Part shown: in pieces, positions 1-64,000 of the stretch
How positions within the stretch are numbered: position 1 is the first letter of the stretch
Layout of the letters: the number at the start of each line of letters is the position of its first letter
NCBI GenBank assembly: GCA_028697205.1
Contig: JAQVFO010000006.1
Location: 1-64,000, forward strand
Length of the DNA stretch: 64,000 nt
Reading direction: 5' to 3'
Origin: Candidatus Altimarinota bacterium
GTDB taxonomy: Bacteria > Patescibacteriota > Gracilibacteria > BD1-5 > UBA6164
The notes under the pieces: model-generated
Databases searched by the model: none
What the model saw: only the letters and a program-made list of their open reading frames with translations
What the model was told of the DNA's origin: nothing
Position numbers and translations under genes: made by a program

Positions 1-302
1 CATTTAAAAAAATTAGACTTTACTATTCTGTCAATTACCATTTGTATAGGATGTCAAGGAATTGAAGCTAAATTTGGCATTTCATAGACTCTTATGATTC
101 TATTTATGTATGCTATTTGGGAAGCATATAAATTTGAATCTTCTAATTTTAGTTTTAAATATTCAATCCATTTTTTATCATCAGATATATTTTCTATTGA
201 TCAATTAGATTGTGCTAATCATTTTTCAATTCTAACATCTCAACTACCTGATTCTCACATATTTCTTAATTGAACATCAGTAATTGTTGTTAATTTATTC
301 AT
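1..302 (-). CDS. Hypothetical protein, 3' end outside window
   Basis: About 100 codons are visible, starting at ATG 302-300 (MNKLTTITDVQLRN). The frame is open only if TGA is glycine; several TGA codons fall in it. The visible part is hydrophilic, with no signal peptide or membrane segment. I do not recognise a family. It is divergent from the methyltransferase at 445, so the AT-rich 303-444 gap probably carries promoters for both. Confidence 0.6.
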
Positions 303-444
303 ATTGATTATAATGAAATTTTAAAATAATTAATTATATTATATATGTTATAGGGATTTGTCAATGTTTTTTTATTTCAAATTTAATAAGTTACACTTAT
401 AATAAAAATAAAAATTATAATTTATTATTTTAGGAAAAAATATT

Positions 445-1113
445 ATGGAATCTATGGATTTATTTTGAGAAGCTTTATATGATTTTCACAAATGAGCTCA
501 AAAATGAAAGTTTTTTCTAGTTGATTGAAAGTGAAATAAATTTGAATTAAACTTATGAGAATACTTTAGAAGTATTAACGAAATAACTGACATTGAAAAA
601 ATATTATTTAATAATATTAATTGATGAGATGTATTAGATATTTGATGTTGAACTGCATTTTATTTTCCTTTAATTCAGAAAAATGCAAATAATGTGGAAT
701 GAATTGACATTTCAGAATATGCAATAAAGGTTGCTATAGAACGAGGTATAAAAAATGTTAAACAATCTGATATTTTTCTAGAAAAAATACATAAAAAGTA
801 TGATATTATTACGTTATTATGAAATAATTTATCAATATGATGAGATATTGAATGAACAAATAAATTCTTATCAATAATTAAGTCTTTATTAAAAAAAGAT
901 TGAAAAATATTATCAATTTTAAAAAAAGAGGAAGATGAAGACTACTTTATTTGAGAATTTTTTTGTGAATATAATTGAAAAACATCAGAAAACTTTAAAT
1001 GGATTAGATTTAATATTAACTTCCTTAAATGATTACTTAATAAAAATTGATTAAAATTAAATATATTATGAGAAAATAACTACTGATATTGCCTAGAAAT
1101 TAAATATACTTAA
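445..1113 (+). CDS. Class I SAM-dependent methyltransferase
   Basis: 222 aa. Motif I for S-adenosylmethionine binding is clear at about residues 69-75 (VLDIGCGTAFYF, with TGA as both Gly), followed by a motif II acidic strand (VEGIDISEYAIKVA) and a DIITLLGN strand, the order found in the class I Rossmann methyltransferase fold. The C-terminal third (FKWIRFNINFLKGLL) resembles the end of small-molecule or protein methyltransferases. The substrate cannot be told from the sequence. It converges on the gene at 1116 with only 2 nt between the stops. The fold is sure, the function is not. Confidence 0.8.
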
Positions 1114-1115
1114 TT

Positions 1116-1709
1116 TTATCTTGTAACAAACCTTATATTCCTAGCATAACACATAAGATTACTTAATTCTCTATCTTCTCAATAAATTTTTCAATTTCTA
1201 AAATGTAAATGTAATTTAGTATTTGTTCATAATTCTTCTGAACTTGATATATAAAGCACATCAGTATTTATTCATAAAAAAATTCTTAAAGCTTTTTTTG
1301 ATTGATAGTTATCTCATATAGATTCTATAAATTCAAAAACTTTTAATAATTCTTCCATACTAGCTCATTTTGCATCTAAATTTTTTAATGCTTCTAAATC
1401 ATTAGTATTAAAATCATTTAAACTTAAAATAAATCATCATTCCATAAACCAAATTCAATCATCTTTTAAAACTATTTCATCTTTCCATAGATTCCACCAT
1501 TCAGGGTATGCGTTTATAACTGAAGTTAAATTTTTATATCTATCCACCATTTTTTTATTTCATTCCCAAGATTCTGGCATAAGTGGAGGGATCAATTGTT
1601 TATCATTAAGTAAATCGCTAACTATTTGTTTTGTTTTATCATCAGCTAATGAATGATATCCACATAATCTTTGTCAGTTTGACTCTAAATCTTCTTCTGG
1701 AGTAAACAT
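1116..1709 (-). CDS. Hypothetical protein, paralogue of the protein at 7277-7885
   Basis: 197 aa, soluble, acidic N terminus (MFTPEEDLESNGQ). Distinctive features are a YPEWWNLWKDEIVLKDDGIW block near residues 67-86 and a C-terminal segment of alternating polar and hydrophobic residues. The gene at 7277 has the same block (NPEWWSKCKDKIELTDEGIY) in the same relative position and an alignable N terminus (PESW at about residue 46), so both belong to one small family. No family recognised. No signal peptide or membrane segment. Confidence 0.6.
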
Positions 1710-1876
1710 ATTTTTATTTTTAATGAATAATTTAATTGCACTCACATCAATATAAAGTATTTGTTTTTATTGTCAAAATATTTTTTATTAATAAATTTAA
1801 TATCAAAGCTAAAAATATTGCTTTTTAGTACTTTTTCATATAATAAATTTATATAATTCCAATAAATTTATGTAAA

Positions 1877-2119
1877 ATGGAAAACAACAATCTGGATACA
1901 AATAGCATATTACACTGAGTTACATTATCAATGATAATGGACTACCTTATAGAAGAATATGGTTTTGAAAGATTAAGTGAATTAATCAGAATTAATTGTT
2001 TTAAAAATAATCCAAGTAAAGAATCTAGTTTAAAGTTTTTAAGAAAGACTGAGTGGGCTAGAGAACAAGTTCAATGACTTTATGTAAGAACTATAAGAGA
2101 AAAAGCAAAAAAGAAGTAG
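1877..2119 (+). CDS. VF530-type (DUF2132) DNA-binding protein
   Basis: 80 aa, the usual size for the VF530 family, small proteins thought to bind nucleic acid. The family signature is easy to see: LHGVTLSMIMDYLIEEYGF, then INCFKNNPSKESSLKFLRKT, then EWAREQV. Both family glycines that matter here (LHG and VQG) are TGA codons. The C terminus is basic (REKAKKK). It stands alone and ends in a strong terminator shared with the convergent polymerase gene. Confidence 0.85.
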
Positions 2120-2142
2120 ATTTACTTCTTTTTTGCTTTTTT
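2099..2142. terminator. Bidirectional terminator between VF530 and polymerase genes
   Basis: Perfect hairpin, AAGCAAAAAAGAAGTA then TACTTCTTTTTTGCTT around a short loop, flanked by A and T runs. It overlaps the last codons of both convergent genes. Confidence 0.8.
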
Positions 2143-3352
2143 AAGCCCTAAAATACAATTTTGCTTCATCTTTTTTTCATACAGAAACCACTCAAAAAGA
2201 CACTTTATGATTTCAATATTTTTCATTTATACTATTTACAATCTTTGTCAGTTTATAATCATTATCTTTAGAGTGATTTGATTTATCAAACAAATTTATT
2301 TGCCTTGGTAGATAACTTCTAAAGTCACTCATAACAACTCAAGTTGAACGATATAATTTTTTATTATCAAAATTATTTGCAAAAAGACTCAAAACTACAG
2401 AAAGTAAATCCTTTCTTAAGTTTGTAAAATCAGAAAATTTATGAGTAAAATAATATGTATAAAATCACTTATCTCGAAGCATCACAGAGATACTTTTTAC
2501 TTCTAAATTTTTATCACTTATCATTTCAAAAACTTTATCAAAATTGTATAAGATTTGTTTAAGTAGAAATTCTCTATCACTAGTTATTCATTTATTGAAA
2601 CTTCTTGTCCTAGAAATAGATTTTGCCTCAGGAGATTTTTTCACTATAAAAGCATTTACTCACATAAGTTCTAGCCATAAATCAGTTCAGTTTTTCCCAA
2701 ACATCTTTTTTATTTCCCAAAATCATAGATGTATATAATCAAAAATAGTTTTAGCACTATATTTTAGTCTTTCCTGATGAGCTCTTCATATAAATGGAAT
2801 CAGTTTTAAAGGCATCTTTTTAAAAAGTTCAAATTCTTGTTCCTTGTCATATCATATATAAATTCAAAAAGGCTTGTTTAGTTTTGAAAATATTTTGGCT
2901 TTTATACGAGTATTGGCACATCAAATAGAAACAGGAATTCAGACTTTTTCTAATATATCTTTTTGTAAATTTTTCAAAAAATCAAAAGTAGATAATTTAT
3001 ACATTTCAGACAATCAAGTTATCTCACAAAAAGCTTCGTCTATAGAAAATTGCTCAACTGATAGCATATTTTCCTGTAAATACGACATAAGTTTACTAGA
3101 AATAAGTGAATAAAACTCATGGTCTAATCACAAAAAAACTCAAGAATTTCAAAGTATCTTTTTTGCTTCCCAAATCGGAGTTCAAGTTTTTACTCAAAGT
3201 GCTTTTGCTTCATAAGTACTTGCTATAATTATTTCTCACCCAACACAAACTTTTTTCCCTTTTAATTCAGGATTACGAAATACCTCACAAGCTGCAAAAA
3301 AACTATCACAATCAATATGCACAAACAATTTATTTGATTTTTTAAAAAGCAT
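2141..3352 (-). CDS. dinB: Y-family translesion DNA polymerase (DinB/UmuC-like)
   Basis: 403 aa, the length of a Pol IV-type polymerase. The palm starts at once with HIDCDSFFAACE (catalytic Asp of motif 1 at about residues 14-16). The second catalytic site is SIDEAF at about residue 110. Helix-hairpin-helix DNA contacts and the little-finger domain follow (ISRTRSFNKG at about residue 255). The C terminus ends with SYLPRQINLFD, like the UmuC/DinB tail that carries a clamp-binding QxxLF. It inserts opposite damaged bases. Divergent from recQ across a 120-bp gap, which fits a repair locus. DinB and UmuC subtypes are not separated with certainty. Confidence 0.88.
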
Positions 3353-3438
3353 AGATATTATATATACGATTAATATTCTTATTATATACTATTTATATAT
3401 TTTGCAAAATTTTTAAACTTTACATTGATGTATTTTTG

Positions 3439-3444
3439 TATAAT
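3439..3444 (+). promoter_or_regulatory. Possible -10 element of recQ
   Basis: TATAAT 29 nt upstream of the recQ ATG. A TTTACA lies 14 nt further upstream, which is a short spacer, so the -35 assignment is weak. Confidence 0.35.
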
Positions 3445-3472
3445 CTAGAACAAAGAAATTTAACTTAATCAA

Positions 3473-5767
3473 ATGCCAAACCTACAAAAAATCCTACAAG
3501 AAAAATTTAAATTAGAAGAGTTTAGAGAATGACAATTAGAGATAATTGAAAGCGTCATTGCATGAAATGATACTCTTGTTTTTATGCCAACTTGATGAGG
3601 AAAATCACTAACTTATCAATTCCCTGGAGTTATGAGACCTGGACTTGTGATAATAATCTCCCCTCTTATTTCTCTTATGAAAGATCAAGTGGATAAGTTA
3701 AATGAGTTAGGACTTAGAACAGAGTTTATAAATTCAAGTATTTGAGTTACTGATAAGAGGTTTATACTTGATGAAATCAGCCAAAATATGCCTGATGAAG
3801 TTTGAGGAATTAAATTTCTATACATAGCTCCTGAAAGACTCAACGATGAACACTTTTTAAGAGTTATACAAAGCGTAGATATATCACTTATAGCTATCGA
3901 TGAAGCTCATTGTATAAGCCAATGGTGACATGATTTCAGACCAAGTTATATGAAGATAAAATGATTTATAGATAGTTTAAGACAAGAAAATCATTTTCCA
4001 ATAATTGCATTAACAGCAACAGCAACAAAAAAAGTAAGAGCTGATATAGTAGAAAGACTTTGACTTAAAAATTACCACATATTTACAAAATGATTTGATA
4101 GAAAAAATCTTGTTTTTATAGTTCGTGAAATCACAAAAAAAGAGGAAAAACTTAAAAAAGTTTTAGAAATTATAAAAAAAACTCCACCATATTGAATAGT
4201 CTATTGTTCATCTATCAAAGCCGTAAAAGAAGTATATGATTTTTTAAAAGAAGAGTGAATAAATGCTTGAATCTATACTTGAGAAATGAATGCAAATTCA
4301 AGAGAATCAGAACAAAACAATTTTATGAACTCAAGTTATGATGTAATAGTTGCAACAAATGCTTTTGGTATGTGAATAGACAAAAAAGATATAAGATATG
4401 TAATTCACTATAATTTACCATGAAGCATAGAAAACTACTACCAAGAAGCCGGAAGAGCTGGAAGAGATAGGAAAACAAGTTATTCTATAATAATAGCTTC
4501 ATATCAAGATACAATTATCCAAGAATTCTTTATAGAAAATGCTTACCCTCCAAAAGAAGATATACTTAAACTTTATGATTATTTTTACAAAGACTTCAAA
4601 TTATGAGAATGAGTATGAATACAAATACTTAAAACCTATGCAGTAATAGCAAAAGAAAGCTGAATAAATTGAGATATGAAAGTATGAAGTATCATAAGAA
4701 TATTTGAAAAATACTGAATAGTAAAAAGATGATTTGATACAGATGATAACACTTCTGATTTCAGATGAAGATGAATAACTCTTTTATTATGAAAAAAAAC
4801 AACAAAGGACATCCCTATTTTATGGAATCATCAAGACGTACTAAAAAATGAAAGTTATTTCAAACTTGAACAAATAAAAAAACTTCTTTTCAAACCATGA
4901 TGTAGAAAAAGATTTATTTTAGAGTATTTTTGAGATGAAGAAGATTTAAGAAATTTATGAGAAACTTGCTGAGTTTGTGATTACTGTTTAGATAAAAAGA
5001 AACTAAAAGAAACTGTTTTCAAAGAAATAGTTCCTACAAATGTGTTTTTTATAGTTTTGGAATTTATAAAAAAACTAGATGAGAAATTTTGAGCAAATAT
5101 TTTAGCTTCAGTTCTTGTTTGAAGTAAAGAGAAAAAGATTACAGAATGGAATCTAGATTTAAATCCCGATTATGCAATTTTGGAAGAATATAATAAAGAT
5201 ATAGTTATGTCAGTTTTTGAAGTACTAATTGACGCTTGATATCTGTATAAATCAGCATGACAATATCCAAAAATCTGATTAAGTGAAAGATGAAGATTAG
5301 CTATTTTTAGTAACAATGTTTTATTAGATGAAAAAGATGAGTTACATGAAAATCTATTTATGAAAGCATCTAGATTTCTAAACAAGGAAAAGGAAGCAAA
5401 AAAAGAAAAAGTAAAAAAACTAGAAAATGTTCTTAAAATAGAAAAAATAGATACACTAACTCAAACAGAGGAACTTTATGATAAATGACTTTCAATTGAA
5501 GAAATAGCAACTCAAAGAGAACTAACAAAACAAACTATAGAATGACATATTGTATCACTCTACAGTCTTGGAAAAATTCCATTACAAAAAATTATGAAAA
5601 TTTCAGAACTTGAGAAACTTAAATTTATTAAAGATTTTCTACTAAATTCACAAGTAGAAATAAATAAATTATCAGAAATAAAAACTGAAATAGATAAAAA
5701 AAGAAAAGATATAAGTTATCTAGATATAAAAGTTTGTCTAGCAATGATTGAAAAAAAAGATATATAA
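3473..5767 (+). CDS. recQ: ATP-dependent DNA helicase RecQ
   Basis: 764 aa, 3'-5' superfamily 2 helicase for repair and fork processing. Motif I is MPTGGGKSLTYQ (two of the three Gly are TGA), motif II IAIDEAHCISQWGHDFRP, motif III ALTATATKK, motif V VIVATNAFGMGIDK, and motif VI QEAGRAGRD. The RQC zinc-binding part is seen as PGCRKRFILEYFGD with CGVCDYC at about residues 470-510, followed by a winged-helix region. The last ~230 residues are a charged helical tail (LTQTEELYDKGLSIEEIA) resembling a helix-turn-helix/HRDC-like ending. Starts at the first ATG with an A-rich leader. Confidence 0.95.
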
Positions 5768-5793
5768 AAAAGCTTCAAATTTGAAGCTTTTTT
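5766..5793. terminator. Bidirectional terminator between recQ and ppk2
   Basis: AAAAAGCTTCAAATTTGAAGC followed by a T run; the palindrome serves both convergent genes. Confidence 0.8.
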
Positions 5794-5794
5794 A

Positions 5795-6721
5795 TTATTG
5801 TTTAAAATTAAATGATTTTTTCATTCTTTCTAAATCTCATCTTTTTTCCATCAATTTAAGTTCCTGCATAGAAGTTCTAGCAATTTTTGGATTTGGAGAT
5901 AAATCTATACTTAGTTCATTAGAAACCAAACTAGCGACTTCATCAGATGTGTTTATAATAGCTTTTATAATCTCTACTACTGATAAAAATCTCTCATTTG
6001 AATCTAAAACTAGCCAACTAGGATCATCTGTTAACTCCAATATCTTTGCTTTAGCAAGAGTATAATAATTCCATTTTTCTTGTGCTTGTTGGTCTATATG
6101 TGATATTTTATGTCTTTTTCTGATTTTTTCAGATCTTCTTTTCAACCTGTCTTTTTGTACCTCCTTTTTAATTGATAAATATACTTTAACAAATTTAATT
6201 CATTCATCAATTATATCATCTTTTTCAAATTGATTTACATGTGTCATAAACCAATTATATTCTTCTTCTGTACAAAATCACATTGCAGCTTCAACTCAAG
6301 CTCTATTATACCAACTTCTATCAAAAAAAGTAATTCATCATTTTTCTCATGGAAAATACTTTTTATATCTATCAAACCAATTATACTCAAATCTTTCTTC
6401 AATATCTGGTTTTCAAAATGCCTGTACTTTAAACCTAGCATTTGGTAAATCATAAGTAACTCTTTTTATATTACTTCATTTTCAAGCAGTATCCCTACCA
6501 TCAAGAGTAACTATAATTCTATTTTTTGTATCTCTAGTATACTCTTCCCAAAGAGCCAAAGCTTCTCTATATTCATTTAGAAATTGATTTGCCTTATACT
6601 CTCCTACAATTTCAACAAGCTTAGCAAAAGTTAGTCAAAAAATTTTTATTAACCAGTTTTCAGTTTTAACATCTACTGAATTATTTTTTTGATTGTGATG
6701 TAAATGTGTTTTTTGATTCAT
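5795..6721 (-). CDS. ppk2: Polyphosphate kinase 2 family protein
   Basis: 308 aa. PPK2 enzymes transfer phosphate between polyphosphate and nucleotides. Walker A is TLDGRDTAGKGSNIKRV at about residues 74-90, and Walker B is TFFDRSWYNRAGVE at about residue 140. The lid region is basic (KKEVQKDRLKRRSEKIRKR), followed by HIDQQAQEKWNYYTLAKAK and the DDPSWLVLDSNER segment, all in family order. A short C-terminal extension reaches past the kinase core. Unlike most genes here it has a good Shine-Dalgarno sequence (AAAAGGAG, 6730-6737) 8 nt before the ATG. In an organism with limited energy metabolism it may regenerate NTPs (inference). Confidence 0.92.
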
Positions 6722-6761
6722 ATATTTTTCTCCTTTTAATTATTAAGTTAAATACTTATAA

Positions 6762-7205
6762 TTATTTATTATGATTTGTCAAGTTTATTTTTTCAAAAAA
6801 TATTTTACAACTATCAATAACATTTTTAAACCTATCTGATTCAAGTTTGATTCATCAAAAATACCTAGTTACAACTAAAACTATATCTACCGCATTAGCC
6901 CTTTGCAACTCTCTAAGTATACACATTCAAGCTCAAATTTCTCAGTCATCATTTTTTCACTCAAGTATACTTCAATTTTCAAGTTTTATCCTATAAGCAT
7001 ATGAATTATGAGTTGATTTCTGAAAATACTTATCTTTTAATAAATAATTTATAAAATCTTTAACTTCCTTATCAGTTTTTACATATCATCAAACTACGGT
7101 GTATTTTGATCACCTGTCTACTATTACATCACGAAAAATAATCAATTTCTTAGGTAATTTAAATTCATCTCAAGTTCAAAGTGAAATTTGATTTTCTAAA
7201 AACAT
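6762..7205 (-). CDS. IMPACT/YigZ (UPF0029) family protein
   Basis: 147 aa, shorter than typical YigZ (about 200 aa): only the N-terminal UPF0029 domain is present. Family marks are STHNSYAYRIKL, DDGEIGAGMCILREL and VLVVTRYFGGIKLESDRF. The usual GE.SGTAGKP is altered (DDGEIGAGMC). Role unknown; eukaryotic IMPACT binds translation factors. Lies 40 nt upstream of ppk2 on the same strand, so they may be co-transcribed. Confidence 0.8.
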
Positions 7206-7276
7206 AAAAAAAATTAATCTTTTAAATTAATTCCAGTTTATAAAATTTAAAAAAATTGTAAAGAAAATCAAAAAAA

Positions 7277-7885
7277 CTAATTTCTTTTAATATAAAGTTT
7301 ACTAAATTGAAACCTTAAATTAACAGAAGTAATAATTCAATCATCAAAATTAAAAATCCAATTATACTTTTCTATATATTCAAAATCTAACCTATGCATT
7401 ATCACATTGCAATTTGAGTCAATTCAAATAAATGTTTTTAATAAATGAAAATTTGACTTGCTGTTTTTTTGTTTATTTATTTCATCATAATCCTTAAATA
7501 CTGAATCTAGAAATTTTTTAATTAATTCACATTCATCTACTTTTGGAGATAATTCATTTATAAGTTTTATATCTCACTCCATTTCTAATTCATTTATGTA
7601 ATTTCATTTTACCCTCAATATTGTAAATCAAAGTTCTTTAAAATATATTCATTCATCTGTTAATTCAATTTTATCTTTACATTTAGACCACCATTCTGGA
7701 TTTTTTTCTATTAAACAAATAAGAGAATAATATGATTTTTTCCAAGTTTCATCCCAAGACTCTGGAAATGAAGGAACTGATTGATAGATTGCTCATAATA
7801 ATTTCTTACAAGATAATGATACATCTCAAGTATCAAGTTTAGTTTGTTCTGATTCTATTTCTCAGTCTGATAATGAATCTAACAT
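7277..7885 (-). CDS. Hypothetical protein, paralogue of the protein at 1116-1709
   Basis: 202 aa soluble protein. Shares with the 1116 gene a FPESW motif near residue 45 and a NPEWWSKCKDKIELTDEGIY block near residues 66-85. Family not recognised. No signal peptide, membrane segment or obvious catalytic motif. Same strand and close to the IMPACT gene (71-nt gap). Confidence 0.6.
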
Positions 7886-7969
7886 ACGTAAAAAAATAAA
7901 ATAAAAAAAATATATATACATATTTATATATATTCTTGTTTTTGTCAATTTATTTATATTTAAAATTTT

Positions 7970-9358
7970 TTATGCTATCCTACACCTTTTTTTATCATCA
8001 TCACACATTTTTGAAACTGCTTTTAAAGCATCTTTAAGCCTATTTAATCATTCATCTATTTCTTCATAAGTTATTACAATTGGTGGTTCTACTCTTATAG
8101 TTTTTGAAGAATTTAGAGTTCAAGCTACAAGTAATCATCTTTTAAAACATTCAGACGAAACTTTGTATCAAATATCATTGCTTACAAAATGTTGTCCTAA
8201 TAGAAGTCCTTTTCAAGTAATTTTATGATAAATATTTGGATATTTTTCTGCTAGTTTTTCTAATTCTTTTTTTATATAATTTCATTTTTCTTCTGCTTGT
8301 TTTGGATAATCATCTCTAAGTGCAACACTAATTGAAGCTATTGCGGCAGCACAAGCCAAAGCTCAACCTCAAGTTGTTGTTGTATGTATAAAAGGATTAG
8401 GATACATCATAGACTGCCAAATCTCTTCACGAGCTGAAAATGACGAAACAGGCATAACTCAACCTCATAGAGCCTTTCAACTTGTCATTATATCTGGAGC
8501 AACATCCCAATTTTCTACTCACCAAAACTTCCCTGTTCTACCAAGTCCTGTTTGCACTTCATCAGCAATCAATAGTGTCTCATATCTTTTTGTTAATTCT
8601 CTTGCTCTTGGCCAAAAATCATCTGGAGGAACTATAGCTCAAGCTTCTCATTGAATAGGTTCAAACATAACTGCAGCAACTCAAATTCATATTTTTCTAC
8701 ATGTTTCAAGTTGTTGTTCTAGTGCATCTGCATCTCAAAAAGGAATATGATAAACATGTCAACCATACAAAACTCCTAATGGTTCACGATAATTTGATTT
8801 TCAAATCATTGAAAGAGATCACATAGTTTTTCCATGAAATGCATCTGTAGCAACTATAAAAGCATCTTTTTTAGTGTAAAGTTTAGCAAGTTTTATAGCT
8901 CATTCTACAGCTTCAGTTCAACTAGCTGCAAAAAAACTATATTTTATTTTACCTGGTGTTATTTCAGACATAATACGAGCAAAAGCCCCACGAAGAGGAT
9001 CCATAAGCTCTTGACTAGGCATAGGACTTCTTAGAAGTTGTGCATTAACTGCTTCAATTATATCAGGATTTGACCAACCATGACTCATTAAACCATATCA
9101 ACCTAAAAAATCTATATATTTTCTTCACATAACATCACGAAACATAGCTCATTTACCATTCCATTCAGTAACTGCCCATTCTCAAGCCTGAGTTATAGAT
9201 TTACGATTTTCAAGCCATCATTTATTAAAATGCTCTTTAAAATTACTAACAGATTCTTTAATAATCCATTCTCATAACTCTTTATCAGGAAGTTCTTCTT
9301 GTTTTATTATTTTTAACCATTTTTGAGCATATTCTAATGCTTCTTTTTTATCTTTCAT
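7970..9358 (-). CDS. patA: Putrescine/ornithine-type aminotransferase (class III, PLP)
   Basis: 462 aa. The sequence follows E. coli putrescine aminotransferase (YgjG/PatA) closely: [16 protein letters not shown], then [35 protein letters not shown], and [16 protein letters not shown]. The PLP lysine is K295 in TSGKALGGGVMP, followed by [18 protein letters not shown]. The C-terminal [15 protein letters not shown] is also PatA-like. Expected reaction: putrescine + 2-oxoglutarate to 4-aminobutanal + glutamate. The aldehyde dehydrogenase at 10011 on the same strand could oxidise the product. Substrate choice is inferred from similarity; ornithine is an alternative. Confidence 0.85.
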
Positions 9359-9411
9359 TTTTATTTTAATTAATACTTATTCATGTTACTATATTTTTCA
9401 AATTTAATCAA

Positions 9412-10005
9412 TTATTTTCAGACAGGTAATTTTATAAATCTCCTTCTAAAAAATATAAAAATAGCTACAAATAAATTTTCAAAAAACATATAAATCCAAA
9501 ATGATGAATTATCAAATGTATGATTTTGAATAGAAAGAAATAAAAATACTTGTGTAAACATAGTTGTAATCCATACAAGTAAATCTTCTGAATATGGATT
9601 TAAATATATTTTTTTTATAGTTGGAGCAACTACAAGCATATCAACAAAAATAGTTGCCAAAATAGCATCTGATAATCAAAAAATATAAAAAATAAATATA
9701 CACATCAATGCGAGAAATAAGCAAAAATAATCAAAAAAACTTATTTTAATCTTTCTTATAAAATAAATTCCTAAAGCAGTTCAAAGTAAAATAAAAAACA
9801 AACGAATAGATATAGGAATAAGTGGAATAATTCATACCTCTGAAACAAGTACTCAATAAAAATTTATAGAAATTAAAATAAACCAAACTCCCCATGTAAA
9901 AGGATGAGGAACTACATCATTTTTAAAAGAATGATAAACATAAGGAATAGCTCAAAAAATATATATAATTGAAGCTAAGATTGAAAAAAATAAATATTTA
10001 TCCAT
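9412..10005 (-). CDS. Integral membrane protein, unknown function
   Basis: 197 aa, almost entirely hydrophobic, with about six predicted membrane helices (for example FILISINFYGVLVSE and IFIFYIFGLSDAIL). A charged interhelix loop KKIYLNPYSEDLLVW lies near residue 140. The second segment AIPYVYHSFKNDVVPHPFTW resembles small sugar/small-molecule carrier-like membrane proteins, but I cannot name a family. It sits between the aminotransferase and the aldehyde dehydrogenase, 5 nt from the latter's stop codon, so probably one operon. A transport role linked to the pair is only a guess. Confidence 0.65.
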
Positions 10006-10010
10006 AAAAA

Positions 10011-11390
10011 TTATTTATACTTACTAGTAACTTTTATATTTGTAAATTCTCCAAATCACCATCTTCAATGCTCCCTTCAAATTCAAGAATCTTTATATCA
10101 ACCGAAAGGACTTGCAGGAATACAATAGTTAAGTGTATTTAACTGAACCATTCAACTTTGAAGCTCAGGAGCTATTTTGTTAAAAATATTTTTATCTTCA
10201 GTAAATACATAAGCTCATAAACCATAAATTGTATCATTTGCTAACTCTATTGCTTCATCAATTGTTTCAAAAGTTACAACAGGCAAAACTGGACCAAAAA
10301 CTTCTTCTTTCCAAACTTTCATATCAAAGTCTATATTTCATAATATTACAGGTGGAAAATATGCTCAATCTAAATCTTTTGGAACTTTTCAAATATACAA
10401 AACTTCAGCTCATTTTTCAATCGCATCATTGTACTGAACTTGTAAATTATCTAATTGATTTTTTGAAGCAAGAGGTCATATATCTGTATCACTTGAAGTT
10501 GCTACTCAGATTTTTTTTGTCTCTATAATTTTTATTAACTTTTCAATAGTTTCTTTATATCTACTTTTATGAACTATAAGTCTTTTTAATCAATCACACA
10601 TCTGTCAACTATTTGAGTATCTCATAAAATAAATAGTTTCAATAACTTTGTCTAAATCTGCATCTTCAAAAATTATTCCAGGAGCAGATCATCATAGTTC
10701 CATTACACATCAAATTCCCCTTTCTAAAGCAACTTTTGAAAGTATTTTTCATACTTTTGTACTTCAAGTAAATGTAATAAAGTCTATACTTTCTTCTCTT
10801 AAAACTCACTCAGCTAAACTTCATGGCCCAAAAATTTCTGTAAAAATTCATTTTGGTAAACTTGATGATTGTATTATTTCATCAATCAATTTTCATGTTA
10901 AAATAGTTTCTTTTGAAGTTTTAAACATAACTGCATTTCAAGCTAAAAGTGCTTGCATAGAACTCCAAATAAACAAGAAAAATGGATAATTCCATGGAGA
11001 CAGTGCTAAAACAATTCATTTTGGTTCAAAATAAACTGTATGTATTTCTGTATCAGTTTCATGTGTAATTTCAGGACTTAGATATTTTTTAGCATTTTCA
11101 AGATACCATTTAAAATAATCCATTCAAACTTGAATTTCATCTTTTGTTTGAGTTATTGGCATCCCCATTTCTTTTGAAAAAATTAAACCAATTTTTTCTC
11201 TATTTTTATCAAATAAATCATAAACTTCTTTAAGATAACTAACTCTTTTATCAATTGTTAACCTTTTCCAAAAATTTTGTGCTGTTTTAGCTACAATAAT
11301 TTTTTCTTTTATTTGTTCTTTTGTTGTTTCCTCTACTCTTCATATTTCTTCATATCAAAGTGAAGGATTAGTTGAAGGAATAAATGTCAT
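10011..11390 (-). CDS. NAD(P)-dependent aldehyde dehydrogenase
   Basis: 459 aa. Cofactor-fold and catalytic motifs are in order: [15 protein letters not shown] (oxyanion Asn), ITFTGSTKVGK, general-base Glu in [18 protein letters not shown], nucleophile C265 in NSGQMCDGLKRLIV, and [14 protein letters not shown]. The C-terminal SPFGGYKDSGIGREHG is also typical. Length and motifs match succinate-semialdehyde/aminobutyraldehyde-type ALDHs. Being upstream in the same transcript as a PatA-like aminotransferase, a 4-aminobutanal to GABA or GABA-semialdehyde role is likely but inferred. Confidence 0.9.
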
Positions 11391-11538
11391 AATAAATAGT
11401 TAAAAATAAAGTATAGAATAATATTACTATACTATTAACTATAAATCAAACATACATCAGTTTAAATTAGCAATTTTTATTTGTTATTTACAGATTTTTA
11501 TTTATAATTTTGCTGTTTTTTTGTCAGCTACTTTTTTT

Positions 11539-11614
11539 GCTCCCGTAGTTCAGTTGGAAGAACGCTAGGCCGCGGACCTAGAGGTCGTGGGTTCGAGCCC
11601 TGCCGGGAGCACCA
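11539..11614 (+). tRNA. tRNA-Arg, anticodon GCG, CCA encoded
   Basis: Seven-bp acceptor stem GCTCCCG/CGGGAGC, D arm GTTC..GAAC, anticodon stem CTAGG/CCTAG with loop CCGCGGA, T arm with TTCGAGC, discriminator A and encoded CCA (11612-11614). Standard numbering puts the anticodon at 11572-11574 = GCG (Arg, CGC/CGU). A20 in the D loop fits arginine identity. Odd: position 33 is C instead of the near-universal U, and bacteria normally use ACG here. Confidence 0.9.
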
Positions 11615-11876
11615 TTAATGTAATTATTAACACCTTTAGAGGTGTTTTTTGTTTATCTAAGCTATTTATGACTTCCTCACTATAAGAAGAAGCAACATTG
11701 AACTTAAATACTACTTCAATTTCCTTTATTCACTCATCATCATAATAAATCAAAATCTTATCAACTAGTATATCTACTAATCTCATTTTCTTCTTAAAAG
11801 CATTTAAGCCATATTTTAGTTTTATTGCTCATGATAAAATAGTAATAAATAAATTATTACCAAAATACTTATTGTT
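11565..11876 (-). pseudogene. Remnant of serine recombinase C terminus, running into tRNA antisense
   Basis: Open frame of 103 codons bounded by TAA at 11877-11879 and ending TAG at 11565. It reads FKKKMRLVDILVDKIL then IYYDDEGIKEIEVVFKFN, the pattern of the extreme C terminus of large serine recombinases. It then continues through the terminator and antisense across the 3' half of tRNA-Arg (MVLPAGLEPTTSRSAA), an ending commonly seen where a recombinase gene abuts a tRNA integration site. The catalytic N-terminal domain is absent. Probably a scar left by an integrated element; a short expressed protein from ATG 11786 is not excluded. Confidence 0.5.
11629..11651. terminator. Terminator after tRNA-Arg
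   Basis: Hairpin AACACCT-TTAG-AGGTGTT followed by a T run, 15 nt after the tRNA CCA. Confidence 0.75.
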
Positions 11877-12036
11877 TTAGCAAACAAAAAAGGACAACTT
11901 ATGTGCTTTTGTTTGCCAAAACAATAATTTTCAGACCCTACGAATACAAAGGATGAGAAAATCAGCAACATAAGTTACCCTTTACTATATTCGTATAAAG
12001 TCTGTTTATTTGTCATAAAAAATTATTATTTTGGCA
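11869..12036. repeat. Structured non-coding element with alternative stems and complementary loops
   Basis: Hairpin A: 21-nt arms 11869-11889 and 11907-11927, 20 of 21 paired. Hairpin B: CAGAC plus TACGAATA at 11932-11946 against TATTCGTA plus GTCTG ending 12004. Loop A holds AACTTATGT (11896-11904); loop B holds its exact complement ACATAAGTT (11968-11976). A third element, AAAATTATTATTTTGGCA (12019-12036), can pair with 11914-11931 (17 of 18), enclosing hairpin B but excluding hairpin A. No open frame explains it. May be an RNA, a recombination site, or an element end. Confidence 0.6.
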
Positions 12037-12427
12037 GGTTGATAATAATAATTTTTTTTAAAAGTAAACACAATAAAAAGCTATTTTTTTTAAATAGCTT
12101 TTGTAATATAATTTTTTATCTTTTTTACATCTGATTCAATCATTGTAATTCTTTCTTTACAAGTGAACCTTAAGAGTCATTTAGCATGTGTCCTTCATGT
12201 GTTTTTTGTGTCTTTTTTGTGTTTTTTCTGTGTCTTTCTAGTCCTTATTTGTATCTTTTTTGTGTCCAAAAGTACCTTAATTTTAATAAAAAGATCGAAT
12301 TATCACTATTGTGAAAACATATTTTTATTTATTTTAAGCTATTTTATCTTTATAATATATCATTTTTCATTTTAATTTTACAAAATAGGATCACTTTAGC
12401 TCACTTTAGACACATTTTAAGTGATTT
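12037..12427. other. Non-coding stretch, low-complexity GTGT-T6 repeats
   Basis: No convincing gene. Contains a U-tract hairpin (12075-12104) and, at about 12186-12266, an imperfect run of GTGT(C/T)TTTTTT units such as GTGTCTTTTTTGTG. A short minus-strand frame ending at TAA 12092-12090 (TCKERITMIESDVKKI) lacks a clear start and may be a gene remnant. Confidence 0.4.
12075..12104. terminator. Hairpin terminator
   Basis: AAAAAGCTATTT and AAATAGCTTTT arms around a T-rich loop. Confidence 0.55.
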
Positions 12428-14677
12428 TTATATATTAATATCAACTTCTATCCCAAGCTCTATTTCAATCATTTGATTTATCTCCTTATGTATATCAATA
12501 TTATCATCTTGTTTAATATCATCTATTGATACTATTAGAGAATAATTCTGTGCATAATCTTCTGGAATTCAAAACATATCAAAATTTTTACACTCACATC
12601 TCATTTCTATTTCCCAAAATTTTCACATATAATTGTTATTTGTACTTACTTCTACAAATGGATATTTTTTTGCATTTGATTTCAAGTGATTATCTTTTGT
12701 AGACCTATTATTTAACTCTCTTTCCTCAGAATTGCTTTTTTCATCTGGACGAATTACACATGCTGATAGTTTAATTGGATTATAATTATCAAAGTCTCTT
12801 GGAAAAACCTTAGGATTGTATACTAATGTTTTTCTAATCCTTAATCTTTTTCTAGATGATCATTCTAAACTCTTTGGTATTGGTATACGGACCCTCTTAG
12901 TAGTATTTATAGAAATTGAGTCTTCTAAAATTAATGTTGAAGAAGTGTTTATAGAATACATAGCATGTTCTATATTAGTCTTTCAAAATCAGTTAAGTCT
13001 TTTTCTCATATCAGTATCAACTATTTTATGTCATATATTTCAATCAGAAAAATGTAATAGTATAGCCTTTATAGAATTATTATTGTATTCTGGATATAAA
13101 TTATGTAATACCCCTGCCTCATAGGTTACTAATGGAGTAGCAAAACTTGTTCAACAAGAACGTGTAAGATTATCTTTTCAAGATATAGAATCGGCTAAGA
13201 GAATACCATTTCACTCAGACTTAAATTTAGCTCAAGAAACTATCAAATTACTATCATAATTTACTAAATCTGGTTTAGTAAATAAGTTATTATCAATATT
13301 TTTCCTAGTTATAGGAGAAGGATGTAACATAGGAGCAATAGAATTTGGACTCTCTTGATAAGTAATAGATCACACTGATATATTATTTATACTATCAGCT
13401 GGCGGTAAAATATTTGTAAATGGTAATTTAAAGTATTCAGGATATCAAATACTTATTGCCATAGGTTCCCAAGCAGGGGGACATAACTTGAATAAATTTC
13501 AAACGGAAACAAAAAATATACAATTATACTTGTGGCTTAGTTCATCTAAAAGTATTGTAAGATTACTTCTTTGTGAAGCATCATAAAGTTGATTTCAATA
13601 GTCATTTATTGATAAATTTATTAATAATAAAGGATAAACATCTTTATATTTATATACAGCATCAACAATACTTTCCTCTAACTTATTAAAATCGACTTCA
13701 ATTGTAATAACACTATTTTTCTGTACTATATCGTCACTTGGTGATAAACTATAACCACATACTGCTAAACTTGCAACAGCTGTGGAATGAAATGTATCAC
13801 TGCTTGATAAATTATTTACTTCAATAACAGCTCATTTTATAGTTTTATGTTCTATTTCACATGTTCAATCTATTACAAATACTGGTTTTACTGATGGTTG
13901 AGGTGAAATTACAGAAATACTATTCTCAAATATATCAGTTCATGATGTCTCATAATAATATATAGGGGCTGAAGATATATCTATAATCTCATTAAATTGA
14001 TTAACCATCGTCTCCAATTCCCTGAAATTTAAACTTAATCTACAAAAATGAACCAAGTCTGTGTTTACCTTAGATATAAAATTTGTAGAATATTCATCAT
14101 GTATCAAATCAATTTTATTTTCTACTCAATTATGTTCTGAAGAAGAAAATGAAATATCAACTACTTTTTTATGACTAGGATTCTTTTCATAAAATTTCTT
14201 TAAATCGTTTCTCAATATTTCCTCTATTGATAAAGGTTTTATTTCTTCAATCTTTTCAAAATATGAATGTAAACTACCAGTTCCAGCATATGTATTTATA
14301 TCATGTTCTAAACGATCAAAATCTGACTTCTCTTGACCTGTTATCTTTTTTGTACTAATACTCCCAATTATGGTATTTTCTTTCCCTTTACGCTCATATA
14401 TTTCTATATTATATTTTTCTAACATTGAGTTATTAGGCATTCCATAAAATTTAATCTTCAATTCTCCGAAATCCTTATCTTCTTCTATTTTAAGCTCTTG
14501 TTTTTTTATAAGAAACTTCTCTTTAAGACCTATTACATCTCTCTGGATTTTCGGTTTTTGAATATTATAGTCTATAATTAATTCCTCTATAGGGGGACGT
14601 CTAGAGATAGGAATATATTCTAATCAATTACTTACTAACCCTTTAGGAATTTTAATATGTTTATATTTTTTTATCAT
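12428..14677 (-). CDS. ietS: Subtilisin-like (S8) serine protease, IetS-like
   Basis: 749 aa. Catalytic triad of family S8 in order: D270 (FVIDGTCEIEH), H297 (SSDTFHSTAVASLAV) and S511 (CGTSFATPL), with the oxyanion Asn in IFFVSVGNLFKL. The ~250-residue N-terminal part has no recognised fold; a ~200-residue C-terminal part follows the protease. No signal peptide, so it is probably cytoplasmic, unlike secreted subtilases. The AAA+ ATPase gene ends 8 nt upstream on the same strand; an ATPase plus cytoplasmic subtilase is the IetAS arrangement, reported as a plasmid-stability locus and as an antiviral defence system. Odd: the first ~150 codons use GGN for Gly (10 to 1), the rest mainly TGA (19 to 4). 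Confidence 0.8.
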
Positions 14678-14685
14678 ACTATAAA

Positions 14686-15786
14686 TTAAAAATAACTATT
14701 ATAAGAATTTCTATGTATTCATAAGATATTACTTATCTCTACCTTAGAATATTTTGATTCAATAAATGATTTAAATAATTCAAATTTTTTTGGTTCATTA
14801 TTTTTTATCATTTTTATTTTCTTCCTATCAACAAATCATTCTGAAATTAATAATTCTAAAAACTCAGTAAAACCAGCTTTTTCTTTTCCAGATACAACTA
14901 AATTAAATAATAGTTTATCAAAAAATATCCTTACTCAATCAATAGTAATAGGCTCTAAAATTTGAATTATAAATTTTATTTCATCACTATCTAATTTAAT
15001 ATTAAATCATTCAACATTCTTTATTAAAAAAGAAAGAAAACTAACAGCTTCAGTATTGTTCAATTCTCAAATAGGCAATTTAAATGCAAATCTCCTTGAT
15101 ATAGCTAAATCAATAGTTTCAACTAAATTTGTAGAAACTATCACAATTTTATCTTTAGCTTGAAAGTCTAATATTTGTATTATTGCATTTACAATTCTCT
15201 TAAGTTCACCTACATCATTATTATCATTTCTACTCTTAGCAAAAGCATCAAACTCATCTATAAATATAACCTCTTCAGAAGATGAATCAAATAAATTTGA
15301 AAAGTTTTTTATAGTTTCTCAAAATTTAGAAGATATTATATCCGATATCCTTACATAACGTAGTTTCTTTCATAATTTCTTAGCTATGTAAAAACCCAAT
15401 GTAGTTTTTCCTGTCCCAGGAGGTCAATATAATAATATTTTATTCATATGATTCATCCCTATAATTCATAGTTTATTATCATTCTTATAAAAATTAATAA
15501 AATTAGAGAGCTTTTTCTCAATACTGTCAGAAATCCATATTTTACTTGGTAAATAATTATCTATAAAATTTTCTTCTCTTACAACTTCTTTATCTATATT
15601 AAATGATGAATTATCATTATTTAAGGTACTATATTTATTTAATAATTTCTTAATTCAATTATATAAACTATGTTTTCAATTATTAATTTCTTTTACAGCT
15701 AAATCTTCTAAAAAATCTATCAAAATCTTTTTATCTCACTTTAATCATAACTCAGATATTTTAAGTATAGTTTGATAAGTAGCCAT
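14686..15786 (-). CDS. ietA: AAA+ ATPase, IetA-like partner of the subtilase
   Basis: 366 aa. A helical N-terminal part of ~100 residues is followed by one AAA+ module of the FtsH/spastin type: Walker A GPPGTGKTT (G121 to T129, K127), Walker B EVIFIDEFDAF (D177, E178), sensor 1 IVIVSTNL, and arginine finger IDLAISRRFAF. The last ~100 residues are the lid and an unknown tail. It precedes ietS by 8 nt, so the two are surely co-transcribed. By analogy with IetAS it may sense infection or foreign DNA and control the protease (inference). No membrane segment. Confidence 0.82.
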
Positions 15787-15912
15787 AATTATTTTTTATT
15801 TATAATACAAAATATGCATAATAAATATAGCTATAATATTATAAAAATCAAAATATTTTGCACAAAAAAAATAATTGTAGTATTTTTGTGCAAAATATTT
15901 ATATATAATTGA

Positions 15913-17682
15913 TTACATAGACAAATATATATCTTGTATTTCATTATTTAAATTTACTAATTCATCTTTCTCTTTAATAATTCTATTCTCAAAATCATTT
16001 TTATTCTTTAAGAATATTGATTTATACATAAATAAATTTAAATCTCATTTTATTTCTAAAGGGCAATATCATGTCAATATTGCTTTTAATCAATAATTAA
16101 AGAAGTTACTGTATAATCATTGAAAATTACCAATACCTTTTGGTACAAAATTATTAAATTCCTTAATAAATAAATTATAATCAATTCCATAATAATCACA
16201 CTTCACATTATCTATAAAAGTAATAATATCATTTATTTTTTTCATTAGATTATCATTTGACCTAACAAACTCATAAGGAATAATATGTGCAAAATTTTTA
16301 AGTACTTTATTAATTGATGAAAAAAATCAGTGTATATTTTTATCTTTCCAATTTTTCGTTAAAAGTGTTTTATTTATCCACTGAAAAGAATCTCATGATT
16401 TTTTTCTTATTAAATCTTTATCAATATCTATTTTAACATTTACTGCAATAATAAATTCAGTTATCAATCTAATTAAATATATCTTTGCATATTCAGGTTT
16501 AACATACTTATATTTATTGATATTTTCTTCATAAATCTTAATATTTTCTCTATCTTGCAATATTCATTTAAATTCTTTTATTTTTAAATCTGCATATTCT
16601 AATTCTGATTTACTTAAATGAAATAATTTATTATCTCAGCTTACAAAAAAATCTTCATTTAGTTCTTGTTCATTTATGTGAAGCAAATTATAGTTAAATA
16701 AATGGAAGTCTCCTATGGTTTTAGTATGTACTAATTCTAATGTATAATGTTCATCATGATTAAATGGTGAGTTTTTTTTATAATTTTTAAACTCTTCTAT
16801 TGTAAAAAAAAGTGAATCATCATATAAAATTTTACTTTTGGCACACACAAATTTTGTTTTAATTGTTTTAGGAATATGTAATCAATCTTGTGAGATTAAA
16901 TAAATTATATTTTGAAATGTAGAAACTTTATTATATAAACTAATACTCTTTTTATCAATACTCTTTTTATCAATACTCTTTTTAGAAATATCATATGATG
17001 ATACTATCCTACTTAAAAAATTTCTAGTATTGATATCTGTATCTCTATAATAAAAATTACTAGTATCTCAAATAAATTTACATCAATCATCCAGTTCTTC
17101 TTCTATATTTATACTTTTTTCTTTTAAATTATTCTTATCATTTTTATATTGTAACCCTATAAACCATATATCTTGTATTCATAATTTTATATAATCATTA
17201 TGTCTCAACTCAAATTCTTCTTCTGTAATATTTGAATATTGTATTTCATAAGCCTGCTTATATAATAACCCTTCATATATAAATTCAACATATACATCTG
17301 CAACTCTATTTATATTTAATTCTTTGTTTATAAATTGATATTCTTTAGATAGTTTAATTAATTTAAATTTTAAAGAAATATCATTTATTCACTTTAATAA
17401 ATTAAAAATATATTCTTTTGATTTTTTATGTTCAATACTTTCTCATTCAGATGAGACTTTATTTGTACATACTGAATTTGGTCTATGAGAATAATGTTTT
17501 TTTCTCCAGGTTCAATCCTTATTTTGTATATTAGATCATCTATAAATAACATCTTCCTTGCAATATGGACAACATATATATCATTTATTACTTATATTAT
17601 AATCATCAATATCAATAGTATCTCAAGATAATCTATTTATAGCATAAGGAATTTTATTACAAAACTTATCTAAATCTGACAT
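15913..17682 (-). CDS. CoiA-like protein with predicted PD-(D/E)XK nuclease
   Basis: 589 aa. N terminus has a zinc-binding pattern CCPYC (37-41) and H63/H66/C72, then SIEHKKSKEYIFNLL, as in competence protein CoiA. The nuclease core follows: R126-A-D129 (INRVADVYVEF), then E146-I-Q148 in AYEIQYSNITEEEFELRHND and YIKLGIQDIWFIG, matching the CoiA active-site layout. The remaining ~400 residues are unlike classical CoiA, so this is a long variant. Classical CoiA acts in natural transformation; long CoiA-like nucleases beside other nucleases suggest defence. A 15-bp tandem repeat lies mid-gene. 126-nt gap to ietA. Confidence 0.7.
16942..16983. repeat. In-frame 15-bp tandem repeat (2.8 copies)
   Basis: Unit AATACTCTTTTTATC repeated head to tail inside the CoiA-like gene; on the coding strand it encodes KKSID repeats. 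The unit is a multiple of three, so copy changes would keep the frame. Confidence 0.85.
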
Positions 17683-17830
17683 ATAATAAACATATTACTT
17701 AGTATAAATACTATTATATAATATATTTATATTTGTCAAGAGTTGAGTTATTATTTGTTTTTTAATATCACCCAAATATGTATTTTTATTTTATATAATC
17801 TATCTATTATTAAATGAAACAACTTAATAA

Positions 17831-18940
17831 TTAATATCCATTATTATACAATCAAAATCATAAATCAGTTTCCAATAATCATTTTAATGCTTGATTTTTA
17901 CATAAACTATGAACTGTCTCATTTGGAATATTAAAAAAATGACCACAGCCAAACAACTCATCATTATCCACTATTCATGTTTTATTTCAAAGTATAATTT
18001 CATAAACCATTATTCAAAATAATACAATTCTTCAAACTATATTATCTCATATAATTTCAAATATTATTTGATGTCATAAATAAAAATTTTTTCAATTTTC
18101 TTCTTCTTCCATTATTCTCTGTTTAGAAAATTTTATATCATGTCATATATTTATGTCTTCTTTTCATAATATTAAATTCCTAATTCTATCAAAATTACCT
18201 TTATATAGTATATCTTCATTACCACTTTTAATTGCACAATATGAAAAATAATTAAACATTATTTTCATTACCAATCTAAGATTTTCTACTTTAATTTTAA
18301 TTTTTCACTCTATTCTTACTTCTACTCATTCTTTTCTTAAATGTTCGGTAGTTTCTCTTTCAGATTTTGTAATTTTAAAATCATCTTTATAAAGTTTTAA
18401 TAAGCTTACTAAAAAATCGTGTGTTTCATCATCTCAATATACAGAAATACAATTATTTGGCACAGAAACGATAATATCTTTTATTCTATTAAATTTTTCA
18501 TTTTGATTTTTACTTTTATCTTTATTATTATAAGTTATCTTTAAAGTATCAATCAAATATATATAAAGTTTATTTCATTTTTCAATTATAATTTGGGGAG
18601 TAAAAATTATTTTTCATTCCTCATTAAGTATTGGAAATCTCTTATTAAAAAAATCATTATTAAATCAAAAGTCTGCTTTCATATCTAAATAATCTTTATC
18701 TACTTCTATTTTTCATTTATTTTTTAAATCTAGCATATATGAAAAATATCATTCATAACTCGTTTCTTTAAATTTATTTTCTAAATTATCTGAAAAAAAT
18801 GAATTACATTCTTTACAAACAGCTTCTTCTGGTAATCTTTCAATATTAAAAACTCATAGTGTTTTTGACACTATATGTTCTCTTCCATAAAAAACAGTAT
18901 TTGTTTCAGTCTTCAAACAATAAATACATTTTTTATTCAT
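17831..18940 (-). CDS. HNH endonuclease-domain protein
   Basis: 369 aa. N-terminal HNH motif of the two-CxxC type: C5-x2-C8, then G-R-E-H22-IVSKTLG, then C42-KE-C45-N (VCKECNSFF), matching the zinc and H-N pattern of HNH_5-like nucleases. The rest (residues 60-369) is an uncharacterised helical and beta region, with DELFGCGHFFNIPNE near the C terminus. Its ATG is 1 nt after the stop of the DUF4209-like gene, so translation is likely coupled. Probably a DNA or RNA nuclease; target unknown. Confidence 0.72.
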
Positions 18941-18941
18941 T

Positions 18942-20717
18942 CTATTTTTTTATTTTAATAAAAGTAACAAGCACAATAAATATATGTACTACCCTAAGAA
19001 CTACATGATAATCAAAAAATTTTTCTTTATTAATCCCATGACAAAAATCATTTCTTAAATTTAATCATAGTCGTTCAGATAATACAACTTTAAAATAAAA
19101 CATAAAACTCTCTGTGAAAAGATCAATAAGAATCTTATCATTTAGAATCTCTCCAAGAGTTTTATTCATAAATCACCCATTTCTTTCATCTTCTTTTTTT
19201 ACATTTCATCAATTTAAATGAACTATTTTTCTAAACAAACTTTCTATTAATGGAATTAATATTCCTACTAATGAATAACTATTTTTATTATATAAATTAT
19301 CTACTAATTCTTTAATTTCCATCTCATTTTCTCACTTTAATATATCACATGTATCCATTAAGTAATTATAAAAATCTTCTTTCCTTATATTTTCTATAAA
19401 GTAATCAAAAATTATTTTTAAAAAAACATTACCAAACCCTATACTTTGAGATGCCTCATGAATTAACTGTTTTTCTGGTTCATTTAATCATGATAATGTT
19501 CCTACTAATCATCATTCACTGTCTATGATATAAGTTGAAAATATACTATTTAAGGGATATTTTCTTTGATTTTCTTCAAATTCTTTTTGAGTTTTATTTC
19601 TTGATACAATAAAATTTTTACTTATTAACCACATAATTTTTTGTAAATCATATGAATTATTTTCTCAAAAAAATCATTTAATATAATCATTTATTTCATC
19701 TTCAGTAAAATTGGTTGAAAAAGAAAATGTCTTTAATCATTTAGTTAAATCAACTCAATTAATCTTTTTAATCACTTCATCTGCATAATCTTTTAAATTA
19801 TATTCTTGATATAATTCTAGTAATCATTTTAAATGATTCACTTTTAATAAAGGATCTTTATCTTTTTCAATATTTTTATTATAGATTGAAACTAATTTAC
19901 TAAAAAAATTATTAAATGATTCACCTGAAATTTCTTTTGTTTTCTTTAATACTGGAAGAGCCTTTTCAATTATAAAAATATTTGGAAGTTCTTTTTTTTC
20001 TTCAATTTCAATTCTATTAATTATATTACTTATTATCTGATTTTTTTCTTTTACATCAATCTGTAATCATTTATTATCATTTACAAATAAATCAAAAGAG
20101 ATTCACCACAATCACATATTTTCATTACATTGCTGATCTTCATATCTTATAATTATATCTTTTAATTTATGAAAATATTCTTTATTATTATAAGTTTTAG
20201 CGAAAAAAACGGCTCTCATTAATTCTCTCACAAGATAATACTTTTCTTTAATCAATCAGTTTTCAAATATATATATAACACAATCAAGATATTTTACAAT
20301 AAATCTATAATCTACATTTTTTAATCCTAGTTTATTTGAAAAATCAACTGATACACTTATATATCTTGCAATTAGAATAGGATTACTTGATTCATCAGCC
20401 CTTTTTAAAAAATAATTTATAACTCCTTGATCTATTTTATTTATATGTGGATATACATTCATTATATTTTCATCATCCTGTGATGGTAATATATACATAG
20501 GTCCATAGTAAGTTCACCAATTAAAAAAATCTTCTTTAGACTCATCCCATGAATAATCCTCAACAAAATCAAATAACATCTGTTCTTTTTTTATTTCATC
20601 GTTTATTTCTATTTCATTTTTTGTAAATTCCCTTATTTTAGATGATACTTCATAATAAGATTCAATAGGAACAATATTATTATCTAATTCTTCCAAAAAA
20701 GTTTTAAATTTATTCAT
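18942..20717 (-). CDS. DUF4209-like protein with C-terminal RNxxxH (HEPN-type) motif
   Basis: 591 aa from ATG 20717 (MNKFKTFLEELDNN); an ATG at 20744 would add nine residues. Long all-helical protein. The C-terminal region (IESLFRKIVHLNGGNVKK, then KTLGEILND, then SERLGLNLRNDFCHGINKEK) matches the end of DUF4209-type proteins. R555-N-D-F-C-H560 fits the RNxxxH active site of HEPN ribonucleases. First gene of the island transcript, coupled to the HNH gene. A toxin or RNase role is inferred from the motif only. Confidence 0.6.
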
Positions 20718-20744
20718 ATATTTTTTTGAAAATAAACATAACAA

Positions 20745-21054
20745 AAATTATAATAACTTTCTACAAAACTTAAAACTTTTTTTGTTTTTAATAAAATCTA
20801 TATATTTATATGTAACTTGTTTTAGTATTATATAAAAAATAATTAAACCTTTTTTACTCTTTAAAATACATTCTAGGCTTCTGAATTATCTTGAATTCAC
20901 TCTTCCACACTCTTCATTCCCTGTATTTATGTAGTCATCCCATTAGTGATATGTATATGTAACCTTTTCTGTTTCCACTACCATACTCGCTAATTACAAC
21001 TATAAAAAAATACTAGATTTTATTCTAGTATTTTTAATAATTTAATAAAAAATA
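20745..21054. other. Intergenic region with possible gene remnant
   Basis: No full gene. On the minus strand 20864-21013 is an open frame of about 48 codons (VISEYGSGNRKGYIYISL, ends TAA) that has no start codon and is less AT-rich than its surroundings; it may be the tail of a decayed gene. Ends at the 21004-21036 terminator. Confidence 0.35.
21004..21036. terminator. Hairpin terminator downstream of the 21055 gene
   Basis: AAATACTAGA-TTTTAT-TCTAGTATTT with a T run on either strand. Confidence 0.75.
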
Positions 21055-21468
21055 TTATTGGTTTTCTAACTTTTGTGCTTCAAAAATCTTTGCCTTCACT
21101 AATTCTATAACTTGTTCTGGATTTAATCAAAAAATTCTAACTTCTCAAGCAGATTTTTCAGAATTTATATCACTATCTGTATAATATTCAATAAAAAATT
21201 CATTAGTAATTGTTTCAAATATAAGTCTTAGTACTATATGTTTTATTCATGAAATATTAATATCTAATTGTTCTAAAACTTTCATAAGTTCCCAAAGTTC
21301 AGGAAATTCTCACTTTTCTACATATAAACTAGGCTTTATAATATTTCATTCAATTTCTTCATCTCTATATAAAGGTCTTTTATAGTGTCACTCCTTCATA
21401 TATCAAAAAATTAATGATGTTTGCTTATTCCCTTCTGTATCAGACGTACCTATACTAGGATTATTCAT
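21055..21468 (-). CDS. Hypothetical protein
   Basis: 137 aa, soluble, acidic. Starts MNNPSIGTSDTEGNK. TGA-encoded glycines appear in LIFGYMKEGHYKRPL and elsewhere. Not recognised; no signal peptide or motif. Divergent from the lipoprotein gene at 21644, with ~175 nt between. Confidence 0.6.
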
Positions 21469-21643
21469 ATAATTAATATAAAAAATATAATAACTTCTAT
21501 AGTTTAAATAACTATACTACTTTGTCAAATATAATTTTTAAATTTTATGTACAATAACTTAAATCATATAAAAAATTGATTTAAGTTTATTTTTTTGTAA
21601 AATCAACTAGTTAATACACTAATTATTTCTTAAATTTAAAAAA

Positions 21644-22147
21644 ATGAAAAAAATACTTTTTTTAGCTATTCTTTCAGTTATTTTCCTTTCTTCTTGTACT
21701 ACTTCAAAAACTGAAACTACTACAACTAATAACGACACACAATTAACAACTACAACTACATCTGTACAACCTGATAGAAAATTAGATATTTATTGAAAAG
21801 TTATTTCAATGGAATGAAATGAAATTACCCTTCTACAAGTAGATACATCTAAAGATCCTACTTTTAATATGACTCCAGATGAAAAGAAAAAATATATGCA
21901 ATCACTTGATGATGCAACAAGAACAGCGCTAAAAGAAGAGATAAATTCATCTACACTATGAGAAATAAAAGTTACTATTCCTGTTTGAATAGCTATGACA
22001 AAAAAAGAAGCTCAATGAACTGATGCTCCTACTATAGATGCTAGCCTGGCTGATGTAAAAGTATGATGATATATATCAATTTGGTTAAATCCTGAAGTTA
22101 CAGATAAAAAAGTAGCTGAATTTGTAAAGATAGCATTTGTTCAATAA
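21644..22147 (+). CDS. Predicted lipoprotein
   Basis: 167 aa. Signal peptide MKKILFLAILSVIFLSSC with a lipobox (LSSC, Cys 18), then a Thr-rich linker (TETTTTNNDTQLTTTTT). The rest forms a small beta-rich domain (ISMEGNEITLLQV ... VKVGGYISIWLNPE) resembling a DUF5666-type fold. Stands 24 nt before the MacA-like gene, so it probably belongs to the export operon as a surface-anchored partner. Function unknown. Confidence 0.75.
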
Positions 22148-22171
22148 TATAAACCATAACCTTTTCTCTTT

Positions 22172-24187
22172 ATGTCTTTAATAAATGAAATAAAAAGTAA
22201 TTCAAGAAAATCTTTTATAAAAAAAATATTTATAGTATTATTTTTAACTTGATGAGTAACTTATTGATATTATTATTTTTCAGCATCAGAAAATATAGAT
22301 TCTGTTCAAGAAAAACAAAAAGTATACACAGTTAATAAATGAAATATCAAAACATCTATAGAAGCTGACTGAAAAGTAGTCTTAAAAGATGAATTAAATC
22401 TAGATTTTATAAATACATGAATAATAAAAGAAATATATAAAAACCAATGAGATTATGTAAAAGCATGAGAAAAAATTGCAAGTCTTGATTCAACTTATCT
22501 TGATTTAACTATTGATAAAGCAAAGATCTCTCTTGATACTGCAAAAGCAAACTATGAAATAAAAAAGAGATGAGTATCAGAAACAGAACTTGATATATCA
22601 CAAAAACAACTTGATAAAGATTTCGTTTCTATGAATAGTTCTATAAATGAAATAGATACAAATTTAAATGAAGCAAAATTTAACCTGGAAACAGCAATAA
22701 AAAATATAGAAAGTGTAACAAAACAAGCTAAAATAGATGAAATATCTTCTCAAAATATACTAGATAATGCAAAAATAGACTATGATAATTCTATTTCAAA
22801 TCTTGATTTAACACAAAAACAAGAAGAAGAAAAGTATAAAAATACTGCAAATAAGCTTGTTATGGAAACATGACAAATGATTACAAATATTCAAAAATAT
22901 TTATATGACATAGATATACTTTTGTGAATAAGTGATGCAAATAAATACCAAAATGATACTTATGAAATATACCTTTGAGCTAAAAATACTTCAGTAAAAA
23001 TTCAAGCTGAAGACAATTATAGAGAAACAAAAGTTCTATTTGATACATTTTATGCTTCATGGCAAAAATATAGAAAAAATATAGATATTTCAAATTTTTC
23101 AAATTATGATGAATTATCAAAATTTGCTTATGATATGAAAGATATATCTACAAGTTTAAATAAATCTATTTCATCAATAATTGATGTCCTAAAAAATTCT
23201 ATACCAACTTCAAGTTTCTCTCAAACAACAATTGATTCAAATATTTCAAGTTTTGAAAATTCTTTAGCAATCTCAAAAAATGATACTGCTAATTATATTT
23301 CTTTATTACAAAGTATATCTGAAGCAAAAACTTCAATGGACATAAAAATAGATACTGCTGAAAAACTAGTCTTAACATCATCAGGAAAATTAAATATTGC
23401 TATTTCATCATTAGAAAAAGTAAAACTTCAAAATGAAATTTCTATAAATAATGCAAATGAAAAAGTGGATTCTCTAAATCTTACTATTAAAGCTTTAGAA
23501 ACAAAAAAAGAAAATACTCAAGCTTTATCTCAATCTCAAATAGATATTTCAAAATCAACACTTGAAAATAAAAAATCTGCTGATAGTCTAGATATTGAGC
23601 CTTTTTATATGGCTGTATTACAAGCACAAAAAAATTTAGACGAAGCAGTTCAAAAGAAACAAGATAGTATTTTAGTTTCACCTATTGATTGAAAAATAGC
23701 AAAAATAAATTGAAAAGTTTCTGAAAACACAAGTTCTCTAAAAGAAGCATTTACAACAATAATAAATGATAATACATTTTATATAGATGTTAATGTAGAA
23801 GAATGAGATATAGTAAAAGTTAAAAAAGATCAAGACGTTTACATTACATTTGATGCTATTGATTCTTTAACATTAACTTGAAAAGTAGTTTACATAGATG
23901 ATATTGCAAATATTGATACAAACTGAATTGTAACTTATAAAGTAGAAATAGTTTTTAATAACACAGATAATAGGATAAAAGACTGAATGACATCAACTGC
24001 AAATTTTATAACTAAAGAAATAAAAGATGTACTTATAATTCCAGTTTCAGCAGTTAAAAATATAAATTGAAAACCATCTGTTATTTTAGAAAATAAAGAA
24101 ATAAGAAAAGTTACTACATGATTTACTGATTGAAAAATAGTTGAAGTAATTTCATGACTAGAAAAATGAGAAAAAGTTATTTATTAG
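22172..24187 (+). CDS. macA: MacA/HlyD-like periplasmic adaptor of an ABC exporter
   Basis: 671 aa. One N-terminal membrane helix (about residues 16-36), first lipoyl half GIIKEIYKNQGDYVKAGEKI near 78-97, then a very long coiled-coil (about 110-500, rich in K, E, S and N), second lipoyl half SPIDGKIAKINGKVSEN near 507, and the beta-barrel/proximal domain (LIIPVSAVKNINGKP). Typical MacA is near 370 aa, so the hairpin is roughly three times longer. Followed at 15 nt by a MacB-type ATPase. In a monoderm cell it would reach through the cell wall; substrate unknown. Confidence 0.85.
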
Positions 24188-24201
24188 TTATTTAAAATCT
24201 C

Positions 24202-24903
24202 ATGAAAAACAATATAATTGAAATGACTGATATAACAAAATCATACTATCTAACAAACTGAGAAGAAATCCCAGTTTTAAAATGAATAAATCTTTCTATA
24301 AAAACATGAGAATTCGTAAGCCTTATGTGAGAAAGTGGAAGCTGAAAATCTACTTTATTAAACATTATTTGATTTTTACATCATTCAAATAATTGAAAAT
24401 ATTTTTTTGAAACTGAAGATGTTTCTGATTTTAAAGATGATAATATTTTATCATTTATAAGAAATAAAAAAATATGATTTATATTTCAACAGTTTCACCT
24501 TATAAATAAACTAACTGCTCTTGAAAATGTATTATTACCTTGACTTTATCTAGATAAAACTCCAGCTGAAAAAATAAAAATAGCAAAAGACTTACTAAAA
24601 AAAGTATGACTTTGAGATAAAATGAATAATCGTCCTTGAGAATTATCAGGGTGACAACAACAAAGAGTTAGTATAGCAAGAGCTTTAATGAATAACCCAG
24701 AAATAATACTAGCAGATGAGCCAACTTGAGCACTAGATTCTAATACATCAATTGAGATAATGAATCTAATGATGAGTTTAAAAAATGAATGAAAAACTAT
24801 TATTATGGTTACACATACTGAACTTGTAGCAAAATATTCAGACAGAATAATATTTTTAAAAGATTGAAAAGTAATTGATTGTAATTACAAACTCAGAAAA
24901 TAA
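24202..24903 (+). CDS. macB: ABC transporter ATPase, MacB/LolD type
   Basis: 233 aa, the normal length. Walker A GESGSGKST, Q loop FIFQQFHLINKLTALENV, signature LSGGQQQRVSIARAL, Walker B IILADEPTGALD, H loop VTHTE. The stretch after the Q loop (LIxxLTALENVLLP) is specific for the MacB/LolD/FtsE group. Energises the permease encoded next; the ATPase and permease are separate genes here, while E. coli MacB fuses them. Confidence 0.93.
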
Positions 24904-24942
24904 TAAATTTTTATTTACTATTTATTTTTAAGAGATAAAACA

Positions 24943-26127
24943 ATGTATGAGATACTAAAAATAGCTGTGAAATCACTTTACAATAATAAACTTAGAAGTT
25001 TTCTAAGTTCACTTTGAGTGATAATTTGAGTTGCAACAATAGTACTTGTAATAGCAATATGACTTGGAGCACAAAAAGCAATAGAAGACCAATATGCAAA
25101 TCTAGCAGTTACATCTATAATGGTAAATCCTGTAAGTACAGAATGAAAAATATCAAAACTTAGCGAGGAAGATATCATTGCAATAAAAGAAAAAGCCAAT
25201 TATATAGAAAAAGCAACTGCTGTATTACAATCAAAAATGATTGTTTCTGATACATCAAATTCATTATCTCTTTGAATTTTATGAGTATGAAATGATTTTT
25301 TAGATATATCTAGTTTAAAAATAGAAGAATGAAGATATTTTGATGAAAATGAACTAAATGAAAAAACAAAATCAGCTGTTATTTGAAATTGAGCTTGTCT
25401 TGATTTTTTCTGAACTACTAAAGATATAATTGGAAAAACAATAAATATATGAAAAAAGAAAGTAGAAATAATATGAATTTTTAAAAAATCTTGAACTTCA
25501 CTAGGACCAATAACATATGATGACACAATATTTTTACCTTATGAAACCACAAAACAAATAATATGAAATTCATCTACCCCTAGACTTGTAATGCTTGCAA
25601 AAGATATAGATAGTATAAATCCTGCCATATCAGAAATTACAAATATATTAAGGGAAACACATAATTTGAAATCATCTGATGTAGATGATTTCAGAGCTGT
25701 AGACCAATGATCAAAAGTAACTGCAGCAAAAGAATCTTCATCAACTATGACTCTACTACTTACTTGAGTTGCTATAATAGTTTTGGTAGTATCTGGAATA
25801 TGAATAATGAATGTTATGTTTGCATGAGTAGCTGAAAGAACAAAAGAAATATGAATTTTGAGATCAATATGAATAAAAACAAGTGATATATTAAATATAT
25901 TTTTATTTGAATCAGTTATATTAAGTTTGTCATGATGACTTATATGAGTATGATTATGAGAGATACTTATCCCAACGATAACTTATTTTGATTTAATTGA
26001 TGTTTTACCTAGCTTATTTTGAGATTTATTAGCGTTTTTCTTTGCAATATTTGTATGAGTATTTTTTTGATACTACCCTGCTTATAAAGCTAGTAAATTA
26101 GATCCAGTTGATGCTCTAAGAAATTAA
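24943..26127 (+). CDS. MacB-like FtsX-family permease
   Basis: 394 aa. One N-terminal membrane helix (FLSSLGVIIGVATIVLVIAI), a ~220-residue extracytoplasmic MacB core domain, and three C-terminal helices ending PAYKASKLDPVDALRN, the FtsX-domain ending. The conserved VAERTKEIGILRSIGIKTSD coupling loop precedes the second helix. Works with the adaptor and ATPase upstream as a type VII ABC mechanotransmission exporter for peptides, lipids or drugs. Confidence 0.92.
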
Positions 26128-26154
26128 AAAATTATATTTTTAAATTAAAAACCT

Positions 26155-27045
26155 ATGAAAACAAACGAAAATTATACAGACAGACTTTTGAGATTATTTT
26201 TATCTATTATATTTTTTATAATTTGATATTTTTGGTTATGATGAATTTTTGAAATCATATTTATAACGATATCATTAATATTATTTTTGACTTCTGTTAC
26301 TTGATTTTGTCCTCTGTATTTAATAGTAAAATTTGATACTACAAAACATAAAAACTTCAGCAAAAAAATCAATATATTACTTCTAATAATTATACTTCTT
26401 ATCTGATGAGCATTGATTTATGCTAGTATATTTTTTACGACTAAATCATTCATAGAAGATTTCAACGATGTAAATAACTCATATAAACAATTACTTTTCA
26501 ATACTTGAAAAGAGAAAAGAGAAGAAAGTATAAAATATTATGAAGAATTAAATCCAAAACTACAAACTTTTGAAAATAAATATGTAAATTATAAACCTTA
26601 TAAATTAAAACTTGATAATAATTTTGATTTAGATTTACAAAAAATTGATTTTATTATCAAAGATTTAAAAAATTGAGTTTACACTTGAAGTCTAGCTGAA
26701 ACACATAAACAACTTGAATGAGTAAGAACAATACTTCAAGATATACTTAAAAGAAATTGATTCTCTTTAGTTTGAATTGCACTAGTTGATTTTCATGATG
26801 TTATGGAAATACTTATAGAAGCATCTGATGAAAAAGACAAAGAAAAATTAATCTCTACATATGATCAGGCTTCTGAAAAACTACAAATTGTTGAATGATA
26901 TTTAAATAATCAATGAGTACAAGATATAAGAACACAATTAGATAAACTACTTGAATTAGCTAATAATGACAAGTTAGATGATCTATCAAAACAAGCTTGA
27001 GAATTGAAATCTAGTTTCATAAAAGTATATCTTTCAAATAATTAA
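26155..27045 (+). CDS. Membrane protein with N-terminal DUF2892-like domain
   Basis: 296 aa. N terminus NENYTDRLLRLFLSI, two helices and TSVTGFCPLY match the DUF2892 (YgaP-like membrane) module. A third helix (INILLLIIILLIGGALIY) follows, then a ~190-residue charged, helical extracytoplasmic or cytoplasmic part with repeated LEG/LDKLL heptads. 27-nt gap after the permease, so likely the same operon. Function unknown. Confidence 0.65.
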
Positions 27046-27050
27046 TTTAT

Positions 27051-27905
27051 ATGAAAAATTTAATCATCTTAATAATCCTTGTTATATTTTCTTTTCATAA
27101 TTCCTTTGCTTTAGATAAGTACAATTTAACTATAAATGATCAACTACTTATAAATGATATAACAAATAAAATAAATAATATTACAGATACAAAATGAGAT
27201 ACTTATACTATGAAATACATATTTGCTTTAGATTCATACACAAGAAAACTTAAAGAAAATACAAAATCATATGCAATTTTATCAACAATAAAAACAAATG
27301 TAGTTGCTCATATACAAGAAAAAAATAAAGTTGAAACAGATAAAGTAGAACCAAAAAAAATTATACAATACAAAAGTACAATGAATTTTGATGATTATAA
27401 AGTAAGTATAGAAAAAGTTCAAAAATCATGGATTTGATATTACAATGATATAAGAAAAAGTATATGAAGAGAGTTGTATACTTATGACCAAAAATTAAAT
27501 AATACAGCTCAAGAATGGGCTGAAACTTCAATGAATAGATGATTTATATCACATAAAAGAGATCCTAATGATTCATATTATGATTATAATAAAGTAACAT
27601 CATGGTTTGCTGATAGATGAGTAGTTTGTAAAAATGTAAATAAAGCTACAAGTACAGAAAATATATGAAAATGATATTATAAATGTTCTAGTAACACCGA
27701 TTGTACTGATAAATTGATTGCATGAGTAAAAGAAGTTTTTGATATGTATTTATCAGAAAAAAATCAGCCTGAAAAAGCTCATTATGAAAGTATTGTAAGA
27801 AAAGAATTTAGAAAAATATGATTATGAATTTCAATAAATGAAGTAAAAACTAATTCCTATGAATTTTATATTACTACACATTTTTGTACTGAAATTGAAA
27901 ACTAA
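27051..27905 (+). CDS. Secreted CAP/SCP-domain protein
   Basis: 284 aa. Signal peptide MKNLIILIILVIFSFHNSFA (cleavage about residue 20). Residues ~130-284 form a CAP domain: YYNDIRKSIGRELYTYDQKL, NNTAQEWAETSMNRGFISHK, ENIG, then HYESIVRKEFRKIGLGIS and a final FYITTHFC strand. CAP proteins are secreted with varied roles, often on the cell surface. Four Cys in the middle may form disulfides. Follows the exporter genes with a 5-nt gap. Confidence 0.8.
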
Positions 27906-27934
27906 AAAAGATAGAGAAACCTCTATCTTTTTTA
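27905..27934 (+). terminator. Terminator of the exporter operon
   Basis: AAAAAGATAGAG-AAAC-CTCTATCTTTTTT, directly after the CAP gene stop. Confidence 0.85.
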
Positions 27935-28057
27935 GTTAAGTAAATATTTCAATCTATAACTAAAGCAAGAATAAAGAATAGATTTAAATTAAGTTTAAAA
28001 ACTTTGGTTTTAATAATTTAATAAATATAATAAAAAAAATATTTTATAAATGGATTT

Positions 28058-29680
28058 ATGAATCAATATATAAGAATTGAAGAAGTAATACTAAATCTAA
28101 ATGAAGATGAAAACAATGTTTTACAAAATAAAACTGCAAAGATTTTATGAATAAAAAATGATGAGATTATAGAATTTAACATAATAAAAAAAGCTATTGA
28201 TTCAAGAAATAAAAACAATATCTTGTTTGTTTATATAGTTGACGTAAAAATAGAAAATCAAGAAATGTACTTTGAAAAAAATAAGAAAAATGAGAAAAAT
28301 ATAATAAGACATAAAATAAGATTTATTGAACCGTTCATTTACAATATAAATAAAATAAATTCATCAAAACTAAAAAAAAGACCTATTGTAGTATGAACTT
28401 GACCTAGTTGACTTTTTTGTTGATTAGCCTTAGCTTTAGCTTGAGCAAACCCAATTATACTTGAGAGATGAAGCCGTGTTGAAGAAAGAGTTGTTCAAGT
28501 ACATAATTTTTTCACAAAGAGAGAATTAAACCCAAATTCAAATGTACAATTTGGTGAATGATGAGCTTGAACTTTTTCAGACTGAAAATTATACACATTG
28601 GTAAATGATCCTAGAAGTAAATTTATCTTTGAAGAATTTGTAAAAGCATGAGCTCCAAAAGAAATACTTTATAGTGCAAGACCTCATATATGAACTGATA
28701 GACTAAGATGAGTAGTTAGAAATATGAGAAAAAAAATCATAGAATTATGATGAGAAATCAGATTTGATACATTGATGACAGATATAATTGTAGTAGATTG
28801 AAAAATAAAATGAGTAAAACTTCAAAATTGAGATACACTTGAAACAAATGATTTAGTACTTTGAATCGGACATTCAGCTCGTGATACTTGTGAAATGTTA
28901 TATAATAGATGACTAGAAATTATATGAAAACCATTCGCAATTTGAGTAAGAATCGAACATCCAAGAGAATTAATTAATAAATCCCAATTTGGTGAATCAT
29001 GTAACAATATAAAACTACCAACTGCAAATTATAAATTAGTAAGCCATCACGAAAAAAACAGAAGCGTTTATAGTTTCTGTATGTGTCCTTGATGACTTGT
29101 TGTAAACGCAAGCTCTGAAAAATGAAAACTCACTGTAAATGGGATGAGTGAATACGCACAAAATTCTATAAATTCGAACTCAGCTCTACTAGTAAATGTA
29201 ATGACATCAGATTTTTGAAGTGATCATCCACTTGCTTGAATAGAATTTCAAAGATTTTGGGAAGAAAAAGCCTTTATAGAATGATGAAGCAATTATGATG
29301 CTCCAGCTCAACTTGTCTGAGATTTTTTAGCTTGAGTTCCTTCAAAAAAACTTTGAAGTATAGAAACTACATTTAAACCAAATCTAAAAATGACAAGTAT
29401 AGATAAGTGTTTACCAGAGTTTGTAACAAGCGCTTTAAGAGAGGCAATTCCACTTCTTGATAGAAAAATAAAATGATTTGCACACAAAGATGCAATACTT
29501 ATTTGAATTGAAGCTCGTACTTCTGCAGTTGTAAGATTTGTAAGAGACAAAGATACATGTGAATCAAACATAATTTGAGTTTATCCTAGTTGAGAATGAG
29601 CTTGATACGCTTGATGAATCACATCATCAGCAATTGATTGACTTATAGTTTCTGAAAGTTTGATTAAAAAGTATAGCTAA
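28058..29680 (+). CDS. FAD-dependent dehydrogenase (COG2509 type)
   Basis: 540 aa. FAD-binding Rossmann motif IVVGTGPSGLFCGLALA near residue 112 preceded by a ~100-residue N-terminal domain, as in COG2509. Next comes LERGSRVEERV, then the family signature NVQFGEGGAGTFSDGKLYT, the IGTDRLRGVV segment, and a C-terminal IGVYPSGEGAGYAGGITS that closes the FAD site. All but a few of these glycines are TGA. Members are uncharacterised flavoproteins. Its last 4 nt overlap the convergent metallopeptidase gene. Confidence 0.88.
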
Positions 29681-30240
29681 ATTTTATATTTCCTTAATTC
29701 TTTTCTAATATCTTTATAATCAGGACAAAATCATTCAACAAGTTTCCAAAACTTGTATGAATGATTTTTTTCTTTTAGATGACAAACTTCATGTATAACA
29801 ACATATTCTAAAAACTTATAAGGAATATGTAAAAGTTTTGAATTTAAAACTATTTTCTGATCGTGAGTACAACTCCCCCGTTTTGATTTAAGAGTTTTAA
29901 TTGTCAGTTTCTGAAAAGAGATACCTAAATCTAAAGAATATTTATTTAAAATTGGTAAACTAAAATCATATAGTTTTTGTTTCAAAACTTTTTCACAAAT
30001 TTTTCATTCACAAACTTGATTTTCTCAAAAAATCACAACAAAATCATCAGAAAAACATTCAATTTTCTGATGATTTTTTTTATTTAATTTTTCTATTAAA
30101 ACTTTTCATTTTTCTAGAAGAATTTTTTCAAAATTTTTGTCATTTTTAAATCTAATTGGAATAGAAAGTTTTAAGATTCAATCATCTCATAAACGAACAT
30201 ATCCATGTTTTATTTTAGAATACTTTACTTGAAAATCCAT
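29677..30240 (-). CDS. YgjP-like metallopeptidase (DUF45)
   Basis: 187 aa. Zinc site HEVCH with a third ligand in KNHSYKFWKL: VVIHEVCHLKEKNHSYKFW near residues 153-171, the YgjP/WLM-like pattern. The upstream SKRGSC segment is also family-typical. Ends CPDYKDIRKELRKY. Cytoplasmic; substrate unknown. Normal YgjP is 170-240 aa. Tail-to-tail overlap with the flavoprotein gene. Confidence 0.85.
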
Positions 30241-30245
30241 AATTA

Positions 30246-30923
30246 TTATTTATTGTCAGGCATACTACTTTTCAATTTATTCATTTGTTCTTGTAAATCT
30301 CATAAATTTGAACCATTCATCATATTATTTTGAAACTCTTCCATATCTACAAAATTTATTCCATCAGGAAGTTTAAACATAGAATCATCAGCTATCCATT
30401 CACTACATTTATTGTATGGAATTTGTTCTAAATATTGTGACATACTTTTTGTTTCTTCAGTATTTTCTGGAGCTTCTTGAGCTGGTTCTTGAACTTCAGT
30501 AGATCATGTTTGTACTTTCATTTTTAAAGCAGGTCAATTAGTTCACCATACATAAGTATATTCTCAATCACTAATCATATGACTTTCACTATTTCATGCT
30601 TCATGAGTTACAGTTGAATCCATTCTCATTTTTGGAGCAGCAATATATACAATCTGATCTATTTTTCATCACTCTTGTTCTGTTTGTAGTATACATTTAA
30701 TGCTTCAAATCTTTCACTCAACATATCTTTGCCATAATGATAAATTGCTTGAATCCATATTATCAACTCATTTTTGAGTTTGAACAAATCAAGTATTTGT
30801 TTCTCAAGTACTTGCCAAATTCTCACTTGGAGCCTGAGTCTTTTGAACATTTAGAAAAAGAAGAGCACCAACTAAAACTACAGCAACAGCACCTCAGATA
30901 TAAGGATAATATTTTTTATTCAT
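30246..30923 (-). CDS. Exported or membrane-anchored protein
   Basis: 225 aa. N-terminal hydrophobic segment (IGGAVAVVLVGALLFL) after NKKYYPY acts as signal anchor. A Thr/Ser/Gly-rich linker leads to a beta-rich domain (WQRYVEGKIGSIKCILQT, MISDGEYTYVWGTNGPALKM) that recalls LolA-like lipid-binding folds, though too weakly to assign. A QEPAQEAPEN stretch and two Cys follow. 5 nt upstream of the metallopeptidase gene, probably same transcript. Confidence 0.6.
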
Positions 30924-30994
30924 ATGAAAAAAGTTATGAAATAAACTTTCTTATTATATACTTTCACTTCAGTTTGTAAATAAAAAATTGGATT

Positions 30995-31027
30995 AAAAAA
31001 TCCTTTGGATTTTACCAAAGGATTTTA
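30995..31027. terminator. Terminator downstream of metK
   Basis: AATCCTTTGG-ATTTTA-CCAAAGGATT with A and T runs on both sides. Confidence 0.8.
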
Positions 31028-31029
31028 AA

Positions 31030-32154
31030 CTACATCAATTTTTTAAATATATCTACACTATCAAGAGCTTCCCAACTTACATCATTTCTTCAAAAGTGTC
31101 AATATGAAGCTGTTTTTTGAAAAATTGGCCTTTTTAAATCAAGCTTTTTGATTATACCATTTTGTGATAAATCAAAGTTTGATTTTACTGCTTCAATTAT
31201 TTTTTCTCTTGCAACTTTTTCAGTTCAGAAACAATCTACAAAAATAGAAACAGGTTCAACAATTCAAATAGCATAAGAAAGTTGAATTTCACATTTATCA
31301 CAAATACCTGAAGCAACTATATTTTTTGCAAGATACCTAGCAATATAAGCTCAACTTCTATCAACTTTTGATGGATCCTTCCCAGAAAAAGCTCATCCTC
31401 AATGTCTTCCAACTCATCAATAAGTATCAATTATTATCTTTCTTCAAGTTAAACCACAATCTCATTTAGGTCATCAGATTTCAAAAAGTCATGTAGGATT
31501 TATATGTAAAATAGTCTTTTCATCAACTAGATTTCACAATATTGGCTTTATAACTTCATTTATTATTCATTTTTTTATCTCTGATTGAGTTATATTTTTT
31601 CTATGTTGATTTGAAATTACAACAGTATCTATTCTAACTATTTTTCAAGCATCATACTCAACAGTTACTTGTGTTTTCCCATCTGGTAATAAGTAAGGTA
31701 AAGTTCAATTTTTTCTAACTTCTTCCAATTTCTTTGCTAATCTATGTGCAAAATAAATTGGTGCAGGCATATATGTATCTGTCTCATTTGTAGCGTAACC
31801 ATACATTATTCCCTGATCTCAAGCTCATCATATATCAACTCATTGAGCTATATTTGGTGATTGTGTATTTATAAGCAAATGTACTCATACATCATTTCAA
31901 TTAAAAGAAGCTTCTTCTTCATTGTAACCTATATCACAAATTGTTTTTCTAACAACTTCATTATAATTCACTTTTGCTTTTGTAGTAATTTCTCCTGATA
32001 CAATTACAGTTCAAGTTGTAACTAAACTTTCACAAGCAACACGAGAGTTTGGATCCTCACTTAAACATGCATCAAGTATAGCATCACTTATCTGATCACA
32101 CATTTTATCAGGATGCCCACTTGAAACTGATTCAGAAGTTATATAATATCTCAT
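31030..32154 (-). CDS. metK: S-adenosylmethionine synthetase
   Basis: 374 aa, normal length. Makes SAM from methionine and ATP. N terminus [20 protein letters not shown] carries the ATP-binding His; [12 protein letters not shown] follows with TGA-encoded Gly, and the central catalytic loops (FLINPTGFF-like and [16 protein letters not shown]-like regions) are present further on. Controlled by a SAM-I riboswitch and terminator in its 5' leader, so expression falls when SAM is plentiful. Confidence 0.95.
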
Positions 32155-32172
32155 AAAAAAAACGGTAAAAAA

Positions 32173-32208
32173 ATAAATCTTTCCTCATACTTCAAAGGAA
32201 AGATTTAT
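32173..32208 (-). terminator. Regulated terminator of the SAM riboswitch
   Basis: On the minus strand AAATCTTTCCT...AGGAAAGATTT followed by seven T, just upstream of metK. Its 5' arm can alternatively pair with the 3' side of the aptamer (AGGAAAGAT), the antiterminator. Confidence 0.85.
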
Positions 32209-32230
32209 AAAATTTCTATTAAATTTAATA

Positions 32231-32340
32231 ATATATCTTTCCTCTTTATAGAGGTAGGAATTAGCACCATAGCATAAAACGCAGGTTGCTGGGGTAATAC
32301 AAACGAGCCTATTCTCTCTTACCCAACTCTTGATATTTTT
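32231..32340 (-). promoter_or_regulatory. SAM-I (S-box) riboswitch of metK
   Basis: Minus-strand leader contains the S-box landmarks in order: ATCAAGAG, a GGGTAA helix and CAGCAACC, followed by GGTGCTAATTCC and a closing P1 strand (GATATATT pairing with AATATC). The adjacent terminator can form only when P1 is stable, so SAM binding should stop transcription of metK. Confidence 0.93.
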
Positions 32341-32362
32341 GTTCTTTAAAAAGAACGAACAT

Positions 32363-32390
32363 AGATTATTTATTTATTTTGAAAATGCAA
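32363..32390 (-). promoter_or_regulatory. Probable metK promoter
   Basis: Minus strand TTGCAT, 16-nt spacer, TAATCT, about 22 nt before the riboswitch P1. Confidence 0.5.
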
Positions 32391-32397
32391 AAGTTTT

Positions 32398-32727
32398 TTA
32401 ATCCTTTTCTTCCAATTTCTTTTTTAGTTTATCATATTCTTTCTCATCTATTTCTCATTTTACTAATCTTTTTTTAAGGATTTCTAGTGGAGTATCAAAA
32501 GATTTTGCTTTACAAGAATCATGATTTAAATTTTTGCTCATCATGATTGCAAAATAAACTACAAAAGATAAGAAAATTATAAAAATAATGAATCAAAATC
32601 ACATCCCAAAATACCCTAATCACTCTTCTCACATCATTCCATATCAACCATAATAATAAGCTGATGTTGAAAGATTTAAAATGAAAAAAGCAATTATTCA
32701 AAGTACTAAAGCTATTATTTTTTTCAT
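32398..32727 (-). CDS. Small membrane protein with C-terminal SHOCT motif
   Basis: 109 aa. Two hydrophobic segments (ALVLGIIAFFILNLST and FIIFIIFLSFVVYFA) separated by a Tyr/Gly/Met-rich loop (YYYGGYGMMGEE). The C terminus, PLEILKKRLVKGEIDEKEYD, is a SHOCT motif. Such short SHOCT membrane proteins are widespread with unknown function. Upstream of the metK riboswitch on the same strand. Confidence 0.72.
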
Positions 32728-32887
32728 AATTTTAAATTTAGAAAATAATATTACTTTCATAATATACAAATTGAGTTTAAATCAAGTTTAAAAACAAATA
32801 CCTTATCATAAAATATTATCAAATAAACTATTGACTTATAGTAATTTATTATTATATTTCATAAACTTAAAATAAAAAAATATTAAA

Positions 32888-33490
32888 ATGAATTTAAGTG
32901 ACCCCGAACTTAAGCAAATTTGTCATGATATCGCACAAAGATTTCAAATAGAACCTACAACTAGTTTTATTGAAGATTCTAAAATATGTGTACTAAAGAT
33001 TTTGGACTGACATATAAATGATGAAGTTGGTTGAGTTGAAAATATAAGGATTAAAAAAACAGAATTTTCTCAAGATGATATAGAGTTTCAAGCTAAATTA
33101 ATTTTATGATATTTAAATATAGATTTTGAATACACAATTGCTAAGCTTTATAAAAATTTTAAATCATTATTACAAAATGATGAACTAAGTGTATTTAATC
33201 AATTATCAGATATATACAATGATTATCACTTGTCTGAAGTTCAAAAATACATTGAAGAAAACTGATTATCAAAAAAATTTGCTTCTATTTCTCCTATACA
33301 TAATTTAATCAACTGATTAATTGATTGAAAAGATATGCTAGATTTAATGCAAAAAGAATTAAATAATAGATGAGATGAAATTAACTTAAATCACTTTAAT
33401 TACAATCTACAAATTATAAAAGAATTCTTAGAAAAGTGTGTAATTACTTTTTTACAAAAATTCACTGAATCGCCAGAAAGTATTTCTTAA
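32888..33490 (+). CDS. Hypothetical protein
   Basis: 200 aa, soluble. Starts MNLSDPELKQICHDIAQRFQ; mostly helical with acidic stretches (NDEVGGVENIRI). No recognised family, signal or membrane segment. Followed at 26 nt by another unknown gene on the same strand; likely a two-gene operon. Confidence 0.6.
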
Positions 33491-33516
33491 AAAAAATAAC
33501 ATTTAAATTCTAAAAT

Positions 33517-34149
33517 ATGCCAGTTACATTAAGAAGTTTATTAGATACATCTCATAAAATAGTAGAACAATCATGATTAAGTGATAATAATGATGTTTTT
33601 TGAGAATGAATTACAAATATTATTGACAGAATTATATGAGACTGAATCATAGAACAAATATGATTAAAATGATTACTAAAAAGTTGAGAAAAAATCACAT
33701 TTGAAGATGATAAAGTCGTGAATAACAATACATTGTTATCTATGTATGCTGAGTTTGAAATGGAAGTAAAATGATGAGATATATTTGCAAATTTTTGAGA
33801 ATTAATTGATGAGGAAGATTTAGAAATATTTAATAACTTATTATCTATTTATTATGAATATCTAGAAGAATGAGTTGCAAAAGAAATAAAAAAATCATGA
33901 TATCTAAAAAAACTTAAAAAAAGTTCTCCATTATATAAATTATTTGTTGATGTATCAAATTGAAAAGATATAACTTCTTCGATGTTAGAAATACTAAAAA
34001 ATAATTGAATAGATATAAATATAAATCCAAAAGTAAATAGACCACCTGAAGTTGAAAAATGTATAAGTGATTTTAAAGCTTATATGTTATGATTGATTAG
34101 CACTCCTGAAAAAACATTTATGAAAGAAACTTCAACTTATCTTAATTAG
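33517..34149 (+). CDS. Hypothetical protein
   Basis: 210 aa, soluble, with alternating acidic and hydrophobic helices (NIIDRIIGDGIIEQIG, ELIDEEDLEIFNNLLS). Begins MPVTLRSLLDTSHK. Not recognised. Its 3' end overlaps the convergent 34142 gene by 8 nt. Confidence 0.6.
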
Positions 34150-34492
34150 GAATATTATACACGATAAAATGTTTTGTAAACATTCTTCAAGTTACTATTT
34201 TTTTGTTTCAATATTTATCTTTAAATACATATCAGGCTCACATTTGTTCTATAAAAGTGTAGCCTTTTTTAAACATAAAAACTTCAAGTCTTTCAACTGA
34301 ATATGAATTATTTGTAAGATACTTATCTTCAACTATATTTGAAAAACCTTCATCGGCAAATGGAATAATAAGTACTGCTTTAGCAACATATAAAGGGTTT
34401 CATTCTTGAAACAAAACTCATCTAAATACTATCAAAAAAGAAACACAGTACAAAACAATTATTGCTACAAGTATATAAATTGATTTTTTCAT
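34142..34492 (-). CDS. Hypothetical protein with N-terminal membrane anchor
   Basis: 116 aa. N-terminal hydrophobic helix (SIYILVAIIVLYCVSFLIVF) as signal anchor, then a small extracytoplasmic part (VEDKYLTNNSYSVERLEVF). Family not recognised. Precedes the GIY-YIG... metallophosphoesterase genes on the same strand but is downstream of them in transcription order. Confidence 0.55.
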
Positions 34493-34502
34493 AATATAAT
34501 AA

Positions 34503-34766
34503 TTAAAAAACAAATTTCACTCCCCTAATCAACGTCTCTTTGTCTTCCTTTTTCAACTTTTTTATCTCATTTTCTCTTTTTCTTACCTCACTCATAGTTT
34601 CATAAGTTTCAAAATAGACAAGTTCAACTGGTCTCCTTATCTTTGTATAATGTGCTCATGACTTCAAATTATTGTGCTCATTAAGTCTCTTTTCTATATT
34701 ATTTGTAGAGCCTGTATAAAGAGTATCATCAGCACATTTTAGTATATAGACTGTCCGAGGAGTCAT
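34503..34766 (-). CDS. GIY-YIG nuclease-domain protein (YhbQ-like)
   Basis: 87 aa. The whole protein is one GIY-YIG domain: VYILKCADDTLYTGSTNNIE (the YIL/YTG pair replacing GIY-YIG), RLNEHN, then KSGAHYTKIRRPVELVYFE and the catalytic Glu in EVRKRENEIKKL. Family members are single-domain nucleases of uncertain role in DNA repair. Confidence 0.9.
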
Positions 34767-34793
34767 AAGTTATTGATTATTTGTTAAACTTAA

Positions 34794-35888
34794 TTATTTT
34801 AGATTCAAAACTACTATTTCAGGAGTATTTCAAACTCTCATTGGAGGTCACCATGTCCCTATACCATTTGTAGTATAGAGATTGTAATTATCTTTTGTAT
34901 AAAGTCAGTAATCTTTTCACTTATAAAGTAAATTTGTGATGTATCAAAATGGCCAAATTTGTCATTTATGAGTATGGCCTGAAAGTTGTAAATTTATACC
35001 AAAATCTGAAAATTCTTGTATATAAACTGGTTCGTGATAAAGTAGAATTGATGATTTATCTTTTGTAAATCAAGTATTTTTAAGCTTTTCAAAAATACCA
35101 TCAATATTTAGTTTCCCATACCTATCTTTATAGTTTACTCATACAATTTGAACTCAATCTACATCTACAAACTCATCTTTTAACTCTTTTATCTTTGTTT
35201 TTTGCAGTATTTTATCTACTTCTGTCATTCATAGATAAGTTTCATGATTTCAATTTACATAATATATATCTGATTTTATTGTATTTATATAATCTGCCAA
35301 ATGATCTAAACTACCATCACTTCAATCAAGTAAATCTCAAGTTATAAAAACTATACTTGGATTTAAGTCATTTATCATGTTTACAATTTTTTCTAGATAT
35401 CATTCTCTAATAATTGCTCACAGATGCAAATCTGAGATAAAAACTACTTTTTTCTGTTTCCATACTTCTGGTAAGTTTTTTATTTTTATATCCACATTTT
35501 TAACTACCGGATTATTTGCATTGTAAAGTCAATATCAAGTAATTAAAAGTGTTAAAAATATGATAATTATTCAAACTATTTTTAAATCAAAACTTATGTG
35601 AAATATTTTAAATATTCATAAAATTAACAATGATATCAATGAAAATATAAACAGATAAGAAAGAGCTCAAAGCCATAAAGAAGATATATAATAATAAGTT
35701 CTTACAAAAACATTATTAAAAATATGGACAAGTATAGACGCTAATACAAAACTAACAGATAAAATGAAAAACAAAACAAGAAGTGAAATTTTATATTTTG
35801 TTATTCAAAAAAATACTATTAAAGAGTAATAAACTATAAAATGAGAACCTAAAAGTATAGTAAGAATAGCCAAAATAAAAATTGACAT
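34794..35888 (-). CDS. Membrane-anchored metallophosphoesterase (YkuE/YaeI type)
   Basis: 364 aa. Four N-terminal membrane helices (residues ~1-120), then a calcineurin-like phosphoesterase domain: D-x-H in VVFISDLHLGAI, GDLLDG, GNHE in YYVNGNHETY, and GHTH in LQLSGHTHKGQIWPF. All metal ligands are present. Resembles YkuE-type and lipid-A-related phosphoesterases. Membrane location suggests a lipid or envelope substrate, not proven. Confidence 0.88.
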
Positions 35889-36038
35889 ACAAACAACTTA
35901 AAATCTAAAATTTAGATTATTTTACTTTTTTCTATTCATATATCAATTTTTTTGGTTAAAAATCTATTTAGATATTTGACACATAAAAAAATGTATGTTA
36001 CCATTTAAATACATTATTTATAATATAACTTTAAAAAT

Positions 36039-36215
36039 ATGTTTATACTTAGAAAAAAATCAAACTATGATATGTTACATTGGGTATTGTTTCTAGCTTG
36101 TGCTTTTACTCTTACTTTTAAAATTGTTGAAACTGCATCTAGTAAAAGTATGGCTATTTTTGCTTATCAACCAGATTTAGCTCAATATTCAACTTTTGTA
36201 CAATTTTTCAGCTAA
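36039..36215 (+). CDS. Small membrane protein, paralogue of 44334-44528
   Basis: 58 aa. One membrane segment (MLHWVLFLACAFTLTFKI) and a C-terminal PDLAQYSTFVQFFS. The gene at 44334 has the same layout (KKTN, TLTAKI, PELAQYSTMV). No TGA codon inside. Too short for family assignment; the shared LAQYST ending supports a real protein. Followed by its own terminator. Confidence 0.6.
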   Translation: MFILRKKSNYDMLHWVLFLACAFTLTFKIVETASSKSMAIFAYQPDLAQYSTFVQFFS

Positions 36216-36225
36216 TATAAAAAAT

Positions 36226-36258
36226 AAAAAAAAGTCCTATAAAAAGGACTTTTTTTTA
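36226..36258 (+). terminator. Terminator after small membrane protein
   Basis: AAAAGTCC-TATAAAAA-GGACTTTTTTTT. Confidence 0.85.
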
Positions 36259-36326
36259 GATAATATTATTGCAAAAGATATAAAAGATATATAATAAATT
36301 TACTTTAATTTTTAATTTTTCAAAAT

Positions 36327-37295
36327 ATGCTTTGAGTTGTAATTCCTATACTTCTTATAATTTTACCTTTGATTATAATATCTATTTGATGATCTGCTTG
36401 AATTCTACCAGCTATCATATTTGATATATTTTTGATAAGTTTATCAGTAAGAATAGTAAAACCACAAACTGTAAAAACTGTTGAATTATTTTGAAAATAT
36501 AATCGTATACTTAGATCTTGATTAAATTTTATTATTCCAATCTTTGAAACTACAAAAGAACAAGTTTTATATAGAATAAACTTTTCTGTAGATGTAGATT
36601 GAGTTACTAGTGATAATGTAACTGCATATATTTGATTAAACGTTATCTATTATGTAGAAGATGATAAAGATGATACTGAAGAAGGTTCTATATATAAATC
36701 AGTTTATAAAATAAACGACCAAAGAACAATGATAAAATCTACTATCGACCAAGAACTTAGAGCTATGATAGTAACTTTTAATCATAAAGAAGTTTTTGGA
36801 AAAAGAGAAGAAATTGGTATGGATATAGAAGTAAAATTAAGAGAAAAATTATCAAGTTTTGGTTACAAATTGGATTCTATCCAAGTTAGAGATGTAAAAC
36901 TTGATGCATCAGTTATGACAGCTATGAACAAAGTAGTTGAATCAGAAAAACTAAAAGAAGCTGCAATGAATCAATGAGAAGCAGAAAAAATAATGCAAGT
37001 AAAAAGAGCTGAAGCAGAAAAAGAATCAAAGATATTATTATGACAAGGTATGGCAGGACAAAGAATGGAAATTGCAAGATGATTTAAAGAATCAGTTGAT
37101 ATGATAAAAATGACAGATAATACTTTAAATGCTGCAAAAGTACTTGAATTTCTACTTGATTCTTCTAGAATTGAAACTCTAGGTAATATCTGAGATAATC
37201 AAAACACAAAACTTATCTATCTAAATGAAGATATGGAGTGAAGAAACTCAAGAGCTAGAGAATCAAAGCTTATAGCAGGTAGTGATATAATGTAA
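36327..37295 (+). CDS. SPFH/stomatin-like membrane protein
   Basis: 322 aa. N-terminal hydrophobic hairpin (VVIPILLIILPLIIISI, then a second segment), followed by an SPFH domain: ETTKEQVLYRINFSVDVDG, then NDQRTMIKSTIDQELRAMI and a typical IGMDIEVKLREKL plus YKLDSIQVRDVKLD. After it a coiled-coil rich in Glu/Ala (NQGEAEKIMQVKRAEAEKE). Forms oligomeric membrane scaffolds; role here unknown. Follows the small protein with its terminator between. Confidence 0.85.
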
Positions 37296-37306
37296 TAATA
37301 ATTTAC

Positions 37307-37333
37307 AAAGGCTAGTATAAAAACTAGTCTTTT
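37307..37333 (+). terminator. Terminator after SPFH gene
   Basis: AAAGGCTAGT-ATAAAA-ACTAGTCTTTT; moderately strong. Confidence 0.6.
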
Positions 37334-37357
37334 AGTTTATACTTAATTTTTTAAATT

Positions 37358-38914
37358 ATGTTTGATATAATTTCATTTATAAGAGAAAAAATATTTAGAA
37401 GATCTAAACTAACAAGTGAGTTAGCATGAGAAGAACTTTCAGAAAAACAAACTACAAAACTATGATATTTTTTACTTTTTTGTATGTTTGGTGCAATAAT
37501 GACATCAGCTCAATGGACCCTAAGTATAATAAAGTGAATTCCGGATTCTCCAACAAATATACCTTACTGTATAAATAATGTAATCAATGCATTTGATGAA
37601 AAAAATAACAGTAATTACTATTCTTACTGAGATTATAATTGATACAATTATTCTTATAACTGATATAATGACTGTCAATTAACATCTACAAACCCTAAAT
37701 TTGATTTCACAACTGAATACAACAATTTATTAAAACCATATGAAGAAATAAAAAATTATAAAAATTTATTACAAACATTAACTTCAAGTAAAACAACTCT
37801 TGAATATAACCAAAAAAACTCTAGGGAAGATTACAATACTTCCCTTGCCGAAAAAATAGCAAATGAGAAATCTTGAATGTATAATACAAATGATATACAA
37901 AACAAACTTCAAGATAATCAGTCACAACTTCAATCAGTAGAGTCACAAATAACAGACTATACAAATAAAATAAAAGATATTCAAACAACTTATAAATCAG
38001 AAGTAAGTAATTTGATACAAAAATTAGATAAAGCTAATAGTGATTATAGAACAGCTTATTTGTTGTATAGACTTTATGTTGCTATACTTTCATTTATATT
38101 TTCTATAGTTGTATTTACTATACTTTACAAAATTTATGTAGCACAAAAGATAAAAAATAGTCCTCATACTATTATATTTTCTGTGGCAACTTTTGCTTAT
38201 TGACTTATTTTAACTCAGATATCAGCAATGTTTATCTGGGACATAATTCCACATAAATTAATTGAATTAATACAAAAATTATTTAGTCTTTTTACTCCTT
38301 TAGTATATTTAGTACAATTTTTATGGCCTGTTATAATTATTGCAATATTTTGATTTTTAGTTTATAAAATACAAAAAAGACTTTATTCACCAAAAAACGT
38401 TTTAAAAAGATTTATATCAGACAGAAAATGTCCTAATTGTTGAAATAGTGTTGATTTCACAAAACCTTTTTGTCCACTTTGTTCACACGAGATACAAATA
38501 CATTGTCCTCATTGTCATGAATTAACTTTAAAATGAATGCCATATTGTTCAAATTGTGGAGGAAAACTTCCAGAACACGATATAATCTCGTACTCAAATA
38601 CAAAAGTTTTTGATGATACTTTGAAAAATGAACTAGAAGATATAAATATAAATGAATTTAGTTGAGTAAGATTTATTCCAAACGAATGAAGTGCATTTAC
38701 ATCAACTAGAGAAAATATAGTAAAAGTATCTGCTTATATGATAAATAAATTATGAAAAACTAAATTTGAACCAAATGAATTTTTGCCATATTTAGAAAAA
38801 ATTGAAGTACATATAAACAAAGATTCTTTAAGTAAAAATGAATTAAATAGAATTTTATGAAAAATAAAATCATGGATAAAATCATGATGAGAAGTAAAAA
38901 TGATTAAAAAATAA
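37358..38914 (+). CDS. Membrane protein with coiled coil and double zinc ribbon
   Basis: 518 aa. One N-terminal membrane helix (YFLLFCMFGAIMTSA), a Tyr/Asn/Gly-rich extracellular stretch near residues 85-110, a long coiled-coil (~125-230), three more helices (~235-340), then zinc ribbons: CPNCGNSVDFTKPFCPLC and CPHCHELTLKGMPYCSNCGG near residues 365-405. A soluble ~110-residue tail follows. I do not know this architecture; zinc ribbons on the cytoplasmic side suggest partner binding. Confidence 0.75.
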
Positions 38915-38919
38915 AATAA

Positions 38920-38951
38920 AAAAAAACTGCAAAATTTTGCAGTTTTTTTTA
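38920..38951. terminator. Bidirectional terminator
   Basis: AAAACTGCAAAATTTTGCAGTTTT, between convergent genes, extending into the ddl stop codon. Confidence 0.85.
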
Positions 38952-39821
38952 TTTATCATTTACAACTACTTTAACCAGTTCTCCAAAATTCCTTCAAGCT
39001 TTTAACCAAGATTTTGGAACAATAGATCATTCTGTCATTCATGGAATTGTATTTATTTCTAGAAAATAGATTTCATTATCTTTAACCAAAAAATCAACTC
39101 TAGCATATCATTTGCAATTAAAAAAGTTGTATATTTTTTTTGCTTGAAAAGCTAGTGAAGACTCAAGTGAAGGTTCTATTTCTGGCCATGTTTCTTTGAT
39201 TTTTGGAGCATCAGAATATTTATTTTCAAAATCAAAAAATTCTCATTTTTCTTTTTGTACTTTCATAATTGGTAATACTTCAGAAGCAACAATAGATACA
39301 CTATATTCTTCAGCTTCAACAAACTCTTGTACTAGTATATCATCTGTAGTATGTTGTTTTATATCTGCAATTTTTTCATTAAATTCTTTAATATTTGAAA
39401 CTTTATAAGTGTACATAGAGCTTCATCATCTATTTGGTTTAGCAATAAGTGGAAACATATCTAAATCCAATCTTCAATTATATAAAAACTGAGCTGGAAC
39501 ATTTACTCATAGTTTAGAAACAAGTTCATTTGTTACATATTTATTTAAGCAAATTGCATGAGTTTCATATTTCGAAAATGTAGTATCTATTCAAAGTATT
39601 TCTAAAAAAGCAAAAATCTTTCAGTCTTCTCAGTATTGTCAATGAAAAATAGGAATTGCTAAATTGTATTTATCTTTGTTTTCCAAAAATTTTTCTAAAT
39701 CAGAAGGAAAATCATAAAAATCAAAATCTTTGTTTAAATATTTTTTAAAAAATGCAGCACTTCTAAGAGCAACCTCTCTTTCACTGCTTGTTCCACCTGA
39801 TAATATAGCTATTTTTTTCAT
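38949..39821 (-). CDS. ddl: D-alanine-D-alanine ligase
   Basis: 290 aa, slightly short for Ddl (300-360). ATP-grasp ligase making D-Ala-D-Ala for peptidoglycan. N terminus KKIAILSGGTSSEREVALRS is diagnostic, then GQYGEDGKIFAFLEILGI, ATP-site DDILVQEFVEAEEYSVSI and the metal-binding CKGYARVDFLVKDNEIYFLE with INTIPGMTEGSIVPKS. All motifs present, so probably active, and shows the cell makes peptidoglycan. Confidence 0.93.
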
Positions 39822-39832
39822 AATCTACAAAA

Positions 39833-40078
39833 TTAATAAATATTAACAATTGCTTCGTTTGCTTCATCTATTTGAGAAGTTACATCATACATTGATTTTT
39901 TTAATTTATAAAAATCTAAATAATCTTTTGTACAATTTCATAAATTCTTACAAGGTTTATCAACTCTTCAACAAGCTTTATTTTTTTCTCATCTTGTACA
40001 ATTTCACTGACATCATTCTTTTCAAAATCTTATTTCTTCAAAATGTCTAGTTGGATGACTTTTTACTACATTATCCAT
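39833..40078 (-). CDS. Small cysteine-rich protein
   Basis: 81 aa. Six Cys within ~40 residues: GKEGCQGNCTRGEKNKACGR, then PCKNLGNC, with glycines mostly TGA-encoded. The C terminus is helical (YDVTSQIDEANEAIVNIY). No signal peptide. The Cys could bind zinc or an Fe-S cluster. Lies 11 nt upstream of ddl on the same strand. Confidence 0.6.
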
Positions 40079-40201
40079 AAACCAAATTTATTAATAATAC
40101 TAAAAATATATTTTTAAACCTAAATTAATCAAATTTATTTTTTATTGACTTTATGTTAACAAATACTATAATTAAATAAATTTATTGATAATTATTTTTA
40201 A

Positions 40202-40879
40202 ATGGACGAGAAATTGAAATATACAGGAATTTGAATTAACTTAAGAACACTTAGAGATAAATCAAACACAAAAGTTCATAAATTAGTTGAAACATTAAGC
40301 GAATCTAATGCAGAAATTTCAAGAATAATAAATGAAGAAGATGATGATTTTATAGTAACATGTAATATGTTAAATGAATTTAGTGAGCTTATTTATGATC
40401 CTATTATTTTAGCTAATATAAAAGACATAAAAATAAGCTTCTTCAATTTTTTAAAAGCAAATAGTATAAAAAATATTCCAAATATAAAAAACTTAATAAA
40501 TAAAGAATGATTTAAATTTTACTTTGCAAGTCTTTTTGTAGTATTTTTAAACAAAGTTTGAAAAAATATGTTAAATAGAAATGAGGCAAAAAAAATACTT
40601 TCAATATCAGACGACATTGAATGGAATATTCATATCTTATGAGTTTTTTTAAACTGTATTAAGCCATGAGAGATTGATGACCAAATACTAAATTATATAT
40701 TGAAAAATAAAGCTAATTGTTTAACAAATGAAAAAATATTATCTTTATTGTTTGAAAAAATATGAAAAAAAAATATATCTAAATCTCATATTCATAGTAT
40801 ATTCAATACTATTTCTGAAAGTCTATTACCTCATTTAAATTGATTGATAATTGATTTTGAACTTTTAGTGACTATCTAA
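40202..40879 (+). CDS. Hypothetical protein
   Basis: 225 aa, soluble, basic and helical (SFFNFLKANSIKNIP). Starts MDEKLKYTGIGINLRTLR. Family not recognised. The 3' end overlaps the pcrA stop codon (tail to tail, 3 nt). Confidence 0.6.
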
Positions 40880-43227
40880 ATTTTTTTAATTGGTGCTATT
40901 TTTATGTTCATCTTTACTATTCATTTTTCACTAAATGCAATTTCTGCTAATTCTCCAGAAAGTGATGTAATTATTCAATTACCAAATTTATGATGATTTA
41001 CTCTATCTCAAAGAGAAAAAGTTGAAACATCATTAAATTCTTTTACTTTAATTTTTGGAATAGAAAATCATTGTCATCATAAAATTGTTTCAGAATCTTT
41101 TAAATTTATTCAAAAACTAGATCACAATCAAAAATTTGATATTTCCATTTTATAATCTTCTATCAATTCTTTTGGGATTTCTTTTATAAATCTTGATACG
41201 ATATTTCTAACATAATTACCAAAATAAAATCTTTCAATTGCTCTAGATATATAGAGCTCTTTTTTTGCTCTAGTCATAGCTACATACATAAGTCTTCTCT
41301 CTTCTTCTAATTCTTTTTCTGATTCTAAACTTCTTATATGAGGAAAAATAGATTCCTCAACTCATGCAATAAAAACTCTTTTTTGTTCAAGTCATTTACT
41401 TGTGTGAATTGTCATCAATGTTACATAATCAGCATCATTTTCAACACTATCTAAATCTGATATAAGAGCTACTTCTTCCAAAAATTGAGAAAGTGATTCT
41501 GTTGGTCATAGTCAATTATAATTTGTTGCTAGATTTATAAGTTCCTTTATATTATCCATTTTTCATTCTGCTTCTTCTGTTCAAAACTCATCTATCAAAT
41601 ATGTTTTATAATCAAGTTTATCAACTATATGTTGTATTAAATCTGCAACCTCTGTTCTTTTTGCTACTTCTCTGAAATTTAACATTAAGTTAAAAAATCA
41701 CTTTACAGCACTCTTTGCTCAATTATTTAAATCATCTATTTCTTCAACATTTTCTAAGATTTGAAAATATGGTAAAGAAAAATTATTTTTATAAATATCA
41801 AGCACTTCTAAAGTTCTAGAACCAATCTTACGAGATGGAGTATTTATAATTCTTTTAAACCCTATAACATCATTTGGATTAAAAATAGCTTTTAAATATC
41901 AAATTATATCTTTTACTTCTTTTCTGTCGTAAAATTTTAATCATCAAACAACTTTATATGGAATTCATTTTGATAGTAAAGCTTCTTCTATTTGACGAGA
42001 TTGTCAGTTTGTACGATACAAAATTAAGTTATCAGAGTATTTACTAATTTGTCATTCCGACTGAAATGGAGAAATCTGTTCTTTGCTATTTTCAATACTA
42101 TTATTTAAAGCATAATTTGTCTCTTCAACAGATTTATCAACTCATATTCATTCGCTCGAAATGACATTTTTATTCATTTTTTCTTCTATTATTTTTGCTA
42201 TAATTGATGCTTCTAGTTTATCATCTGGAGCATCTATAAAAATGATTTTTTCTCAACTTTCATTTTCAGTCCAAAGAGTTTTTTCCAGTGCTGTTTTATT
42301 ATTTTTTACTACACAGTTTGCAGCGTCAATTATACATTTTGTACTACGATAATTTTGTTCCAATTTTACTACAACTGCCTCAGAATAATCTCTTTTGAAA
42401 TTTATTATATTTCTCATATCAGCTCAACGCCAAGAATAGATTGATTGCCAATCATCACCAACTACTGCTAAATTTCTATATTTTGAAGCTAGAAGTTTAA
42501 TTATTTGGTATTGAACCATATTTGTATCTTGATATTCATCTACCATTATATATTTGTACTTTTCTTGATAATAATCCAAAATTGTATGATTTTTTAATAT
42601 TTGAAGTGTCTTAAAAAGTATGTCGTCAAAATCTAAAGCATTGTTTTCTGACATCTTTTTTTCATAAATATTGTATACCTGAGAAACTTTTTCTTTTATA
42701 AAACTATCAACAGCTCATACATAATCTTTTGCAGCCAATCAACTATTTTTAGCTTCACTTATATAATATGCTATTTGTCTTGCCGGAAATTGTTTTTCAT
42801 CTAATTGCAAATCTACCGTTATAATTCATTTTAATAATTTAAGTTTATCATCTTCATCATAAATTATAAAATCTTTTTTTAAATTGATTCAAAGTTCAGA
42901 TAAATCATATTTATTTAAAACATCTTTAAGTAAGTAAACTCAGATAGAATGGAAAGTTCCAATAAGTGGTAAATTTCATTTTTGTCTATAAATATTGTTA
43001 TCAATATGAATTCAAAGCCTTTTTCATATTCTTTCTCTCATCTCTTTTGCAGCTTTGTTTGTAAATGTAACACAAAGAATTTCCGCTGGATTAATTCAAA
43101 CTTCTTTTATCATATGTTCTACTCTAGCTGTAAGAGTTGCTGTCTTTCAAGATCATGCTCAAGCTATAATCAAAAGTGGTCAATTTATTGTATTTTTTGC
43201 TAATTCTTGTTTTTCGTTTAAATGCAT
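40876..43227 (-). CDS. pcrA: UvrD/PcrA-type DNA helicase
   Basis: 783 aa, superfamily 1A 3'-5' helicase. Motif [17 protein letters not shown], Ia [19 protein letters not shown]-type VDEYQDTN with [73 protein letters not shown]. The last ~45 residues ([18 protein letters not shown]) are the PcrA Tudor-like domain that binds RNA polymerase. An in-frame ATG near residue 694 could look like a separate gene but the frame is continuous. Confidence 0.95.
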
Positions 43228-43354
43228 TTTTATTTTGTTATTTTTAGTAAAAATTATAAAAAAGAGTTTATTTATTTTAATTTTTTTTCAAAGTTATTTT
43301 TACTTTTATTTAAAAATAAATATTATAAATTTATTAATTTATAAAGAATTATTT

Positions 43355-44260
43355 ATGAAACAATATCTAGATTTACTAAACCATATAATAACTAATTGAA
43401 CTGATAAAACAGATAGAACTTGAGTTTGAACTAGAAGTGTTTTTGGTTATCAGATGAGATTTGATTTATCATCAGGATTTCCACTTTTAACTACAAAAAA
43501 AGTATTTTTAAGATGAATAATTCATGAACTTATTTGGTTTTTAGCATGAGATACAAACATAAAATATCTAGTAGATAACAATGTAAAAATTTGGAATGAA
43601 TGGCCGTTTACAGCTTATTTAAAAGCAAATAATCTAGAAAAAGATTTTCCTAGATATTCAGAAGTTTGGTCAAAAAAATTGGAAGAATTTATTGAAAATA
43701 TAAAAACAGATAATGAATTTGCAAAAAAATGGTGAGAATTAGGTCCAGTTTATGGAAAACAATGGAGAGATTTTGGTTGAGTAGATCAAATAACAACAGT
43801 AATAAATCAAATCAAAAAAACTCCAGATAGTAGAAGACTTATAGTTTCAGCATGGAATCCAACAGAGATAGAAGAAATGGCTAAATCAGGACTTCCTCCT
43901 TGTCATACGCTTTTCCAATTCTATGTAGCAAATTGACGTCTTAGTTGCCAACTATACCAAAGATCTGCTGATACTTTTCTTTGAGTTCCATTCAATATAG
44001 CATCTTATGCTCTACTAACTATGATGGTTGCTCAAGTTTGTGATTTAGAACCTTGAGATTTTGTACATACACTTTGAGATGCACATATTTATAGTAATCA
44101 TTTTGATCAAGTAAAAGAACAATTATCAAGAAATCCTTTACCATTGCCAACTATGAAAATAAATCCAAATATAAAAGACATATTTTCATTTAAAATTGAT
44201 GATTTTGAATTAGTTTGATATGAAAGCCATCCTGCAATAAAAGCTCCTATTGCTGTATAA
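43355..44260 (+). CDS. thyA: Thymidylate synthase
   Basis: 301 aa. Methylates dUMP with methylenetetrahydrofolate. [41 protein letters not shown], active-site Cys in [30 protein letters not shown], and [20 protein letters not shown] are all classic ThyA motifs. Length is larger than E. coli (264) owing to an insert around residues 85-125, as in many other ThyA. Divergent from pcrA. Confidence 0.96.
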
Positions 44261-44333
44261 AAATGATGAAATATTTGCATATATAAAAAATATATAGTAA
44301 AATTTATATGTATTATTAATTAATTTTTTATAT

Positions 44334-44528
44334 ATGTTTGATTTTTTAAGACCTAGAAAAAAAACTAATTTCCAATTGTTATTTTGGTCACTTTATATTT
44401 CAACTGTTGTAACATTGACAGCTAAAATACTACAATTATCATCTGACCTTACAATTCAGATTTTAGCTCAACATCCTGAGTTAGCACAATATTCAACTAT
44501 GGTAAAATTATATGTAATTTTTAGTTAA
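44334..44528 (+). CDS. Small membrane protein, paralogue of 36039-36215
   Basis: 64 aa. Basic N terminus (RPRKKTN), one membrane helix (LLFWSLYISTVVTLTAKI), then a PELAQYSTMVKLYVIFS tail aligning to PDLAQYSTFVQFFS in the 36039 protein. Not recognised. Immediately followed by its own terminator. Confidence 0.6.
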   Translation: MFDFLRPRKKTNFQLLFWSLYISTVVTLTAKILQLSSDLTIQILAQHPELAQYSTMVKLYVIFS

Positions 44529-44555
44529 TAAAATCAAAATATTTTGATTTTATTA
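44528..44555 (+). terminator. Terminator after small membrane protein
   Basis: ATAAAATCAAAATATTTTGATTTTAT palindrome, directly after the stop. Confidence 0.65.
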
Positions 44556-44576
44556 CTTTAGTTAATCTTGTTATAA

Positions 44577-44605
44577 AAAAAGCTTAGATATTATTACCTA
44601 AGCTT
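44577..44605 (-). terminator. Terminator of the GT30-like gene
   Basis: AAAGCTTAG-ATATTATTAC-CTAAGCTTT; its 3' arm holds the stop codon of the minus-strand gene. Confidence 0.65.
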
Positions 44606-45776
44606 TAAATTTTTCTGGAAAATTTTTAATTAAAAATCTATAAAATACTCAATAAATAAGTGGGATAATTCTATCTTTATACATTTTTTGAAAATCATTA
44701 TATCTATTTTGTATTTCCTCTCTATCAATAGATAAGAAATCATCTACTTTATTTTGATCTTTATCTCTTGAATTAATATATAAAAGCAATCCTGTATTTT
44801 CTCAAAAATATGATATAAGCCAATTATGATTATACCTATTTTCAAGTTCATTACTTATAACTGTCAAATTACCTGCATGCATAGGTTCAGCTATATTATG
44901 TCATCATAAAACAAAAGATCATTTTACTTTATCAGCGTAGTAAGCAGAATTTAGATAACCCATTGAATTAAATAAAACTCACTTTTTTATAAACATTGCT
45001 GCATTATTTAAAGGCATTTTAGGTAAAGAAATTGCTTGTAAATTATCAGGAATACTAAAAGGGATATTATATGTACTTCATCAAATAAAAATATCTTTAT
45101 TAATAGTAGAAAATATTTCATTTAATTCACTAATTTTTTCAGGATTAGGGTTTGTTTTTAAAAGTTTAAATAAACATGTATTAAAAAGTCCATTTCACAT
45201 CAAATCAATAAATCACACACTATCACTATTAAATTGATTATGTCACAAATAATTTTTTATCTCATCCATATCTCAAAAAATAATCTGAGCATCTGGTAAA
45301 AAAGCTTTTAATTTATCAAAAAAATATCATTGAGCAACATCTGAACTTGATAAATTTGGAAAAGTTAATACATCAAATTTTCACTTAATCTTTTTTTCAA
45401 AATCATCTTTACTCATAGATAACCTATCTATAACAAATCAAATCAAATCACTTCAAGGTTCAATATTTTCTAAATCTAAAATTTCTATAACTTCGGGAGT
45501 ATTCATTAAAATATTTTTATTATAAATATTTCAAAAGAAGAACTCCTTAAATTTAGAAAAACTCATATTTGGATACTTTTTAAAAATAGCTTCTAATGTA
45601 TCTTGTCTAAAACGAAATCATTTTTCCTCTGTTTCTACTTTTTTTAAATAATCATAAGAAAGACCCAAAACATTAAGTCTTGAGTTTATACTTTTTTTGG
45701 TATCTGTAATAGTTTTTGATATTTTTCAACTATTTGTATTTGTACCTTGTCTATTTTCTAACTTTTGTAACTCCAT
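44598..45776 (-). CDS. GT30/Kdo-transferase-like glycosyltransferase
   Basis: 392 aa. The C-terminal half has the layout of 3-deoxy-manno-octulosonate transferase (WaaA): NSMGYLNSAYYADKVKGSF, then VLGGHNIAEPMHAGNLTVIS and NELENRYNHNWLISYFGENTG, corresponding to the GGHNxLEP and GPxxxNF motifs. The N-terminal half (residues 1-190) is not similar to WaaA. No other Kdo genes are seen and CPR cells are not expected to make lipid A, so the sugar and acceptor are unknown. Alternative: unrelated GT-B enzyme. Confidence 0.6.
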
Positions 45777-45947
45777 CTTTTAGAGTAATTTATAATAAGT
45801 TAATTATATATATTTTAAACTAAAAACAAATTTTTGACAAATTTAACTACTTATTTCCTTGATAAAAATCAAAAAATTAATACAATACAAACTAATTTCA
45901 AATTCATAATTTGTTATTTTTTACTTGTTATTTTTTATTTAAATTTT

Positions 45948-47522
45948 ATGTACTCAAACGAATCCATTGATAGAATAGAGAAAATTAAAAAATTAAAAGA
46001 AGCATGAGTTATAGTTTATGCAAATAACTACCACTGAAAAGTTGATATTCAAGATGTTTTAAAAAAACAAGATAAATCAAAAGAAGTTGAATTACTACAA
46101 GAAACTTGAGCTTCATGAGACTTCAAAACTGCTTGAAGAATGATGAGTTATAAAAGTCATTGAAAACTTGCATTTGCAAAGATAACTGACCATACTTGAA
46201 CTATACAAATCTGTTTTATGAAAGACAAATTCAAATTTAATACTTGAAAAGAAGTTATTGATAGTTTAATCATAGACTCTGAAGAAAAATCATCTTATAA
46301 AATATCAGAAAAATTTACAAATGTTTGAGATTATATTGGTATTATTTGAGATTTGTTTCTAACTAAACACTGAGAATTAACAATTTTTGTAAAAGAATTT
46401 CAAATACTAGCAAAAGCTATTCGTCCACTTCCTGAGAAATTTCACTGAATTCAAGATGAAGAAACTATCTATAGACAAAGATATCTTGATATGATTATGA
46501 ATGAAGAAAGTTTTTCTAGATTTAAACTTAGAAGTAAATTTATAAAAACACTTAGAGATTTTTATGATAAAAATAGTTTTTTTGAAATTGAAACTCCTGT
46601 TTTAGGTAATGCAGCTTCTGGTGCTGCTGCCGCTCCTTTTATAACTCATCATAATGATTTTGATGAAGATTTCTTTATGAGAATTTCTCCAGAAACTTAT
46701 TTAAAAAGAGCTACTGTTGGTAGATTCGAAAGAGTAGTAGAGTTTACAAGAAACTTCAGAAATGAGTGATCTGATCCAAGTCATATGCAAGAATTCTCTG
46801 CAATAGAACATTACTCTGCTTGGTGGAATTATGAAGACAATATGAAATTTACAGAAGAGATGTTTGATTATTTATTTAAAAATATTCCAGAACTAAAAAA
46901 AGAAGTACTTGTAAAAGATAAAATGTGACTTGAAAAAATGGTTAATTTTGCAACTCCTTGGGCCAGAATTGATTATATAGAATGAGTTAAAAATGCTTGT
47001 GGAATTGATGTATCAAAGTATTTTATATGAGATGAAAAAATGCTTATAGAAGATATTAAAAAAGCATGAGTACAATTTGAATGAATGGATAAAATGGTAG
47101 TTCCAACACTTATAGATTACCTTTACAAAAAAGTACTTAGACCAAGTATAACTGGACCAGCTTTTGTTTATAACTATCCAAAAACTATGCAACCTCTTGC
47201 AAGACAAAGTGATACAAATCCTGAAATCGTAGAACAATTTCAAGTAGTTGTAAATTGATGGGAAATAATAAAAGCTTATAGTGAGCTTGTAGATCCTCAA
47301 ATACAAAGAACTAATTTTGAAGATCAAGCAAAAGCAAAAGAAATGTGAGATGAAGAAGCAACTCCATGAGATGAAGATTTTGTTTATGCAATGGAATATG
47401 GTATGCCTCCTCAATCAGGTTGGTGAATGTGAATTGAAAGAGTCTTCTCTCTACTTACGGAACAAAGTAATTTAAGAGATGTAGTATTATTCCCTTTAAT
47501 GAAAAGTGAAAAAAATAATTAA
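45948..47522 (+). CDS. lysS: Lysyl-tRNA synthetase, class II
   Basis: 524 aa. N-terminal OB fold (GRMMSYKSHGKLAFAKITD). Class II motif 1 in RFIKTLRDFYDKNSFFEIET, motif 2 in FERVVEFTRNFRNEG, and motif 3 in PPQSGWGMGIERV. Class-II LysRS N-terminus (IDRIEKIKKLKEAGVIVYAN) is typical. The order and spacing are complete. Followed by an unknown 127-aa gene 15 nt on. Confidence 0.96.
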
Positions 47523-47537
47523 TTATAATAAATTTTT

Positions 47538-47921
47538 ATGCTAAATACTGTTTTATACTGATATGATGAACTAGAAAAAAAAATTCAAAAAAAATTTACC
47601 TGAAATAATATTCTAGATGTATTAATAAGTAAAAAAGATGTTTTTACTTTTAATGAATTTAAATGATTAAAAAATATTAACAATTTTGCAATATTTTTTA
47701 ATCAAAATGGTATTTGATTCTCAAACTTAAATAAACAAAGTTTTATAAAAAGATTTTATGAAGAAAATCAAGAAATGTATAATACATTATGTGATTTAAT
47801 TACTCATTTAGAGTGAAAAATTACTGATAATAACAACCAAGAAATTATTAAGTTATTATATTCTGCATATGTTATTATCAAAAACTATGAATGAGTAAGT
47901 AACTTAGATTTATTTAGATAA
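47538..47921 (+). CDS. Hypothetical protein in operon with lysS
   Basis: 127 aa, soluble, Asn/Phe-rich (NNFAIFFNQNGIGFSNLN). Not recognised. 15-nt gap after lysS and before a strong terminator, so co-transcribed. Confidence 0.6.
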
Positions 47922-47930
47922 ATTAAAATA

Positions 47931-47968
47931 AAAAAGACTATAAATTTATGAAATTTATAGTCTTTTTT
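47931..47968. terminator. Bidirectional terminator
   Basis: AAAAAGACTATAAATTT-ATG-AAATTTATAGTCTTTTTTA, between convergent genes. Confidence 0.9.
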
Positions 47969-47979
47969 ATTTTTTTTAT

Positions 47980-49116
47980 TTATTTATCCAATAACTCATC
48001 AATTCATTTATCAGCATCTTTCAACATTCATTCTATAAAATAATACAAACTTACTCAAATTAAAAGTCATGCTATTCAAAATAAATGTTCTGAAACTATA
48101 AGTATCACAAAAGTTAAACTAACAGGAAGATTTAAAAATGATGAAACTATTTTTGGATTTAGATAATAAGCTTCAACAAAATGAACAATTGTAATAAGTA
48201 TTAATAATGCTAAAATTGTCCCAAATCATCATATACTATATCAAACAAAAAGAATAGGAACAGAAGAAATAAAAGTTCAAAGTACTGGGATTAAACCACA
48301 AATAAACACAATAATAATTAATGTAAGTATGTAAGGAAAAACCGTATTATACATTGCTCAGATTATATATAATCATACAGCAGTTAATAATGTATTTACA
48401 AATGCAATCATTGCTTGAGCTTTAAGTATCATTCAAAAACTCTTAACTATTCTTTCAAAAAAATCTTCATATTCATAGTAAAAGAAAGAAAAATTAGATT
48501 TTTTTATTCAAAAGAAATATTCTTTAAGTTTATTTCTATCAACAATAAAAATATAACTTAAAATTATAGATAAAAATATTTGTAAAAATAAATATCAAGC
48601 TGATTTTAATTTGTTAAAGACTTCAAATACAATTCACATATCTTGAGTATTAACAACTTCTGTAATACTTCATCATAACTCTGTATTAAATGCAATTAAA
48701 TCTTGTAATTTTGTAACAACATTATCAACTTCATTTTTAACAAATGGAATTTTCTCAGGTAATGATACCAATTCATCAACTATTTTTGGCAATACATCTG
48801 AAAGCGTAAATATTATAAATGCAACAAGTATAACATATTCAATAAGAACAATTACATTTAGAGAAAATCATTTATGTAAAATCTTTTTAAATTTGTTTTT
48901 TATAACAGTTTTTTCTATTAAGTAATCAACTTTATCTTTTAAAAATTCTCAAAAAGATGCAAATAAATATGCAAATATAAAAGTTAGAAAAAATATAAAT
49001 GCAAAATCTTTAAGCAAATAAAAAAACAATATAAGTAATAGATATGCAATTATTTTTTTAATAAATTTTTTTGTTAAAAACATTTTTGATATCTTTTTTA
49101 CTTCTGATGACTTCAT
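47980..49116 (-). CDS. AI-2E/PerM-family membrane transporter
   Basis: 378 aa. About eight membrane helices. Family marks: FTFIFAYLFASFGEFLKDKV near the N terminus, a periplasmic amphipathic region (SLPEKIPFVKNEVDNVV), and the C-terminal IVHFVEAYYLNPKIVSSFL with the SLTFVILIVSEHLFGIAG segment. Family members export small molecules or sodium; substrate unknown. Convergent with the lysS operon. Confidence 0.82.
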
Positions 49117-49259
49117 AAATATATGATTAATTTTAAATCTTGTTTTATTTTATCTCTTTTTTATTTTTTACAAATAAAAAATATATATTTTTGACATTAT
49201 AAAATACATATATATTATGAGAACAATTCTCATTTATTATTATTTTATAAATATAACAT

Positions 49260-50669
49260 ATGGAAAAAAGTAAAATTTGACTTATTTGACTTGCTGTGAT
49301 GTGAGAAAATTTAGCTAGAAACATAGCAAATAATTGATATAAAATATCTGTATATAATAGAACAACTGAGAAAACAAAAGAGTTTATAGAAAAATGATAC
49401 TCTAAAAATCTTATATGAACCTATTCAATCAAGGATTTTGTTGAGAGCTTAGAATCTCCAAAAAAAATTATTATTATGGTTAAAGCATGAAATCCTGTAG
49501 ACCAAGTAATTAATGAAATTAAACATTTTTTAAACAAATGAGATATAATAATTGATACATGAAATAGCTTTTATAAAGATTCCAAAAGAAGATATGAGGA
49601 ACTAAAAAATGAATGATTATATTTTATTTGATGTGGTGTTTCAGGTTGAGAAGAATGAGCATTGAAATGACCAAGTATTATGCCAGGTTGAGATATAGAA
49701 GCATACAATAGTATAAAAAATATACTTGAAGATATAGCTGCAAAGGACTTTAAATGAGGAAAATGTGTAAGTTATATCTGAAATAACTGATCATGACATT
49801 ATGTAAAAATGGTTCATAATTGAATAGAATATGCAATTATGCAAATGATAGCAGAATGATATGATTTACTTAGAAAAACATACAATTTAACAGCTCCAGA
49901 AATCTGAAAAATCTTTGAAAATTTTAATAATTGAAAATTAAATTCTTATTTATTTGAGATTTCATCAAAAATACTTTATAAAAAAGATGAATTTAATGAC
50001 AATCAATATTTAATAGACAATATCCTTGATAGCGCTTGAGCAAAATGAACTTGATTATGGACATCTATTGAATGATTAGAAAAATGATTTCCAATCTGAA
50101 CAATTATTGAAGCAACTGAAACAAGAAGCTTATCCTGAAAAAAAGAATTAAGAAAAAAGTTAAGCAGAATTTATAATTTAGAAAAAAATACAAAAAATAA
50201 TAATTTAGAAGAAATTATAACAGATCTAGAAAAGACTTTGTTTACATGAATGATTATAAGTTATACTCAATGACTTGCATTAATAAATGAAACCTCTAAA
50301 GAAGAAAATTGGAATATAAATATGTCAGAAATAACAAGAATTTGGCAATGATGATGTATAATAAGAGCAAAGATTTTAGAATTTTTAACAGATACATATA
50401 ATAAAAACAATGAAGTAGAAAATATTTTAGAACTTACAGAAGTTAAAAACGAAATTATTTTATCATTAGAAAGTTATAAAAAGATAATAAACTTAGCAGT
50501 TACAAACAATATACCAATGCCAAGTCTATCATCTTGATTAAATTACCTTTATTGAATAACTTCTGAAAAAAATAGTGCAAATTTTATACAATGACTTAGA
50601 GATTATTTTTGAGCTCATACTTATAAAAGATTGGACCAAGAATGAATATTCCATACAAAATGGGAATAA
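49260..50669 (+). CDS. gnd: 6-phosphogluconate dehydrogenase, decarboxylating
   Basis: 469 aa, the common long form. NADP-binding GLIGLAVMGENLARNIANNG, substrate-binding GVSGGEEGALKGPSIMPGG, catalytic Lys in GHYVKMVHNGIEYAIMQMI, and C-terminal AHTYKRLDQEGIFHTKWE are all in place. Oxidises 6-phosphogluconate to ribulose 5-phosphate with NADPH. First gene of gnd-zwf-pgl; 30 nt to zwf. Confidence 0.96.
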
Positions 50670-50699
50670 TAATATTATTTAAATTATAAAAAACAATTT

Positions 50700-52073
50700 A
50701 TGCATACAATCTTTATTATTTTTTGAGCAACTTGAGACTTAGCAAAAAGATATATTTTTCCAGCTTTATACAATATTTATAGAAATGAAGAAGAACAAAA
50801 TATTGATATAATAGCAGTTTGAAGAAGAAATTTTGATAATAATGATTTTAAAAATTATATAAAAGAAAAAACTGATGGATTTATTGAACACAAAAAACAT
50901 TTTGATGATTTTCTAAATTCTATAACTTACTCAAAAGTTGAAATCAACGAAAAAGAAGACTATGAAAGTTTAAAAAAACAAATTGAAAAAATATCAAAAA
51001 AAGATACTCAAATTATAATTTACCTATCTATTTCTCCAGATCATTTTATACCTTTTATTGATAATTCAAAAATACTTAATTTACCAAAAACTTCAAAAGT
51101 AATTTTTGAAAAACCTTTTTGAAAAGATTTAGAAACAGCAATTAATTTAAATAATAAAATTACTGAAGTATTTTTAGAAGAACAAATTTATAGAATAGAT
51201 CACTATGTTTGAAAAGAATCAATACAAAATGTTCTTGCTTTTCGTTTTGCAAACACTATTTTTGAACCTATATGGAATAATAAATATATAAATAATATTC
51301 AAATAACTGCCTCTGAAAAATTATGAGTTGAAGATAGATGATGATATTATGACTCTTCTTGAGCGCTAAGAGATATGGTTCAGAATCATTTATTTCAAGT
51401 TCTTGCTCTTGTAGTGATGGATCCTCCTTCAAAACTTGATGCTGAAAGTATTTCACAAGAAAAACTAAAAGTTCTTCATTCTATAAAAATCCCTACAAAT
51501 GATGATTTAGTTTTTTGACAATACATATGATATACAGAAGAAAAGTGAGTAGAAAAAAATAGTAAAACAGAAACTTTTGTAGCTATGAAAATAGAAGTAT
51601 CTAACTGGAGATTTATTTGAACTCCAATTTATTTGAAAACTTGAAAAAAATTAGATAAAAGGCAAACAAAAATTGTTATAGAATTTAATGAAATTCCAAA
51701 TATTTTATTTAAAAACTTCTGACATATTGAAAAAAATAGAATTATAATTGAAGTACAACCAGATGAATCAATTGCAATACATTTCAATATTAAAGAAAAT
51801 TGAAATTCAAAAGAAGTTCAAGAAGTAAAATCAAAATTTAAAAAAGAATTATCTAGTAAAGAGGCTTATCAAAAACTTATTGAGGATGTTATTATTTGAG
51901 ATAAAACTTTATTTACAACTTTTGAAATACTAAAAGAATCATGGATGATTGTAAATGATTTAGTTAATTGTAAAGATAATTGTCCTATTATCTACAAATA
52001 CAATTCATGAAGCAAATGACCTGAAATAGCAAATGCATTACTTGAAAATGATAACAAAAAATGGTATGACTAA
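50700..52073 (+). CDS. zwf: Glucose-6-phosphate 1-dehydrogenase
   Basis: 457 aa. Coenzyme-binding [19 protein letters not shown], the active-site [20 protein letters not shown], and [20 protein letters not shown] are diagnostic; KAP-type FGTPIYLKTGKKL follows. Makes 6-phosphogluconolactone and NADPH. The 3' end overlaps pgl by 8 nt, so translation is coupled. Confidence 0.96.
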
Positions 52074-52728
52074 CTTAAATATTTCTAACACTTCAAATAA
52101 AATTATTGAATGTATTAATAATTTATACAGTAAAGAAAAAATATTTATTTGATTATCATGATGAAGTTCACTTGATAAAATTTATGATAATTTAATAAAT
52201 TCTTTTGAAAAAATTGAAAAAGAAATACTTGAAAAACTTTTCTTTTGTTTTCTTGATGAAAGAATAGTTCCTATTGACAATGATGATAGTAATTACAAAT
52301 CAGTTTATAAAAAGTTTTTTTCAAAATTATTAGAAAAAAATCTAATACAAAAAAATCAAATTATAAATTTTGATATACAAAAAAATGAAACTATAAAATC
52401 TTATTCAAATAGAATTCCAAAAATTGATATAGCTTTATTTTGAGTTTGAGAAGATTGACATATTGCTTCACTTTTTCCAAATCATAAATTACTTTTAAAT
52501 GAAGAAAATAACTATTTAGAAATACTTGATTCACCAAAAGCACCAAGTCATCGCATATCTATATCAAAGAATATGATAAATAATATAAATTATAGTTTTA
52601 TTTTTTTTATCTGAGAAAAAAAGAAAGTAGCACTTGAAAAATTTTTAGATAAAAAAATTGATTATCATAAATTACCAGCAAAATTAATAAAAAATAGTAA
52701 AAACTATTTTTTAGTTACCGATTTATAA
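52066..52728 (+). CDS. pgl: 6-phosphogluconolactonase
   Basis: 220 aa. Start ATG lies inside the end of zwf (8-nt overlap). LSGGSSLDKIYDNLI corresponds to the substrate-phosphate loop, FCFLDERIVPIDNDDSN to the DER motif, and GVGEDGHIASLFPNH to the catalytic GxGxDGHxASLFP. Family length. Completes the oxidative pentose-phosphate branch. Confidence 0.93.
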
Positions 52729-52731
52729 TAT

Positions 52732-52766
52732 AAAAAAATCTCCAAAATATTTTGGAGATTTTTTTA
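52732..52766. terminator. Bidirectional terminator
   Basis: AAAATCTCCAAAATATTTTGGAGATTTT between convergent genes. Confidence 0.9.
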
Positions 52767-52768
52767 TA

Positions 52769-54190
52769 TTAGTATCATTCTTTAAATTGTTTAAGCATTT
52801 CCCTACCTGTTTTAGAATGAACATAACTTCAAGTTTTTCAATACATATTTGAAGCAACCTCAACACTTCCATACCTATCATCTATGTATCTAAGCATACC
52901 TATTGCTTCATCAACTGGAACTCAAATTGATTCTCTTCAACTTGGTAGATATTTTTCGTTTGACATAGTTAACTGTCAAAGTCAGGTAGCAGTTGAATAT
53001 ACTCAAAAAGCACTTGCAATACTTTCTCAAGATATTTCTCTTGCATCTATTGCAAATTTCTTTAACTCTTGTGATGATTTTTGATTTCTGTCCATAATAT
53101 AATTAGCTACTCAAACTACTCATTTTGATTCATTTCTAAGTATGTCATGTAGTCTCTTATCTTGTCACCAAATTGCAGGTAATCAAGCTAATATTGCAGC
53201 ATATGTAAACAATTCTTGAGCTTCTTTACTTCCAGGAATAAATTGTTTTCAGAAACTTTCAACTTTAAAACTTTCTAATTTTTTTACATCTATTTTTCAA
53301 ATTTCATTTTTTTCTTCTTGGCTTAGTTCTTCAAATTTTCTATATCATTTATAATTTAAAGATCTTTGTGTTCTACTATATTTTTCAAGTAAATTTGAAT
53401 CTATTCATAATTTTTTTACTAAATCCTTTCTTTTTTGCTCATCTTTTTCAGTTTGATTAATAAAATATGTCAAAAATTCTGGAGTCAATTTTCAATCTTT
53501 TTCAAATGATAATGAAGGATAATCATCTATAAAGTAAGCTTTTTGTCTTTCAAGATTAGTTATCATAACTTCTGCTTCTACATTTCTATCTTCTTTTTTA
53601 ACAGTATCTAAACTATCTGAGAATAGAATTACAGAAGTCCCTGCATCAAGTCATCTTTCTGTTGAAAATAATGCTAAGTCATAATTTTTGTCACCACTTT
53701 TAATTCATGATTTTTCAATATTTTTTATATTTTCTTCAACTAACTTTATTGTTTCTTCATTACTTGATTTTAATATATTTATATTTGTTCATTCGTGTAT
53801 CACTAATCTATTTCATTTTTTGTCAAAAAATTCTCAATAAAGTCAATTTCTTGAAAAAGTTACTCAATTTGATTTTACTTCCCTAACATCAGATGGCAAT
53901 AACTGTCATGCAGTAGTTTTTAAATAAAGTCTATAATTATATTTTTTACCAAATGTAAAAGTAAACTCTATATTATCTCACTCTTTTACATCACTATATT
54001 CTTTATTTGATTTAGTTACATATTTTAATCTCTGAACTCTAGGAATTTTTAAGAAATCTTTACTTTCTATATTTGATAATACTTCCTCACTAAGTATCTC
54101 TGTTGATAAACTTGCCAATTTTTTTGGCGTTTCTGAATTTACTTTTTGTGTTTCTGGACTTTGTTTTTGCTTTTCAATTGATTTAGACAT
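52769..54190 (-). CDS. Lytic-transglycosylase-like protein
   Basis: 473 aa. The N-terminal ~65 residues are charged and disordered (EKQKQSPETQKVNSE). A middle domain (NIEFTFGKKYNYRLYLKT, FDKKGNRLVIHEWT) is of unknown type. The C-terminal ~100 residues look like an SLT domain: STATGLGQLTMSNEKYLPSG, then GVPVDEAIGMLRYIDDRYGS and NMYGKTGSYVHSKTG. No signal peptide, so either cytoplasmic or exported by another route. The peptidoglycan role is inferred. Confidence 0.65.
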
Positions 54191-54249
54191 AATTTTTTAT
54201 TTTAAAATATATTTACTTTATTTTAACATACTTTAAAACCTGAGTCAAA

Positions 54250-54281
54250 AAAACACCTGAATTTTACCTCAGGTGTTTAAT
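54250..54281 (-). terminator. Terminator of ClpA/B-like gene
   Basis: AAACACCTGA-ATTTTACC-TCAGGTGTTT, just beyond the stop codon. Confidence 0.7.
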
Positions 54282-56033
54282 TTAAATATATATACTCCAT
54301 TTATCAACTAATGTTTTTCTAATATATATTAATACTTGATTAATTTGAGCTCAAGTAAGCTCACTTGTTTTAAAAATTTTTGTTAAAATATCAATTACTC
54401 CTTCAACTCCAGTTTTTACAAAATCTTCTTTAGACATATTTTTATCATATATAGCTTCAAATTTTCTTTCTACTATTTTTATTATAGTTCTAGAATCAAA
54501 AGGAGTAAATAATTTATCTTGATCTCATTCTAAATTTATTCAATAAAAAGTATCAATAAAGTTTAAATCATTTAATCATTCTATATAAGCCCTTGTTTTA
54601 AGTCTATTTAAATCTATTCTACTTATTCATAGTGACACTAATTTATCAGCATAAATTTTCAACTCATCTTTCATTTCTATAGTTCATCCTAAATTTATAT
54701 AAGTTAATTCTACATATGCACACATAGCCTTATATATATCTGATAATTGATCTAGAGATATTTTTGTATTTTTTGGAATTATATCAATCAATTTTGGAGG
54801 TTGTTTCAACTCATCAAGTTTAACAGAATTTAAATTTTCATCCATCACTAAATGAAACTTTATTTCATTGTTATTAGATAATCATATATGTATTACAAAT
54901 GGTTCATGTAAACTAAAATATTTAACAAATCAATCTGAATTAAATAACTTATTAAGTTTATATTCAATTTCTCTTTCATAAAACCTCACTAAATCTCTAG
55001 CTTGTGTATCTTTTGAAAATCAGTTTTTAATTATATAATCATAAACACTATCTGAAAGTTCTACTTGTATATTATTTTCTGGATAATACTTTATTAAATG
55101 GTCATTTAATAATCTAACCTGTATATTAATAATTTCTTTACAATCATTAAATGTCAATTCATTAAATTCAATAAAATTATGAATTCTTCATATAAATTCT
55201 GGAGAAAAATGACCTTTTAATACTTTTTGAAATATTTTAGATCTTTCATTATTATCAAATCAATTTCAATTTGAAAATCAAATAGATTGTTTATCTCTTG
55301 CTCATAATATTTCAGGTTGTCATAAATTTGACGTAAAAACTATTATAGAATTGTGAAAATTTACAATTTCTCAATTAGATAATTGTATTTTTCCATCATC
55401 TAACATAGCTAAAAGTTGTTGAGTTACATTAAAATGAGCTTTCTCAATTTCATCAAATAATATTATATTAAACCGTGGTAACCTACCTACAATTGGATTT
55501 AATTTTCACATTTTTTTAGCAGTATCATAATGAAGTGATATATTCTTATTTGTTAATGGGGTTGGTTCATTATATCAAACATATCATTTAGGAGATCAAA
55601 ACAAATTACTTGCAGTATGAGACTCAGCATAATTCTCACAATTAATCTTTATAAAAAAACTACTATCTCAAAATATAACTTCTGACAATGCTTTTACCAT
55701 TTCAGTTTTTCAAACTCAAGTAGGTCAATGAAAAAATAAAACTCCTAAAGGTCATTTCTTAGGTTTTATAGACAAAATACTATTAACAATAATTTCTGAC
55801 AAATTTTCTTTAGCAACTTCTTGTCACACAACAAGATTGTTTAATCAAGATTTTAATTCTTCTAAAAATGGATGTTCTAAATCTATATCTAAAGGAATAC
55901 AAATTTTTCATTTAAACTCATCTAAATAAGGAAGCATTGAAGTATTTTGTAAATTACTATCTCTATCTAACAATCTAGCTTCACTTGTAACGGCTCATAA
56001 TCACATATCTCAAAATAGTTTATCTCATAACAT
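54282..56033 (-). CDS. ClpA/ClpB D2-like AAA+ ATPase
   Basis: 583 aa with one AAA+ module. Walker A GPTGVGKTEMVKAL near residue 103, Walker B FNIILFDEIEKAHFNV near residue 190, sensor FTSNLGQPEILGARDK, and the D2-specific GHFSPEFIGRIHNFIEFNEL. A C-terminal D2 small domain (KNGFSKDTQARDLVRFYERE) follows, then ~220 residues of unknown type. No D1 domain, no Clp N-domain. It may be a single-ring unfoldase or remodelling ATPase. Starts at ATG 56033. Confidence 0.82.
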
Positions 56034-56120
56034 ATAACTTAAGTTGTTAAGCAATAATATATTATTAATATATACTATTTTGCAATATGTCAAATTTATT
56101 TTAAGATACATTTATAAATA

Positions 56121-56150
56121 AAAACATCCAAAGTTAACTTTGGATGTTTT
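56121..56150 (-). terminator. Terminator of rnr
   Basis: AAACATCCAAAGTTAACTTTGGATGTTT, close to the rnr stop. Confidence 0.75.
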
Positions 56151-56163
56151 GAAAATTCAATAT

Positions 56164-58269
56164 CTATTTCACTAGTTCAAAATCAATTTTAGAAAATACT
56201 TCATCAACAGCAGAAACTCTTACTCTAACTTTATCTCAAAGTCTATATCTCTCCCCTGTATGACGATTTCTAATCTCTAAAAGCATATCATCAAAATCTA
56301 GTCTTTCTTTTGATTTTTTTCATCATTTTTTATTATTATCTTTTTTGTGTGTTCCTGATGACATATCAACAAATCATTCAATTGTATTTTCAAGTTGTAC
56401 AAAAAATCATCTCTCAATTACCCCCGAAATCATACCATCAAATTCTTCTCATATCTTGTCAGACATATATCTTGCTTCTAAATAATCATCTACTTTATGT
56501 TCTATATCTTCAGCCATTTGTTCTTGTTCACTGCATAAATTTGCTACATCTCATAATATATTTCTATAATGCTCTATTCTTCATTTTGTCATTTTTCATT
56601 GTAATTTTTCTCTGATAATTCTATGAATTTGTAAATCTGGATATCTTCTAATTGGTGAAGTAAAATGACTATAATACTCAAGTCATAAACCATAATGTCA
56701 TTCATTTATAGGTGAATAAACAGCTCTTGTCATAGTTTTTAAAATCAACTTTGAAATGAAATTTTCCTCTGGTCTTCATTTTATCTTCTCTACAATATCC
56801 GTTAACCTATCTCTGTATTCTACTCAAACGTATTTAAGTGCGTATTTCAATCTATCTATATCTTCTATTTCAGGTTCTGGATGAACTCTATACAAAAATG
56901 GTAAATCACTAAATTTTTTTGCAACAGCTTCATTTGCCAAAATCATAAAAAATTCAATTACTTTATTTGCTTCATATTTTGGATACTCTTTTATTTCTAC
57001 TGGATATCATTTTTCATCAACTATTATTTTTGTTTCAATTAAATCAAACTCTATGTATCCATGATCTCTTTTATATTTATACAAAATCTCTTTAAGCTCA
57101 TAACTTAGTTTCAATTTATCAAACAAAGTTTCTGCATCTTTTTTTGTGTATTTATCGTTTTTTACAATCAAGTTATCTAAACTCCAATCTTTAAATCACA
57201 TATTTTTAATATCTTCAACCAATCTATAACTCATTCTGAAATCTGATTTTATCACACTTTCATAAACTTCACTTGAAATAACCTCTCATTTTGGAGTTAT
57301 TTCCATTTCACATGTCATAGTTAATTTATCTTCAAAAGGATTCAAACTACAAAGCTCATTTGAAAGTATTTCTGGAAGCATAGGAACTACTCTATCAACA
57401 AAATAAATACTTGTTCATCTCATTTTTGCTTCTTTATCAAGCTCACTTCATTCAGTAACGTAATAACTTACATCAGCTATATGAACCCAAAGTCTATAAT
57501 TTCAATTTTTCAATTTTTCTATACTTATCGCATCATCAAAATCTTTTGCATCATCAGGATCAATAGTATAAACAAATAAATCTCTCAAATCTTTTCTACC
57601 TTTCAAGTCTTTTTCTTCAACTTTTTTAGGCATATTTTTTAAAGTTTCAATTAATTTTGGTGGAAATTTTGGTCTAGCTCATCATTCATAAGCCATAGCC
57701 ATTACATCCACGTATTTTTCTCAAGTTTTTCAAATTGTGTCTACTATTTTTCATTCTGGATTTTTTCCTGACCATTTTGTTATTTTTAGTGCAACTTTAT
57801 CACCTTCTTCTAATCATTTTAAATCTTTTCATGCAATAAACACATCTCTTTTAAAATATGGATTATCAAGTACTACAAAACCATATCATTTCTTATCTTT
57901 TGGACAATAGTCTTTACATGCTTGAAATGTTCCTGTTAAAACCTTATCAGCTCTTTTAGTTACTTTTTCGACAACTGCTTCTTTTCTTCATTTAAATTCT
58001 TTTAAAGAAAAAAGCACTTCATCTTCAGGTAAAGCCTCTCACCTATTTGTAAAAAATACATAATATCATTTTTTATTTCACTCTTCATCTATTGTATCTA
58101 CAAATCAAAATTCTCATCTTCATTCTCTGTATATTCAACTTTGAAGAGGTCATTTATCTACATTTCATTTATAGGTTTTTTCTTCATTTCTATAATCTCT
58201 ATGAAATGTATCATGTTTTCCATGTTCAAACTTTTTCTTATTATGTGATTTTTCTTTTTTATGTGACAT
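56164..58269 (-). CDS. rnr: Ribonuclease R (RNase II/R family exoribonuclease)
   Basis: 701 aa. 3'-5' RNA exonuclease. Cold-shock-type domains at the N terminus ([19 protein letters not shown]), then RNB with [20 protein letters not shown] (metal ligands) and, further on, [22 protein letters not shown]-terminal S1 domain ends [20 protein letters not shown]. The very His/Lys-rich N terminus ([18 protein letters not shown]) is odd. Convergent intergenic terminator before the ClpA/B-like gene. Confidence 0.92.
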
Positions 58270-58427
58270 AAAATTTATATTAAAAAATATTTCATAAATA
58301 TTATAACATGTTAAACAAATAAAACAAAGAAATTCGACTTGTCGATTTGTATAAAGTGTTATAAATATTTTGATTATAATTGCTTTTAGGATACAATAAA
58401 TTAAATTAAAAGTAAAAATAAAAAAGT

Positions 58428-59315
58428 ATGCAACCAATAAAAAAAGTAGAAAGCCCTTATGAAGCAAATACATGAAAAATAAAAATTCCACCTTGAAAAA
58501 GAAAAATACAAGTAGTAATTGAGGCTGTTAAAGAAAATTTAAAGAGAGTTGAATGAGACTGAAATAAGAATAATTATAATTCAAAAGAAAGAAGAAAAGA
58601 CAATTCCGAAATCTTATTAAAATCAATTAGAAATACTGCAAGATTTTTAAAATATGTAAGAAATACTCTTTGAACAACTAAATTTGATCTTGAATTACTG
58701 CTATGATTGCTTGAAAAAATCAAAGCAGAAAATTTAGAATGAACAAAAAAATGAAATAACTATTCTATAAATTTCCATTTAGATACATTACTTGACCCAA
58801 GATTTTTTCATTATCTAAAAGAAGTTAAAAAAACATCTTGAGTTCATAAATTAAATTTTTTAAAAATTGAATTATTAGAAGAAAAAACTAAAAAACCTCT
58901 AACTACTGAAAAAGTAAAACAATTATCTTCAGTTATAAAAAAATTACAAAGTGAATGAGTCAAAATATGACTGGATGATTTTCCTGAATGAGTAAATAAC
59001 AAAGATTTTTTAAATTCTCTAAAAGAAAATAAAGTTAATATAAATTTTATTAAATTAGACTGAGCAAAAGTAATCAGGTTTTTTACAGGTAAAACAATAG
59101 AGTGAGACCCAAAAACTGAAGAAGAATTAACATCATATATAAAAAATATAATTGATGAGATTGATCCAAAAAGAAAAAATTGATGAAGAGATAACTTCTA
59201 TATTACTTTAGAATGAATAACAAATGAAGAAGCATTAACTTGGGTAAAAAAAGAACTAAAAAACTATGTTGATAATATTCAATGATACGCTGTTTGAATG
59301 AAAGAAAAGATATAA
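58428..59315 (+). CDS. Degenerate EAL-domain protein
   Basis: 295 aa. Most c-di-GMP phosphodiesterase (EAL) motifs are recognisable in order: the SINFHLDTLLD Asn, ExxE in FLKIELLEE, LDDF in GVKIGLDDFPEG, IKLDG in INFIKLDGAKV, EGI in YITLEGITNEEAL, and QGY in NIQGYAVGMKE. The EAL tripeptide itself is not clear at the N terminus. It may be inactive and a c-di-GMP receptor, or bind another ligand. No membrane segment or sensor domain. 97 nt before the 59413 gene, same strand. Confidence 0.7.
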
Positions 59316-59412
59316 AAATATTATTTTTCAATAAAATAATATTAAATAATTTATATTGACTTTTATAGTTTAATACTTATAATAAAAATATTAATATTTT
59401 TATTATTTTTTT

Positions 59413-60840
59413 ATGGCAAAAAACAAACCATCTTGAAATATTGAAAAAAGAATAAAATTCAAGAATCCTATAGAACAAAAATTATGTGAATTATTATCTG
59501 AGTTACCAGAAAATTTTACTAAAATTGATGAAGAAAGCTTCCAAAAGTTTACAAATATTTGAACAAAGTTTTTAGAAATTTTAATTGAATATTGAAAACC
59601 AAATTTAACATTTATCCAACAAATAAAAATATATATTTCTCCTAAAAACTTAAAAAAGTTAAATCCAAAACTACCTATTTTTGTTTATGATAGAGTTTCA
59701 TATGAATTAGAATCTTGATTAATAGCTTATTTATACAAAAAATGAATTCCAAATACTTATAATGTTAATTCAAAACTAAAAGTAATAGATGAAAGAATTA
59801 ATGAGTCATGATTAGCGAATTCATTTAACGATATAGATTATAATGATCTTATAAATTTAAATAACAAAACTTTAAAATCATTAATAGATAACAAAGCTAG
59901 AGATATACCAGATAGTTATATAATTGAAATTCCCTTTCTATCAGATACAAAATTTTGGGTACTTTATAACAGAAAATGAGAAATTACAAAAAATAATGCA
60001 ATTAAAGCGGTAAAAGATTATTTTTGAGAAGATGCTCTTAATTATTTAATGGAAATTAAAGACACTTATGTAAGTATATTTTTCTGAGATAAAGAACCTT
60101 CAGACTTAAAAATAAAATCCTTAGATGAACACAGATTAGCAATTAATTCTCCAATATATAGAGATGAAATTTGAACATTAACCTTATATTGATGAGATTA
60201 TCATTTTGAAAGTATATTAAGATTATGATTAGAAAACTTTGAAAAACTAAAAGCATTGGTATTACTATGAATAGCTCCTGTTATATTAAGAAAAGAAGAA
60301 GCAGAAAAAATTTATGCAACTTACTGAATTGATATAACATCTCAAAAACAAAAAGAAAATAGTTGAGATAAACAAGAAAAAACAAAGAAATTAGAAAATG
60401 GTAATTTAAAAAGAAATTATCCTTATTGAAATTCAGTTAGATTAAGTATAGAAAATCTAATGGAGGATGATGATAAAAAAGAAGTTAACAGTAAAATTAC
60501 TCACAAAAGACTTTTACCAATTATAAAAAGACTTGATTGAACTTATTTATCTTTAAAACCTTCATTGAGGTCAAATAAATTAGCTACATTATTATGATTC
60601 ACATTAGATGTTTGAATATGATTTCCAAATAATTGAAAATGTATATACCCAGAAAAAATTCCTGATTTGTTAAATATATTAGGAGTAGAAAATATAGAAG
60701 CAGCCATAAATTTATTTAGAGAAGATTGAGAAAATGTATATTTAAGATATGAAACAATTGTTATTCCAACAAAGAAAGAATTATCTGAAGAAGAAGTAAA
60801 AGAAACAATAAAAGCAAAAGTGTGATGTTTAGTGAGTTAA
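59413..60840 (+). CDS. Hypothetical protein downstream of EAL-like gene
   Basis: 475 aa, soluble. Parts of the middle (YIIEIPFLSDTKFWVLYNRK, SIFFGDKEPSDLKIKSLD) look like a GAF- or PAS-type alpha/beta domain, but I cannot assign it. Then a charged linker (DKQEKTKKLENGN) and a helical C-terminal domain (SKITHKRLLPIIKRLD) ending CLVS. Paired with the EAL-like protein, so a signalling role is possible. Confidence 0.55.
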
Positions 60841-60842
60841 CA

Positions 60843-60876
60843 AAAAAAGTAGACTATAAATAGTCTACTTTTTTTT
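60843..60876 (+). terminator. Terminator after the 59413 gene
   Basis: AAAAAGTAGACTA-TAAA-TAGTCTACTTTTTTTT. Confidence 0.9.
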
Positions 60877-60885
60877 AATTTTTTT

Positions 60886-60972
60886 TGGTGCCCCGGGCGA
60901 GAATCGAACTCGCACTCTATTGCTAGAACGGGATTTTGAGTCCCGCGTGTCTACCAATTCCACCACCGAGGC
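60886..60972 (-). tRNA. tRNA-Leu, anticodon CAA, CCA encoded
   Basis: Minus strand. Acceptor stem GCCTCGG/CCGGGGC, D arm with GGTAGACAC, anticodon stem CGGGA/TCCCG with loop CTCAAAA, so anticodon CAA (60936-60938) reading UUG. A long variable arm and TTCGATT T loop, discriminator A and encoded CCA (60886-60888) fit class II tRNA-Leu. Confidence 0.93.
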
Positions 60973-61098
60973 AAATTAAGAGCTTGTTTATTATATATAA
61001 AACTCTGTTTTTGCAAGTTTATTTTCTTCCTATAATTTAACTTTGCATTTAGTATATTTTGTATATACTTATTAAAACTAATTTATAACTTTAAAATT

Positions 61099-62418
61099 AT
61101 GTACATATGTAATAACTGTTGAAATGAGTTTATAAAATGGCAATGACAATGTAGTTTTTGTAAAGAATGGAATACTCTACAAGAATTTAAAGAAGCAAAA
61201 CTTGATAAAAAACATTTAAAAGCTGAGAAAAAAGAATTATCAAAAATTGATGACTTAAAAAATAATGAAGAAAGAATAATCACAAAATCAGAAGAATTAA
61301 ATAATGTACTATGAGGTTGAATTGTTCCTTGATCTTTGATACTACTATCAGGAGAACCTGGTATCTGAAAATCAACTCTTTCACTTCAATTATCATCTTT
61401 TGTAGACAAGAGAATCATCTACGTATCAGGAGAAGAGACTGTAGGACAATTGACAAGCAGAGCAAATAGATTAGGTGTAAAATGAGATAACTTATCTATT
61501 CTTTGCGAAAACAACATAGAAAACATAATTGAAACTATAAAATGAAACTTGCCAGAATTACTTATAATTGACTCAATAAGTGTTCTTCATAGCGCTGAAA
61601 TTACTTGAAGCTCAGGAAGTATAAATCAAGTAAAATATATTTCTGAGATACTCCAAGATTTTGCAAAGAAAAATAATATTGCAACAATTATAATTTGACA
61701 TGTAACAAAAGATTGAAGTTTAGCTGGGCCAAAGATACTTGAACATTTAGTTGACACAGTTCTATTTTTTGAATGAGAAAGATTTGAAGATATAAGAATT
61801 TTGAGATCTATAAAAAATAGATTCTGAAGTAGTAGTGAAATAGGTATTTTTAAAATGACTGAAATTGGTTTACTTGACTTAAAAAATCCATGACTTGAAC
61901 TTATAGATAATAAAGAAAAAACTCCTCTTGTAGGTTCAAGTTTAAGTATAACTATGGAATGAACAAGACCAATTTTAATTGAGTGTGAAGCTCTTACAAA
62001 CTACACAAAATTTGGTTATCCAAAAAGAAGTGTAAGATGAGTAAACAATTCGAAACTTGATATGCTGGTTGCTATTTTAAGTAAATATACAAAAGTGAAA
62101 CTTGATTCAAGTGATGTTTATCTAAATATAGCTAGATGATTAAAGATAGAAGATCCTTCAATTGATTTATGACTTGTATGAGCTATAATTTCAAGCAAAC
62201 AAAACAAAGCACTTGATAGAGAAAGTATTTTTATATGAGAAATATCTCTTACTTGAAGTATAAAAAACGTTATGCAACTAGAAAAAAGAATACGCGAAGC
62301 GGAAAAATTAGGATTTAAAAAAATCTATGTACCAGACATAGATTTAAAATGAGATTTTAAAATAGAAATAATTAAAGTGAAAAATATAAGTCAATATGTT
62401 GAGAAAATTTGACTTTAA
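61099..62418 (+). CDS. radA: DNA repair protein RadA
   Basis: 439 aa. N-terminal zinc finger CNNCGNEFIKWQGQCSFC, RecA-like ATPase with Walker A SGEPGIGKST (Gly by TGA) and KNRFGSSSEIGIF (the RadA KNRFG motif), then the Lon-like C-terminal domain (LARGLKIEDPSIDLGLVGAI). Full length and in order. Branch migration in recombination repair. Its stop codon overlaps the -35 of the tyrA leader promoter. Confidence 0.95.
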
Positions 62419-62438
62419 ATAAAAATAAGTACTATATA
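62409..62438 (+). promoter_or_regulatory. Promoter of the tyrA leader
   Basis: TTGACT, 18-nt spacer, TATATA; starts inside the radA stop region and lies ~27 nt before the first leader ATG. Confidence 0.6.
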
Positions 62439-62464
62439 TATAAATTAATTCTAAATAATAAAAT

Positions 62465-62515
62465 ATGAATTTCCAAGCAAAAATTACTTCTTACTACTAT
62501 ACTTTTTCTTTATAA
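62465..62515 (+). CDS. Leader peptide 1 with three consecutive Tyr codons
   Basis: 16 aa, MNFQAKITSYYYTFSL, with Tyr at residues 10-12 (TAC TAC TAT, 62492-62500) and ending TAA. Immediately downstream, segments 62476-62492 and 62517-62535 are complementary, then GTAGTTTTT can pair with AAAAATAC to form an antiterminator, and the terminator 62543-62582 follows. Stalling at the Tyr codons would favour read-through into tyrA. No other gene function expected. Confidence 0.8.
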   Translation: MNFQAKITSYYYTFSL

Positions 62516-62542
62516 CAAGAAGAAGTAGTTTTTGCTAATCAT

Positions 62543-62582
62543 AAAAATACTCTTTTTGTTAACAAAAAGAGTATTTTTTTAT
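62543..62582 (+). terminator. Attenuator terminator 1
   Basis: AAATACTCTTTTTGTT/AACAAAAAGAGTATTT plus seven T. Confidence 0.85.
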
Positions 62583-62598
62583 TTTTTAAGTTTTCTAT

Positions 62599-62673
62599 AT
62601 GCTACTAAATTCAACTAAAATTCATAACTTTTTTACATCATACTACTTTTCTTCTTATCTGTACTACTTATAA
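62599..62673 (+). CDS. Leader peptide 2, Phe/Tyr-rich
   Basis: 24 aa. The second half is FFTSYYFSSYLYYL (three Phe and five Tyr), ending TAA. Next, CTTATAAGAG (62667-62676) can pair with CTCTTCTTATAAG in the terminator's 5' arm, an antiterminator. A second stalling attenuator in series with the first. Confidence 0.72.
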   Translation: MLLNSTKIHNFFTSYYFSSYLYYL

Positions 62674-62698
62674 GAGATTTTTAATATACCTATTTTTA

Positions 62699-62745
62699 AA
62701 CTAAGCTCTTCTTATAAGTAAAAGAAGGGCTTTTATTTTTATTTT
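62699..62745 (+). terminator. Attenuator terminator 2
   Basis: AAGCTCTTCTT / AAGAAGGGCTT (one G-T pair) followed by TTTTATTTTTATTTT, 19 nt before tyrA. Confidence 0.75.
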
Positions 62746-62763
62746 AATAAACAAACCAAAATT

Positions 62764-63558
62764 ATGAAAACAATAAATACAATAACGATAATTTGATGAA
62801 GATGAAATTTTTGAAGTTTTATCAAAAAAGAATTAGAAAAAATCTGATTTCAAGTAAATTCTATTCTTGAAGATACAGATGAAAATACAAAGAAAAATCT
62901 TTTAGAAAATAGTGATGTAATAATATTTTCAGTACCTATTAGAAACACAATTGATGCTATAAAAAATTTAGTTTGAATAAATCTAAAACAAAATGCACTA
63001 GTTATGGATGTAACTTGAATAAAAACTTGAATAAGTGAAGAATTAAAAAAACTTTGAACTTCTGAATTTGTTTCAATTCATCCTATGTTTTGACCAAGTA
63101 TACAAAGTTTAAACTGAAAAAATATAGTAATTACTTCAAGTGAAAAAAATACTTGAAAGAAATGGAAAATTCTTAAAAGATTGCTTATAAAAGCTTGATG
63201 AGAATTATCAAACCTATCAGAAAGTGAACATGATAAAAAAATGGCATTTGTGCAAGCGACTTCACATTTCTTAAATTTAGTTTTTTGAAATCTTTTAAAA
63301 AATCTTTGAGTTAATCTAGATGAATTAAACAATTTAGCTACCCCTAACTTCAAAGGACAAGAAGAAATATTTTTAAGAATTTTAAGATGACAATCATGAA
63401 GTACTTTTGCTGATATGGAAATAGAAAATCCAGAATTTAGAAACAAAGTACTTCCTGAAATTATTAATAGTGTTAAAAGTTTATGAGAGATAGTTTGAAG
63501 CTGAGATTCAAAACAATTTGAAACAATGTTTTGAAAATTACAAGAAAAATTTCTATAA
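62764..63558 (+). CDS. tyrA: Prephenate dehydrogenase (TyrA)
   Basis: 264 aa. NAD-binding ITIIGGRGNFGSFIKKEL, then VIIFSVPIRNTIDAI, ALVMDVTGIKTGISEEL, and the substrate-site SIHPMFGPS with active His; helical C-terminal domain (MAFVQATSHFLNLVF). Shorter than E. coli TyrA because there is no chorismate mutase part. Makes 4-hydroxyphenylpyruvate in Tyr synthesis. Placed behind two Tyr/Phe leader peptides, in line with that function. Followed 62 nt later by an unknown gene. Confidence 0.92.
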
Positions 63559-63620
63559 CCTTTCAACTTGACTTTTTTAGTTATATATTTATTATAATTT
63601 TATATTACTAATTAAACCAT

Positions 63621-64000
63621 ATGATTGCCCTCGCAGATATAAACACTAAATTTGATAGAGAACAAAATTGATTAAAAGCAGAAGAAGAAGCTATAAAGTT
63701 TATAAAAGAAGATTTAGAATTTAATTTAAATATTATTTTTCCTATTGCTTTACAAACTTTAGCTTTGCACCTAAAAATTAGATATCCAAACTATAATGTT
63801 CTTAATCTAAAAAAATTCAAAAACAAAAAAATCATATTTAGTGAATCAAAATCAAATGAATGGAAACAAATAAAAGATACTCTATGAGCAGTTAAAATTA
63901 ATTCAAAAACAAATTCAATTGAAATATTTTTAAATGTCTTAAATATTGTGAGATTTCATATCTGAAGCTGAAATACAAATTTTCCTAGACTTATGTATTC
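63621..64000 (+). CDS. Hypothetical protein, 3' end outside window
   Basis: 126 codons visible, starting MIALADINTKFDREQNGLKA. Soluble, Lys/Asn-rich. Not recognised. On the tyrA strand, so it could be in the same transcript and may belong to aromatic metabolism. Confidence 0.5.

What the first reader, a model, noticed from the sequence alone, without database searches (positions are those of the whole stretch)
11869..12036. Structured element with mutually exclusive stems and a 9-nt loop-loop match
Hairpin A and hairpin B have exactly complementary loops (AACTTATGT and ACATAAGTT), suggesting a kissing pair. Segment 11914-11931 can pair either within hairpin A or with 12019-12036 enclosing hairpin B. 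A reversible switch of this kind fits an RNA, or a site-specific recombination or transposon end. Lies beside a tRNA and a recombinase scar.
Basis: seen in the sequence. Interest (0 to 1): 0.75.

Follow-up and report, generated by a model that had tools for sequence, protein, structure and literature searches.

The report
Switch-like RNA leader of defence genes
The spot is one copy of a previously undescribed, shape-shifting RNA leader that Gracilibacteria place between the promoter and the start of many accessory genes, especially DNA-modification (anti-phage) genes, where it most likely acts as an on/off gate.

Summary
On the minus strand (12035 to about 11835) it is one copy of a multi-copy RNA family. 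The family occurs in 44 of 77 genomes of one Gracilibacteria order and was not found outside that order. I extracted 81 copies. A promoter sits at fixed spacing upstream (TTG at -34, TANNNT at -12), and a same-strand start codon usually lies within 75 nt downstream. Covariation is very strong for both mutually exclusive folds (94-97% of cells paired; 0/500 shuffles reach the observed values). The "9-nt loop match" is a 10-16 bp long-range helix. Its GC-rich base abuts an invariant U-tract, as in an intrinsic terminator. A second hairpin with a T-run just before the start codon overlaps a fourth segment that can pair with the RNA's 5' end. About 27 of 81 copies precede restriction-modification genes, and 19 of 21 assessable EcoRI-type methyltransferase genes of the order carry the leader. 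Best reading: a new cis-regulatory, attenuator-like RNA family. The trigger is unknown and nothing has been tested in cells. The window copy has lost its gene. Recombination-site and transposon-end readings are not supported.

The parts
12042..12068 (-). promoter: -10 TATTAT (12047-12042), weak -35-like TTTACT (12068-12063)
   Evidence: Position matches the family promoter: TTG at -34 and TANNNT at -12 from the first base of segment 1 in most of 81 copies. The window copy itself misses a strict sigma-70 scan.
12023..12035 (-). segment 1 (GCCAAAATAATAA), predicted 5' end of the RNA; pairs with segment 2 (helix P1) or with segment 4
   Evidence: P1 99.2% of cells paired over 79 copies, 4 of 5 pairs change on both sides; 1:4 exceeds 3:4 in 35 of 41 copies with a terminal hairpin, permutation 0/401
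11932..12004 (-). hairpin B (outer stem 12004-11988 with 11946-11932; apical stem around 11978-11965)
   Evidence: apical stem 93.6% paired, 5 of 5 pairs covary; -22.1 kcal/mol
11968..11980 (-). 5' strand of the long-range helix (GGGTAACTTATGT), shared with the apical stem of hairpin B
   Evidence: helix of 10-16 bp in 78 of 80 copies, own partner 28.4 vs swapped 17.2 +- 5.3; 94.7% paired in the main block
11910..11927 (-). segment 2 (TTATTGTTTTGGCAAACA), pairs with segment 1 or with segment 3
   Evidence: both pairings kept with covariation
11892..11904 (-). 3' strand of the long-range helix (ACATAAGTTGTCC)
11886..11891 (-). U-tract directly after the long-range helix (terminator-like site T1)
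   Evidence: 5 of 5 T in 75 of 80 copies; the 4 bp next to it 86% GC, the next 6 bp 20% GC
11869..11886 (-). segment 3 (TGTTTGCTAAAACAATAA), 3' arm of hairpin A (2:3)
   Evidence: 2:3 93.8% paired over 79 copies; -23.7 kcal/mol
11859..11867 (-). segment 4 (TATTTTGGT), resembles part of segment 2, can pair with segment 1; overlaps hairpin T2
11835..11862 (-). hairpin T2 followed by a T-rich run, just before the start codon
   Evidence: 41 copies have such a hairpin, mostly 4-11 nt before an ATG
11794..11832 (-). ATG at the expected place but only a 12-codon frame (MSNKTKIWLKCF): the controlled gene appears to be lost
   Evidence: read directly from the sequence

Best explanation
A cis-regulatory 5'-leader RNA that works like an attenuator. 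SHOWN by sequence comparison: a promoter placed so that transcription should start at segment 1, two mutually exclusive folds kept by selection, a U-tract after the long-range helix, in many copies a second hairpin with a T-run before the start codon, and a same-strand gene downstream. INFERRED: hairpin B forms first and holds the 5' strand of the long-range helix. If that helix (GGGYAACUUA with UAAGUURCCC) wins, it makes a pseudoknotted intrinsic terminator (T1) at UUUUUU and keeps segment 1 on segment 2. That leaves segment 4 free and T2 formed, so the gene is off. If hairpin B stays closed, segment 3 takes segment 2, the freed segment 1 takes segment 4, T2 is broken open, and the downstream gene (often a DNA methyltransferase) is transcribed and translated. 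What tips the balance (protein, RNA, metabolite or only transcription speed) is unknown. The window copy keeps the leader but not its gene.
For: Promoter at fixed spacing. Pair counts with 0/500 shuffles for both folds. Long-range helix in 78/80 copies, with the cis partner better than a trans partner from the same genome in 129 of 152 comparisons. Terminator hallmarks at T1 and 1:4 covariation. Start codons mostly 5-75 nt downstream. Cargo: EcoRI-type, C5 and N6/N4 DNA methyltransferases, Tsp45I restriction enzyme, ResIII. 19 of 21 assessable EcoRI-type methyltransferase genes of the order have the leader.
Against: No transcript or expression data. A pseudoknotted terminator stem would be unusual. 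Some copies lack segment 4/T2, so the two-gate scheme is not universal. Few unpaired nucleotides apart from the U-tract are strongly conserved, so no ligand pocket is visible. The window copy has a weak -35 and no gene. An open-ended search for any hairpin plus T-run downstream is little above shuffled sequence (62/81 copies vs 57%); only the placed T2 with its segment 4 is specific.
Confidence: 0.6

Rival explanations
1. A structural 5' cap rather than a switch: the compact pseudoknot at the very 5' end protects the mRNA from 5' exonucleases or keeps the 5' end paired, and the U-tract is a linker.
For: The RNA is predicted to start at the P1 strand; the long-range helix and P4 are nearly universal while T2 is not.
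Against: It does not explain why the apical stem of hairpin B and the 2:3 pairing, both exclusive alternatives, covary as strongly, nor the GC-rich base next to the U-tract.
Confidence: 0.15
2. A stand-alone small RNA gene (promoter, 140-150 nt RNA, T1 as its terminator) that acts in trans on other copies through the complementary strands and only happens to lie upstream of genes.
For: Own promoter and terminator-like end; many copies share similar complementary strands.
Against: Cis partners fit better than trans partners from the same genome in 129/152 comparisons; a gene start nearly always follows at short distance on the same strand; T2 just before the start codon leaves no room for a separate promoter after it.
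Confidence: 0.1
3. A metabolite-sensing riboswitch whose pocket is formed by the pseudoknot.
For: Leader position, alternative folds and terminator-like sites are the usual platform.
Against: Very diverse genes (methyltransferases, pre-pilins, zinc-ribbon and secreted proteins) and hardly any strongly conserved unpaired nucleotides except the U-tract.
Confidence: 0.1
4. A DNA element: recombination site, transposon end or mobile repeat.
For: Inverted repeats, several copies per genome, a tRNA and a possible recombinase remnant next to it.
Against: Sequence drifts while pairing is kept, promoter and start codon spacing are constant; no hits to the core pattern in 2.9 million viral contigs.
Confidence: 0.03

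Closest known systems
Transcription attenuators with antiterminator/terminator pairs (trp-type leaders; T-box and other terminator riboswitches)
   Same: 5' leader, strand exchange between alternative stems, U-tract hairpins before the gene
   Different: no conserved leader peptide seen, no match to any Rfam model, terminator-like stem is long-range and pseudoknotted, two gates in series in many copies, genes are mainly accessory/defence
Pseudoknotted riboswitches (preQ1, SAM-II)
   Same: a pseudoknot in the leader competes with other pairings to set gene expression
   Different: the pseudoknot helix here is 10-16 bp with freely varying sequence and no conserved pocket; the RNA is far larger
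RNA control of restriction-modification genes (e.g. antisense RNA in EcoRI; from general knowledge, not checked here)
   Same: expression of methyltransferase/restriction genes under RNA control
   Different: here a structured sense leader in cis, shared by many unrelated RM genes and other accessory genes

Membership tests
Any Rfam 15 family | score above the curated gathering threshold | tested here: not met
   window and 14 loci with homologues: only tRNAs and SAM-I riboswitches elsewhere, none over the element
Structured RNA (versus DNA element or chance) | compensatory base changes in the stems across homologues | tested here: met
   198 and 129 cells changed on both sides, 0/500 shuffles
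Cis-regulatory leader | lies between a promoter and a same-strand start codon | tested here: met
   (family level; the window copy has lost its gene)
Transcription attenuator | mutually exclusive stems, one followed by a U-tract, one preventing it | tested here: met
   sequence level only:
Transcription attenuator | regulated termination in vitro or in vivo | not testable with these tools
   no transcript data held
Riboswitch | conserved unpaired nucleotides forming a ligand pocket | tested here: not met
   nearly all strongly conserved columns are paired positions, A-tract or U-tract
Transposon end / recombination site | constant sequence at the site with variable flanks | tested here: not met
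   sequence varies under pairing constraint; promoter and gene spacing conserved
Integron attC site | nearby integron integrase and cassette array | not tested
   no integrase search made; copies carry a promoter and precede single genes

The most novel reading that the evidence does not exclude
A new class of RNA switch, specific to one Gracilibacteria order, in which a pseudoknotted intrinsic terminator and a second start-codon hairpin are coupled by strand exchange to time or trigger the expression of anti-phage and surface genes.
Probability: 0.3. Interest if true: 0.85.

Novelty: new variant of a known kind. Interest (0 to 1): 0.72.

Why it matters
Almost nothing is known about gene regulation in Gracilibacteria and other Patescibacteria. 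Here a single RNA architecture with very strong covariation sits in front of restriction-modification genes and other accessory genes across an order, suggesting a shared RNA-level control of defence. It also raises a testable question: can an intrinsic terminator work when its stem is part of a pseudoknot?

Tried and rejected
Plus-strand reading (weaker fold, no promoter/gene logic). Rfam match including sub-threshold hits (only chance-level miRNA/snoRNA-type hits). Extra helix between the purine-rich junction and the segment after the apical stem: permutation 78/500, dropped. Pairing of segment 4 with segment 3: weaker than with segment 1. Small-molecule riboswitch: no conserved unpaired pocket. 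Conserved upstream ORF: the ATG in the loop of hairpin B is absent in many copies. Recombinase scar: no homologue of the fragment in 20 related genomes, only a short similarity to recombinase C-ends. Literature searches for a prior description found none in the open-access library; subscription papers and preprints are not held.

Full report
OBSERVATION. The inverted repeats and the loop-loop match are in the window as described. The minus strand folds far better than shuffled sequence (z = -7.2, against -4.4 for the plus strand), because several pairs are G-U on that strand only. No Rfam family matches.

HOMOLOGUES. A DNA search of 60 related genomes gave many matches, several per genome. From 20 aligned copies I built a covariance model (R1). 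It finds the element in 44 of 77 genomes of the window's order, up to 9 matches per genome. In 286 genomes sampled across the phylum it found only the window's own copy (strict filters), and in 40 genomes drawn from the class only members of the order had it. An independent pattern scan of 84,980 species found 26 matches, 24 of them in Gracilibacteria/Patescibacteria records, and none in viral contigs. The own genome has one copy. The genome reads TGA as a sense codon (code 25 keeps long frames open).

ANATOMY. On the minus strand the order is: promoter; segment 1 (GCCAAAA...); hairpin B, whose top contains GGGYAACUUA; segment 2 (UUUUGGC GAACA); UAAGUURCCC followed by U5-6; segment 3 (UGUUUGCUAAAAC); in many copies segment 4 (UAUUUUGGY) running into hairpin T2 with a T-run; ATG. 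In 81 copies the promoter elements lie at fixed distance from segment 1 (TTG at -34, TANNNT at -12), so the RNA should begin at about segment 1. A same-strand ATG usually follows within 75 nt.

COVARIATION. On 79 aligned copies (A4) fold X (P1 = 1:2, P4, long-range helix) has 96.5% of cells paired, 198 cells changed on both sides, and none of 500 shuffles reaching the observed values; slid controls have 26-62% paired. The alternative fold Y (apical stem of hairpin B, hairpin A = 2:3 with P4) has 93.8% paired and 129 cells changed on both sides, again 0/500. The two folds use the same strands: alignment columns 86-90 pair with 107-111 in one and with 204-210 in the other, and segment 2 pairs with segment 1 or segment 3. 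Keeping one strand complementary to two partners through sequence change is strong evidence for a conserved switch. A caution: the alignment was fitted to a model that contains P1, the apical stem and P4, so those counts lean towards it; the long-range helix and the outer part of 2:3 were not in the model. An alignment-free swap test agrees for the long-range helix: own partner 28.4, swapped 17.2 +- 5.3, shuffled 13.0 +- 2.6, helix of 10-16 bp in 78 of 80 copies, and the two failures are truncated or degenerate copies. The same kind of test supports 1:2 (29.2 vs 16.4) and 2:3 (26.9 vs 19.5). Within a genome the cis partner beats the trans partner in 129 of 152 comparisons.

TERMINATOR-LIKE FEATURES. 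The base of the long-range helix next to the U-tract is 86% G+C, the next six pairs 20%, and the U-tract is complete in 75 of 80 copies. Forty-one copies have hairpin T2 starting at the end of segment 4 (usually GGY or AGC), mostly ending 4-11 nt before the start codon. In 35 of these segment 4 fits segment 1 better than segment 3 (the reverse in 2), and the 1:4 fit exceeds all 401 permutations. In the window copy the energies are: long-range helix -16.1, 1:2 -13.6, 2:3 -23.7, 1:4 -9.4 kcal/mol.

CARGO. Pfam names the genes behind representative leaders: EcoRI-type adenine methyltransferase, C5 cytosine methylase, N6/N4 methylases, Tsp45I restriction enzyme, ResIII, an HNH protein, and also pre-pilins, a subtilase, zinc-ribbon/TM2 and other proteins. 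By Pfam hit or evident similarity to such a hit, about 27 of 81 copies precede RM-type genes if the HNH protein is counted. Of 22 EcoRI-type methyltransferase genes in the order, one is a fragment without its start; 19 of the other 21 have the leader directly upstream, three of them found only in unfiltered searches. The window copy lies downstream of an IetAS defence pair and near another candidate defence gene, but its own gene is reduced to 12 codons and it borders tRNA-Arg.

MECHANISM. I propose an attenuator: hairpin B against the long-range helix decides whether T1 forms and whether segment 1 remains on segment 2; if segment 3 displaces segment 1, segment 1 can open T2. Which fold means 'on' is inferred from the layout, not shown. 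The trigger is unknown; the lack of conserved unpaired bases argues against a classical ligand pocket.

KNOWN OR NEW. Searches of Rfam and of open-access papers found no description. It works like known leader attenuators but belongs to no family tested here. Hence: new variant of a known kind.

Noticed in passing
window 12428-15786 (-): IetS (S8 peptidase-like) and IetA (ATPase) anti-phage pair by PADLOC, directly upstream of the element
   Followed up: partly
window 18942-20744 (-): Protein matching PADLOC candidate defence family PDC-S39; with an HNH-like protein (17831-18940, by eye) and a CoiA-like protein (15913-17682, by eye) this looks like a defence island next to tRNA-Arg
   Followed up: partly
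window 11565-11786 (-): Short frame resembling a serine recombinase C-end that runs into the tRNA-Arg gene; possible remnant of an integrated element
   Followed up: partly
window 32230-32339 (-): SAM-I riboswitch upstream of a metK-like gene (31030-32154)
   Followed up: no
L030 4750-4857 (+): Truncated copy lacking hairpin B, 0.6 kb from an intact copy and with another copy 9 kb away on the same contig
   Followed up: no
L050 4914-5044 (+): Another apparently gene-less copy, beside what looks by eye like a tRNA on the opposite strand
   Followed up: no
L029, L024, L023, L017: In one genome (G031) several leaders precede paralogous short proteins starting FLGGLVFLGT..GYTAYTNLA.., with no Pfam match in the one tested
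   Followed up: no

Follow-up and report, generated by a model that had tools for sequence, protein, structure and literature searches.

How is tyrA controlled in a bacterium that reads TGA as glycine? The question is raised by a 345-nt gap between radA and tyrA in the genome of a Candidatus Altimarinota bacterium (G000; 1.27 Mb, estimated completeness 99.1%). This gap lies in the first 64,000 nucleotides (together referred to here as the window) of contig JAQVFO010000006.1 (G000:C15), and holds two leader units. The first-pass annotation of the window had proposed two tandem ribosome-stalling attenuators ahead of tyrA; our analysis confirms both ORFs, both terminators and their pairings, and finds them conserved in a second genome, G002. 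On the strength of sequence and folding models we consider it highly probable that tyrA is governed by a pair of classical ribosome-mediated transcription attenuators placed one after the other and working in series. The classical attenuation mechanism is here predicted as very probable, and a serial arrangement for the same amino acid is well supported by sequence comparison.

The downstream gene had been called tyrA, and rightly so: its product matches Pfam PDH_N and PDH_C (PF02153, 3.8e-18; PF20463, 1.3e-07), and the nearest NCBIfam models are TyrA. TGA is read as Gly in the genes of this genome (table 25), and 22 in-frame TGA codons fall within tyrA. The radA gene, on the same strand as tyrA, ends at 62418, 125 nt upstream of terminator 1. 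Neither the gene before radA (window 59413-60840) nor the gene after tyrA (63621-64000, searched up to the window end) has a Pfam or NCBIfam match. Elsewhere in the window, a SAM riboswitch (RF00162, 57.5 bits; 32230-32339, minus strand) with a terminator-like hairpin precedes a SAM synthetase-like gene starting at 32154, an ordinary arrangement.

Two leader units between radA and tyrA

62409-62435, plus strand: candidate promoter, TTGACT-N15-TACTAT (weak; read from the sequence)
62465-62515, plus strand: leader ORF 1, MNFQAKITSYYYTFSL-stop, Tyr codons at 62492-62500 (from the sequence; core conserved in G002)
62476-62536, plus strand: predicted 1:2 protector hairpin of attenuator 1, 62476-62492 with 62520-62536, 17 bp (folding)
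62515-62559, plus strand: predicted 2:3 antiterminator 1, 62515-62534 with 62542-62559 (folding, ribosome modelled)
62543-62578, plus strand: predicted 3:4 intrinsic terminator 1, then a U-rich tail (folding, terminator scan)
62599-62673, plus strand: leader ORF 2, MLLNSTKIHNFFTSYYFSSYLYYL-stop (ORF; conserved stretch in G002)
62652-62676, plus strand: predicted weak 1:2 hairpin of attenuator 2, -4.3 kcal/mol (folding)
62665-62720, plus strand: predicted 2:3 antiterminator 2, 62665-62681 with 62703-62720 (folding, ribosome modelled)
62703-62732, plus strand: predicted 3:4 intrinsic terminator 2, -13.4 kcal/mol (folding and scan)
62764-63558, plus strand: tyrA, prephenate dehydrogenase, 264 aa (Pfam and NCBIfam)

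Unit 1 contains the Tyr-Tyr-Tyr leader peptide and the 1:2, 2:3 and 3:4 pairings originally described for it, all of them in the sequence, with the ORF now refined to 62465-62515; the YYY cluster is kept in G002. The predicted folding energy of 62460-62585 is -36.0 kcal/mol, where shuffled sequences average -12.8 (z -8.45) and 0 of 200 do as well. Its 1:2 hairpin reaches -20.0 kcal/mol (z -6.0) and has an equivalent in G002. A terminator scan of 60800-64000 returned three sites where 0.4 were expected, and two of the three are terminators 1 and 2. The promoter described for this transcript survives as a weak candidate only, with a 15-nt spacer and absent from a consensus scan that wants 16-18 nt. 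Similar boxes (TTGACT-N15-TATCAT) do, however, stand 55 nt before leader 1 in G002, the distance in G000 being 56 nt. The scan itself is uninformative here, with 24 sites found against 21.3 expected by chance.

Leader peptide 2, described as Phe/Tyr-rich and followed by a second antiterminator and terminator, is likewise present, its ORF refined to 62599-62673. The FF..YYF..Y.YY pattern of this leader is conserved in G002, and its early Phe codons suggest that it may answer to phenylalanine too. While the unit 2 leader overall is not outstanding against shuffles (z -1.6), terminator 2 is (z -3.9). The 1:2 hairpin of attenuator 2 occurs in G002 in an extended version (about -11).

We folded the conformations of each leader in G000 and G002 with the ribosome represented as a blocked stretch. 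All three conformations, whose folding had been put forward as a check, are recovered as proposed in models with a stalled or a terminating ribosome. With a ribosome halted at the first Tyr codon and the 3' arm of the terminator unmade, antiterminator 1 is predicted at -10.1 kcal/mol in G000 and -8.4 in G002; moving the ribosome to the stop codon brings these values to -0.6 and 0.0, with formation of the terminator. When no ribosome is modelled, the 1:2 hairpin and the terminator of unit 1 coexist. Antiterminator 2 reaches -10.0 kcal/mol in G000 with the ribosome stalled at either the first Tyr or the first Phe codon, and -10.8 in G002 at the first Tyr; values range from 0 to -1.0 (0.0 in G000) once the ribosome is at the last Tyr codon or the stop. 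Terminator 2 itself folds at -13.4 (G000) and -16.8 kcal/mol (G002). Folding predicts, in both genomes, that a ribosome at the stop codon masks the competing antiterminator. Since the finished terminator 1 is more stable than antiterminator 1, the choice would have to fall before transcription of arm 4, which is also the case in classical attenuators. Antiterminator 1 is only moderately better than dinucleotide shuffles (matched by 13 of 1000 in G000 and 28 of 1000 in G002), and the antiterminator 2 duplex is matched by 0 of 300 shuffles in G000 and 26 of 300 in G002.

Conservation in Candidatus Altimarinus and rival readings

Both units recur in the same order before tyrA in G002, a Candidatus Altimarinus MAG of the same genus (DYHI01000025.1). 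Its leaders 1 and 2 read MKILAKITSYYYTFSFN and MQNSAKLNQFFTSYYYSTYLYGLIRDF, each closed by a stop codon and each with a terminator, and its TyrA is 58% identical to that of G000 over the aligned part. The Tyr and Phe codons, on whose conservation in relatives the first-pass annotation had staked its reading, are kept there together with both terminators. Identity is 50-58% in the spacers and, within conserved tyrA codons, 66% at the third position. By comparison, codons 6-15 of leader 1 are identical at 30 of 30 bases, terminator 1 at 33 of 36, and the FFTSYY..YLY stretch of leader 2 at 38 of 42; the 20-nt gap between terminator 1 and leader 2 retains 10 of 20. Terminator 1 of G002 shows one compensatory change of a U-A to an A-U pair. 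Terminator 2, although only 47% identical in the G000/G002 alignment, still forms a good hairpin, in which compensatory double changes have turned two U-A pairs into A-U and one U-G pair has become U-A. Within leader 2, one Tyr codon has changed synonymously and one Phe has become Tyr. The neighbours of tyrA differ between G002 and the window, so leader and gene have stayed together while their surroundings changed. Close conservation is confined to these two genomes among the 77 of the taxonomic order that were searched.

The G000 leaders contain no in-frame UGA. Leader 2 of G002 (L059 13205-13122, minus strand), by contrast, has an in-frame TGA directly after its last Tyr codon. Decoded as Gly, this extends the ORF to a TAA beyond the segment 2 core; taken as a stop, it ends the ORF just before that core. 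By our estimate a terminating ribosome would cover the segment 2 core under either reading. In principle this leader could sense how UGA is being decoded, since the reading of TGA shifts the point at which the ribosome ends. A search of public genome contigs for the TSYYYTFS codon pattern returned 11 records; among those examined (G002, one Peribacteria and three viral-contig matches) DYHI01000025.1 was the one true match, and the Peribacteria and viral-contig matches were rejected as having no leader structure. A second leader-1-like stretch in G002 (C43:21311) we attribute to chance: it lies at the end of a gene that by eye is tRNA-guanine transglycosylase-like, and has no leader structure.

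These comparisons bear on other readings of the gap. Only unit 2 might be a tyrA attenuator, with terminator 1 ending the radA transcript and leader 1 a chance ORF: radA lies on the same strand and ends 125 nt short of terminator 1, and many short ORFs are expected in an AT-rich genome. In G002, however, leader 1 and terminator 1 are found at another locus, where a separate terminator-like hairpin (AAGTAATTACAAAATTTGTAATTACTTTTTT) stands directly upstream of unit 1; with the core of leader 1 identical at 30 of 30 bases and antiterminator 1 present in both species, we regard this reading as very unlikely. It is also very unlikely that each unit has its own promoter and the two do not act in series, or that unit 1 yields a separate small RNA or peptide. 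Given the uninformative promoter prediction (24 against 21.3 expected), transcription could start inside terminator 1 or in the following gap, but this gap is only 20 nt long and poorly conserved (10/20), and unit 1 holds its place before tyrA at two loci.

Stalling might instead be caused by a nascent arrest peptide, centred around TSYY and sensing a small molecule, and not by uncharged tRNA. TSYY is present in both leaders of both species, and the leader 1 peptide is strictly conserved over codons 6-15; RNA pairing also explains this identity, however, leaders across the class share clusters of F/Y/W codons and no common motif, and leaders 1 and 2 align no better than codon-shuffled controls (298/2000), leaving this explanation with a very small probability. 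T-box, riboswitch and protein-binding leaders are found ahead of amino acid genes in Firmicutes and Actinobacteria, and hairpins with terminators would fit a known family of this sort. Yet Rfam returned no family at threshold for the region (the best by score, PyrG_leader, has 28.9 bits where the cut-off is 65) and only tRNAs in ten relatives; the T-box covariance model gave no match even at E<=10, nor did the covariance models of the Rfam amino acid leader families (trp, phe, his, leu, thr). We consider a known family extremely improbable, and continue with serial attenuation as the preferred reading.

Aromatic leaders across the class

The genes pheA and tyrA and those for DAHP synthase and chorismate synthase were sought in 353 genomes of the class, and about 137 stretches around named genes were retrieved. 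Our detector called an ORF of 8-45 codons with at least 5 F/Y/W in 8 residues and a terminator within 110 nt; the survey thus reflects the author's own detector and chosen loci, and was unblinded. It returned nearly 40 single Phe/Tyr/Trp-rich leader attenuators before aromatic genes (e.g. MKINNLSLNFFFFYFSSYFLK, MKTTTISSQSFFFSYFYYSRGK, MNASNNNWFYFYFFSA and MIQKKFFFWFFVYFSLNKRRFY), in UGA-recoded and standard-code class members, and 18 of the 40 stretches in one fetched set carry an aromatic leader. By Pfam, the genes behind these leaders include DAHP synthase, chorismate mutase-prephenate dehydratase, TyrA, a TyrA-PheA fusion, EPSP synthase and shikimate kinase; five tested downstream genes had no Pfam match, some of them opening operons with aromatic genes. 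In the standard-code genome G289 (G289:C27; L132 5396-5541), anthranilate synthase I follows a Trp leader, MSSISKKTWSWHWFSPKRH, with a terminator, so that attenuation there would cover tryptophan too.

Of 50 units, 40 have an antiterminator duplex better than that of shuffled sequences (p<=0.05). The ten that fail comprise seven before genes with no aromatic sign, two before DAHP synthases, and leader 2 of G002; candidate leaders before unrelated genes thus provide a built-in, unblinded control. Within the genus of G000, genomes with tyrA only have Tyr-rich leaders, and those with a wider aromatic set (G001, G003, G004) have Phe/Tyr-mixed single leaders. Most other tyrA copies in the family lie inside operons and have no leader, and in G000 no aromatic leader was seen before chorismate mutase or DAHP synthase. 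The comparison of leaders across related genomes, another check suggested at the outset, has yielded both units in G002 and single leaders class-wide. As judged by sequence, attenuation is a class-wide habit and not peculiar to tyrA of G000.

Two complete units in order were found in three genomes only: G000, G002 and G289. In G289, which uses the standard code and belongs to another family, MKNFLPTFWSYYFNRSRG-stop and a terminator are followed by MSTKSSLQQVPIKNFNINYWFYYYYFYRSWRQGSRM-stop and a terminator, the pair preceding a DAHP synthase-prephenate dehydratase-tyrA-aroA operon. Tandem leaders do occur in a UGA-recoded bacterium, as first described, but the connection to recoding falls away: since the standard-code G289 has its own tandem pair, the arrangement is not tied to UGA recoding. 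Judged from kinship and not from a tree, it seems to have arisen at least twice. A duplication linking leaders 1 and 2 was considered and rejected, since the two do not align more closely than codon-shuffled versions do (298/2000 in G000, 671/2000 in G002); the G289 pair is borderline (64/2000).

Proposed mechanism, precedents and metabolic setting

By sequence and folding, each unit consists of a short ORF with clustered Tyr codons and some Phe codons, a segment that stalling would free to pair with the 5' arm of the terminator, and the intrinsic terminator itself. With charged Tyr-tRNA, the ribosome would reach the stop codon and mask segment 2, and the terminator would form. When tyrosine is short, the ribosome would stall on the Tyr codons, the antiterminator would form and RNA polymerase would pass. 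Because the polymerase must pass both units, the read-through fractions would multiply, which is predicted to keep basal expression low and to steepen the response to tyrosine starvation. The single-copy version of this device would control aromatic amino acid genes in many class members.

The pheA, trp and his leaders of E. coli are ribosome-mediated attenuators. The tyrA units resemble them in having a leader peptide with cognate codons, mutually exclusive 2:3 antiterminator and 3:4 terminator, and a gene of the same pathway downstream; they differ in showing no sequence relation detectable with Rfam, in standing two in series, in using Tyr as the main codon, and in their host, a Gracilibacteria-type member of the candidate phyla radiation. 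Precedents for tandem attenuators exist, but for two different signals: the Salmonella mgtCBR mRNA leader contains two attenuator leader ORFs that respond to ATP and proline (Lee and Groisman 2012, PMC3641672). As in mgtCBR, each of two leader ORFs forms an attenuator before the same genes (a single shared leader RNA being predicted here), but the mgtCBR attenuators have no structures resembling intrinsic terminators (PMC3641672), whereas both tyrA units are Tyr-rich and have them. The tandem riboswitches of B. clausii metE, as outlined in the same source, also have sensing elements in series on a single transcript that contains two intrinsic terminators (PMC3641672); unlike the tyrA leaders, these are, in that outline, RNAs binding two metabolites, with no translation involved. 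Histidine leader peptides have been described before hisS paralogs in bacilli by comparative genomics (Naville and Gautheret 2010, PMC2965389), at a time when leader-peptide systems were known only from Proteobacteria and Actinobacteria, to which bacilli were then added (PMC2965389). The tyrA leaders likewise lie outside Proteobacteria and Actinobacteria, but the hisS systems are single units, in another phylum and for another amino acid. No earlier report of tandem leaders, Tyr leaders or attenuation in this group was found in the open-access literature, and the taxonomic setting is apparently new.

We think it likely that attenuation is a general, previously unreported control of aromatic synthesis in recoded and standard-code members of the class, and that in some lineages two sensors for one kind of amino acid stand in series, among them the pair ahead of an orphan tyrA that must draw its substrate from outside a complete shikimate pathway. 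Most members of this group are uncultured, with small genomes and little regulation known, and such control would mean that the group actively meters its aromatic amino acid genes, though many of its members are thought to live off hosts. A switch dependent on tight transcription-translation coupling implies that such coupling exists in the group. The leader codons predict, operon by operon, the amino acid to which each gene set answers, and two sensors of one amino acid in series offer a natural test of whether stacking sharpens a response.

Prephenate dehydratase and chorismate synthase were not found in G000 or G002 by searches that were positive in 14 of 14 control genomes, and the sole EPSP-synthase-family match in each is probably MurA. 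Both genomes do have chorismate mutase (G000 C3:109161; G002 C49:11694), a DAHP synthase match occurs in G000 only (C18, TIGR00034 above cut-off), and chorismate synthase is present in G001, G003 and G004 of the same genus. With these pathway genes missing, tyrA is an orphan end-of-pathway enzyme. By its Pfam identity the downstream gene does act in making the sensed amino acid, but as neither chorismate synthase nor prephenate dehydratase was found, more TyrA might not relieve a tyrosine shortage. Regulation through Tyr codons suggests that tyrA still serves tyrosine supply, perhaps, we speculate, via scavenged precursors. The neighbours of the G000 DAHP synthase, a thioredoxin-reductase-like gene and a 233-aa gene (L079 9348-12483), are also those of tyrA in G002 (L059 13675-15964), which is a rearranged aromatic neighbourhood.
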